Positions 1-64,000 of a DNA stretch of 64,000 bases are shown here, piece by piece. The translations under genes and the position numbers were made by a program. Every line of letters starts with the position of its first letter. Position 1 is the stretch's first letter. This DNA comes from Hanleya hanleyi (Eukaryota; Mollusca; Polyplacophora; Lepidopleurida; Hanleyidae): assembly GCA_036873755.1 (NCBI GenBank), contig JAVTVY010047859.1, forward strand, positions 62,001-126,000, read 5' to 3'. Below the pieces are notes generated by a model that was not told the origin of the DNA, made no database searches, and worked only from the letters and a program-made list of their open reading frames with translations.

Positions 1-310
1 AGGGAACTTGGGTTTTTATCTACAATTTCCCTTGTATGCAAATTATAGTTTTCTTCAATCTTTTTCATCGGATAACTTCCGAATGCCTTCGTCAATCAAC
101 TTCAAATTTGTGTTGCATATTGTTCCTGTCTAGGGGAAGACATCTGTTGTTTTGCAGCTCTTTCCGAAACAGGAAACTTGGCTTTTATCTATAATTTCCC
201 TTGTATGCAAATTATACTTTTCTTCAATCTTTTCCATCGGATAACTGTTGTGCATATTGCTCCTGTCTATGGGGAGACACCTATTGTTTTTCAGCTCTTA
301 TCATATCTCT
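1..310. repeat. Two diverged direct copies of a ~170-bp unit
   Basis: The stretch starting near base 2 (ending in a GGGGAAGACATCTGTTGTTTT-like motif) recurs from about base 171 with the same order of words: AATTTCCCTTGTATGCAAAT, TTTTCTTCAATCTTTT, CATCGGATAACT, then CTGTCTA(T)GGGGA(A)GACA. The second copy lacks about 40 bases in the middle. The GGGGAGACA word resembles the hairpin end of the element at 659, so these may be remnants of a related mobile repeat. No coding signal is seen. Confidence 0.6.
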
Positions 311-658
311 TATAGGCAATTTATAATCTGGACCTATGATAAAGTGGCTATCTCTGTTTCTCTACCAATTTCCATATTCTCATTTGACTTAAGTGATTGG
401 TTCACAGCCATGACTCAGAGAGAGCACTGATGGGGGTCAAAATAGTGGCTGGCCATTGGCTCAATATATGACCTCTGAAGCCATTTGCATCTAAAGTACA
501 TTCAGTGCCTGGCTTACACTCATGTCATTCGGTCATGTGGTAATTTAGAACCTGGAACATGTACATGTATATACATTTCTCTCACAAATGAATTTCACCG
601 AGACAGTTGCCGTGCATATTTTAAAACCACTGACATAGATACATGTACTACATTAATT
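311..658. other. Intronic or intergenic DNA, no feature seen
   Basis: AT-rich sequence with short open frames only. If the BLM gene model is right, this lies in an intron of that gene, upstream of its third-last exon. I see no exon, repeat boundary or RNA gene here. Confidence 0.4.
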
Positions 659-2116
659 ATGTCTCCCCCAACATTGGGGGGAGACATCTAGTGTTTGTGC
701 TGTCTGTCTGGATGGATGATGTCTGGATAGATGTCTGTCTGTCCGTCCCCTTACCTTGTCTGCAAGATATCTTGAGAACTACTGGATGGAATTTCACCAA
801 ACTTGGATGGAAGCTTCATTGGGATAGCCCCTCCATTTGATTAGGTTTTGGTGTGTGGGCGTGCATTCATCCGTGTCCGGTGTCCGTCTGTCCGTCCGTC
901 CGTCTATCTACTGGTACATGTATATACAGGCCTTGTCTGCAAGATATCTTGAGAACAACTGGATGGAATTTCACCAAACTTGGATGGAAGCTTCATTGGG
1001 ATAGCCCCCCCATTTGATTAGGTTTTGGTGTGTGTGTGTGCATTCATCCGTGTCCGGTGTCCGTCCGTCCATCTACTGGTACATGTATATACAGGCCTTG
1101 TCTGCAAGATATCTTGAGAACTACTGGACGGAATTCCCTCAAACTTGGATAGAAGCTTCAGTGGGATAGCCCCCTCATTTGATTAGGTTTTGGTGTGTGG
1201 GCGTGCATTCATCCGTGTCCGGTGTCCGTCCGTCCGTCCATCTACTGGTACATGTATATACAGGCCTTGTCTGCAAGATATCTTGAGAACAACTGGATGG
1301 AATTTCACCAAACTTGGATGGAAGCTTCATTGGGATAGCCCCGTCATTTGATTAGGTTTTGGTGTGTGTGTGTGCATTCATCCGTGCCCGGTGTCCGTCC
1401 ATCCGTCCAGCTACTTGTACATGTATATACAGGCCTTGTCTGCAAGATATCTTGAGAACTACTGGACGGAATTTCACCAAACTTGGATGGAAGCTTCAGT
1501 GGGATAGCCCCGTCAGTTGATTAGGTTTTGGTGTGTGTGTGTGTGCATTCATCCGTGTCCGGCATCCGTCCATCCATCTACTTGTACATGTATATACAGG
1601 CCTTGTCTGCAAGATATCTTGAGAACTATTGGACGGAATTTCACCAAACTTGGACAGAAGCTTCAGTGGGATAGCCCCCTCATTTGATTAGGTTTTGGGT
1701 GTGCGTGCATTCATCTGTGTTTGGTGTCCGTCCATCTACTTGTACATGTATATACAGGCCTTGTCTGCAAGATATCTTGAAACTACTGGACGGAATTTCA
1801 CCAAACTTGGATGGAAGCTTCATTGGGATAGCCTCTCATTTGTTTAGGTTTTGGTGTGTGTGTGCGTTCATCCGTGTCCATCGTCCGTCCATCCATTCAT
1901 CTAATTGTACATGTATATACAGACCTTGTCGGCAAGATATCAGGAGAACTACTTGACACTTATTTCTACATTAATTTTATAGCACTTTCCCTTAAATAAT
2001 GTGCCCACTCAACGCAAGGTGGGAGGTTGGGGGAGACGTATGTTTTTGCTTAAAAAAACAACCAGCATAGGCTTCATGCCGGAGCGGCAACCCAAGGGTC
2101 AAAGCGGAACCTCTAG
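659..2116 (+). mobile_element. Tandem-repeat-carrying mobile element, family 1 (Helitron/Helentron-like), forward copy
   Basis: The element starts with a near-perfect hairpin (659-687, ATGTCTCCCCCA / TGGGGGGAGACAT) followed by CTAGTGTTTGTGCT. It holds about seven tandem units and ends near 2116 with a 5-bp-stem hairpin (TGCCG-GAG-CGGCA, about 2079-2091) followed by ...CCTCTAG|T. A second copy in opposite orientation at 6709-8901 has the same two ends, which fixes the borders. A 3' hairpin before a CTAG end and an internal array of 160-180-bp units are known traits of non-autonomous Helitron-like elements and of the bivalve 'pearl' elements. Assignment to that superfamily is inference; no Rep/helicase gene is present. 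It lies in a BLM intron. Confidence 0.65.
740..1960 (+). repeat. ~168-bp tandem array inside the family-1 element
   Basis: Units begin around 755, 917, 1087, 1255, 1424, 1596, 1749 and 1915 with CATGTATATACAGGCCTTGT and run through CAAGATATCTTGAGAAC, TTCACCAAACTTGGATGGAA, GCTTCATTGGGATAGCCCC and ATTAGGTTTTGGTGTG. Each carries a short TG-rich microsatellite and a CCGTCC run. Small differences between units indicate several rounds of expansion. Confidence 0.85.
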
Positions 2117-2256
2117 TTTAAGAATAGCTGAGAGCTATCCCCAGGAGCTAAAATTTAATTATGAAAATTATATTTTTTGCTGCACAGTTTGTTCTCATGT
2201 CAAACATCTTGATTCGCATATGCAATGATGCAAATTATTATATGTGTGTTTTCCAG

Positions 2257-3571
2257 GTTTGCCCGATCCTGTTGATGAGGGAGATGATGAAGGTGGTACA
2301 GAGAATGAATGGGAGTCTCCATACTTCAATGACAAACCCCAGTCTTCTTATGGTGGGGGGCGGGGTGGCAAACAAGGATTCAAAAAGGTAATGTCTTGAT
2401 GGTGATTCAGATATCAAATAAAAATGGCAGTGAAGAAATATGATGTGGAATGGGGAATTCCAAAGCAAATTTGGTTTTTGTATTATTTCATTGAACCGTG
2501 AGATGAGCTCCTGGGGGAATTGTTCCGTCGGACAGTGCAGATTTGCATGCTTGAAGTTTTATTGAGTGACAAGTGCAATACTTCTGTGGTGGCAATGTAA
2601 GCAGATTTGATTTACTGTGTGGAGACAGGTGGAGCTTCAGATACTACATGTAGTTTTGACCATCTTGGTACACATGATGCAAATATGTAATGTGTAGCAA
2701 TAAATGCCTTATATAGTCTATATGGTATCATAAATTGCTAGATAGGGGCCAGTTTCCACCAGATAGAATAATGTTTTCTTCGTATTCTCTGTGACAGAAG
2801 TACAACAGAAAATTTCCTGCCAAGAAAAAGGCTTACAGAGGGGGGAAGTCAGCGGGACAAGGTGGCAAAAGGTGAACTATATTTTTTTTTCCATTCTTTG
2901 AGCTCATTCTACCCATTCAGTCTATGTTAATTCCTGTAATATTTCAATCTCCCTATTAAATTCAATCACCTGAACAAAATTCAATCAATCGTTCTAATCA
3001 ATTTGGATCGGCCACTAAAAATCAATCAATAAAATACAGAAGAATTAATGGATTATCTGCATGATTTTTGACCATTTTGTGAACTTTCTGTTCTAATAAA
3101 TTTGATCACATGATTTTATGGTGGGAAATTTCACATCCTGTGATTGAATTATTAGAGGATTTACCAAAAACATTCATACATACACCCTGTGCCATAATAA
3201 CAGAGTGCAGTATTTTTCTTATACTAAAGTATGGTACTGGAATAACAAAATATGGAATAGCAGTTTGTCCATGTTGACATCTTTCTTTTGACCATGTGAG
3301 ACTTGAGAGAATTGACTCGACGTGGCGTTTCATGTTAACTCCTATGATTTGTTACAGTTCCACATCGAGAGGAGGTTTTGGCTCGTTCAGTCAGTACTCG
3401 TACAACAGCAAACCCAGTAGAGGTACGAGGGGAGGGACCAGGGGAGGTCGAGGAGGTCCGGCTAAGACATCTACTGCCTCCTCCAGCACTGGCTCCAGCA
3501 GACTAGGTTTCATGCCTATCCCACAACCCAAGTCTCGGTCATTCCTGGGAGGAGCTACCGGATTCCTTTGA
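2257..3571 (+). CDS. BLM: BLM-type RecQ DNA helicase, last three exons (partial)
   Basis: Three exons join in one frame: 2257-2387 (acceptor TTTTCCAG, donor GTAATG), 2798-2871 (acceptor GTGACAG, donor GTGAAC) and 3358-3571 (acceptor GTTACAG), ending in TGA. They encode about 138 C-terminal residues: an acidic stretch with an ESPYF motif, a Lys/Arg/Gly-rich stretch (KKYNRKFPAKKKAYRGG), RG repeats, and a terminus ending SRLGFMPIPQPKSRSFL plus seven residues. Vertebrate BLM also ends in a basic, Ser-rich tail with a short 'SKLGIM..PKP..RPFL' terminal motif and an upstream acidic/HYF segment, so the match is specific though distant. BLM unwinds recombination intermediates with TOP3A and RMI1; this tail follows the HRDC domain. 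The helicase core lies left of the window. Exon phases agree (0, then 2). Identity is inferred from the terminal motif and layout, because no helicase motif is visible here. Confidence 0.72.
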
Positions 3572-4565
3572 TCTTTGCCACTTGTACGCTATATGGAGAT
3601 GATGGTTAATCTGGGGTCAGATCGACACCCGTTTACCACTGGAGATCACTGCACAAAATGAAGTTCCGTCCTGTTCAGATTTAAGAGTTCCACAAGGGTT
3701 GAAACGGTACAAACACTGCTTTGAACACGTTCAGAAATGAAATTTCAGAGTTCAACTAAGCTATGAGTAATCAGAAGTTCCCATGTGAATGTACCATGAG
3801 CCTGAAGACATAAATGTAATGTAGACACACACTCAAGTGTTTCACATTCATCTGGAAGTTTGCGAGTTTCCAAAAATACATTCTCTGAAATAGTGTGATG
3901 TTCATCATATGAGATAGTGCTAAGCAGTATCTATAATGTTATATTTCAAGTATCTTTTTGAGTAGGAGGCTGCTGAAAAAAAGGTTGCCCACGAATGGCA
4001 TTTTTGACCCAGTCATTTTCATGGCATCAGATAAACTACTGTCAGATATACCCTCTGGTTACATTGGGGTAAAATGTGGCATGTAGCTTTTATGCACATG
4101 GCTCTCAACCAATCGGCATCTTCCGTAACTAAACAAAGTGGAACGGACTCCGGATGTCACAGCTATACCGGACAATGTGACTTGTGTACGTTTAAAATCG
4201 ATAAAGACTGCACAGACTCCAGGAGGTGGCTACCAGACCGGTTTAATTCGAAAGTACTCCCTGCCAGTAGCTGGTAATTGCCTTCCAATGAAACCCATGT
4301 GTGTTGTAACTATTCTATCCAATCACTCCATCATCACTGCCAAAGTATCCGATGTGCCCCTGGACCAGCTGAGCCCTCAGTCTAATATTAATTTCATTAC
4401 ATCTTTAATTTTGGTGAAAATTATTAATGTTCTCAAAACTTGCATTTGTATCTTTTCAATGAATTCCATTAATTTGATCACATTATTTCTATCTGGCATG
4501 TCTGGGAAATTACAGTTTATGTTACTGAAACAGCGAAGTTTTTTACAATATACAGTCCAACTGAT

Positions 4566-4759
4566 TGGTTTATGAAGCTACGTTGAACTGTACAAAGAAA
4601 TCAATATTATTGTTTGCTTGCAATATATCCCTGTATAATTTTATCAGCATTATTCTAAAACGTGGTTTATGAAGCTACGTTGAACTGTACAAAGAAATCA
4701 ATATTATTGTTTGCTTGCAATATATCCCTGTATAATTTTATCAGCATTATTCTAAAACG
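4566..4759 (+). repeat. Perfect 97-bp tandem duplication
   Basis: Bases 4566-4662 and 4663-4759 read identically from TGGTTTATGAAGCTACGTTG to CAGCATTATTCTAAAACG with no mismatch that I can see. Complete identity points to a very recent duplication, or to an assembly artefact. Confidence 0.95.
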
Positions 4760-5240
4760 TAGCTCCTGTGAATCTAATGTATTAGGACTGTGAGACAGTT
4801 CCAAATACAATATCAAATGTGTATACATTGTTCTCAAATGAGATTACAGCTCCTTTAACAGAATTTTACAGATCGACTTCTGTTTTAGTACCATGGTATT
4901 TTATTGTGAATTTTATTATGGTATCTCTATTCAAATTGCTATATTTCTCTCCAAAAAAATTGACATCTAAGAACCCCATAACTTTAATATGGAGTTCTAT
5001 AAACTAGTATCATATTTTAGACCATCAGTGTTATCTATGCACTCCTCAAACTTGCATATACTAAGGGCATACTATGATACCACCTTATAAAATCTTCCTA
5101 TTTTATTCACTTCGATTTCATGTAACATTATAATGTGCCATCTTTGTAAATTTATTTCAAGTCTATATCTGTATTTAAACTGTTGTATTGTATATAAAAA
5201 GTATGAATCTATAGGAGGTTGTATCTCTGTATTTGATTGT

Positions 5241-5246
5241 AATAAA
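5241..5246 (+). terminator. Candidate polyadenylation signal (AATAAA)
   Basis: AATAAA on the plus strand, first good match after the BLM stop codon. It is a candidate only; no transcript evidence is available. Confidence 0.35.
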
Positions 5247-5329
5247 TCTGATCTGAATACATGTACATCCTGTATGAGGCTTTTGTCATCCTACAGTCAT
5301 TCTAATGTACCAATAGTCTGATTTTTATT

Positions 5330-5700
5330 CCCCACTATAGGAATAACTTTGTCCGTCCATATGGCCAAACTTCTCCGAATTATATCTCGGCTACTATCAA
5401 TCTCATGTTCGGCTATTTCCGTATTGGCGGAACTTTGCCTCTCGCATAGAACGCACAACTCCCAACCCGTGGGGAGCGTATGGCGATCAAATAGTGAGTC
5501 GGCTACAAAATAGTGCCTTTGGTTACAGGTAATCAAGCGATCCGATCGCATTTTATTGTAAAATGAGGTTAATTTTAACCAAACGAACATAATTCATTCA
5601 AATTATACAAAACTGTCTATGTTTAGTTGAATAATAGCAATCTATCCCCAGAACTCAGCTAATTTCCGCCAATACGGAAATATATAAATGCGAGATTGGT
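5330..5700. repeat. Repeat fragment with internal inverted repeat
   Basis: TTATTCCCCACTATAGGAATAACTTTGTCCGTCC has the style of the hairpin-plus-GTCCGTCC start of the tandem-repeat elements elsewhere in the window. Within it, TATTTCCGTATTGGCGGA (about 5413-5431) is inverted at about 5664-5683. No coding content is convincing. Confidence 0.4.
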
Positions 5701-6269
5701 TACGCCAAAAATTAATTGTGTGCATGATAAGATAAGGTTATTGTACTGAGCATCCCATTTGGGACAGAGTACAAAACACATAAAAAGTAGAACATATGAT
5801 AAAAGTAAACAAACAGGTGCGACGTTTCCGCTCCCAGAAATCCACTAGGTCACTTTCGCAGCTGAAGTGAGTTCTGGGGCTAGATTGGGCTACTATTTGA
5901 TAAAAAACTTTGAAAGGATACATACGAAAAACTCCTTTGTGTGTGATGGTAATAAAGCCGATTTTTTTTTTCACTCCAAAACCTGCCATATAAGATTTTT
6001 CTTTACATACTGAAATATTTCCTTCGAAAAAACAGAGATGTTCAGTTGCATAGAACTGGAGATAGGATTGATCAATATATGCCCCCGGGCTTATTTTGGT
6101 ATTTTTGGGCATTTTCATGGAGGGTTTTCTCCTGCAGCAAAAATATGACACCTCAAACAAAAAACATTTGTGGTTCTTTCCAATAAACAAACTTCCTAAT
6201 ATATTGTGTGACAGCGAAAATTCATAGTGGGGGGGTCGACTATCACAGCCCAACAGGTGAGGGTCCAAA

Positions 6270-6612
6270 CTGGCCACCTATGCCCTGGAAGCTCCAGGGT
6301 CCTAGATCGCCAGATTCGCTCAACCGGAAATAAATCTGAAATAAATGTATGAAGATTTAAGTTTCTATTTTCACGCTTTTTTAACATTTATAAGCATGCA
6401 GCGATAGTGAAAATTCACACCTCATGGAACATTAAAAACCAGTACGCATAGTGATACAATTCGTTTACACAAAATTAAAATATTAAAATCTTCACAGCCC
6501 AACAGGTGAGGAGCACTGAGGCCATCACCAGAGATGTGTTCTGTGCATTTTCCTGGAAATAAATCTGAACAAAATGTATGCAGATTTACGGTTCTATTTT
6601 CACGTTTGTTCC
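6270..6612. repeat. Two copies of a ~120-bp dispersed repeat (third copy 8925-9062)
   Basis: The words GGAAATAAATCTGAA, AATGTATG(A/C)AGATT and TTCTATTTTCACG(C/T)TT occur in the same order at about 6320-6382, 6550-6612 and 8999-9057. GCCCTGGAAGCTCC(A/G)GGGTCC is shared by 6282 and 8942, and ACAGCCCAACAGGTGAGG by 6243 and 6494. This is a small repeat family of unknown type; the family-1 element at 6709-8901 sits among its copies. Confidence 0.7.
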
Positions 6613-6708
6613 ACATTTAAAAGCACGCATCGATAGGGAAAAATCACACCTCATGGAACATAAGAAACCAATAGGATACCGATACGATTTATTTACACAA
6701 AGCTAAAA

Positions 6709-8901
6709 CTAGAGGTTCCGCTTTGACCCTTGAGTTGCCGCTTTGGCATAAAGCCTATGCTAGTTGTTTTTTTAAGCAAAAACAAACGTCTTGAGTAGGC
6801 ACATTATTTAAGGGAAAGTGCTATAAAATGTATGTAGCAATAAGCATCCTAAACAAAGCTGCACACCTGAAAATATTAATTGCGAAGAGTCGATTTTCAT
6901 TGTTGCAGTAGCCCAGTGAGGAATCGAGATTCATATAGCAATGGGTGGATTTCCGACACCTACAGCGCCCAACCAATGCGAAATACATGTAATTGTGAAG
7001 CATCAATCATTTCTAAACTGATCACATTATAGGAAAGATACAAGAGGCACACCGAAAAAATACATCATGCATCTGTCTTCAGTAGTTTCCAAGATATGAG
7101 GTGAGTGAAAATTGGAGAGACAGACAGAAGTACATTTTGCATGAACCCACGCAAGCACTCGCACCAAACCCTAATAGCATCACAAGGCCATTCCAATGAA
7201 GGTTTCATCCAAGTTTGTGAAATTTCATCCAGTAGTTCTCCACATATGTTGTAGACCAGAGCAGACCTGTACATACATGTAAAAAAGACGGACACCAGAA
7301 ACAGATGGATGCACGCACACACCAAAATCTAATCAGATGAGGGGGCTATCCCAATGACGCTTCCATCGATGTTTGGTAAAATTTCATCCAGTAGTTCTCC
7401 AGATATCTTGCAGACACGGTCTGTATACATGGTATATACATGTACAAGTAGATGGATGGACTAACAATGGACATGGATGAATGCACACACGCACATTGAA
7501 ACCTAAATCAGATGAGGGGGCTATCCCAATAAAGCTTCCATGCAAGTTTGATAAAATTCCGTCAAGTAGTTCTCCAGATAGGTTGCAGACAAGTTTATAT
7601 ACATGTACAAGTAGACGGATGGACACCGGACATGGACGAACGCATGCACACCCACCAAAAACCTAATGAGATGAGGGGTTATCCCAGTAAAGCTTCCATC
7701 CAAGTTTAGTGAAATTCCATCGACTAGTTCTCCAGATATCTTGCAGACAAGGCCTGTCTATCCATGTAAAAGTAGATGGACAGACGAACGGACAACGGGC
7801 ACGGATAAATCCATGCACACACACCAAAATCTAATCAGATGAGGGGGCTATCACAATGAAGCTTCCATCCAAGTTTGATAAAATTCTGTCAAGTAGTTTT
7901 CCAGATATCTTGCAGACAGTCTGTATATACAAGTACAACAAGTAGAGGGGCGGACGGACGGACAGTGGACATGGATGAATGCACGCACACACACCAAAAC
8001 CTAATCAGATGAGGTGGCTATCCCGATGAAGCTTCCAATCAAGTTTCGTAAAATTCCGTCAAGTAGTGTATATACATGTTCAAGTAGATGGACGGACGGA
8101 CACTGGACACGGATGAATGCACGCACACACACTAAAACCTAATCAAATAAGGGGGCTATCCCAATAAAGCTTCCATCCAAGTTTGGTGAAATTCCGTCCA
8201 GTAGTTCTCAAGATATCTTGCAGACAAGGCCTGTACATACATGTACAAGTAGATGGACGGACACCGGACACGGATGAATGTACGCACACATACTAAAATC
8301 TAATCAAATAAGGGGGCTATCCCAATAAACTTTCATCCAAGTTTGGTGAAATTCCGTCCAGTAGTTCTCAAAATATCTTGCAGACAAGGCCTGTATATAA
8401 ATGTACAAGTAGATGGGCGGACGGACACTGGACACGGATGAATGCACGCACACACACTAAAACGTAATCAAATAAGGAGGCTATCCCAATAAAGCTTCCA
8501 TCCAAGTTTCGTAAAATTCCGTCGAGTAGTGTATATACATGTTCAAGTAGATGGATGGACGGACACTGGACACGGATGAATGCACGCACACACACTAAAA
8601 CCTAATCAAATGAGGGGACTATCCCAATGAAACTTTCATCCAAGTTTGGTGAAATTCCGTCCAGTAGTTCTCAAAATATCTTGCAGGACAAGGCCTGTAT
8701 ATACATGTACAAGTAGATGGACGGACACGGATGAATGCACGCACACACACCAAAACCTAATCAAATGAGGGGACTATCCCAATAAAGCTTCCATCCAAGT
8801 TTGGTGAAATTCCGTCGAGTAGTTCTCAAGGTATCTTGCAGACAAGGTAAGGGGACGGACAGACATCCATCCAGACAGACAGCACAAACACTAGATGACA
8901 T
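6709..8901 (-). mobile_element. Tandem-repeat-carrying mobile element, family 1, reverse copy
   Basis: This is the reverse complement of the design at 659-2116. CTAG (6709-6712) and AGAGGTTCCGCTTTGACCC match the 3' end of the forward copy, and CAGCACAAACACTAGAT (ending near 8895) matches its 5' start. Between them lie about 11 units of 155-185 bp, more than in the forward copy. The 5' hairpin of the forward copy is reduced here to ATGTC. Several units lost part of the repeat (about 8060 and 8530), showing unequal exchange. No protein-coding gene is seen inside. Confidence 0.7.
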
Positions 8902-9309
8902 AATAAGAGAATCCTCACAGGCAAGGATCCAGGGGCTGCCCAGGCCCTGGAAGCTCCGGGGTCCAAGGTCGCTGGAGATGCGTTCTACGCGTTTTCCCGG
9001 AAATAAATCTGAACATAATGTATGCAGATTAATGATTCTATTTTCACGCTTGTTTCGCATAAGCAGCTATCAATATTAAAACAATCCTACCTCATGCCTG
9101 AATCCATTTGACTTTCTAGTTACATTTAACACATAAACGACATCGTCACTTTTCAAGTTAAATGCTACACTAACGTTCCACGTTGTGTTTGACTTGGATA
9201 TGCAAAGATAACAAAACGATGACATTTACGTCCTGGAACATCAGAGAAACCAATACGATACTGATATGATTCAATTACACAAAGCTAATACCATACCTCC
9301 CCGACCCCC

Positions 9310-9770
9310 CCCCCATTTCCTGATTTTCGGGTCACAGCTAGTGACCCGGACTGTGCACATAAAGTTTGGTATGACACATTATCTAGTCGCATCATCTAAT
9401 GTATAACGGACACAAAAAAAGTGACTGATTTTCCAATTTTGGGTTCAGTGTCAAGTTGACCTGAATTTTGGACATGACACGGTCTCCATTTAATTATCTA
9501 TGGACACACAAAACAATTACAATTTTTAACAATTCCCTGATTTTGGGGTCAGTGACCGTGACCTACATTTTGGTACATGACATAACGTCTTCCCCAAATG
9601 TACACTGATGTGATTTTATTATTTCCTGATTTTGGGGGCACCTTTGACGACCTAAATTTTGGTCCAGAACACATTTTCAATGACTTCCTGATTTTTAGGT
9701 CACAATAACCTTTGGCATTGACCTTCATTTTGGTACACAACACATCCACTCACAAAAGAATTGTGAACTG
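9310..9770. repeat. ~100-bp degenerate tandem array
   Basis: Recurring words TTTCCTGATTTT(G/C)GGGTCA, GTGACC and ATTTTGGTACATGACA mark four to five degenerate units. The complementary pattern (AAAATCAGGAAATCATT, GCATACCAAA.TGTAGGTCA) recurs at 63775-64000, so the family is dispersed and lies inverted near the two ends of the window. Confidence 0.7.
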
Positions 9771-9889
9771 TGAATAGAAAAATGTCACAATAAAGAAGGG
9801 ACACGAAAGGTTCAACAATTTCCTGATATTTAGGCCAGTGTCCTCTGTCCTCAACCTTTATAGTTCTCTGCCATGAAGTTGTGGGAGGA

Positions 9890-10860
9890 CTCTGTCCTCC
9901 CATCCCACATCTTGTGAACACGATATCTCGACAACAATTCGACCAATCGACTTCAAACTTGAGAAGGTTCTTCACATCAGTTAGACGGTCATTTTGTATT
10001 GATTTTCACCGAGGTATGTAATCCAAGATGACTGCCATTGACCATATTGGATTACGTCCGTCCAACATCTTGTGAACGCGATATCTCGAGAACTGTTCGA
10101 CCAATCGACTTCAGACTTGAGAAGGTTCTTCACATCAGTTAGACGGTCATTGGTATTGATTTTCGCTGAGGTACGTAATCCAAGATGGCTGCCATTGACC
10201 ATATTGGATTCTGTCCGTCCCACATTTTTGTGAACGCGATATCTCGAGAACAATTTGACCAATCGACTTCAAACTTGAGTTGCTTCACATCAGTTAGACG
10301 GCCATTGGTATTGATTTTCACTGAGGTACGTTATCCAAAATGACTGTCCCGTATCTTGTAAATGCGATATCTTGAGAACAATTTGACCAATCGACCTCAA
10401 ACTCGAGAAGATGCTTCACATCAGTTTGACGGCCATTGGTATTGATTTTCATTCAGGTAGTATTTAATTCAAGATGGTTGCCATTGACCATCTTGGATTG
10501 CGTCCATCCCTCATCTTGTGAACACGATATCTCAACCAATGGAGTGAGTGAGTAGGAATTAATGTCGTTTTCAACATTTTTTCAGTCCTATCACGACTGT
10601 GCCTACATGTGCCAGAACACGAATGTACACAGTTCCTATTATCATGGACACTGATCAGCCCAGTCGGTACAGCACCCGGTCACCCATCCAAGTATTGACC
10701 GAGCTCAACGCTGCTTAACTTCGGTGATCCGACGAGAACCAGTGTGCCCAACGTGATGCGCCGTACCCCTCAACCAATGGATTTCAAACTTGAGAAGGTG
10801 CTTCACATCAATTAGATGGCCATTGGTATTGGTTTTCATTGAGGTAGTATGTAATCCAAG
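9890..10860 (+). repeat. ~140-bp tandem array, split by a SINE
   Basis: Units carry TTGTGAACGCGATATCTCGA, CAATCGACTTCAAACTTGAG, AAGGTTCTTCACATCAGTT, GACGG(T/C)CATTGGTATTGATT and GTAATCCAAGATGGCTGCCA. Starts are near 9900, 10060, 10225, 10350 and 10500. The last unit is interrupted at 10544-10768 and resumes afterwards with TTTCAAACTTGAGAAGGTG. The wording resembles the array in the 38155-46504 element but the unit differs. Confidence 0.85.
10544..10768 (-). mobile_element. 5S-rRNA-derived SINE with 13-bp target-site duplication
   Basis: CTCAACCAATGGA occurs at 10531-10543 and again at 10769-10781, directly flanking a 225-bp insert. Read on the minus strand, the insert begins with a 5S-rRNA-like head: CTCGTCGGATCACCGAAGTT, AAGTTAAGCAGCG (box A region), GAGCTCGGTC, then TACTTGGATGGGTGACCGGG (box C region). 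It continues into a body and ends in GACTGAAAAAATGTTGAAAA and an ACTCACTCAC tail. 5S-derived SINEs (SINE3 class) use this internal promoter for RNA polymerase III, and copies are inserted by LINE machinery. The tail matches the other short elements in this window. It sits inside a unit of the 140-bp array. Confidence 0.88.
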
Positions 10861-11243
10861 ATTGCCGATCCAACTTGTCTCAACAATTCCAGATAAACGT
10901 CTCTTTCCACATACACATATTCATTTTCCAAGTTATATTTAAGGAGATATTGGAAGCGTATATGCTGTATGCTCTCAAACAGGCTACTCAGCTTGTTTTG
11001 GTACAAATATGCAACACAGCATCTCCCTGTGAAATACCCACTTACCAATGATTGAAACTGTAGATGGAAAGCATGATGGGACAAATGGACGGAAATCACC
11101 ATCACATAATCCATCCGCCTTTTGGGTGGGCGTATAAAAAGTCTAGCTATAATTCTTCAAGGGATATCCTGTTAATTTAATCTCTAATGTGTAATTTAAC
11201 CTTGAATAAAACAGATCGGTTATTTTCTCTGGTCCATCGCCAG

Positions 11244-11370
11244 GTATGATTCGGGTAATCAGGCTAAATTCTTGCAAGAGATACATGATAAAGTTGATAC
11301 TGGACAGACAGATGATGCCAATGATGACAATAACCCTTCAGCCAAAATTGGACCGATGAGTAAATATTAG
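11244..11370 (+). CDS. Candidate terminal coding exon, gene not recognised
   Basis: A plausible acceptor (TTTTCTCTGGTCCATCGCCAG) is followed by 42 codons to TAG. The peptide starts YDSGNQAKFLQEIHDKVDTG, goes on through a D/N-rich stretch (TDDANDDNNPS) and ends AKIGPMSKY. The hydrophilic, low-repeat composition and lack of repeat similarity make it look coding. I do not recognise the family. It would be entered in phase 2. No upstream partner exon was found between the BLM 3' end and here. It could also be a chance open frame. Confidence 0.35.
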
Positions 11371-12496
11371 ACCATTGAAAAACACAGCAAATCATAAAAG
11401 TTCAAAGGCTACATGTGTTCAAAAGATTATTTTTGACAAAAAAAATATTGTTTGAAATAATTCCCTATTCCTAGGGTCTCCTCTTACCAGGTTAGGGTGA
11501 TCCCACTCTCTGATATGGAGGTAAAAAAGTTATTTTTTGCTCAATAATTCAGTTTGCATAATAAATTCAGCAAAATCCTCTTGAGGCACACACAGACATT
11601 TATCCCAATCCAATAGCGATAAAAAAATAACTTGTCCTCTATCTAATTTTCATTTGCATAATAATATCCGTCAGTGTCACTCACTTGAAACAACATTGAC
11701 TGGTTCTTCAAATGGCAAATTAATTTTAGGACATGGAACAGTAGATAGATTAATGCACCTGAAGTTTTGGAGCACTGGTTGAGAAGGAGTCGAAAGTTAT
11801 TGAGCATAAATGACTTTTTTTACCTCCATTGTAGAGAGCCGGATCTCCCTCACCTGTTTACCAAACTCGAGTTTAGCCAAACTGTTCACTTTACACTTAG
11901 CTTAACTCGCAGTCAAACATAATGTCAATCAATTTTTTTTTAAATGCCAGAAAGTGATTATTTTCAAAAACCACTATTCACATTTTAATTTCATCAATCT
12001 TAATAAATTAATATTCTATGAATGCTTCCCAATCGTATTTGTCACTATAGGATCCTACTGACTTCAGTTGGATTTCAAGTTCAGTCTGCACACATCATGA
12101 ATAGCATTATGACATCGCGGCCACATTTGGACCAATCCACTGTAGTCTGGGGGGATAGAATCACCGTCTCCATTTACCTCAACGTTTATATCAAAGGCCA
12201 GTCCATATATCTACCACACATGGCGTTAGACAGCAGCAACATCAAAGGATAACCCAGGAGCCTGGAGTCAAATTCGACTGAGCCAACCAAAAGGCCCCTA
12301 CCTTTGAGTCAATCAAAAAGCCCCTACCTTGACGTTCCCCTCAAGCACTATGAAGAGATATGGGGATTGATCAATGCTCACCTCAATGCAAGCCGGTTAG
12401 TTTCCAAATGGATGAGCAGAAAGGATACAATTTTAATTAGATTGCAATTTCATACAACAGGAACAACAAACTGAAAGCATTTGATAATTTATAACT
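11371..12496. other. Intergenic DNA, no feature seen
   Basis: AT-rich DNA between the candidate exon and the NDUFS7 3' end. It contains loosely similar 'tacctccattgtagagag...' and 'gatatggaggtaaaaaag' words in inverted order (about 11508-11530 and 11812-11840), suggesting a decayed foldback. Nothing coding is supported. Confidence 0.35.
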
Positions 12497-12502
12497 TTTA
12501 TT
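12497..12502 (-). terminator. Candidate NDUFS7 polyadenylation signal
   Basis: AATAAA on the minus strand, about 220 bases after the NDUFS7 stop codon. Its position is typical for a short 3' UTR. Confidence 0.6.
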
Positions 12503-12723
12503 GTTTTCTTTTTAAGTCAAGTATTGCAGATCAACAACTGTTTATGTGTTAAATAGTAGCATACACAGCAACCAGGAAATATCCACAAACTTGATCACTC
12601 GAAACAAAATTCTAACAATATGTACACTTTAACTTGACTATTCAGTGTTTTGTTATCGTCTGACAAATAAGGGCTATGTACAAGTCTAGGGGAAATGTTA
12701 TAAAAGACTACCGATGCAGTCAT

Positions 12724-21810
<9,087 letters not shown>

Positions 21811-22554
21811 CTGAAATAATTTTAAACAGAGGACTTAAATACATTATGGTTGGACATTTGGGTTGATCTACATACAACATGTTAGTGAACATATTTGCCA
21901 TGAAATTTTTCAAGTTCTTGTGAGTGGCGTCTGTTAATGTTTGAATCCGGACATCCTGCAATCTGATTGAAAACTGATCCAGGAACAGATTCTCCAACTG
22001 GATCTGACCCTCTCCGTATCTCGAATCTGTTCCTGCACAAAATTCTGCAAAAGTCCGAGAAATTTCCAACTGTCGAACATAGAGGGAAAGTGCCAATGAC
22101 ATGATACTGTCAAGTTGACAACAAATCCATAGCATGAAATGTCCCCATGTGGTGTTGTTTATAGCACCCTGTCTGATGTCAAAACCATATATATCCCTAA
22201 TATGCGACTTAATTCGGATAATTTACAAAGCAAATTTCAATTATAGATAATTTTTCATCACTTTGCTTAATGTTATATAAATGGGTCAGTCATTTATTTT
22301 TTTTTACTGCAGCAAGGCAATTTTAATTTTGTTTATTTAGAAATTTGTCAGTTTACAAAAACTACCATGTCTGGATAATCCATACTTTTCTCAATGGAAT
22401 GCTGGGAAGCACTTCAAGAATGCATGGAATTTCAGAACATTGTTCAATACTGGATCCAAAACCGATACTTCGAGAATAAAGACCTTTGCTGACTGAGGTC
22501 ATGATACGGTCATCAATCAATCTAAATGTTGCGCAACGTCACAATGATGCCATG
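21811..22554. other. Upstream part of NDUFS7, no exon placed
   Basis: This stretch should be the intron or 5' region before the first recognised NDUFS7 exon. A 193-codon open frame on the minus strand (21554-22135) crosses the 21669-21810 exon and reads into both introns. I see no convincing first exon. Confidence 0.35.
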
Positions 22555-24742
22555 CAGGGGACAATAGTGCCTAGGCTAAGGTTACCCCAAACGAACATTT
22601 TGTTTTATTATCTTGGCCTAGCCTCTGAACAACTTGGACGATCGACATATGGGCCATTTTCATGAAAATGTACAAGTAACGGTAAAGACAAGTCTAAACT
22701 TCAATTTATGCAGTTTGGCTACCAAAATGAAATTATTCAAGCCAAGCTAAAGTCACTGTACTTAGCCCCCGAAAATGGCTAGAATTTTTTTTCCCATTCT
22801 AGCCCATGTTATTTTCAGGTGGTAACGGAAAAGACAAATTTGTAACGATAAAGACATTGAATTCATTGTTCTTGGCAATTGATGAGCATACCTTGCTGAA
22901 CACATGTGCGGTTTGCATTTTTGGTAAACCTCTCGCCGAGAGTCTCGGGCTTCCGCAAAGCAAACACGTGGTTATGAAATTGAGCAGGGAAAACGTTATG
23001 TTTGTCCCAATAAACAACAACAGCACCGAGTCACTTATTTTTTCCAACCATCTGTGCCTTCGTGAGGAGTTTGTGTGTGTACATTGATGAAGTTGATGGT
23101 ATAAGGTACATTTTTAAATACCTATTTCTGTCGAATTATATGAAAATGAATTTTGTTGTTAGCCGTGCGCTATAGCTTCTTTCCACCGTACCAATGACGT
23201 GAGCACCACCTGGTCAGGTCAACAAGGACTACACTATAGGACTCATTTATCGTAAATCATATGTGGAAATCCTTATATCCTTATATATAGAAAATAAAAT
23301 AAAAAATTAAAAAATTGTATTATTGCTAATTGTTCAAATTAACCTAAAAATGTAAGATGGGGGGAATTCTCCCAGTGGACATTTTTCCCAGTGGACATTT
23401 CCCCCACCCAAAACCACGGGGGATATTAAAAATAATAGGTATATAACTATATATAATATACATAAGGGGAGCGCAGTGAGACACCCCCCGAAATTGCGTA
23501 TGGACCCTCCATAGCCAGATGAAAAAACACTGACAAACTGCACTTTCTTTCACGCTACATGCTCCAATAAACGAATTTCAGACACCTAAAACGATAAAGA
23601 CAGTAATGGGTCACATCAACTTACCCCAGGTTAATCACAGAAATGGAAAACCTGTCATTTCGATCACACACAATACGACGAAATGCTGCCTACACGCCAG
23701 GCAAGTCCCAATACCGGAAAGTGAAGCGGGAAATGAAAGCGGTCACAACCTTCACCTGGTTTGACCTCGGACTGGGATTGTCACCTCACTGTCACCAGGC
23801 CACTTCGTAAAACCTCGTGTTTGTTCAGTAGTCTATGAACCACCATAGCTGTTTTTAATTGAATTGTTCCTACCATTTTTGGAAAGCTTGTTGGGCCATG
23901 CTAGATCGCATGCAACTGAAACTGTCCACTGAATGTCAATCAGTGTCAACTTGACATTTTGCGGTCCAGTCCGAGGTCAAACCAGGTGAAGGTTGTGCCC
24001 GCTTTCATTTCCCGCTTCACTTTCCGGTATTGGGACTTGCCTGGCGTGTAGGCAGCATTTCGTCGTATTGTGTGTGATCGAAATGACAGGTTTTCCATTT
24101 CTGTGATTAACCTGGGGTAAGTTGATGTGACCCATCACTGTCTCTATCGTTTTAGGTGTCTGAAATTCGTTTATTGGAGCATGTAGCGTGAAAGAAAGTG
24201 CAGTTTGTCAGTGTTTTTCCATCTGGCTATGGAGGGTCCATACGCATTTTCGGGGGGTGTCCGCCATCTCACTGCACTCCCCTTATGTATATTATATATA
24301 GTTATATACCTGTTATTTGTTATACCCCCCGTGCCCGAAACCCAGTGGACGGTCTCCCAAGTGGACATTTCTCCCGCCCTACATTTTTAGGTTAATGTCC
24401 ACTGGGGAAAATACCCAGTGGACATTTCCCCAGTGCACATTTCCCCCACCCTACATTTTTAGGTTATTTTGAAGTTTTTAAAATAATTTGGCAATAATAC
24501 AAATTTTTTTTCTTCCATTTTTACTTCTTTTTTTTTCTATATTGGATTTCCACATATGTTTTACGATAAACGAGTCCTTGTTGACCTGACCAGGTGGTGC
24601 TCACGTCATTGGTTCGAAGAAAGAAGCTATGGGGGGAAGTCCACTGGGGGAAATGTCCGTACACCGGAGGGGACAATGGGGCCTAGGCTAAGGTTAACCC
24701 AACAAACTTTTTTTTTTACTTTGGCCTAGCCTCTCTAATAAA
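22553..24742. repeat. Pair of ~85-bp direct repeats flanking a foldback element
   Basis: GGGGACAAT(A/G)G(T/G)GCCTAGGCTAAGGTTA, then ACTT(T)TGGCCTAGCCTCT, occurs at about 22557-22632 and 24662-24740 in the same orientation. The two copies bracket the foldback at 23171-24632. Confidence 0.7.
23171..24632. mobile_element. Large foldback element (~0.6-kb inverted arms, 190-bp spacer)
   Basis: Left arm 23171 to about 23775 and right arm about 23966-24632 are reverse complements at high identity: TATAGCTTCTTTCC / GAAAGAAGCTAT at the outside, ACCAATGACGTGAGCACCAC next, and CTTCACCTGGTTTGACCTCG / CGAGGTCAAACCAGGTGAAG at the inside. Tandem CCCAGTGGACATTT words occur in each arm, more in the right. 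Two ORF pairs (23334-23543 and 24198-24395) are mirror images created by the arms, not genes. Foldback elements of this kind are usually non-autonomous DNA transposons; the family is not recognised. Confidence 0.85.
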
Positions 24743-24746
24743 TCTA

Positions 24747-25705
24747 GCATGACTGCCCGGTTATTGGACAGGCCCTATTATTGGACACCTAGACCCATTT
24801 GTGCACGTTAAGTCCTCATGCGGGTCGGAAATAGTCTCACAAATTTGGGTGAAAAAATGCACCAGAAAATTTCCTCCAGTTTCAGAGTTTCATTCCTGAT
24901 TGCAGGTTTGATAAAATTCAACGAAATTTGGCTGATAATGTTCCCACAAATATGGAGAATCTTCATTTTGAATGTCAGTGTGCAACGCGACCGGCTTTTG
25001 GCAGACGATGTATATTTCTCCCGCCACTCCGTCTGAAAACAGAGCAATTCCGGGGAGCAGCCAGGTTACGATAGCATGACCTGTGACTCACAGTGGCAAT
25101 AGCACTGATTGACAGCCAAGGATAATGGACACTCCCAAAAACTGCAAAATTTGGGACCGGTTGAATCTTCGACGCTCATTTCAAAACTCCTTTGTCACGT
25201 GGGCGACAGTGCGGATTCATGTTTAAATATTCTTGGATGTTTACTAAAGACTGGGGGACAAACCATTTTACAGTAAGTGGATTAGTTTCAAATAAATCCA
25301 TCACTGAAAAAGTGTCCAATAACTGGGCGCAAACTTGCATTTTCATACCGTGGATGGTCACTGCCTTTCAACTATTCCCAGTCTCTCTCCGTATTTTTTC
25401 TTCAATATTTTTTTATGACGATTTATCACTAAAGATGTAGTCCTTTATCCAGATAAGATAAGATAAGATGTTTATTAAGCCAATCATGGCGCCCAGAAGG
25501 ACGAACAATCACAAGAACAAGAATCAATGCATTACAAACAAATTCACAAATGATTCACAATTAATTCATTGATCGATTAGCCCCCCCCCCCCCCAATTTA
25601 CATGCTTTCCTTCCTTCCAGTGTTACTTTCTCGGCCATACGTGGTTGCATGGCCGACCCGCAGACTCTTATTCATAAAAAGTGTCCAATAACCGGGCAGT
25701 CATGC
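24747..25705. mobile_element. Non-autonomous DNA transposon, TA target site, pogo/Tigger-like ends
   Basis: The ends are GCATGACTGCCCGGTTATTG (24747 onward) and its complement (ending 25705); the inverted match extends to about 24 bp. Both are bordered by TA (24745-24746 and 25706-25707), the target of Tc1/mariner-superfamily elements. The 'CCGGTTATTGGACA' motif repeats inside the left end (ATTATTGGACACC), as in pogo/Tigger termini. About 960 bp with no transposase frame. A (GATAA)n stretch preceding TGTTTATTAAGCCAAT at about 25457-25490 looks like a reversed LINE/SINE tail nested inside. Confidence 0.7.
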
Positions 25706-26028
25706 TAAATAACTTCAACTTGGACGATCATGTCCCAGTGCGATGAGACAAATTGCCGTTCTAAATGGCCAAAAGACTCTATTCTTATAACAACAAATCT
25801 GAATCTGAATCTGAAATCTATTGCAAATCGTGAGACTGTTCAGGGAAAAATTAAATCATTGCCTGACACAATAAATGACAGACTGACAACTGCGATGTTT
25901 CTTCACAAAAAGAAAACATTTTTTACCCTTGGTGGCGGCCATCTTTTTATTTTTAGCAGTTGAAAGCGAGGCCAATCCCTGCAGCAGAACTGCGCATGTG
26001 CCGATAACATGATAGTAGAAAGGGATTC

Positions 26029-27226
26029 ATGGCGGACAACACGGAGTTGAAGGTTTGTTTTTGGAAATTTTTCTTTATAAACTTTTTTATCCTTTTCCTA
26101 GCCTGGTTAACATGTGTCATGATCTTCTTGTCTACTTCTTGTCCATCCACGATACCATTTTGAAGGTATATATTGTACACTTTCTGTCAAGAATTTACAT
26201 GGTTTGACGACGAGTGAGGATAGAAAAAATCGCAGCCTGGTCGCAAGTTTCGTTTCGCGGGTTCCGGTTGAGGCCTATTTTTCGAATGAAGCAGGGAAAG
26301 AAATTTCAACACTGTATGGAGCCATTAAACTCATCAATGAACGAATGCATATCCAGTAATCGTTTCCTTGGAGCAATACTGCGCCAGTTTTGTTTTTGCT
26401 AAGATTTCTAATAAAAAGTAACTTGCAAAACAAGAGTGCTAAAATGCGCACATACCCCCCGCATCATAGCCCAATTTGTAGAGAAATGATATTTTTGGAA
26501 GAAGCGAAGAACATACGTTGAGATACCATGACTATTTGTACTTCTAAGATTGTTTGGATGGTGCATCTACAATTTCACATAAACATAGATATTTTCCTAT
26601 AAACATGCTAAATTAGCATTCTTGTCAAAAGCTAGGCCCTTGCATTAAGATTTTTTTTGGGGTGGGCTTTCCATAAATATTGACGCAATGGAAAACTCTT
26701 GACTTTTGAAAAAAAAATATGTCTACAGGATAATAATTTGTGTAATATGTTAGTTGAGCGAATTCAGTTTCATTTGCAGAATCCCCACAACATAATTTTC
26801 TCCTTTGAACATTTCTTCACTCGGACATTTCCCCTTCAGACTTTTCCTTTCCCCATCAGGATATTTTATATGCCCCCAAATTGCTTTTGACTAATATGGA
26901 AATGGTATGGATACAAAGGCATGGTCTTTCTATTAAATTTTTTCTCTCTCATACAGCTGTTTGAATTTTGCCATACAAACAATGATTTTAAGGGTCAATG
27001 CATCATTTAGGTGCTACAGGTTTTACCTTGTTATTTTTTATTGAAAACATCTTTCTTTCTTTCAGCATATGGTGATGAGTTTCCGTGTCTCGGAGCTCCA
27101 GGTACTACTGGGCTTCGCAGGGCGGAACAAGACTGGCCGCAAACAAGAACTTCTAAACAGAGCCCTCAACTTAGTTTCAAAAGGATGCTCCATGCCCGTT
27201 CAAATAAAAATTAGAGAATTATATAG
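26029..27226 (+). CDS. PIAS: E3 SUMO-protein ligase PIAS, first two coding exons (SAP domain; partial)
   Basis: PIAS proteins are nuclear SUMO E3 ligases that regulate transcription factors and DNA repair. Exon 1 is 26029-26052, encoding MADNTELK, with donor GTTTGT. Exon 2 is 27066-27226, after acceptor TTTCTTTCAG and with donor GTAAAT. Exon 2 begins [20 protein letters not shown] and continues [20 protein letters not shown], then ends [10 protein letters not shown]. This is the PIAS SAP domain (about residues 11-45), the DNA/matrix-binding module, and includes the conserved LLGxAGRNKxGRKxEL core. The start ATG is supported by the family's usual MADS/AELK beginning and by a GC-richer upstream stretch. 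PINIT, SP-RING and acidic C-terminal exons were not found in the remaining 37 kb. They may lie in small exons I missed, or right of the window. Confidence 0.92.
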
Positions 27227-27346
27227 GTAAATTATGTGTGTATTATATGTAAAAAAAAAACTGTGTCTTTGCTGATGTCTAGATAAAATCACAATATCAA
27301 TGCTGTTGTAGTTGCTCTGCTTTCCGTACATGAACCTTTCGTTATT

Positions 27347-27912
27347 AGTCCGAGCTTCCTATGACCATTCAGCCCATGACAGATAATTTCTGGGGTCAGA
27401 GTTCTCACCCATAAAAAAAAAGAGCACAAAATGGGTGCAACCAAGGGGTCATGCGACCTTCCCAGTAAAAGATTTTTTTTTTCTGAAATATTTGACTGTT
27501 CTACAGCTCTTAACTCATTGTCAGTCAAGATTTAACCAGATCTGTCATATTCTTCACAAGTTTTAGCGCTTTAAACTTCTACCTCATTCCAACCGGAAAA
27601 CAGGGTCAGTTGTGGTTTCGTTGCAGCAAAGGAAATGAAAGTAAAGTTAACACTGTAATAGATGAAGAAAGAAGCAGATCTTGTTCAATTTGGGCTGACT
27701 ATGCAGAAGGGAAATTATTCATTAAGAAATAAATGTGAGTTAATTGTCGTAGAATAGCCGAATATTTTTTTATAATAATTTTTACTGGGATGAGGTCACG
27801 TGACCCCATGGTCACTCCCATTTTGCGCTCTTTGTATTGGACAAAACGGACCCCAGCCAGACAATCTGTCAGAAATTATCTGTCAGATGACTGAATGGTC
27901 ATAGGAAGCTTG
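27347..27912. mobile_element. Inverted-repeat element (family T), in the PIAS intron or downstream
   Basis: GAGCTTCCTATGACCATTCAG (27347 onward) pairs with CTGAATGGTCATAGGAAGCTT (ending about 27912). Further inside, GACAGATAATTTCTG pairs with CAGAAATTATCTGTC, and GGGGTCATGCGACC with GGTCACGTGACCCC. The same terminal words occur at 47165-47240, 51917-52365 and 61281-62250. No coding frame is seen inside. The superfamily is not recognised. Confidence 0.75.
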
Positions 27913-30900
27913 GAATATTCCTTATGTTCTGTGTTCCTGAAATATTATTCAGGTTACCAGTCAATGTTTAAGTATTGTTGGGATTATGTTGCACTGGTTA
28001 AATCGATAATCTTGTAGCATTTTCATTATTGGATCTCGCACATTGGAGCATCTGCTAATATGATCTTGTTATCACAAGTTTTAATGTGTTGCCAAATTTC
28101 AAATTACTGTTGCCACAGCTACCAGCTGAGCTTTACACTGATGACTAACACTGACTGAAACTGACTAAAATGGAAGTCCAGCCAGTTCTATTCCACATTG
28201 TCATTCGTGTAACACATGTAGAGCTTTGGTTTGGTTTTTGCTTTAGTTTGCCAGCAGTTGTTCATGATGCAAGTTAAGTGAATTATCAGAAGCAAATGAG
28301 TCTGCATCCCTCGATTAGACTAGTCAGAATGCGTTGGGCACCACCTCTTTCATATATAACAAATGATGTGATGTGATGTAGTTCCACACTCCCGCAGGGT
28401 GCGAAATAGCCCTTTGCCCAGTTTCCCGGAGCAACCACATTTTCTTTTGGTCAACCAAATTCTGCTCGAATAGCCATGCATTTGGATGTGCTGGTTGCCC
28501 GTGCTTGCTCATGGGCAACTAGAAATTGTTTTCCTATTTCACACCGTGCACAGTAAGATTGGTATGCACAGTTTAAAAAAAAAAACACATCAAGCGATGC
28601 ATCACGGGAGATGAGCTGAGGCTGGAATTCAAATACTCAGCCTATGAAACATACATAATTAGTCACACATGATCCCCCGCATGGCGACTTCGCATTTTGT
28701 CTTGCATGTGTTTCAGGGCCTGATCTAGGTTGTTTTGAGCATATTATAACGAGTTTGGGTGCCCAAACGAAGAAAAAAAAGGCAAATTCTCTCTCTGAAT
28801 AAACTGAAAATAATAGTAATTTTGCTGAATATCAACTTGTCCGGCTGTATTTAAACCATGTAATACTTCCAGAGCTTCGACAGTCCCGTATCACGGCCTA
28901 TTTCTCTATAACTTACCACACACTGTGCTGCATATAGGTGCCCAAAGTAAAGGCCTAGATCAGGCCCAGTCTTTTGTACCATTACGCGCATCTACCACTC
29001 GAAAGTTGTTCAGTTTGTTCTCCTAATAACTTGGAGGTTCTGCAGGATTTGCTGAAGGAAAATGTTGGTTAAACAAACTTGCTTAAGAAGTGAAATGCTT
29101 TTGTCCTTACAAACCCAAACTTATTAGATGCACTTGTACAATAGTTATTTTGTGGGGAAATACTGTCAACTTGAATCGTACATGCCCTTGACACCCATCA
29201 AGCTTTCTCATTGAGGTGTCAATCACTGTCAGTCAGAATATCCTTCCAAAAGTTATTGAGTGCTTCTTCCTAACCTTTCACCTTAGGGTTCATATGAGTC
29301 CTGGAATTCCGCTCTCCAATCTCTGCCACAGTTAATTACTGGAGTTTCTTTCTAATAAACTGGATTCATTCTTCGATCTAGTCAAATCTGTTGAAATACA
29401 TATTCGTTTCATTCAAATGTACATTGTTGAATTTTCTGAATGAAACCTGGTAAAAGGTGTTAAAAAATGTCCAGGAAAATTCAGTTAAATGTCCTGAAAA
29501 AAGGTTGTATGGACCTGGAAAAGTCCTGAAATTTTGTCTTTCACGAAGGGTAGGAACCCTGCATCTCTTGTTTGTCCTTGAGGATAGCATCTTCGTGTCA
29601 TGCGAACATCATAAGATTTGACGTCATCAAATGCCAGTTACCGTACGCATACTCTGCCACTATCTGAGACATTCTCAATATTTACTGGATGGCTTGACAG
29701 GCCGATAAAGGTGAAGACTCTGAAGCGGTGGAGGAACGTATTCAAGGGCCGTAATTCATGAAGGTTACCTTGTAGTCAGCTGATTCCATATGGCATCGTG
29801 TAAAATGATACATTGGTGAGAGAATGATTGAAAGGGATGATGTAAACAATGGGAGATAATTAATGCTGATTTTCTCAATACAATTCGCTCCTCTTGACCC
29901 TATGCAAGCATTTATGCATTTCAAAGTAAACAGAATTCCCACAAAATGACAAGTACATAACTCAGGGTTATATCCAGGAATTTGAAGTAGTGTCCTTATT
30001 TGAAAAAAATAATGCCGAGCGCAGCGAGGCGTAGCGTACAGGCCGGGGTCTTAGATGCTCTCAGGAGCATTCGAGCCCATTTCTGGCTATTTAAATGTCT
30101 TGTCAGATACCTGTAGATAATTTACTTCTTTTTTTCCAAATTTTCACCATAGTCAGGCTGATCTTGCTCGTGTTTCAAAATGACAAAGTTGAGCAGGGAC
30201 TTGCTGCATGAATTTCCAGATCATTTACTCCACGTGCTGTCAGATTGATACTATACCATGATGTCAACTTTGACTAAACTAATAACAACTAACCTTTTTG
30301 CTGATTAGACTAGGGCTCAGGGGCCGCCTAGGCGCCGAGAAACTCTGGGACCCTTGATGCTCTTAGAAGCATTCTAATCGATTCCTGGCTGCACATGTCT
30401 TGTCGATCAGACAAGCATATGATATCATGCACATTTTACTTCTTGTTTAATTTGATCATCTGCTTTTAAAATTATTTACAGCTGCTGCTTTCAAAATTTC
30501 TATTGAATAGATTCCTCTGTACAGTATTTTTATACCATGCTGTATATCATTCGAAGCTAATTCTCTTCCCACCTCGACTGCCTAAACGGGTTGAACATAA
30601 TTTGTCCCAGCTTCGATGCCTGCATCATTTTCCATGTCGTGTTCAACATCTGCTTGACCTGTGTTTTCAATACCGGCAGCACAGCATCGAGCAAAGAGAA
30701 CGTCGACTTTGTGGCAGTCAGACCCTTCATCTTCCTTTATTTTTTTTTCAAATGTCCAGCCAATACACCGCATCCTCTTGTGCGGCCGCTACCCTTCGTA
30801 TTTCCCCCAGACCGACCTTTCTGTCCCGCCATGACGGCTTGTCATTGCAGATACAACGTGAGAACGCACGTGCGCTGCCTAGCTCTCCAGACACTCACAG

Positions 30901-31034
30901 ACGTACATATTTCCGACTTCATTCATAGTATAGACCTCTGCCTGGAGAACGAAAACTATCGCGCCCCTAGTGGCCAAGCTTATCAACGGATAGATGCATA
31001 GTTGTCTCCCTTGCCATAAGTTGTCTAACGCGAG
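27913..31034. other. Mostly unique AT-rich DNA with a small direct repeat
   Basis: About 3.1 kb without a supported exon. It includes two related segments (about 30030-30160 and 30310-30450) sharing GATGCTCT(C/T)AG(G/A)AGCATTC, TGTCTTGTC and ACTTCTT. The GC-richer stretch 30570-30990 has several overlapping short frames on both strands, but none resembles a known protein. Confidence 0.4.
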
Positions 31035-31483
31035 CAACCTGTAACCATTTCGGTCATCTATACGCGGTAAGACTGACCCTGGGATCGTGTGTATCCATGT
31101 TCAGCCTACTTTCGGCAACGGCTAAAGAGAATTTCCATAAATCAATACCACGTGACTTCGTCAGCCAATCAGCTAAAGTCTACCGACGTAACCCCAACGT
31201 AACTCGCCATTTTCGAATCATGTGATGAACTACTTGTTCAAAATTTCAGATCCACCACACCTCTTGGATGATACAAAAGTTATACATACCTATATATTTT
31301 GTAAGCCCAGGCAATATCTGTTTCAGAAGTAGTATGAAAACCTGTAATTCATCAGATTTCTCGAGTCTGTTCTCCGCCGGATGAAGGCCGAACAGAATCC
31401 GGTAAAACACTGGATATCGCTCCGCGATAATGGAGACACACGATTCGCAAGCCATCTTATGGATGGCGAAGTGTACGCAAATG
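31035..31483. mobile_element. Element R, copy 1 (9-bp target duplication)
   Basis: TAACGCGAG is present at 31026-31034 and 31484-31492, flanking 449 bp that start CAACCTGTAACCATTTCGGT and end GTGTACGCAAATG. The second copy (39355-46246) has the same ends and its own 9-bp duplication. A 9-bp duplication is typical of Mutator-like DNA elements, though long terminal inverted repeats are not evident, so the class is uncertain. Minus-strand frames in both copies share ERYPV.YRILFGLH, which probably reflects shared descent rather than selection. Confidence 0.85.
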
Positions 31484-32079
31484 TAACGCGAGTTGACACA
31501 CACTCGTCCAGGTTTACGGCTTTCAAACATCGTAAAAAAACATTTGATTTTTGAAAAAAATCATTTGATATTTTGCAAAAACATATTCATTTTTAATTCA
31601 TTTGATTTTGTACCTGTGTTCGTTTCACGGACGCTGTGAGACCCTAGATCTAACCCTGTTAGTATGTAATGAGTTAAGATGTGTCTGGAGGACTTTAGCC
31701 ATCTTCATACACAAGTCGACTTCTCTTTGCACACTTTAAATTAGCTTCGATATATTTGCCTGGCGGTTCTGTTGAGAAGAATTTATAAATAGACACGACA
31801 ATGCTGGCCGTGAGGAAAATTCAGGAGAGCTAGCCATCAATCACCTCAAATAGCTGTTAGGTGAGTATGGGTGAGTGACCGTCACTCTCCTTGGAAAATG
31901 TTTAGGCGAGTGATGCTGTATATAATGGAGATTGAGATATATTCCTAAATACAGAAGAATTCAACCAAACAATTTATGAATCAATTTCCAAAACAATTAA
32001 TTAACTCTGTGTTACTCTAATGTTTTATCCTGGTATGTGTGTAAAAATATGTCGACTCGTAGACCATACCGTACCGTAC

Positions 32080-32482
32080 CTTTGCAGCTGGGATGTGGCT
32101 TGATCGCATCATAGTTCCTTGAACACACTTCACAATATATGTGAACCACGTAATTCTTGCGTGTCACCGGATCATACTTTTCCTTAATCTTAAATGGTTT
32201 AGTTACGTAATTCATTATCCCATTTGAGATAGGTAATTCGACAAAATTCCAGTTTGCCATACTGTACTTGTTGACTGGGACGTTCTGCAAATTTATGGCG
32301 GCCGTCAAACCCGGTCTGATCGGACTCCCCTTGACCATATCTGCTGCCTGAGCTACTGAGGGTTTCCGAACAACGAAGAGACGTGACGTCACGAAAAGTT
32401 CCGCGCAGTAGCATTTGAAGAGCCTTGTGCGATGAAGATAGGTCAGGGGAATAGCAGCCTGCAGGTTTCGGGAGCGAACTTT
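32080..32482 (-). CDS. Candidate coding exon, unidentified protein with Cys/His cluster
   Basis: A minus-strand open frame runs from a good acceptor (TCCTATTTCCAG, before 32482) to a donor (AAAG|GTACGG at 32080). The peptide includes SRLFVVRKPSVAQAADMVKG, MANWNFVELPISNG and KPFKIKEKYDPVTRKNY, ending with a possible metal-binding pattern CEVCSRNY...HPSC. An overlapping frame (ATG near 32414, MLLRGTFRDVTSLRC) resembles a mitochondrial presequence. I cannot name the family. The 5' part, with sites rich in CG and TGACGTCA, could be a promoter/first-exon region. The gene may continue leftward on the minus strand. Confidence 0.42.
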
Positions 32483-32739
32483 CTGGAAATAGGACACGTT
32501 AGATCGAACATTGAATAAATTTTGTTTGCACAAATTATGGCGAGTGCTTCAATACTCGCCATAATTGGAATTTAGGCGAGCATGAGGCACGCGCAAGCGA
32601 CCGCTCACCTCACGGCCAGCACTGCATGAAGCGTCATTGACCTCTAGTCCATTGGAATTTCAAAATGAGTAGATATGGGTCTGATTGGCTTGTCTGTGGC
32701 TTGTAGAATAAATTCACACCTCGTATTTTGAATGCTTAA

Positions 32740-33253
32740 AGGTTATACCAAATGACTCTATACTACTTAGCATTAAAACATACCCAGTAGTGTTCCAATC
32801 AACAAATTAGTATTTTTTTCTCGAATAATGTCGTCGAAGTGGGTTTTAGGACACGAATAGCACACATGTGGGGGAAAACGTATTGGAACCGTGACCTCTG
32901 ATGCATGACGTCACAACCTGATTACGATTGCGCCGTAAACGTCATAGTCTATGACGTCGGGCGTTGTTACGAAAGATTCACCCAACGGTGGGAGTTCTAG
33001 CGTGATGTCGGTGACATTTGGACGTCACAACAGGCATTTGAGGGAGATCGTAATCAGGTTGTGACGTCACAGGTCAAGCGGTCACAGCTTTCGCCGTTTT
33101 GAAAGGGGCATGAAATTGTCGCACTTTACTGTTGCTATTTCCAACCTTGGGCAGTTTGAAAACATACAAAAATGTAAAACAAGTCTATATAATCACCTCT
33201 ACAACAATTTAGCACAAAAAAGTAGCAGATTTTGAGACCATTTTGTATAACCT
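32740..33253. mobile_element. 514-bp MITE with TTAA flanks and CRE-like palindromes
   Basis: The ends AGGTTATACCAAATG and CATTTTGTATAACCT are inverted repeats (one mismatch) directly bordered by TTAA at 32736-32739 and 33254-33257. Internally, ATGACGTCACAACCTGATTA (about 32907) is inverted as TAATCAGGTTGTGACGTCAC (about 33053), so the element folds into a long hairpin. TTAA is the target of piggyBac-like elements, but their ends usually start CCC; the family is unassigned. Confidence 0.75.
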
Positions 33254-33703
33254 TTAACAGGTGGTTTGATCTATCAAGTCTACTTCAGAATGCGATCGTG
33301 TGCATGAAGATGCTTTAAACTCCCTCACTTAAATCTTGCATTTCACTATTACGGTAATCGCTCTAGTAATTCAAGCACAGGAAGTGAAATTTTCAAGTTT
33401 AAAATTAGGGGCTGATGAGATTTATTAGAACAGGTAGTTGAGAACATTTTTTTAAATCATACATATAATGCATCATTTCCTCAGTATTTCTATGATTTTA
33501 GAGGGTGATAACATTCATTAGATCAATTCTTTGAATTTTATCCCTGAAATTGAGAGTGATGGGATTTTGATACAGGGATTGAATTATTAGAGGGATTACC
33601 GTAGCCTGTAACTGAGTTTTTAATATGCACTTTCTTGTTCCCCACGTTGTGTTCAAATATTAACCGAGTCACACAACCTTTGTTAACTTACATGTACTTT
33701 CAG

Positions 33704-33804
33704 GAAAATAAACGACCAGTTATTTCTTTCACCCAGGCGGAGATTCCCGGCGGGGAAAAGCGCATCCGACCCCGCGAGTGGCGGGCCCTTGTTGGATCCC
33801 TCAC
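33704..33804 (+). CDS. Candidate internal coding exon, gene not recognised
   Basis: Acceptor TGTACTTTCAG, 33 codons plus two bases, donor GTATGT. The peptide reads ENKRPVISFTQAEIPGGEKR and then IRPREWRALVGSL. It is clearly GC-richer than its surroundings (GGCGGGGAAAAGCGCATCCG), which in this AT-rich DNA suggests coding selection. It starts in phase 0, so it cannot follow the PIAS SAP exon (phase 2) directly. No family match came to mind. Confidence 0.42.
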
Positions 33805-34839
33805 GTATGTATTTCATGTCTTTGGCTTGTCACATGTTGGTTTATTTTGTAGCTGGTACTTGAGCGTGGACACACTGGGGCTTATCACACTTCTTTTCAA
33901 TTGGTAAAACATTTGAATTGATTTGCTGACATATTTACGATAAGTGCTGAATGATACACCAAATCAGATTTTCAATGCTCCAGTACTTAGTTGTACGCAT
34001 AGTAACCAGTATGCCACTTAGATTCTGCTGTGTAACTAACAGTAGTATAGATTTGCATGAGAGGAGTTCCTGAGAAAACGAATGTTTTCCGATTTTCAGT
34101 GTTTTGTTTTTTTCAAATTTGTGGACTGAATTTTGAAAACACACTATTCATGCTATTGCTATCCAAATAGTGCCCAAAGAAGTATTCCCTTTTTTCACAT
34201 ATCAAAGTTGCATTGTCTTGAAGGGTTGCGACTAGGTTTACTAATTTACAGCATGCATACATCCAGCTCAGTGTTCTTTTTTTATGTATGCTCATTGATA
34301 CACCAGCTCATATATGTGATTATGAATGGTGCTCCGTGTATCCGTCTGTTAACGTTTGTGAGCTGTGCTTTATCTCTCCAGTCCACTTAAACACTATACC
34401 TTATACCCATGGGGCAAAGAGGTGAAAAGGTAAGGTCACTATGGCTGAAGATCAGTAGATCATTGGAAGTTTTTATGTTTATGTACAGTTCAGAAATGTG
34501 GATTTTGATATTGACAAAAGAAGCCTTACAAAAATTTCTCCGGAGATGGAGAAGAACTCCCTGTGTGTTCCATTGGCTTATGACCCCCACCCCTGGCCCC
34601 TCCCGCCCCCAATGTGTCACATTTTTATCTCGCCTTACGAAGTAAAGGGGAGATATTGTGAGAGGGGGAAAGAGGATGTCGTCGTCGGTGTCGGTGTCCC
34701 CTGCCTGGAAATGAATGGGTTTTTGGTTTAGCAAGTTAAAAAAAAATATAGAAAAATTAAAAAAAATATAAAAAAAATATGGGGGGTGGGTATGCCACCT
34801 GGGGGTACTACCCCTGGGGTACTCTAATGTTAAAATCCC

Positions 34840-35525
34840 TATGAATGAGTTTTGCGTTTAGCTGAAGTGCACATGTACATCTGTACTTGGAAAGTTTCTT
34901 GTAGTTGTCAGCTGTCATTGGATGATTATGAAACTTGGTACACATGTTTCTTATGATAAGAGGATGTACCTGTGCTATTTTTGAGAAGAAATATTAATTT
35001 TTCTCAAAATTATGGCAAATGAAGAGTTTTCTGTTTAGGTAAATTGTACATGTAGGCCTCTACATGTATACATATACATCTACATGGTAAGTTTGCTCCA
35101 GTTGTCAGCTGTCATTGGATGATTATGAAACTTGGTACACATGTTTCTTATGATTAGAGGATGTACCTGTGCTATTTTTGACAAGAAATATTAATTTTTC
35201 TCCAAATTATGGCAAATGAATGAGTTTTCTGTTTAGGTAAATTGTACATGTAGGCCTCTACATGTATACGTATACATGTACATGATAAGTTTGCTGCAGT
35301 TGTCAGCTCTCATTGGATGATTACGAAACTTGGTACACATGTTTCTTATGATTGGAGGATTTACTTGTGCTATTTTTGAGATGAAATATTAATTTTTCTC
35401 CAAATTATGGCAAATGATTGAGTTTTGGATTTAGCTGAAGTGCACATGTACATCTGTACACCACAGTTTGCTGCAGTTGTCAGCTGTCATTGAATGATTA
35501 TGAAACTTGGTACACATGTTTCTTA
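34840..35525 (+). repeat. ~190-bp tandem array, 3-4 units
   Basis: Units share GAGTTTT(C/G)(T/C)GTTTAG, ACATGTAGGCCTCTACATGT, TTTGCTGCAGTTGTCAGCT, GTCATTGGATGATTATGAAA and CTTGGTACACATGTTTCTTA. The last unit breaks off exactly where the 30-bp minisatellite begins. Confidence 0.9.
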
Positions 35526-35529
35526 CAGT

Positions 35530-36530
35530 TCGTCCTAGGTCACAGCTCTCCCGCAGTAATCCCACACGGGACTGACCTATCCAGCAGTAATCCAAAATGG
35601 CATTGGCCTATCCAGCAGTATTGCCATACGGGACTGACCTATCCAGCTGTAATCCCAAACGGAAATCAACTATGCAGCAGTAATCCCAGACCGAACTGGT
35701 CTATCCAGCAGTAATCCCATTTGGGACTGGCCTATTCAGCAGTAATCTCACACAGGACTGACCTATCCAGCAGTAATCCCAATGGCACTGGCCTATCCAG
35801 CAGTAATGCCACACAGGACTGACCTATCCAGCAGTAATCCCAGACTGGACTGGCCTATCATGCAGTAATCCCACATGGGACTGGCCTATCCAGCAGTAAT
35901 TCCACACGGGACTGGCTTATGCAGCAGTAATCTCTCATGGGACTGACCTATCCAGATGTAATATGACACTGGATTCCAATTTGCAGCAGTAATCCCACAT
36001 GGCACTGACCTACAATGTATCCAGCCATAATTTTACATGGGACTGACCTATTCCGCTGTAATCTCACACAGGTTTAGCCTATCCAGCAGTAATCCCACAC
36101 AGGACTGGCCTCCTCAGCCATAATCCCACACAGGATTGCCGTATGCAGCAGTAGTCCCACACGGGACTGCCTATGCAGCAGTAATCCCACACGGGACTGT
36201 CCTATCCAGCATTAATCCCATACGAGACTCATCTATCCAGCAGTAATCCCAGACAGGACTGGCCTATCCAGCAGTAATCCCACTTGGGACTGGACTATCC
36301 AGCAGTAATCCCACAGGGGACTATCCTTCAGTAATAACATGGGACTGATCCACCCAGCAGTAATCCTACACAGGACTGGCCTATCCAGCAGTAATCTCAC
36401 ATGGGACTGAACTATCCAGCAGTAATCTCACACTGGACTGCCCTGTGTACCAGTAATCCGACAGCACTGACCTATCCATCCTACATGGGATTAACTTTTG
36501 CCAGTAATCCCACATGGGACTGATGTTATT
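35530..36530 (+). repeat. 30-bp minisatellite, about 33 units
   Basis: Consensus unit GGACTGACCTATCCAGCAGT followed by AATCCCACAC, with many single-base variants (ACTGGCC/ACTGACC, CACATGG/CACACGG). The period stays near 30 bp over about 1 kb. Because 30 is a multiple of three, frames stay open in places, but no start or splice context supports a protein. Confidence 0.92.
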
Positions 36531-36661
36531 GTCTGTACCAGATAATCTATTCCAGACATTATTGTCTGTATCACATCACCTATTCCAGACCTTATTGTTT
36601 GCTCTACATGTATGCTTTCAATACTGCTGCACCTTTGGCGGATGACCCCGCAAGGCGAGAT

Positions 36662-38154
36662 GTTGGGGTTCTCAGAACGCTTGTTTTATGAACACAGCCC
36701 TCGATGTGCCCTTGCGAAATGCAAGCGAACCACTCCATAAGATGTCTTGGTCGTAACATGGATTATTTGAGCCTATACCATAACATGGCGCAGCCATGTT
36801 TGCATCATGATGGTCCTAAGTAAGAAAACTTTTGAGATAGATTTTTGAAGTGAGATATACTGGGCATCAGGTATAATGCAGGCCTTCAAGTGAATCCTAT
36901 CTTTCCTATCATTCCTATATTTTTTAGACTTTCCTATATGTAGGCCAAAACCTAAAACTTTTGTACATTTTGACTATTTCTCATGAAAACATTCACCAAA
37001 GCTATGAAACTGGTCAAATTGGCATTAGGAAATACAGTTCAGAATTTTGTTTTTTCACCTCGCTTCACTCACCAAATATGAAGACATTTAAATCCCTCTT
37101 TGTTGAACCAAGCAGCAGAAGGGGTGTCCTCAATCACCACGACTATGACCACATTCAGTGAAAATAATTTGATTACACACGAGTAAACTACCCAGTTTGT
37201 AACCAGGTAGTCACCCGTCTTACATTCCTTTATTTTCTACATTTTAAGTAGAAAATTCCAATATTCTCCTACATTCTGGCAAATTTTCTTCTATAATTTC
37301 TCCTGTATTTTCACGGAGACACTTGGAGGCCTGCACATGTTGTGAAAAATCTGATAGCTTAGCCTGATTACAGAATCAGAGAGTCCACCAGAAAAACATA
37401 TATCTCCTGAGCATGGACAGACGGAGAAAGGTAAGATCTCCCACTAACTGCCTTATAATCTAATATCTCCGACAACTAACTGGTTCATTCAAATACTAAC
37501 ATGTTGGGTTTGTTTGTTTACTAACATATTTGGGAAAATCTTGGTAGGCAGTTATTGAGGTCATAGGCCATTGACCACTACATAACATCTGTTCAAAATT
37601 ATTCATTTTATACAGGCGTATATATCAGGTATTATTCAGGTTATATAGCAGCTCTTGTTAAAGTTATAAACCCTTAACCAAGTTATTTTCCCAAAATAAT
37701 AATATTGGGGCTGTCCTAGAGTGTGGTCCATATTTTCTCCTCTGACTTGAGCATTGTAATGAGGGATAGGTGTATTTGATAGTGTTATTTGAAGGGATAG
37801 TAAACCCCATGTTTTAAATGAAAGAGTACATTTTATTTATTTTTGCAATATTTTTTCAACAAATAAAAACGCATTTAATGTATGTGTTTGTATGATGGTC
37901 TTCTACGACCAGTCCATTTTCCTGTTCTCTTGATTATTGCCGATACCTCCAAAACACTCCTCGTTATGCTGGCTCCATAGGGAAGTAGGACATCGATGGG
38001 AAAGCATTTGAAGGTTTAACATGGAACAGTATTGCAGCATATTTAATGGTTCAACAACAATGTACATAGATTACATAATTGGACTTAGATTATGCAACTG
38101 AATCGAATATATTTGTTTGTCATTTCACCAACATTTGTCTGTATCTCAATTTTT
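36662..38154. other. Intergenic or intronic DNA, no gene supported
   Basis: About 1.5 kb of AT-rich sequence between two tandem-repeat elements. GTAGGCCAAAACCTAAAACT and neighbouring words are not repeated elsewhere in the window. No exon is supported. Confidence 0.35.
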
Positions 38155-38329
38155 AGCTCATCTGGGCCGAAGGCCCGATGGGCTTATGTCATGGCCTGAT
38201 GTCGTCCGTTGTGCGTCGTACGTAAACATCTTCTTCTCTGAAACCGCTTGGCCGATTAAGCTGAAACTTGGCATGCATGTTCCCCCCAATGAGTACACCA
38301 GAATTTGTTCATGCCGTGTCGATACGATT

Positions 38330-39345
38330 TTAAATATGGCTGCCATGGCGGCCATCTTGAATTTGCCAGTGAAATCTTGTCATTATTTTTCGGTAACTAC
38401 TGCATGGATCTTTCTCAAATTTGGTACACAGGTTCCTCTTGGGGTCTAGTTGTGCAAGATACCTTTTGTGGTCTGATTCAAAAATCCAATATGGCCACCA
38501 GGCGGCCATCTTGGATTTCCCGATGAAACATTGTCATCGCGATTTCTCAGGAACTACTTCGTGGATCTTCCTCATATTTGGTACACAGGTTCCCCTTGGG
38601 GTCTAGTTGTGCAAGATACCTTTTCTGCTCTGATTCGAACATTCAATATGGCCACCAGGCGGCCATCTTGGATTTCCCTATGAAACTTCGTTATCGTGAT
38701 TTATCAGGAAGTACTGCATGGATCTTTCTCAAATTTGATACACAGGTTCCCCTTAGTGTCTAGTTGTGCAAGATACTTTTGTGGTCTGATTCAGAAATCC
38801 AATATGGCCACCAGGTGGCCATCTTGGATTTCCAGATGAAACATTGTTATCACGATTTCTCAGGAACTACTGGATGGATCTTTCTCAAATTTGGTACAGA
38901 GGTTCCCTTTGGTGTCTAGTTGTGCAAGATGCAATTTGTGGTCTGATTGAAAAATCCAATATGGCCACCAGGCAGCCATCTTGAATTTCCAGATGAAACA
39001 TTGTTATCGTGATTTCTCAGGAACTACTGCTTGGATCTTTCTCAAATTTGGTACAGAGGTTGCCCTTGGGGTCTAGCTGTGCAAGATACCATTTGTGGTC
39101 TGATTGAAAAATCCAATATGGGCACCAGGTGGCCATCTTGGATTTCTGCATGAAACATTGTTATTGCGATTTCTCAGGAACTACTACATGGATCTTTCTC
39201 TAATTTGGTACACAGGTTCCCCTTGGTCTAGTTGTGCAAGATACCTTTTCTGCTCTGATTCAAAAATCCAATATGGGCACCAGGCGGCCATCTTGGATTT
39301 CCCCATGAAACTTTGTTATCGTGAATTCTCAGGATATTACTGCAT
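38330..39345 (+). repeat. ~155-bp tandem array of the family-2 element
   Basis: Units carry TCAGGAACTACTGCATGGAT, CTTTCTCAAATTTGGTACAC, AGGTTCC(C)CTTGGGGTCTAG, TTGTGCAAGATACCTTTT, TCCAATATGGCCACCAGG and CGGCCATCTTGGATTTCC. About six and a half units lie here and one more at 46256-46385. Open frames reported within are by-products. Confidence 0.92.
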
Positions 39346-39651
39346 GGATGTTGACACCTGTAACCATCTCGGTCATCTATACGCGGTAAGACTGACCATG
39401 GGATCGTGTGTATCCATTTTCAGCCTACTTTCGGCAACTGCAAGAGGGAATTTCCAGAAATCAATACCACGTGACTTCGTCAGCCAATCAGCTAAATTCT
39501 ACCGACGTAACCCCAACGTAACTCGCCATTTTCGAGTCATGTGATGTCCTACTTGTTCAAAATTACAGATCTACCACACCTCTTGGATGATACGAAAGTT
39601 ATTCATTCCTATATATTTGGTAAGCCCGGGCAATATCTGTTATTTGCGCTG

Positions 39652-39786
39652 AAAACTTACCTCACTTCCACTCTTTGCATTTCTTGTCTACATGAAATAT
39701 CACAGTAAGAATTTAAATGACACAGTTATCTCCCCTGCTAGTCACCTGATAGCATAGCTACCCACAATTCCACTTCCTTCTTGTTC
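39652..39786 (+). repeat. DIRS left inverted terminal repeat (135 bp)
   Basis: Runs from AAAACTTACCTCACTTCCAC to CCACTTCCTTCTTGTTC. It matches the reverse complement of 45910-46044 without a mismatch. Confidence 0.95.
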
Positions 39787-39934
39787 TACTGCTTCGTAGG
39801 GCTGGAAGTAAACATTGTCAACTCCGTGAAAAAGTGCCTTTTCTAGCGAAACTACTCGCAGTTGGATTACCTCAGACGTCTGATTTCCTGCAAGAAGTAC
39901 TTTGGGAAGTATTCAATAAGTTATCAGCGTAAAA

Positions 39935-42422
39935 ATGGCTCATAATATGTCTCAATTGTCATGCATGTCTTGTGGAGGTGACAAGCCTAGTTATGACCTT
40001 CACTCAACGTGTCCGCCATGCCGCCAGGGAAGAATCTGTACATGGGACACGGCCTGTGAAGAGTGTATTGTGTGGGCGCCCGGCATATTCCAGGTGTATC
40101 TAGCCGGTTCTCTGGCAGCTAACAAGGGAAATAATGTTGTTATGCCTAGCAATCTCGCCAACGAGACATATGTAGCACAGTCTCCTCGTACTAGTGTAGG
40201 CGAGGAGTCTAGGGGGTTTGTTAGTTCAGTAGCTGGGTCTACGTTAGTCAGCCTATTGGATGTAAATAAAGATAAACAAACGCCCCCCCCCCGCTCACGA
40301 TGCTTCCATTTCAGGCCAGGCGAGGGGTCAATCAGGTAAGGGATCGACCCGGTTGGTACAAGTGGAAGGAGTCATCGAAGATATGGAATCTGGTACAACG
40401 ACGACTGTGGATGTGGAGATTCCTATTGAGCGGACGCCTGAATGTGACGATGAAGGGAAATCGGTGACGGACCCAGGCTTAGCGTGGGAAAGCCAGGGGA
40501 CTCCGATCGCTCGATCGGAGTCAACTTATGATTACGAAAACTTGGGCAGCACCAGTGAGGGGCCTAGTGTTAAGTTTTCATTTGGGTCCGGGGTTGGGAA
40601 AATACCTTCCTCGACGCTGTCGAGGCCTGGACTTCCCGGTCGCTCAGTTACGCCTTTAACTGTTGCTTCCGGTTTGTCTGAATTTCCCCAACCTGCTTCC
40701 GGTTACTCTGGTGGCCTTCCTCGTTCCCTTGCCGAGACGTTTGTGTCTACGAGCCTTCTGGGCCACCAGAGATTAAGGTTCCCGCAACAACGGCAGTATG
40801 GTATGTATTCAGGTACCCATGATATGTCAAATTTTTTGCCTGTGTCTGAGTTGCGTTATCAAGAACCCTCAATCAGACCATGTCAAATTATGCGGCATCC
40901 GGTTGCTGGTCTACCTTCGCCCTTGCGTGGCTTAGGTCAGATATCTGCTTCCGGGGGTGTTCGTGGTACGGGACCGGGATTATTACGTATGATGCGTCCT
41001 CCTATACGTGCTTCCGGTTTACGACCTCGTATGCCAGTTCACCGACCTTTACAGTGGCCGTGCTCACGTCCAGCTGGAGGGTCCTTGAGTGTGAACACAC
41101 CTCGTCAGGCCTTGCTTCCGGTCCACTCTCAAGTGACTGATCCCACATTGGCTGCCATACTGCGCGGTATGGAACAGCAACGTGAGGAAATGAAGGAATT
41201 GAGAGAGATGATGACCAGTCAATTCCGAAGTAGTACGCCACTGCTTCCGGTTTTGACTGAACAGTCTAGGAAACCGGAAGCTAATTTGTCGAGGACTATC
41301 CCTTCCAATACTCCCTCCTGGCAGGAAGCCCCGGAAGCTATGGAAGTGGATAGGGACCAGTACGGTAGATCTGAATTGAATGAACCTACCAATACTGATC
41401 CGGATGCTAGGAAATATTATGAGCTTATTTCCGGCATCTATGACTTAATTCCTGATATGCAGCTTCCGGTCCCACATGCGGGGGATATTGAAACTGAATC
41501 AGGAGAGTCAAACCGGGTTACGAGGTCGGCTACCACGCTTCCGGCCTCAACTGCTATTCATTCTATTTGCCACTTGTTCCATAGAACTTTAGCAGAACCC
41601 ACTACGCAGGAGGAACGTGCTATAAGGTTGAGACCAAAAGCTCGCTTCCGCCCTGCAGGATCTTCTGGTCCGTTCCCAGTACAGAAGCCAAACACACGAA
41701 GTTACGGCGTACATAACTCACCGTTTAGCTTCCGGTCTGCAGAGGTGAACGGCGACTTTCAGTATTTATGCTCTAGCAATACTAAAGTGCCTAGTAATCC
41801 AGATGTTCCTTGCACGAACAAACAGGCCGCAGTACTTGAGGAAACTGCTCGACAAGGAGTGGCGATTACGAATCACCTTGACTGGTTTCTTAAAGCCATA
41901 AAGGATGGTTTATTCTCGCTGTCGGGTGCGGACAGTCAAGAACAGTTACAGGAGGGTATAAACCTCGTTCTTGACTACCAGAAGATTGCTTCCGGTGCTG
42001 TAGAAGATTTACTGGTACACAATGCCTACCTATCTTCTATGCTAGTGTATTTAAGGAGAAAGGCCTTCATTCCTTTTATGCATAGTTACACACCGGAAGC
42101 TGTAAAGAGGAGTCTACTAGAGACATCTACGGCTCCTTCTTTACTGTTTGGTGATGCTGTTGCCGAAGTTCGACCTGAAATGGATCGTATAGAACATGTC
42201 AGGTCAGTTGCTTCCGGTGCTTCGTCTAAGAGACCTATGGCTTCCGGGTCGGGTCCAAAGGCGAAGAAGGCTAAGAAGAACCCGCCTAGTTCCAAGGCTA
42301 ATAAGGGTGCTTCCGGCCAACAGCAAAGTCAAGCGCCTGCTTCTGTACAGCCTAGAGTATCTACCTATGGCCATAAGAAGCAGGGTAAGGGGAAATTTAA
42401 GCAGTCGAAGAAGGATTCCTGA
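39935..42422 (+). CDS. gag: DIRS gag-like protein (ORF1), frame broken at a C run
   Basis: The first part (39935-40339, 134 codons) starts AAAAATGG and has a cysteine pattern C10-x2-C13, H23-x2-C26-x2-C29, C41-x2-C44, as in the N-terminus of DIRS gag proteins. The second part, in another frame, is open from the C run at 40282-40292 to TGA at 42422. It holds a Pro/Ser-rich middle, a coiled-coil-like stretch near 41170-41215 (EQQREEMKELREMM), and a basic tail (GPKAKKAKKNPPSSKANKG). Read together, the parts make about 830 codons. The switch falls at the homopolymer in the ACAAACGCCCC... run, so it is most likely an indel or sequencing slip, though programmed slippage cannot be excluded. The protein probably packages the element RNA. 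Confidence 0.85.
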
Positions 42423-44303
42423 TGTCTCGGGCCGTACCGGGTGGCTTCCGGTATGGCGGGAACACCGAGACATAACGTTTCCAGTTCCCCAGCAACTAGA
42501 CCTTCCGGTAGGGGGAAGGCTGCAGTTGTTTTGGAGGAACTGGATAAGGATCGGGACGGAAGCGTGGGTCATTCGAACGATCAGATACGGCTATCGCCTA
42601 TTGTTCGACACGCTTCCTCCCTTGACTGCTCATCCCCTTCCGTCTCGTATACCATTACGAACGGGTCATCTATCAGCAATACAGTCCTCTGTGGACAAGC
42701 TGATAGAGAAGGCAGCTGTAATAGAGCTTCCGGTTTGGGACACGTCACCCGGGTTCTATTCGCCGGTCTTTCTGGTCCCCAAGAAAGACACGTCCGAGAT
42801 GCGCATGGTTATAAACCTAAAGCGCCTCAACAAGGACTACCTCACTCCACCGCCACATTTCCGCATGGAGTCCTTCCGGTCTATCCGGACGGTACTCAGG
42901 CAAGGGGAATGGCTGACTTCTCTGGATTTAAGGGATGCATACCTGCATATCCCGATACATCTGGGGGACAGGAAGTACTTGAGATTCATGGTCGGCAAAC
43001 GACGCTTCCAAATTCAAGTGCTTCCGTTCGGCCTGTCCACTTCCCCTTGGGTGTTTACACGAGTGTTTACACCAGTGGCACAGTTCCTGCACAGTCTAGG
43101 TATAAAGTACCACTTTTATATCGACGACTCCCTGCTAAGGAATGCCTGCAAGGAACAGTTAATCCTAGACACCCAGTTTGTCTTAAGGATGTTGACTTCT
43201 CTGGGATACATCCCACACGAAGAGAAATCAGAGCTGACTCCTTCGCAAAGGCGCAAATTTCTGGGGGTGGAATACGATACGCTACGAGCTCTCGCCAAAC
43301 CCCCAGAAGATCGATGGCTAAAGATAACGACGAAGATACCTCAGTTCCTCAAGTTATCTCAGGCCAGGGCTTTACACTTTGCTACGATAATCGGCCTCTT
43401 GACGTCAACACAGGACGTAACCCCAAGAGGGCGGTTGCAGCTTCGGCCATTAATGATTTACTTCAATCATCAATGGGTCGAAAGGCAGTTGAATCCGTGG
43501 ATACCTGTAACACCGCTAGTCAAACAATGCCTCCTATGGTGGCTGGATCCACTCAACGTTATGCCAGGTGTGTCCCTACTTCCGTTTCGTCCGTCACATC
43601 ACCTGTTCACGGACACATCTATGGAAGGATGGGGAGCCCACCTCGAGTCCAAGTCGACATCCGGGTTATGGACAATCGAGGAACGCTCGTACCATATAAA
43701 CGTGTTGGAGTTTATGGCAGTGACACATGCCATCCGCACGTGGGTGAGCGTATTGACCGACAAGAACCTGCTAGTTGCGACGGACAACACATCAGTTGTG
43801 GCCTATATCAACAAGCAGGGGGGGACGAGATCTCCGCAATTACAAAGCCAAGCGGAAATCTTTTTCGGTCTGTGTTGGGACAACAACATATCGGTGTTGG
43901 CCAGGCACATCCCGGGGGTACTGAACGTCTTAGCGGATTCGCTTTCACGACGGAATCAGATAATTCCCACGGAGTGGCAACTTCACCCAGACATACTAAA
44001 ACAAATAGCTCAGGTCTGGGAGATGCCACACATAGATCTGTTCGCCACTCGGCGCAACAATCTACTGCCCCTGTTCATGTCGCCGGTCCCGGATCCGTCG
44101 GCATATGCAGTGGACGCACTGTCGCAGGACTGGTCAAGGATGGTAGCATATGCGTTCCCTCCCCCAGCTATCCTAGCGAAGGTACTCCAGAAGATCCACG
44201 AGCACACATGTGTCGTTTACCTGATTGTTCCGTGGTGGCCAGCAAGGCCGTGGTTCCCGGACCTTCTGGATCTTCTGGTAGATGTACCACGACAGCTTCC
44301 GGT
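40665..44303. repeat. Recurring 9-mer GCTTCCGGT across the DIRS coding region
   Basis: Exact forward copies start at 40665, 40695, 41010, 41114, 41243, 41462, 41728, 41988, 42210, 42444, 42726 and 44295; exact reverse copies (ACCGGAAGC) start at 41273 and 42092. Copies with one change include 40895, 40947, 41537, 42240, 42309, 42501 and 42872. Codon phase varies: it encodes ASG at 40665, LPV at 41114, FRS at 41728 and PEA on the reverse copies. Spacing from 41243 to 42726 is 219-282 bases. Function is unknown. Confidence 0.9.
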
Positions 44304-44553
44304 ATGGCACAATCTATTGCGCCAGCCCGGAACGTCGATATTTCACAGCCAACCAGGACTGTTCCACTACCACGTGTGCAAGTGCTCAAGAAGCACTTTG
44401 CTCAGGCGGGATTTTCAGCGGAGGTTGGGCGCCGAATGGCACAATCTATTCGACCGTCCTCTTCCGCTGTATACAACTCAAAGTGGGCAATCTTCGATCT
44501 TTGGTGTGGAGAGAGGGATGTTAATCCATCCTGCGCCACTATCCCTGAAGTAG
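42196..44553 (+). CDS. DIRS reverse transcriptase-RNase H (ORF2)
   Basis: An intact 785-codon frame overlapping the end of gag; the true start may be near the gag stop, where SGRTGWLPVW begins the conserved part. Reverse transcriptase motifs: FLVPKKD and RMVINLKRLN (about residues 195-215), catalytic LDLRDAYLHI (about 240), LPFGLSTSPWVF (about 280) and YIDD (about 307). RNase H: LFTDTSMEGWGAH (about 470), HINVLEFMAV (about 495) and ATDNTSVVAYINKQGG (about 525). The tail has HIDLFATRRN and DALSQDW, usual in DIRS and Ngaro elements. All catalytic Asp/Glu residues are visible. No methyltransferase domain is recognised. Confidence 0.95.
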   Translation: MSGQLLPVLRLRDLWLPGRVQRRRRLRRTRLVPRLIRVLPANSKVKRLLLYSLEYLPMAIRSRVRGNLSSRRRIPDVSGRTGWLPVWREHRDITFPVPQQLDLPVGGRLQLFWRNWIRIGTEAWVIRTIRYGYRLLFDTLPPLTAHPLPSRIPLRTGHLSAIQSSVDKLIEKAAVIELPVWDTSPGFYSPVFLVPKKDTSEMRMVINLKRLNKDYLTPPPHFRMESFRSIRTVLRQGEWLTSLDLRDAYLHIPIHLGDRKYLRFMVGKRRFQIQVLPFGLSTSPWVFTRVFTPVAQFLHSLGIKYHFYIDDSLLRNACKEQLILDTQFVLRMLTSLGYIPHEEKSELTPSQRRKFLGVEYDTLRALAKPPEDRWLKITTKIPQFLKLSQARALHFATIIGLLTSTQDVTPRGRLQLRPLMIYFNHQWVERQLNPWIPVTPLVKQCLLWWLDPLNVMPGVSLLPFRPSHHLFTDTSMEGWGAHLESKSTSGLWTIEERSYHINVLEFMAVTHAIRTWVSVLTDKNLLVATDNTSVVAYINKQGGTRSPQLQSQAEIFFGLCWDNNISVLARHIPGVLNVLADSLSRRNQIIPTEWQLHPDILKQIAQVWEMPHIDLFATRRNNLLPLFMSPVPDPSAYAVDALSQDWSRMVAYAFPPPAILAKVLQKIHEHTCVVYLIVPWWPARPWFPDLLDLLVDVPRQLPVWHNLLRQPGTSIFHSQPGLFHYHVCKCSRSTLLRRDFQRRLGAEWHNLFDRPLPLYTTQSGQSSIFGVERGMLIHPAPLSLK

Positions 44554-45461
44554 CAGAGTTCCTATTGCACTTGTTCAGGGATAGGGGCCTGGTGCCCGCT
44601 ACGGTAGAAGGTTATAGAGCGGCTATTGCTCAACCTATTCTACTGGGTACTGGGATTAATCCCTCGACTGATCCAAACTTATCTGCACTAATCAAGTCGT
44701 ACAAGATAACTGGTCAGTCGGCTGTTCCGAAATTACCTAAGTGGGACTTAGCCTTAGTACTTCGGCAATTAGGGAAGCCACCTTTCGAGCCAATAGAGGC
44801 TATTGAGCTGAAAATGTTATCATACAAAACTTCGTTTTTGTTGGCTCTGGCTTCGGCAGCTAGAGTGTCCGAGCTGCATGCGCTCGATCAAAGGAACATC
44901 AGACACTCTAGGGACTGGAGCAAGGTAGTTCTCACAACGGTTCCTGAGTTTGTGGCTAAGAATCAAGCCCTCTACGATTCCATATCTCGAGAGTTCACAA
45001 TTCCAGCCTTATCTGATTTCCTTTCGTCCGGTCTTGAATCAGACATGTTAATGTGTCCGGTTCGGGCTCTTGCGTGTTACCTGAATCGTACAGAGGAGAT
45101 CAGAGCGGGAAGGAGGCGTTTGTTTATCCCTTTCGATCCCAAAGCCAAACAAGAAATTAGTAAAAACACTATCTCGAGTTGGCTCAAAAATACGATTCGG
45201 CTAGCGTACTCCACGGCTACTGATAGGCAAGCCGCGCTTGTAAACGTTTCGGGTCACGAGATTAGGGCATTAGCGGCATCATGGCCTCTATGGTCCAACA
45301 GATCGGTGACTGACATTATGAGGGCGTGCTACTGGAGGTCAAACACGACATTTGCCTCCTACTATCTCCGGGACATGACGTTGGCATGTAACGACCTCTA
45401 TTCCATCGGCCCACTTGTGACCGCACAGCGGGTGTCAGGGGGACCGAGGCCAGCAATATAG
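42441..45461 (+). CDS. DIRS tyrosine recombinase (ORF3), with long N-terminal overlap of ORF2
   Basis: A 1006-codon open frame. The recognisable recombinase starts near 44360 (VQVLKKHFAQAGFSAEVGRR, about residue 640). It has a SAM-like core-binding part and a catalytic part with Arg in ASAARVSELHAL (about 807), His-x-x-Arg in GHEIRALA (about 939-942) and the Tyr nucleophile in FASYYLRDM (about 974). It joins a closed DNA copy to the chromosome without target duplication. The first ~640 codons overlap ORF2 in a different frame over 2.1 kb without a stop. Long ORF2/ORF3 overlap is known in DIRS elements. Whether the overlapped part is translated is unclear; its composition (Ser/Arg/Gly/Thr-rich) looks secondary to ORF2. 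Confidence 0.92.
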   Translation: MASGMAGTPRHNVSSSPATRPSGRGKAAVVLEELDKDRDGSVGHSNDQIRLSPIVRHASSLDCSSPSVSYTITNGSSISNTVLCGQADREGSCNRASGLGHVTRVLFAGLSGPQERHVRDAHGYKPKAPQQGLPHSTATFPHGVLPVYPDGTQARGMADFSGFKGCIPAYPDTSGGQEVLEIHGRQTTLPNSSASVRPVHFPLGVYTSVYTSGTVPAQSRYKVPLLYRRLPAKECLQGTVNPRHPVCLKDVDFSGIHPTRREIRADSFAKAQISGGGIRYATSSRQTPRRSMAKDNDEDTSVPQVISGQGFTLCYDNRPLDVNTGRNPKRAVAASAINDLLQSSMGRKAVESVDTCNTASQTMPPMVAGSTQRYARCVPTSVSSVTSPVHGHIYGRMGSPPRVQVDIRVMDNRGTLVPYKRVGVYGSDTCHPHVGERIDRQEPASCDGQHISCGLYQQAGGDEISAITKPSGNLFRSVLGQQHIGVGQAHPGGTERLSGFAFTTESDNSHGVATSPRHTKTNSSGLGDATHRSVRHSAQQSTAPVHVAGPGSVGICSGRTVAGLVKDGSICVPSPSYPSEGTPEDPRAHMCRLPDCSVVASKAVVPGPSGSSGRCTTTASGMAQSIAPARNVDISQPTRTVPLPRVQVLKKHFAQAGFSAEVGRRMAQSIRPSSSAVYNSKWAIFDLWCGERDVNPSCATIPEVAEFLLHLFRDRGLVPATVEGYRAAIAQPILLGTGINPSTDPNLSALIKSYKITGQSAVPKLPKWDLALVLRQLGKPPFEPIEAIELKMLSYKTSFLLALASAARVSELHALDQRNIRHSRDWSKVVLTTVPEFVAKNQALYDSISREFTIPALSDFLSSGLESDMLMCPVRALACYLNRTEEIRAGRRRLFIPFDPKAKQEISKNTISSWLKNTIRLAYSTATDRQAALVNVSGHEIRALAASWPLWSNRSVTDIMRACYWRSNTTFASYYLRDMTLACNDLYSIGPLVTAQRVSGGPRPAI

Positions 45462-45759
45462 CTACAAAAGTCCGGGCGTACAGTTGTAACCCTGCTTGCG
45501 GGTGAGTGCATTTTTTTCTCTCGGCCCCTTTCGAAAAAAAGGGGGGGGCGTATCTTGCATCTCAGCCTTGAAGTCAGAGTAGCAACAGAGGTTCCCTGTG
45601 TACCATAGGCATGCAGGTTATTACTGTTGTATGATTTCATGGATCCTCTGTGAGGTAGAAGATCTATGATTTCTACTCTATACTAGTCACTATGTATGGC
45701 ATTTATCACTAACCACGGATTGTATCAGTTTGCCCACCTACCTTACGGTGGCACTCTAT

Positions 45760-45855
45760 GCAAAGAGTGGAAGTGAGGTAAGTTTTCAGCGCAAATAACA
45801 AAAAAAAATTACAAGTAAATTTTCTGTTATTAAGCTAAAACTTACCTCACTTCCA
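45760..45855. repeat. DIRS internal complementary region
   Basis: The first half (45760-45799, GCAAAGAGTGGAAGTGAGGT...GCGCAAATAAC) is complementary to the left terminus. The second half (45809-45855, TTACAAGTAAATTTTCTGTT...CACTTCCA) is complementary to the right terminus. Together they give the sequence of a joined left-right end, the template that restores full ends during DIRS replication. A nine-base A run lies at the junction. Confidence 0.93.
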
Positions 45856-45909
45856 GTGATGCCCGCCCAACCTCCCCGCTATGATACATCCAGACCATGT
45901 ATCGCAGTG

Positions 45910-46044
45910 GAACAAGAAGGAAGTGGAATTGTGGGTAGCTATGCTATCAGGTGACTAGCAGGGGAGATAACTGTGTCATTTAAATTCTTACTGTGATATT
46001 TCATGTAGACAAGAAATGCAAAGAGTGGAAGTGAGGTAAGTTTT
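45910..46044 (-). repeat. DIRS right inverted terminal repeat (135 bp)
   Basis: GAACAAGAAGGAAGTGG to GAGGTAAGTTTT, the exact reverse complement of 39652-39786. The element continues past it with AGCTTAATAACAGAAAATTT and a T run up to about 46082. Confidence 0.95.
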
Positions 46045-46568
46045 AGCTTAATAACAGAAAATTTACTTGTAAATTTTTTTTATTTCCGAAGTGGTATGAA
46101 AATCCGTAATTTATCAGATTTCTCGAGTCTGCTTTCCGCCGAATGAAGGCCGAACAGAATCCGGTAAAGTACCGGATATCGCTCCGCGAAAAATGGAGAC
46201 ACACGATTCGCAACCAATCTTATGGATGGCGGAGTGTACGCAAATGGTATGTTGATACACAGGTTCCCCTTGTGGTCCAGTTGTGCAAGATACCTTTTTT
46301 GGTCCATTTCGAAAATCCAATATGGCCGCATCTTGAATTTCCCATGAAACTTTATCATGAAATCTCAGGAAGTAACTGCATGGATCATTTAGTGTTCAGG
46401 GGGGACAACACAAGTTAGAAACTCATCTATTGCAGTTCTTTAGTAAAAATTTCTCACAGCTACTTTCTCCAGTTACAGACAGATGAGCTACAGTGCCGTG
46501 GCACTATCTTTTTTATATTCCTATCAATAAAAATACTCAAAACTCAATTTCAAAATTCCCCATAAACT

Positions 46569-47497
46569 CAATTTGCAATAATTTTAAGTGGCTAAAGAAA
46601 AACCTGTATATCGTTATGTAGTCCATATTACAGTGTGCATAGGAGTATTTCTTTGAAGGAAAGTTATAACATTGAGAAATCTAAAAAAAGAATGAGGAAT
46701 GGCACTCCCAGTCCACCATCCAAAGTTTATTAGCTTTTTGCTCGGTTGGATACTTTTGGACAGTGATGGAACTATTCTTTCAATAACAACATACTTTTTT
46801 CAAGGGTTTACTATCCCATTAAAGGATTAATCTTACATTTAGTGTTCTCACTAACGTGTTTAAAATTCTATGTTTATTCAGAATATCAGAAGTGTCATAT
46901 TGATGAAGAGTTAATTATTATAGCTATCAAATCAAGGATTTTACTGTATTTTCTAGATTTGTGATTACACATTTCCTATTATTCACTGAGAAAATCTACT
47001 TTTTGTCATTAGGCTATGTTTTGCATAGGAAATTTGCCATACAATGCATGTAAACTTGCACCATATATTGAAGTTGAGCGTCTCGAAATGTAGCATTGTT
47101 GAAGAAACAAAACTATGATTTTGTGATGGCTCTATCATAAGCATCAAGAGTAATGTCTTCCTGTTTAGAGCTTCCTCTATAACCCTTAGCCACACAACCG
47201 ATATTTTCTGACCGATTGTTTGAGAGATTTCCCTCACCTAAAGTGGATTTTTCTACCTCATCCCAATAAAATATATTTCTGAAAAATATTCAGCTGTTCT
47301 ACAACACTACTATAATAATTTCCCTTCATACTTACCCCAATTTCGACACGATCCATTTCATTCTTTGTCTGTTGCAGAGTTAACTGCCCTTTCATTTGTT
47401 TCAACGAAACTACAACTGAATCTGTTTTCCATTCGAAATGTGGTAGATGTTTGAATGACAGAATATAATTTTTTAAATAAATTTTACCGAGATTACG
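46569..47497. repeat. Direct repeat copy A (~930 bp)
   Basis: From TCAATTTGCAATAATTTTAA to ACCGAGATTACG, nearly identical to 51316-52249 with a few single-base differences and short indels. An 84-codon minus-strand frame (46983-47237) is identical in both copies, but it only shows their recent origin. The 3' part (about 47165-47240) is the left end of a family-T inverted-repeat element whose right end is missing here. Confidence 0.93.
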
Positions 47498-48100
47498 GTA
47501 ATTTCCCTATTAATTCGCGATGTAGTGATGAAACTCGCCACTCCAAAAATTGGCTACTTCCGAATTATTTGTCGAGCGAATTCCAGAAAAACGCGAGTGT
47601 TCGAATTAAATGTCGCGCCGATTTTCACGGGAGATCCAAAATGGCAGACCGCTTTGCCGTTGTCGTAGTGATCGTATTTATTACCATGTATTAACTTTGA
47701 TGTCTCATCATAGTTTCCATAAAAGGCAGTGTATGATGTCAGAAAATCTCCTCTACCCTGATAAGGCCGTCCTTAAAATTATCTGGGTTTCCGGTAACCC
47801 GACCGACCCATCAAAAACTGAAAATCGAGGGTCGGCGGTTTTATTATTATTTTTTTTTCACGAGAAGAGAAATAAAATCCAAACCTGGTCTGTATTTGCA
47901 AGCTAATTCAATTCGTCTATCTTCTACAAATGATTGTTCTCGCTGCTCTAAAATGCATTTTTTTTTCACAATAAAATGTTCGCCGGTCGTTAACAGAACT
48001 GAATTCAGCGATACCGGAAGCACATGGCAAATCTCGGGGCTTTAGTTATTGCCCGTGACAAAAAGCTGTAGTTGTCTCCCTTGCCGTTCCGGGAACTAAA

Positions 48101-48349
48101 ATGGCGCGGTCGCCATTTTCTGTTTCCGTGATACAAAGTGGAAATGTTTTCAAAAACAATCATATAACCCTCGTGTCGACGACATCGACCCTTCTCGAGG
48201 TCTTACAGTCAATCGTGCAGGATGTCGAGGCAGAAATAGAAACCATAACGGTTTCTAGATTGAATGCGGACTCCTCGACTTCGTTTAGTTGCGACTCTGG
48301 CTTGACAGTTGGTGATCTTCTCCAACTGGACGGAAAATACGACGGATAA
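48101..48349 (+). CDS. Small protein or first exon inside element E, unrecognised
   Basis: An 82-codon frame starting AAAATGGCG in a CG-rich, promoter-like stretch. It begins MARSPFSVSVIQSG; the middle (NNHITLVSTTSTLLEVLQSI) and end (SGLTVGDLLQLDGK) have the alternating pattern of a ubiquitin-like beta-grasp fold, which is a guess. It may be complete, or spliced to the candidate exon at 49627. No known family is recognised. Confidence 0.45.
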   Translation: MARSPFSVSVIQSGNVFKNNHITLVSTTSTLLEVLQSIVQDVEAEIETITVSRLNADSSTSFSCDSGLTVGDLLQLDGKYDG

Positions 48350-49626
48350 ATTCAATTATCCAGACTCCTGGCCTAATGTGGTATTGTTTTTCCTTTGTCA
48401 TGTTAATGGACAAAACTTTCCAACATATACCCATATTGAGATTTGTAGTGTCGTAGGTGATTGAACTCCACTTTCAAATGTGCCTATCAGAAAAAAAAAA
48501 GGAAAAAAATTTGCCTACCTACCTACCTACCCATCTTTTGCAATGGTCCGTTACCTGAAACAGGCATATTTTTAAGGATGGCCTAAAGGCGTCTAATTTT
48601 ATTCGAAGAAGTCAACCATATTGATCGAGTGACAAGTTCAGCAAGATCATGCAGATTCTTGAGCTGACGTCCGTAAATTCGCGTCCATAATAACATCGTA
48701 AAAGTGTGCCAAAACATTGAACGTATTCCTTCCTTTTTGTTCAGTATTAGCTATGATCTATATTATGAAACCTAACTGACATGGAATTGAAAGAATATTC
48801 TGGAAATATAAAACTATACACATATTAGAGTATTCCATGTTCGAGTCGTTCGGTATGTCAACGTTGTTGTTGTGAACCCTGAAAATGGCCTGTATCACGA
48901 AGCTTTAGACAGATAAGCGGACTGCCATAGACTTTTTGGTCTGCACTGTCCATGATTTTACACACACCATCCAGGACTTGAATAAATATCCCGGACCTAT
49001 GAAACGAAATGAATGTAGAAATAACGGCGGATTGTACAAGAGAACCGAGTCGGCAATACAGGTTTCGATTTGTTTCAAGTATGAGAATATCTATTACGGT
49101 ACAGGTACTGTAACATTTTACTAAAAGTATGGGGTCGAAGTATGATATCGTTCTGAATATTAATTAGCTACTGGTAGGTTCTCATCTCAGAAACTTTACC
49201 TATTGCCGTTTAAATGTTTCTCAAATTTGTTTAGAATTAGAGTAATGGAATGGCGATACAATTGATTCTTATTGTAAAAATGCGGGGTGTAATTCCAAAG
49301 AATTTTTATTGCTGGAATTTCGGTAAGTTCGTGGGTATTCATAAGAAGAATTTTCATTTACAATAAAATATTTAACTAAACGGGAAAGAGGTAAGTCTTT
49401 ATGATAACTATATTTGAACAAAACAGAGCACATGCAGAGATGATTGTTGTCGGCGCTTCACATCGCAAAATTTGTTTTTGTCCCCTGTTGGGGAAAACTG
49501 ATGTTTGTCCACTGTGTGATTTCCTGTCTATGTTGCGTTAAACGATAGGTGTATTTTGTTAAAACTGTTTCATTTTAAGTTTATCTAATTATCTAAATAA
49601 GCAGGTGTGTTTTGCCTTATGGCCAG

Positions 49627-49734
49627 TGTCACAACTCCAAGACTATCCCTGAGTTTCAGTTGGTCGACTCTGATGATGAAGACTTCCTTGGATTTTCTGC
49701 GGAAGATATTTCCCCGGAAATGAAGATCGAGTGA
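49627..49734 (+). CDS. Candidate last exon inside element E, acidic C-terminus
   Basis: Acceptor GTGTTTTGCCTTATGGCCAG is followed by 35 codons and TGA. The peptide starts CHNSKTIPEFQLVDSDDEDF and ends LGFSAEDISPEMKIE. The acidic DSDDEDFLGF stretch is unlikely by chance in AT-rich DNA. AATAAA at 49891 would serve as its poly(A) signal. The partner exon is not proven; 48101-48349 is the obvious candidate. Confidence 0.45.
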   Translation, partial: CHNSKTIPEFQLVDSDDEDFLGFSAEDISPEMKIE

Positions 49735-49890
49735 GACCAGTTTGTCCGCATCTGAATGTGCCGATTTGAAAACTTGTAGCTTTAATCTCGGATAAATTAA
49801 ATCCAGTACACAATGCCTCAGTAAATTGCATGTATGATGCTTTTATTTTATGCCGTTTTATGTTATATATTGTTATCGTAGTGCTCCTGT

Positions 49891-49896
49891 AATAAA
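49891..49896 (+). terminator. Candidate poly(A) signal in element E
   Basis: AATAAAATAAAGTG, 157 bases after the stop codon at 49734, followed by a T-rich stretch. Confidence 0.5.
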
Positions 49897-49899
49897 ATA

Positions 49900-51290
49900 A
49901 AGTGCTGTATTCTCATATATGCATCCGTTCTACACTTTTGTATCAAATCGTCACCACTCACTTGAGCTTGTTGCCTGCCGTTCAGTTGTTCGTATTCCAC
50001 ATAAACGGCATGGTAATTTCAATAATATCACATGATTGAAAGTTCCTGGTTCACAATATATGACTGCCGACTCAAAATCAAGTCATTCAACAATGTTTAA
50101 TTCTTGAAAAGAAAAACTTTTACCTGCATCCGATCGTCTTTCTGGTTTGAGATTTGGCCCGACTGTAGCTTTTCCATAATTTATAAATATACACTCAGTA
50201 AATATAACCTGATCCACTTCAGGAAATATACAGAAATCGACATTTCAATTAACCGGTAAATTAGATCATCTATGTAAGTTGTGATTGTATTCTGATCGGA
50301 GAATCATGACGAAAAGCTCAGCAAATGTACAATCCCGTTTCTCAACGGTTTAGTGAAATTAATTCAGCCTTTCAGAGAATCTAGTTGAGAAAAGTTATAA
50401 AATGTATTCATATGTTCAATATCATGATGATTTTGTCCGTGCAGTTCTGAGAACCATATCGTGGATGGATTTATTCCATTTTCCTAAAAAAAAATTCTAA
50501 ACACTACTAATATCCAAATTATAACCGCGGCATGCGATTGTTGACTCCAGGTCAGATCGACAGCCGGCTTCCATCTGAAAATATATTAGCATAAAATGTA
50601 TTCTATTTAATCACCAACGTAAAAGTTAAAGGGGCCATGAATTAATGAGGGACGATGAACCACCGTAAAGACTTGAACAGAAAAGGAGCGCCATGAAAAT
50701 TTCCTAAGAGCGTGTCCCGTCGACCATCGTTGTCGGTGATTTTTATGTTTCGTTCAAACATAATTCATTCGCACGCAGTTCTGCTTTCTCGGAAAATATT
50801 CACCGTGTTTTTTAAATAAAGAATGCTGATTGAAAAAATGATATTTGATATACGAACGCTGGAAACTGAAGAATGATTCAAAAGCGGGCCGTGTGCAGAC
50901 ACTCGACCTCGTGCGGGGGACTACCGTATATATTTTACACGACTGCGGCGAAACGCGATCAAGTTAGGATGAAATTACAGGACTGCGGAGTTAATTGAAT
51001 CAATTTTTTTCCTTATAGACTGTAAGTAATAGTAATTCAGTCTGATTATATTGTACCATTCCCTGTTGTTTCTCTGCGTTTACGAATAATAGCATACGGC
51101 GACATACTATACGAGATTCTAGTAACATATTCACTTTACTTTCATCGCCACGAACTCCGTGGCGGAAACGGGAGTGTTCGAATTTATTGTTTCACGGGTA
51201 TATTGAAAATGCTCCCGTTTTTGTTTTATTAGGATGGACAAAATCACGACGGGGGAAAAATCGGCCGTTTTCGAATTAAATTTGGAAGGT
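49900..51290. other. Right part of element E, no gene seen
   Basis: About 1.4 kb of AT-rich DNA with GC islands near 50890-50960. Only short open frames occur. A TATTTTACACGACTGCGGCG...GACTGCGGAG pair suggests a short local repeat. Confidence 0.35.
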
Positions 51291-51315
51291 GAATTAATAG
51301 GGAAATTACCGATTA

Positions 51316-52249
51316 TCAATTTGCAATAATTTTTAAGTAGCTAAAGAAAAACCTGTAATATCGTTATGTAGTCCATATTACAGTGTGCATAGGAGTATAT
51401 TTCTTTGAAGAAAAGTTATAACATTGAGAAATCTAAAAAAAGAATGAGGAATGGCACTCAGTCCACCATCCGAAGTTTATTAGTTTTTTGCTCGGTTGGA
51501 TACTTTTGGACAGTGATGGAACTATTCTTTCAATAACAACATACTTTTTTCAAGGGTTTACTATCCCATTAAAGGATTAATCTTACATTTAGTGTTCTCA
51601 CTAACGTGTTTAAAATACTATGTTTATTCAGAAATATCAGAAGTGTCATATTGATGAAGAGTTAATTATTATGGCTATCAAATCAAGGATTTTACTGTAT
51701 TTTCTAGATTTGTGATTACACATTTCCTATTATTCACTGGGAAAATCTACTTTTTGTCATTAGGCTATGTTTTGCATAGGAAATTTGCCATACAATGCAT
51801 GTAAACTTGCACCATATATTGAAGTTGAGCGTCTCGAAATGTAGCATTGTTGAAGAAACAAAACTATGATTTTGTGATGGCTCTATCATAAGCATCAAGA
51901 GTAATGTCTTCCTGTTTAGAGCTTCCTCTATAACCCTTAGCCACACAACCGATATTTTCTGACCGATTGTTTGAGAGATTTCCCTCACCTAAAGTGGATT
52001 TTTCTACCTCATCCCAATAAAATATATTTCTGAAAAATATTCAGCTGTTCTACAACACTACTATAATAATTTCCCTTCATACTTACCCCAATTTCGACAC
52101 GATCCATTTCATTCTTTGTCTGTTGCAGAGTTAACTGCCCTTTCATTTGTTTCAACAAAACTACAACTGAATCTGTTTTCCATTCGAAATGTGGTAGATG
52201 TTTGAATGACAGAATATAATTTTTTTAAATAAATTTTACCGAGATTACG
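51316..52249. repeat. Direct repeat copy B (~934 bp)
   Basis: Near-identical to 46569-47497. Unlike copy A, it continues past GATTACG into TTACGGAACACGTTTCAC and the right end of the family-T element, so B is the more complete version. Confidence 0.93.
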
Positions 52250-52365
52250 TTACGGAACACGTTTCACAAATATTCACTCTTTAGTGGAGAGAACTCTCTG
52301 ACCGCAGCCAGACAATCTGTCAGAAATTATGTGTTGTGTGGCTGAAGGGTTAGCAGAAGCTCGGA
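51917..52365. mobile_element. Family-T inverted-repeat element (complete copy)
   Basis: GAGCTTCCTCTATAACCCTT (51917) pairs with AAGGGTTAGCAGAAGCTC (52345-52363). AGCCACACAACCGATATTTTC pairs with AATTATGTGTTGTGTGGCT, and GACCGATTGTTTGAGAGA with CTCTCTGACCGCAGCCAGAC only loosely. Same terminal design as 27347-27912. Confidence 0.65.
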
Positions 52366-53617
52366 CTATGTCATGAGGAGAGAATGTTAAAGATATGTCA
52401 CTATATGGATTTAACAGGTGACAGCCTCCATAATTTCCCCTCATTCAAACATGATATTGGAAACCTGCCTCGTTGGTTAATCTGGTCATTGATGATCTGT
52501 GACGTCAGATCAAAACCTGATCTCTTGATGCATCATGTATTATATTGGCTACAGTTTTCTTCCTGGAAAAGTGAAGTCACTCAAAGGCTTTTCATCAAAT
52601 ATGTTCTTGGCTTTCAACAAGACCTGCTGACCTGGAAATGTTCTAGAATTGATGTGGAACGCTTGCTTATTCAGGGGAGGTAACCATGGAAGTTTTTCAT
52701 CCGTGGAAGTTTGTACATACAACAAATTCTAGTTGTTGCTTGACTGATTATGCCTTCATCTAGTTTAGCTTCTCTCCATCACATCACATATTATTATAGG
52801 AAATGTAATAGTCTATTATAATTGGAAAAACTGTTCAAATCTGCCTTTCTTACTTTAATTTTACTTTAAACTTATAACACGTTTTAGCATGGTTATGTGA
52901 AATCAACATGCATCAAGTGCAGGTGTTCATTGGGAGATTCCATTCCACAAGTCAGATGAAGAAAGGGACATCTGCTTTCATACAAGTAACAATCGAATAA
53001 AACAAATAAATTACAATATGAAATTTCTTTCTCAAGTTTAACTGTTTCCATCGTGAAATTGATTTACAAACCGACACAAATACACATATCCATGTAATTT
53101 CCACACAGCTGACGCAGCTGACAGTATCACTTCCCATTTGAGAGACCACATAAACTCGTACACTGTCATTGGCACGATGCCAACCGGGACGGGAGCATCA
53201 GTGGACGAGTTTTTCAAGAAAGGGGAGAAGAGTTGTCAAAGTATAAAATAGGTTTTCATAAAAATCTTTGTTGATAATCAATTTGGGTTGTGCAATAGAA
53301 TAGAAATAATGTTTTCATAGCCGTGCTCAATTTTTTTTTTTTTTTTGCACGGTTAGTGTGGAAAATTTCAGGATTTCCACCAGAAATCTTTTTCTGGGTC
53401 CTGTAGCCCATTGACAAGCAGTTTTATGTAGCTGAAAAGTAAGAAAGATGGCCAAAATTGTTTAAGGGGAATTTTGTCATACTTTTCAGGAGGAATGGGT
53501 CTTTTTTATGGACCCAAAACAGGCCTAGCAGAAACCCTGAGGTTTATCAATTTTAGGGCGCTTCACCCTTACGCTAAAATATAAACTTTCCCACACTAAC
53601 CATGCATAAAATAACCA
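52366..53617. other. Intergenic DNA, one unexplained 99-codon frame
   Basis: A plus-strand frame at 52384-52683 starts MLKICHYMDLTGDSLHNFPS. It has no recognisable domain and no clear splice context, so it is not called a gene. The remainder is AT-rich with a long T run at 53328-53347. Confidence 0.35.
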
Positions 53618-53621
53618 TTAA

Positions 53622-54287
53622 AGGGAACGTAAACTCTGTGGTAAAACACCGCGGGAATTATACAAGAGTCCCTATAGATTTAAAAAATCGTGACAAAGAT
53701 TTTTTCCCATTTTTCCCCAATGAATGAGAAAGATGCAAACAGAGAAAATACTGTGATTTGCAATTTCTCGAGGGCGCCTCCATGTTTATTTTGGGCATGA
53801 TTTTAAACCAATGGGAAAGCTTAATATTCAGTTGTGCCGATAATCTCCTACGTACATGGTCGCTTTTATGCACCTCTCCGTTCCCCGACTGACAGATGCA
53901 ATGTTATAGATTAGTTTCGTTGTAGAATATGGCCTGATTCTGTCGGATATTCTATCATGCCGGGCTGCTCTTCATTTGGCTGTCACAAGGTGCCAGGTAA
54001 TCCCGACACATCGCACTATCATCCTCGTTCATGTTTGTGACCTACAGTCTCGAGTACTGCACCTCTGCCAATTGACGCGTTTTTACCTCCAGAGGCAGAA
54101 GAACTAGTGTACGGTGACGTCACGATTCTTCAAACATGGAGGCCTCTATGTTGTTCCAGTGTAGCGAAGTTAAAACGTTTAGTACTGCTTTAAAAAAAAT
54201 GTAAAAAAATATCTGATACACGATTTGGATTCTATGAGGAAAAAGCTTTTAACTGGCCACGGACGTTCACTAGAGTTTACGTTCCCT
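53622..54287. mobile_element. 666-bp TTAA-flanked element with a THAP-like start exon
   Basis: Ends AGGGAACGTAAACTCT and its complement are perfect 16-bp inverted repeats, bordered by TTAA (53618-53621 and 54288-54291). At 53957-53996 an ATG opens MPGCSSFGCHKVP and meets a donor (AG|GTAATC). C-x4-C after Met-Pro-x is how THAP zinc fingers start, as in P-element transposases and THAP9. The rest of the domain is absent, so this is probably an internally deleted copy of a THAP-transposase element. Alternatively the resemblance is chance. Confidence 0.6.
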
Positions 54288-55288
54288 TTAAAGTGCTAAT
54301 GCAGCGAAATTTTTATTTAATAATTTGATTCTCTATTCTTTCATGATTAATTTGCTATATCCATGAGGAAAATCGGACAAGGAGAAGTTCTTATTTCAAA
54401 TGGAAAAGGGCGTGCAATTGTGCTCTTAAAAGTGCGACCGTTTTCATCGGCTTTGTTTACAAAATTATATATGCAGCATGACGTCATAAGGATGACCGAT
54501 CGTCAGCTCGAGTCTTGGCTCAGCATGGCGGGCAGTGTTGGAGGGAAGCAAGCCCATCTTCATGGCCAATTTTACTGGTTTGTTCAATAAAAAATTTGAA
54601 TTTAATGTTCATCGGGAAATTGAGTATGACAACTGGGAAACTGTTTATTATTAGACATACGTGTGAATGAATATAGACTGACCTTTATCAATTTGTATGA
54701 AGCCGCGACCGAGCAAAGCCTACCGTGTGCAACCAGGCTAAATTGAATTCATTGCCATAGAAAGGACTTCAAATTCCACTGAGCAGTTCGATTATTATCA
54801 CACATTCTGATCAAATTAATTACCTAGAATCTGGAGTCTATATAAATGTGTTTTGTATGATATTTATAAAATTTATCTGCCAGTGTCCGCATTTTGTTTG
54901 CTTGCATGAATGCATAGGTTGTACAGTGTATCACTTATCATTACACGGAAGCATTTCCAACTCCAAGAAAATAACGAAGATCGATCTTCATTATCCCCAG
55001 ATTATCACATGTATATGTTTTCTTTTTCCCATTACAGTCAACTTTATATTAGATCTAAAAACATAATATTATATGCTCTAAATTGGAATGAAAACTATCA
55101 CGTCGTCTGAAGTGCTCTCGCCGAGGTTCGTTTTTATTTCAGATACTCCCGAGAGACTCGCTTTTCACTGTTGTCTTTGTCTTGTTTGTTGAGTTTTGTT
55201 GTTGTTTGAATCTTCTTTAGTTGAAATGTTAGTTTTCTCGGTATGTAAACTCCAATTTAATATTTTAGTATTTCTGAAATTATGTTAG
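54288..55288. other. Intergenic DNA, nothing supported
   Basis: Open frames at 54363-54590 and 54848-55110 lack recognisable domains and splice context. No repeat boundary is seen. Confidence 0.35.
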
Positions 55289-55487
55289 CATGGCCGTAGC
55301 CAGGATTTACTGAGGGGTGGTTCGCTTTCACTCCAAAACGGCACATCAGGGGGTTCGCTGTATGGGGAAAGGGGCAAATAGGGGGTTCGCTTCAGTTTAA
55401 AAAGGGGCATTTATATGAGAAAAATATATAATATTTCCGATAGGGGGGTTTTCCCAAACCCCAAAAACCCCTCTGGCTACGGGCCTG
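55289..55487. mobile_element. 199-bp MITE with GTTAG flanks
   Basis: CATGGCCGTAGCCAG and CTGGCTACGGGCCTG are inverted ends with two mismatches, bordered by GTTAG at 55284-55288 and 55488-55492. Inside, GGGGGTTCGC words repeat with ~45-base spacing. Superfamily not assigned. Confidence 0.65.
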
Positions 55488-55492
55488 GTTAG

Positions 55493-56316
55493 TGCATGAC
55501 ATCGAGAAAGCTCTGTGCTTACTAATCTTTTCACTTACCCGGTTGTCGGCATGATTTAACATGCAGTTGCTCAGACGATACAAACTTTGGAGATTTTTAA
55601 AATAATTTCTAATGCCACGGGAATATTTTTGATGACAAATAATTAGAGTTTGGAATATATTGTGAGTTTCGACAGCTAATGTGTTATATTAATAACTGAT
55701 AAATCCACGAAACCCCCGTTCCCTCGTATGTGAATCGGACAGTAACTGCATGCATTCGTCCAACGGTACTTGCCCACGAATTAAGGTAAATAAATCATTG
55801 TAAGTGGTCATGCAGGGACATGTGGCCGACTGGATTCTTTCTTTCATTCCTGGCACGTTACCATACGAAGACAGTGATGGATATTGAGAGTATAAACTCA
55901 AAAACAATGTGAATTAAGTCTATGGAGACTGATCTTCGCCACATGCTACGCATATCCCTGGCTTGCTCGTCGACCGGCATGTCATACTTATGACGAAACA
56001 TGGCGACCGTAAATGTCGCACTTTATCTGCTAACCCCCCTTGTGTTTCGTAGCAAAATATAATATCTTCCTGTTTAAAACTCTCTGTGAGAATTTTATTA
56101 ACTTAAACCAGAAATCCCAAACCGTAAAATTTCATGATAAAAATGAAATTGACGATTTCACTGCATTAGCACTTTAAGCATGCCTGTGAAAACATTTTTC
56201 TTACTTTATCAGTGATAACTGTCCAGACTATTTTTGACCTGAAGCTACCAATATTATCATCCATGTTCGCATAATGGTCTGTCCTTGGAATACTGAGATA
56301 ATGTGATCCATATTTA
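55493..56316. other. Intergenic DNA, nothing supported
   Basis: AT-rich sequence with no repeat or exon that I can define. A 72-codon minus-strand frame at 55689-55907 has no recognisable domain. Confidence 0.3.
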
Positions 56317-56329
56317 CACAAATACACCA

Positions 56330-56399
56330 TTCATTAGTTGGTTCATCGTGATATAGCTGAAATATTGTTGAAAGTGACGTTAAATTCTATTCACTCGCT
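56330..56399 (+). mobile_element. 70-bp SINE fragment with 13-bp target duplication
   Basis: CACAAATACACCA lies at 56317-56329 and 56400-56412. The insert ends GCTGAAATATTGTTGAAAGT...ATTCACTCGCT, the shared SINE tail. It is the same kind of severely 5'-truncated insertion as 17971-18013, in the opposite orientation. Confidence 0.88.
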
Positions 56400-56412
56400 C
56401 ACAAATACACCA

Positions 56413-59400
56413 GTTATCAATAGATGAAATTTGGTTCCAGGTCATGAACCATAGATGTACACTGGGAGTTACACATCCCTGCAACTGTCAGCTCACTGGG
56501 CAAACCTGTTTTCTAATACTTATGTTAAAGTGGGAAAGTGAGATTGCCTGTCCTTATTTGGAATTCTCCCACTTCCACTTTATAAATTGGTAAGTGGAAG
56601 GTATATCTGAAAAAGAGTGGCACTATGACAGACTAACTATATAGCAGTCTGTAGGAATGTGCAGTCAGAGTACATGTATATTCATCTCACCAAGCCAGTT
56701 TCAACATTCCCACTTCGAACCTGCCTTGAAATACCTGACCACCTTCAGTGTTCAAAATCTCAGGTATTAAATTTCACCTACGAATAAGAGATGAACCAAT
56801 CAGAACCTGCCCGCGGATTGTGTGTAGGGTGACGTCCTCAAGTAGCGATGTCATTCCTCCAAATGTGTTGGCCCAATATATATGTCAGCCAATCAATAAT
56901 GCTCTTCTATAACACATTTCGGAATTCAAATGGTTTCAAGGTCAGTGCTGTTTCGTGTCTGTTCTTGGAATGTTGAAGGGGGCCTGATAAATCAAGCGAA
57001 GTTAAAAGTGGAAACGCAGAAATTGGCTTGGTGTTAATGAAGACGAGTCCGAGAGGAGGATTGGAAACCTTTATTCATGTATTATGTGTATACTTGTACT
57101 AGAGAGGTATGGATGGCCCCTAACATACCAGTCTATAAGAGTATCCAGTAATTGAGTTCAGTTGAGGGCAAACCCAAGTGGACCGTTGTAATAGATTTGA
57201 TAGCAGTCTTGAGAGTTTACAACACATGTAAGCTTATCTCACAATTGACTTGCAACAGAGATCTGAAACTTCATCTATATATCATTGAGGGTCTTCTGAC
57301 CATATATATCACTTCTTTTTCAAAATATTTCTTTGAAAAATTAATCAAATTTTGAGGGGGGGGGGGTTTGTCAATTTTATGAATGTTTGGTGCATCAGAT
57401 CTAAAGTTTGGGAAATCAAATTCTCAAATAGCTCTTCCAGTAGGCTACCAAATTATGGACCATTATACTGTTCTGTTAGCAAATTCAAATTTCCATTTTG
57501 CCTTTAAAACTATTGTGCATAATACAGCACATTTACATAATATTACGGAAAGTTCCAGTGTTATGAAGTCTTTCTGAAAGATATTTTGAACATAACTGCT
57601 TGCTGGAAAACATAAAGGCTTTCTTTTATTCTCTTTAGGTCTATTCAGCTGTTTGAAAACATACATTCCAACATTTAAATCTGGTGCCCCAAATATTGAC
57701 TAAGTTTTAAAATATTTTTTCTTAGTAATATTTTGCAAATTTCTACAGTGGTATATAAAACCAGGGAATCATAAATGATACATACATGAATTTTCAGATT
57801 TCTATTGCAAGTCGATTGTAAGATCGTGCAAGTTTCAAGATTGCTATGAAATCTATTACAACAACAACAGTCTCAGTTGAGTTTGGCCTTGAGAAATCTG
57901 TATTATAAAATGCATGTTACTGTTAGTAGAAGTCTTCCAACTTTTTTTCAGGATGTCGGTCAGACCCCCCTGTTTCTAAATCGACTGGTAAGTTCCTTTA
58001 CCAGTCATGTCACGAGGATCTAACATATTGAAGGCCATACCAATTTTATTTCTCATATTTGACAAATTCTTGGATCCGAATTAAAACAAATTTTGGAATT
58101 GCCAGTTTATCATTCAGAAATCTAATTTCAAATCGATAATGTGTTTTTCTGTAATACACTTCTGGATTTGAATACGAGATAAGTTATCTAGCTTGAAAGA
58201 TTGAGATCATCGTGCTACATGTACATAACATGTCTATTACATTTCATGATGACAAGATTGACAAGATCTGCGTTGGACTAAACCAATAATCCGACAACAT
58301 GACCTGAATGTCTAAACTTTCCTTAAACAGAATACATGAATACCAGTTAACTCTTTCCCCCTTAGACTTGTGGGGAATTTTCTCTCTCTGACCCATAATA
58401 GATTTGTAATGGCGTAGGTGTTTAACCCATGGAGACATTTCAATTTTCATACTTCTCCCGCGATGTAAAATATCCCGTTTTATGTCCCATGTCATGTGGA
58501 GAAATATTTACCAATGGTCTTCCACAGACCCATTCTACGTAATTTGTTCACGTTTTATACCAATATCAGCAACATTTATTTCAAAAATTAGTAATCTTGC
58601 GAGAAAATGTGTTGTGTCTGCTTTCCGTCTGTTGGAAATCACGAAAAAGGCGAAGAAATTGTCGCATTTCAGTCACGTTTTGCAGCGTTCTGTTGTTGTT
58701 GTTTCGCTGCAATTCCTAGGTTATTCTATACCATCGCAAAGCTAATTCTCCCTAGATTCGGGATTTGACAGAGATATAACGATATGGCAGGGTTTGAACG
58801 ACATAAAACTGAAAAAGTTCCATATACTTCCCGGATGCAGAGTGACGACGATAATAAATATTCATAAGGTGAAAAAAGACAGCTCACTGATTGGCCAAGG
58901 TTGATTGAGGCCCGGCGTAATTGGAGGAAGAGGTCACGTGGTGACGCAGTCGCTATGGTCACTGTCGGACAAAAGACCGGCTGGGAAAGAATGGCGGATA
59001 AGACATTTACCGCGAGGAAAATCGTTGTGGGAAAATATGTAAAATAAACTCAGATGAGCAGATTTGACGAGCTAGTCATCAAGGTTAGATACTTTGGTAG
59101 TTTATGCTCGCGTCACATGAAATATTCAGGAATTAGGAAGCAGATTTTACTATTTTTCGAACGTTTATCTTAGAGCATGCCAAACTCATTTGGTGTTGAA
59201 TCGCGCATTTTACGTCAATTATTTTTCTTCCTCTCCTGATTTCATTTTACCCGTATTACAAAACAAACCAACCGTATACAAGTCAGATTTATTTAAATTT
59301 TGGCTTTCTGAAAATGTATAGTTTTAATTATGTTTTACTCAAAGTAAACGCGAAAAAATTGCAAAGTAATCCATCACATGGGAACTCAGTGACACGTCAA

Positions 59401-59900
59401 AATCCGTCTTCATGGGTTAGGCGAACATCCGTCAAAACACGCTTATATGGGGATCGACACAATCCGTCAAAACCCGCTTATATGGGGGAAAGAGTTAAAC
59501 GAAAGAAAAATAATAAAATTTGTGTGGCCTTCTGGATGGTTTCAGAGATGTCCATGCTGAAATACTAAACTGCTGGGGAAACTTGACTGACTTCCTGCTT
59601 CCTGGTGATGTATGGGATCTAATTTTCTTGGAAGAAAATCTGTTTACACCTAATTTATAATAAGAATAGATTTAGTTTTCAGGGGACATGCACACATGAG
59701 TGTTTACGACCGACCTATTTTACCAGAACTACATCTAGACACACACATGGACATATGGGTTATAACATTCGCCCCAGGATGTATGCTTAGTTTATATTTA
59801 TGTAATCTGGAGAGTGTGTGAGTGTGTGTGGGAGAGAGGGTTACTTGTTGTCTGTCTGTATTATATCAGATGAATAATGTGGTGGTGTTCTCAGTCACTC
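56413..59900. other. Long intergenic or intronic stretch with one promoter-like island
   Basis: Mostly AT-rich with no recognised exon. Features seen are a G run at 57355-57366 and a GC-richer island at about 58890-59090 containing GTCACGTGGTGACG and several ATG codons. That island is the best candidate for a promoter or first exon here. Confidence 0.4.
59054..59083 (+). CDS. Candidate first coding exon (10 codons)
   Basis: ATG opens MSRFDELVIK and is followed directly by GTTAGA, a usable donor. It lies just after a GC-richer stretch with GTCACGTG (E-box/USF-like), as expected at a transcription start. An upstream ATG at 58992 opens a 18-codon frame (MADKTFTARKIVVGKYVK) that closes before it. 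No downstream exon was identified, so this is a weak call. Confidence 0.25.
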
Positions 59901-60029
59901 ATTTTAAGAAGAGTGATCGCTCTTCCTCTCCATCACTCGCCTAACTTATTGAGCAATTAGGTGAGCAATTGATGACTCTCCTGGAAAATGAAATGTATTG
60001 GAAAGTAATACCGATAAGAGGGAATGAAT

Positions 60030-60750
60030 CTCGTTATCACTCACGCAATACAGTGATCACTCGCGCAATACATTGATCACTCACGCAATACATTGATCAG
60101 TCACGCAATACAGTGATTACTCGCACAATACATGATCACTCGTGCAATACGTTGATCACTCGCGTAATACAGTGATCACTCGCGCAATACATGATCACTC
60201 GCACATGATCACTTGCGCAATACAGTGATCACTCGCGCAATGCAGTGATCAGTCGTGCAATACAGTGATCACTCGCGCAATACAGTGATCACTCATGCAA
60301 TGCAGTGATCACTCGTGCAATACATGATCACTTGCACAATACATTGATCACTCGCGCAATAGTGATCACTCGCGCAGTACATGATCACTTGCACAATACA
60401 TGATCACTCATGCAATACGTTGATCACTCACGTAATACAGTGATCACTCGCGCAATACATGACCACTCGCACATGATCACTTGCACAATACAGTGATCAC
60501 TTGCACAATGCAGTGATCACTCGCGCAATGCAGTGATCACTCGCGCAATACAGTGATCACTCGCACAATAGTGATCACTCAGGGATCACTCGCGCAATGC
60601 AGTGATCACTCGCGCAATGCAGTGATCACTCGTGCAATGCAGTGATCACTCGTGCAATGCAGTGATCACTCACACAATACATGATTACTTGCACAACACA
60701 TTGATCACTCGTGCAATACATTGATCACTCGTGCAATACAGTGATCACTC
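60030..60750 (+). repeat. ~19-20-bp minisatellite of GTGATCAC palindromes
   Basis: About 35 units of GTGATCACTCGCGCAATACA with variants (CATGATCACTCGCAC, TTGATCACTCACG). Nearly every unit contains the palindrome TGATCA. The flanks, AAGAAGAGTGATCGCTCTTC (59910) and AAGAAGAGTGATCACTCTCC (60909), suggest it expanded from inside a dispersed repeat that also occurs near 18868-19020 and 31870-31920. Confidence 0.93.
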
Positions 60751-61234
60751 ACGCTATACGAAACCTTGGAGAGTGATCAACAGATCTCACAAGTTTTATA
60801 AGTACATGAGACTGTATTCTGACTCGAGACATCTGTGACCAAAGATTAATCAATTCTTTGTTCTCCACCTCAATACTAGAAGGAGCAAGTCTCAAGGATT
60901 TGAGTTAAGAAGAGTGATCACTCTCCAAGATCTCTCTTCATTGCATTTACAATTTCGAGGAGTGCAATCAAAAGCTTTCCTGAAAAAAACTTGGCAGATT
61001 GATGAAGAGCAAGAATTTATCTTCTAAACTTAAAAAGGAGAGACTGAAAAAATCCATATTCTGACATGTACATGATGTGTAGTACCAATTTACATGAGTG
61101 CATATTTAATATGTTACATGTGGGTCATTTACATACTTCTGTTATCTGGTACAACAAACATGAAAAAAAGATCAAACCACATACCATGGGTATATGGGGT
61201 CTGTGTGAAAGGAAATACGACCTAGGGGAGATAG

Positions 61235-61280
61235 GATATGTGACTGAAATATTGTTGAAAGCGATGTCAAATTCACTCTA
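61235..61280 (+). mobile_element. SINE tail fragment
   Basis: ATGTGACTGAAATATTGTTG followed by AAAGCGATGTCAAATTCACTC is the conserved SINE tail. No target duplication was found. Confidence 0.65.
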
Positions 61281-62250
61281 ACCTTTCAGCCACATGATGG
61301 ATAATTTCTGACTGATTGTCTGGCTGGAGTCAGAGAGGTCTCTCCTCCCAAAATTGGATTTTTGTGTGACCACATCCCAGTGAGAAATGTTTTTTACCCC
61401 TCGGCCATTTTGGTCTCAGAGTATTGTCGTCTGTCCGTTACTGCATTTCAGGTAAAACCGCTTGAGACACAGCCACCAAATTTTGAACACTTGTTTATCT
61501 AGTTCTAAGTCCGACGCCTATATAGTGGCTCCCATCATCGGCCCATATTTTACCGAGTTATGCCCCTCTACAGATATATTAATTTCTAATTCTATCCTAT
61601 ATGCTTGAATGTAACCATCTATATCTGCAGAACTGTGTTCGATACAGCTACTATATTTTGGAAACTTATTTATATTGTTGTATTCTAGAAGCCAACAAAA
61701 AATTAATCGCTTCGGCCCTTATTATTACAGAGTTATGCCCCTATTCGGGTGTAGTTATCTTCTTATTTTATAGAGTTATGCCCTTTTTCGGGTGTAATAA
61801 TCTTGGATATGGTTGAATGTAACCAGTTACATGTATATCTGAAGAACTGCTCAATACAGCTACCAAATTTTAGAAACTTAATTATCTACTTGTATTGTAC
61901 CCTACAAAAAAATATTCATCTCAGCCCTCATTTTATGACCCTTTCTTGTGTATTAATCAAGATATGATTTTGTGATATATATATTTTTGAATGTAGTGGT
62001 TATATCTGCAGAATTAATGATATTCTCTAAAAAGGACAATGCTGGATGATTAGTAAATATAGTCCTAATACGTTGTACATGCTCAGTATATTTCTCAATT
62101 GCTTGAAAGCCGAGAGGATTTGTGAGTCTCCCTCTCATGTTTAAATTACTTGCCCATTCTACAGGACTAACACATTAATTAATAAACTCACTGACTCCAG
62201 CCAGACACTCTGTCAGAAATTATTCGTCAACTTGTGTGCCTAAATGGTTA
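61281..62250. mobile_element. Family-T inverted-repeat element (larger copy)
   Basis: ACCTTTCAGCCACATGATGG / ATAATTTCTGACTGATTGTC / TGGCTGGAGTCAG at the left pairs with CTGACTCCAGCCAGACACTC / TGTCAGAAATTATTCGTCAA / CTAAATGGTTAGAGG at the right. The interior includes three degenerate units (about 61530-61890) with GAGTTATGCCCCT and TTTTGGAAACTTA/TTAGAAACTTA. Confidence 0.7.
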
Positions 62251-63020
62251 GAGGTAGCTTGGATTAGATGAAAAAATGCTTGAATTTGTTCTTTTTACCG
62301 CCTCGACGCTTCCTTCATGCTACCTTCATTGAAGTTTGCCCCAGATCTTCAGCATTTTTGGGGCTGATGTGCCAGTGGACGACTCTGAACCCCTAAGTTA
62401 ATCCTACAGAAGCACTCTGCTTAATACAAAAAACAAAATCTTCACCCATGCACTATAAATGATAGTCCTTTGCATTCACGAAAAGACCCAGCCTTAAACT
62501 GAGAGATGTATGCCCATAAAAATGGATTGCATGTATGCATCTACAAAGGTGACCGGCCCTTCTGCTGGATAAAAGGTTTGCAGACCCATGGGCTTATTCA
62601 CATTGATGGGACAGGGAGTAATCGTCCAGCATTTTGTCCAGCCGCAGGTCTATATGATCCAGACACACAATCTCTGCTATACACAAACTGTTGATATGGG
62701 TGCAGGGTGTACTATTTATTTCAGTGGCATGTACAGGATAGTCTACAGTTGGGTACAATGCTATTTCACTACGGACCCTATTTCAGAAAACACTAAGGCA
62801 CCTGAGCCAAAGGGTATGAAACTTTAGAAAGTGTTAGGTATTCTACTAACCGATCATCAGATGTATTGGTACTTCATGAGCACCTGGAAAGATGATATGG
62901 TAGTGGGGATACTCCATTCAGTTTGCACCTTTGTTGAGTTACCATTGTGACTGTCTATTCTGTGACCTGATGATTGATTGCACATTGGTGTACATGTATG
63001 TATTGCTGAATGGGATTTTC
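62251..63020. other. Intergenic DNA, nothing supported
   Basis: Two overlapping plus-strand frames (62506-62694 and 62588-62827) show no domain. No repeat seen. Confidence 0.3.
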
Positions 63021-63196
63021 CAGCTAATGGCAAAGGAGAGAAAATCTTGTAACTGCTGGAACACCAGCGCCCTCTATCTCATTGGAATACAATATCAAGA
63101 TATGACTATTCATCGATCAAAGTACAGTAATTCAGTGAGATAGAGGGCACTGGTGTTCCATGGGTTACAAGATTTTCTCCCCTTTGGTCATCAGCT
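63021..63196. repeat. Hairpin-forming inverted repeat (~70-bp arms)
   Basis: GAGAAAATCTTGTAACTGCTGG / AACACCAGCGCCCTCTATCTC pairs with GAGATAGAGGGCACTGGTGTT / CCATGGGTTACAAGATTTTCTC across a ~45-base spacer. A foldback of this size could give a long RNA hairpin if transcribed. The 5' word CAGCGCCCTCTA(T) is frequent in animal MITEs. Confidence 0.85.
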
Positions 63197-63774
63197 CGGC
63201 CCAAACTCAGGCGCTCAAACTCCAGGTCAAAAATATCTTTTTTGGCTGCTTAACCTTACAACATTAAACATGTTAAACTGGAGTTCAACTGGAGCCTTCT
63301 TCAAACTTTGTAATTCAATAGTGCCGCGACCGCTATCATAACTTCTGAGTTCGGTACACATCAAACACGCGTTGCTGGCCACGCTTTATGCATTGCATAC
63401 TTTAAATGACATTGCATTGACCCCCCTCTAGTAGGCAATGATCGCTGTGCTACGGTGGTTTTCGCCTGGTCTTCCTACAGCAATCAAAAACTTGAGAACA
63501 ACCGATGTGTGGGGAATGCGCTATATCGGTAGCAACAATGACGTGTTTGAGAGAACAGGATTACGGGAAAACAGAAAAATATAAACCCTGGAACTGATTA
63601 AAGCACTGAAATGGTATTTTCTAGGATCCAACAAACCCTGATGTAAGTCAACAGCATCGGAGATTCTGTGGTTTTTGTGTAGCAGCAACAATATCAAATT
63701 TACGTGAACGTTTTCTATCGACAGTTGCAATTTTTTGTGAGTGGATACGCCCAAAATTAATGTTGAGGTCAAAG

Positions 63775-64000
63775 GTCACTGTTGCCTAAAATCAGGAAAT
63801 CATTGATCATTGACAGTTTTCTATCTACAGTTCTAAGTTTTGGTGAGAATGCCCTAGGGGGAATGATGTGTTGCATACCAAATGTAGGTCAAAGGTCAGA
63901 GTGACCGAAAAATCAGGAAATCATTAAAAATTTCTAATTTATTGTGAGTGGATTCAGTAGGGGGGAAATGACATGTCGCATACCAAAATATAGGTCACGG
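63775..64000. repeat. Tandem array related to 9310-9770, cut by the window end
   Basis: Two units with AAAATCAGGAAATCATT, GTGAGTGGATTC / GTGAGAATGCCC, GGGGGAA(A)TGA and CATACCAAA(A)TGTAGGTCA, complementary in wording to the array at 9310-9770. Confidence 0.7.

Follow-up and report, generated by a model that had tools for sequence, protein, structure and literature searches.

Within the window, the whole 64-kb stretch of DNA analysed here, a DIRS-type retrotransposon carries a nine-nucleotide word, GCTTCCGGT, that recurs on both strands of its coding region. The question raised by this locus is what the repetition reflects: a protein requirement, a mutational or duplication artefact, or sites recognised in DNA or RNA.

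The element and its repeated word

The definition of DIRS1-like elements given in PMC3266345 includes internal complementary regions at the 3' end. The window element displays such regions together with inverted terminal repeats and RT and RNase H domains, the latter two being the only domains listed by a Pfam scan of the RT ORF. Its parts are as follows, family B being a second DIRS family of the same genome:

39638..39792, + strand: left inverted terminal repeat; arms 39652-39792 and 45904-46044 are 99% complementary, and 39638-39680 pairs with 45758-45800
39935..40276, + strand: N-terminal Gag reading without Pfam match, rich in Cys and His, in a frame different from that of the main Gag ORF
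40266..42422, + strand: main Gag-like ORF, without Pfam match; identity to the family-B Gag ORF 30%
42193..44553, + strand: RT/RNase H ORF (RVT_1 2.2e-23, RT_RNaseH 5.1e-06)
42423..45461, + strand: recombinase-frame ORF, open throughout the RT overlap, with a weak Phage_integrase match (0.012)
45758..45855, strand unspecified: internal complementary region, two complementary pairs (I2, I3)
45904..46084, - strand: right inverted terminal repeat with extension, complementary to the left arm

The N-terminal Gag reading and the main Gag ORF join near a poly-C run whose length varies among copies. Neither a domain nor an RNA-binding fold was recognised in Gag. In composition, its N terminus is rich in Cys and His and its C terminus in lysine. 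In the recombinase frame, the Phage_integrase match (E 0.012, 15.8 bits) falls below the cutoff of 27.1, and comparison with the copy L011 gives 68% over 285 residues.

Fourteen exact copies of GCTTCCGGT are found in 40665-44303, 12 in sense and 2 in antisense, the same numbers as in the original prediction; its claim that chance would give far fewer is borne out by 100 shuffles of the full 64 kb that preserve dinucleotides, with a mean of 0.24 copies and a maximum of 2. A fifteenth exact copy lies beyond the element, at 48013 on the - strand. Copies with one mismatch, previously put at at least seven, number nine within 40895-43028. Only two one-off forms (40895 and 43020) alter the core, and forms with two mismatches occur in numbers near those of shuffles. 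Positions 1 and 9 vary among sites, the flanks hold little information past a base or two, and a tail of decayed forms is lacking. A looser rule, [GC]CTTCCGG[TGC], brings the total to 21 sites (18 sense, 3 antisense), with none in 39600-40600 (leader and N-terminal Gag). In the host genome (2.48 Gb), the 9-mer occurs 23,506 times, about once per 106 kb, and the word read backwards 15,979 times.

The 21 sites are listed below. Fractions give the number of diverged copies, out of seven or of those with data where fewer, in which a site is intact; this seven-copy set omits L029 (little gag coverage) and L003 (part of L016).

Site 1, 40665..40673, +: GCTTCCGGT; kept in 0/7
Site 2, 40695..40703, +: GCTTCCGGT; core intact in 7/7
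Site 3, 40947..40955, +: GCTTCCGGG; looser rule
Site 4, 41010..41018, +: GCTTCCGGT; kept in 7/7
Site 5, 41114..41122, +: GCTTCCGGT; exact count
Site 6, 41243..41251, +: GCTTCCGGT; kept in 1/7
Site 7, 41273..41281, -: GCTTCCGGT, antisense; kept in 6/7
Site 8, 41330..41338, -: GCTTCCGGG, antisense; kept in 2/6
Site 9, 41462..41470, +: GCTTCCGGT; kept in 4/7
Site 10, 41537..41545, +: GCTTCCGGC; looser rule
Site 11, 41728..41736, +: GCTTCCGGT; exact count
Site 12, 41988..41996, +: GCTTCCGGT; kept in 5/5 with data
Site 13, 42092..42100, -: GCTTCCGGT, antisense; kept in 4/5 with data
Site 14, 42210..42218, +: GCTTCCGGT; exact count
Site 15, 42240..42248, +: GCTTCCGGG; looser rule
Site 16, 42309..42317, +: GCTTCCGGC; coincides with a family-B site in the alignment
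Site 17, 42444..42452, +: GCTTCCGGT; intact in all mapped copies with data
Site 18, 42501..42509, +: CCTTCCGGT; looser rule
Site 19, 42726..42734, +: GCTTCCGGT; coincides with a family-B site
Site 20, 42872..42880, +: CCTTCCGGT; coincides with a family-B site
Site 21, 44295..44303, +: GCTTCCGGT; isolated

The spacings 219, 266, 260, 222, 234 and 282, earlier described as fairly regular, are correct as figures, and this run of exact sense copies is indeed even (CV 0.095; not one of 5000 uniform placements matches it). The evenness is lost when all 20 block sites are taken (p 0.27), no period fits the sites (p 0.49), and two sites of the run, 41243 and 41462, are poorly kept in diverged copies (1/7 and 4/7). 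Regularity is therefore unsupported as a property of the array and is not treated as one.

Protein sequence and orientation

In the Gag frame, the word is read as ASG, LPV or LPA, and FRS, and in antisense as PEA, in agreement with the codon phases reported earlier. Synonymous shuffling of the gag-only region yields a mean of 0.29 sense copies versus 8 observed, so that the array is unexplained by protein sequence, as the original prediction had held. All eight ASG are written GCT TCC GGN (4e-10 by codon usage outside sites), and motif codons are used by PEA in 3/3 cases, LPV in 3/4 and FRS in 1/2. Where the amino acids are conserved, the codon run shows no difference at all at 6/7 sense sites, compared with 30-45% of control runs; the seven are the sense sites with at least five conserved-amino-acid lineages, three of the ten gag-only sense sites having fewer. 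Selection on the tripeptides ASG, LPV and PEA could draw on the recurrence of ASG and LPV at family-B sites and on the non-universal use of motif codons for LPV and FRS, but several peptides in several phases are involved, and ASG and PEA are always written in motif codons. The shuffle, codon and identity counts largely refute this protein-level constraint, which is barely credible. These results support a nucleotide-level array independent of protein requirement.

The 18:3 ratio of sense to antisense sites in the window family departs from the roughly 52:48 predicted by the gag codon model (p 0.0017), and pooling both families gives 28:5 (p 6.6e-5).

Conservation among copies of the window family

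The diverged set comprises eight distinct genomic copies, about 13-19% from the window. L003 with L016, L006 with L034 and L004 with L011 are each fragments of one genomic copy, and L003 was left out of the counts. Conservation at synonymous positions had been set beforehand as a check, and it is found: in the eight copies, third codon positions differ in 24/252 cases within sites versus 901/3748 outside, with 22/198 at sense sites and 2/54 at antisense sites. These counts are not independent because the diverged copies share ancestry. Shared sites as a fraction of the union reach 0.70, 0.50, 0.79 and 0.76 in four copies versus 0.24, 0.23, 0.35 and 0.33 for control 9-mers. A weaker pairwise test on four representatives gives 0.107 in the union of sites versus 0.222 outside, about two standard deviations from its shifted null (mean 0.219, sd 0.055, lowest 0.022).

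Single sites are gained or lost inside the family. Site 42477 is intact in 8/8 diverged copies and in 0/9 window-group copies with data, and three of the ten gag-only sense sites are poorly kept (40665 in addition to 41243 and 41462). Two of the three antisense sites, 41273 and 42092, are well kept, which is not significant alone because control codon pairs are likewise without any difference in 45% of cases.

A second DIRS family and other loci

Relatives were the other place where the motif had to be sought, and an array is present in family B, whose Gag is 30% and RT 67% identical to those of the window. It occupies the same half of the element, mostly in the same orientation, with the core TTCCGGT where the window family has CTTCCGG. 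TTCCGGT occurs 11 times in sense and once in antisense versus synonymous-shuffle means of 1.04 and 0.30. In the family-B copy L036, CTTCCGGT stands at 10:2 sense to antisense, and ACTTCCGGT is found five times in sense and twice in antisense. Nine family-B stretches were available; L039, 99.6% identical to L036, was excluded from the conservation test, and the alignment of L040 is partial and covers none of the family-B Gag sites (TTCCGGT 1:1). Across seven copies, one or two of 30 third positions differ in sites versus 12.6-19.8% outside.

None of the 13 gag-only window sites falls on an aligned family-B site, of which there are 10 sense and 2 antisense TTCCGG, in one protein-guided MAFFT alignment at 30% identity; in the RT overlap, 3/7 window sites coincide with family-B sites. 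A tblastn alignment of L011 puts its LPV site near the window LPV of site 41243. Since 0/13 gag-only sites coincide, the array seems to persist while its sites turn over, and turnover between the two families may be near-complete, as judged from this single alignment of distant sequences.

Elsewhere in the genome, the pattern PFGLSTAP occurs at 43 places, many with another residue at S; the two examined are distant RT matches (28% over 312 residues; 33% over 63) with no CTTCCGG. Seven loci with paired motif copies (L012-L015, L019, L020, L022) carry 2-8 sites each and show no match to the window Gag and one weak RT match (L013, 22% identity); among them, L014 is an 18-bp tandem repeat, a minisatellite, containing the word. 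Viral contigs searched with the RT protein and a degenerate DIRS RT pattern gave no relatives. The degenerate pattern hit two stretches of bacterial records among genome contigs, and none in plasmids.

Candidate readers of the array

The array is in excess, biased in orientation, spread over codon phases, additionally conserved at third positions and found in a second, distant family. The reading favoured here, though tentatively, is that of a cis-acting, sense-oriented array of putative sites for a protein, with the element RNA as the likeliest place of action, either in packaging or assembly by Gag or for a host RNA-binding protein. We infer that the reader acts on sense RNA and that the sites form a dispersed packaging or assembly signal bound by the element's Gag. 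About twenty short recognition sites, mostly sense and chiefly in the gag half, would constitute a multivalent cis-acting signal; Gag, with its Cys/His-rich N terminus and lysine-rich C terminus, would bind them on the sense RNA, and several contacts together would mark genomic RNA for particle formation. In a close alternative, a host RNA-binding protein would export or protect the unspliced RNA. The putative RNA signal or Gag site suggested by the original prediction fits the orientation.

Multiple dispersed coat-protein sites are described in RNA viruses, such as MS2, parechovirus and hepatitis B (PMC6281560). Like the packaging signals presented in that work, the array consists of many short sense copies of one word, in the window family and family B alike, with variants around a shared motif; the viral signals are described as stem-loops with a known coat protein (PMC6281560), whereas the window sites are not unusually unpaired and show no common pattern, their binder is putative and their host is a DIRS retrotransposon. 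Local folding did not present the sites in stem-loops or reveal a common unpaired pattern, and predicts sense sites to be no more unpaired than GC-matched 9-mers (0.341 vs 0.389, 8% of control draws being as low). Also counting against an RNA signal are the antisense copies, two of three well kept, which a pure RNA signal does not need, the three poorly kept sense sites, the lack of a recognisable Gag domain and the site-free 39600-40600.

The main rival, partly supported and in our estimation rather unlikely, is a double-stranded DNA array for an ETS-type host transcription factor, serving as an internal enhancer or insulator in gag. The gypsy insulator likewise equips a retroelement with roughly twelve binding sites for a single factor, Su(Hw), arrayed in its 5' leader; these are non-coding and clustered, whereas the window array lies in coding sequence over about 2.2 kb. 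The reverse complement of the word, [ACG]CCGGAAG[TCG], does contain an ETS core as first claimed, positions 1 and 9 vary as in a binding site, third positions in antisense sites are conserved, and ACTTCCGGT in L036 reads ACCGGAAGT on the other strand. However, the sense bias over both families, absent from the codon model, counts against such a factor because a double-stranded DNA site is not expected to be biased in orientation, and none of the 21 window-family sites carries T after GGAAG, the preferred form being GGAAGT. ETS/GABP promoter sites have the form CCGGAAGT, an ETS 8-mer in PMC3464117 that none of the 21 sites uses. They share the core CCGGAAG on the antisense strand with the window family, which differs from them in being without the T, orientation-biased and inside genes.

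Sense RNA sites read by a host RNA-binding protein instead of Gag, whether to export unspliced RNA, suppress cryptic splicing or define exons, are unlikely; this does not predict restriction to the gag half. We know of no RNA-binding motif that matches the word, and CAR-E differs from it in sequence. CAR-E of intronless human mRNAs is, as discussed in PMC4604431, a proposed repeated element in transcripts leaving the nucleus unspliced, and shares sense bias and coding location with the array; its function is disputed there, mutation of such export elements having left export unaffected, and no evolutionary array is shown. Target sites of a small RNA (predicted guide seed ACCGGAAG) or of another silencing factor are quite improbable: the sense orientation might suit a complementary guide, but the element would be expected to shed its targets, and third-position conservation shows them retained. 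Still less probable is a mutational or duplication artefact, a dispersed or decayed repeat or a minisatellite such as L014, against which stand the nearly uninformative flanks, the missing decayed forms, the conserved third positions and the different positions in family B.

Implications for DIRS elements

A full-text literature search with three forms of the word gave no match, and the literature surveyed offered no description of the way in which DIRS elements single out their own RNA. It is possible, though doubtful, that DIRS elements have an RNA assembly code that is dispersed and fluid in position, like the one suggested for RNA viruses, in which many one-word Gag-binding sites are spread across gag codon phases, their number and orientation under stabilising selection and single sites transient. 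This retrotransposon keeps a nucleotide-level code inside its coding region though Gag identity between the families is only 30%, and the many genomic copies available make the turnover of selected sites traceable. A strongly selected multi-copy word is a direct handle on DIRS RNA recognition, the nine bases being a potential bait for the binder.

The element that carries the array

The window element is a DIRS-type retrotransposon, the features of which are listed below.

Features of the window element
Inverted terminal repeats and internal complementary regions: both present
40266-42422: Gag-like ORF
42193-44553: RT/RNase H ORF
42423-45461: recombinase-frame ORF, its C-terminal part giving only a weak phage-integrase match

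Close copies are numerous, 150 scored matches (of 13,651 first-look candidates) being 98-100% identical over the RT query piece. No recognisable domain is found in the Gag. The recombinase frame is stop-free over the RT overlap (42423-44250), where RT-synonymous shuffles contain on average 19.6 stops and at the lowest 9 in 2000 shuffles, which fits real double coding; a long ORF overlap is reported for half of 28 annotated DIRS1-like elements (PMC3266345). A run of C at 40283-40292, close to where the N-terminal Gag frame meets the main one, differs in length between family copies. GTGGAAGTGA, which includes the ETS-like word GGAAGTG, occurs at 45767-45776 in an internal complementary region and at 46025-46034 in the right terminal repeat. 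As the element is flanked by a 157-bp satellite on the left (38333-39349) and by a partial unit on the right (46252-46327), it may have inserted into the satellite array or next to it. A 20-bp tandem repeat, ATCACTCGCGCAATACAGTG, is present in about 38 copies at 60036-60759.

A dispersed word with a nearly invariant core

Fifteen exact copies of GCTTCCGGT occur in the window, 14 of them within the element at 40665-44303 (12 sense, two antisense), against a mean of 0.24 and a maximum of 2 in dinucleotide shuffles of the window and a genome-wide background of about one per 106 kb (23,506 in 2.48 Gb). With free ends, the pattern [GC]CTTCCGG[TGC] describes 21 sites, 18 sense and three antisense, in all three codon phases, and 20 of them fall within 40665-42880. 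Position 1 is G at 19 of these sites and the base directly 5' of the word is A or T at 18, while the core is altered in just two one-off forms, at 40895 and 43020. The word thus resembles a binding site in which seven core bases hardly vary. Decaying repeat copies are disfavoured as its source by this core and by words with two or more mismatches, which are about as frequent in the array block as in shuffled sequence.

Protein sequence is largely ruled out as the explanation by the spread over all phases, by synonymous permutations and by codon choice. In the gag-only region, permutation of synonymous codons yields exact copies at means of 0.29 (sense) and 0.13 (antisense), with maxima of 3 and 2 in 2000 permutations, against 8 and 2 observed. 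GCT TCC GGN encodes all eight Ala-Ser-Gly tripeptides of the Gag frame, although TCC represents 14% of serine codons elsewhere in the frame (4e-10); Pro-Glu-Ala is encoded CCG GAA GCT in three of three cases, and the motif is used by three of four Leu-Pro-Val and one of two Phe-Arg-Ser.

Conservation among window-family copies

The sites are conserved as nucleotides. Among further copies drawn from the host genome, eight distinct ones are about 13-19% diverged from the window, and their third codon positions differ in 22/198 cases inside sense and 2/54 inside antisense gag-only sites versus 901/3748 outside. A test with four representatives is weaker (0.107 versus 0.222, about two standard deviations). 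In four of the eight copies, the ratio of shared sites to the union, i.e., sites found in either sequence of the pair, is 0.50-0.79 versus 0.23-0.35 for control 9-mers. When the comparison is restricted to codon runs whose amino acids are conserved in five or more of the seven lineages, six of seven sense sites are identical throughout, as are 30% of three-codon and 45% of two-codon control runs. The seventh site, at 40947, has an intact core in each of the six copies with data, some of which differ at the variable last base. Sense sites 40665, 41243 and 41462 are poorly kept. Because the copies share kinship, these counts do not represent independent draws.

A second DIRS family and other controls

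L011, a distant DIRS copy of greater age that has inverted repeats of its own, carries TTCCGGT 11 times in sense and once in antisense across the whole element, all in the part spanning gag and the RT start. With its RT piece as query, a second high-copy family (family B) was recovered. For its member L036, which has an open Gag frame of 866 codons, identity to the window amounts to 30% in Gag and to 67% over 383 RT residues. CTTCCGGT, the commonest 8-mer of that 4.6-kb stretch, occurs there at 10 sense and two antisense sites, and TTCCGGT is observed 11 times in sense in the Gag frame versus a mean of 1.04 under synonymous permutation. At position 1, A is commonest (5/10 sense CTTCCGGT sites), the window family mostly having G. 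Eight of nine family-B stretches contain TTCCGGT 12-14 times in sense and 1-4 times in antisense; the partially aligning L040 has one of each. In the seven tested copies covering the sites, 1-2 of 30 third positions differ within sites versus 12.6-19.8% outside.

CTTCCGG is absent from L045 and L046, stretches of two other retroelements of the genome (RT 28% identical to the window RT over 312 residues and 33% over 63), and the reversed word was not found in the window element, L036 or L011. In L045 (1852-3523), the RT contains PFGLSTAPYVYT and the ORF upstream of it a CCHC zinc knuckle. Genome-wide, the 9-mer forms 385 and 393 pairs with a spacing of no more than 30 bases, whereas the counts with the reversed pattern are 5 and 21; seven fetched non-DIRS loci with such pairs hold 2-8 sites each and no dispersed array. 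At L014 (4638-4964), the same core recurs in a minisatellite of 18-bp units, located within an open frame of 881 codons on the other strand.

Possible readers of the sites

The best clue to the mechanism is orientation, which is 18:3 in the window family (p = 0.0017 against the roughly 52:48 expected from a codon model of gag), 10:2 in L036, and 28:5 when both families are pooled (p = 6.6e-5), three sites coinciding between families. Such a bias is expected of a site read in RNA and is unexplained for a double-stranded DNA site, and multivalent sites acting in the sense RNA of the element are therefore favoured. Their first candidate reader would be the element's own Gag, since the array is located with gag in either family and since a model of dispersed coat-protein sites has been published for RNA viruses (PMC6281560); a host RNA-binding protein would come second. 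Counting against a sense-RNA reading, unpairing at the sites does not exceed that of GC-matched words, no pattern is common to them, antisense sites are also kept, although not significantly beyond control, and the Gag lacks a recognisable domain. Binding of the array by ETS factors stays the main rival, since five sense sites of L036 read as the canonical ACCGGAAGT, an ETS 8-mer according to PMC3464117, on their antisense strand; however, this 8-mer is never present at window-family sites.

Among the papers listed in searches of an openly licensed library, and in passages of PMC3266345, no array of this kind was found described for DIRS elements or other retrotransposons.

Turnover of sites

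In the gag-only region, where family B has TTCCGG 10 times in sense and twice in antisense, none of the 13 window sites aligns with a family-B site in one protein-guided alignment, uncertain at 30% identity; an alternative alignment puts one LPV site of L011 near window site 41243. In the RT overlap of the first alignment, three of seven window sites coincide with family B and two of the other four fall in gaps. Within the window family, site 42477 is intact in all eight diverged copies and in none of nine window-group copies with data, and the opposite pattern is found for site 40665, missing from all seven diverged copies with data. The array seems to outlive its individual sites, as would be expected if selection targets the array rather than fixed positions.
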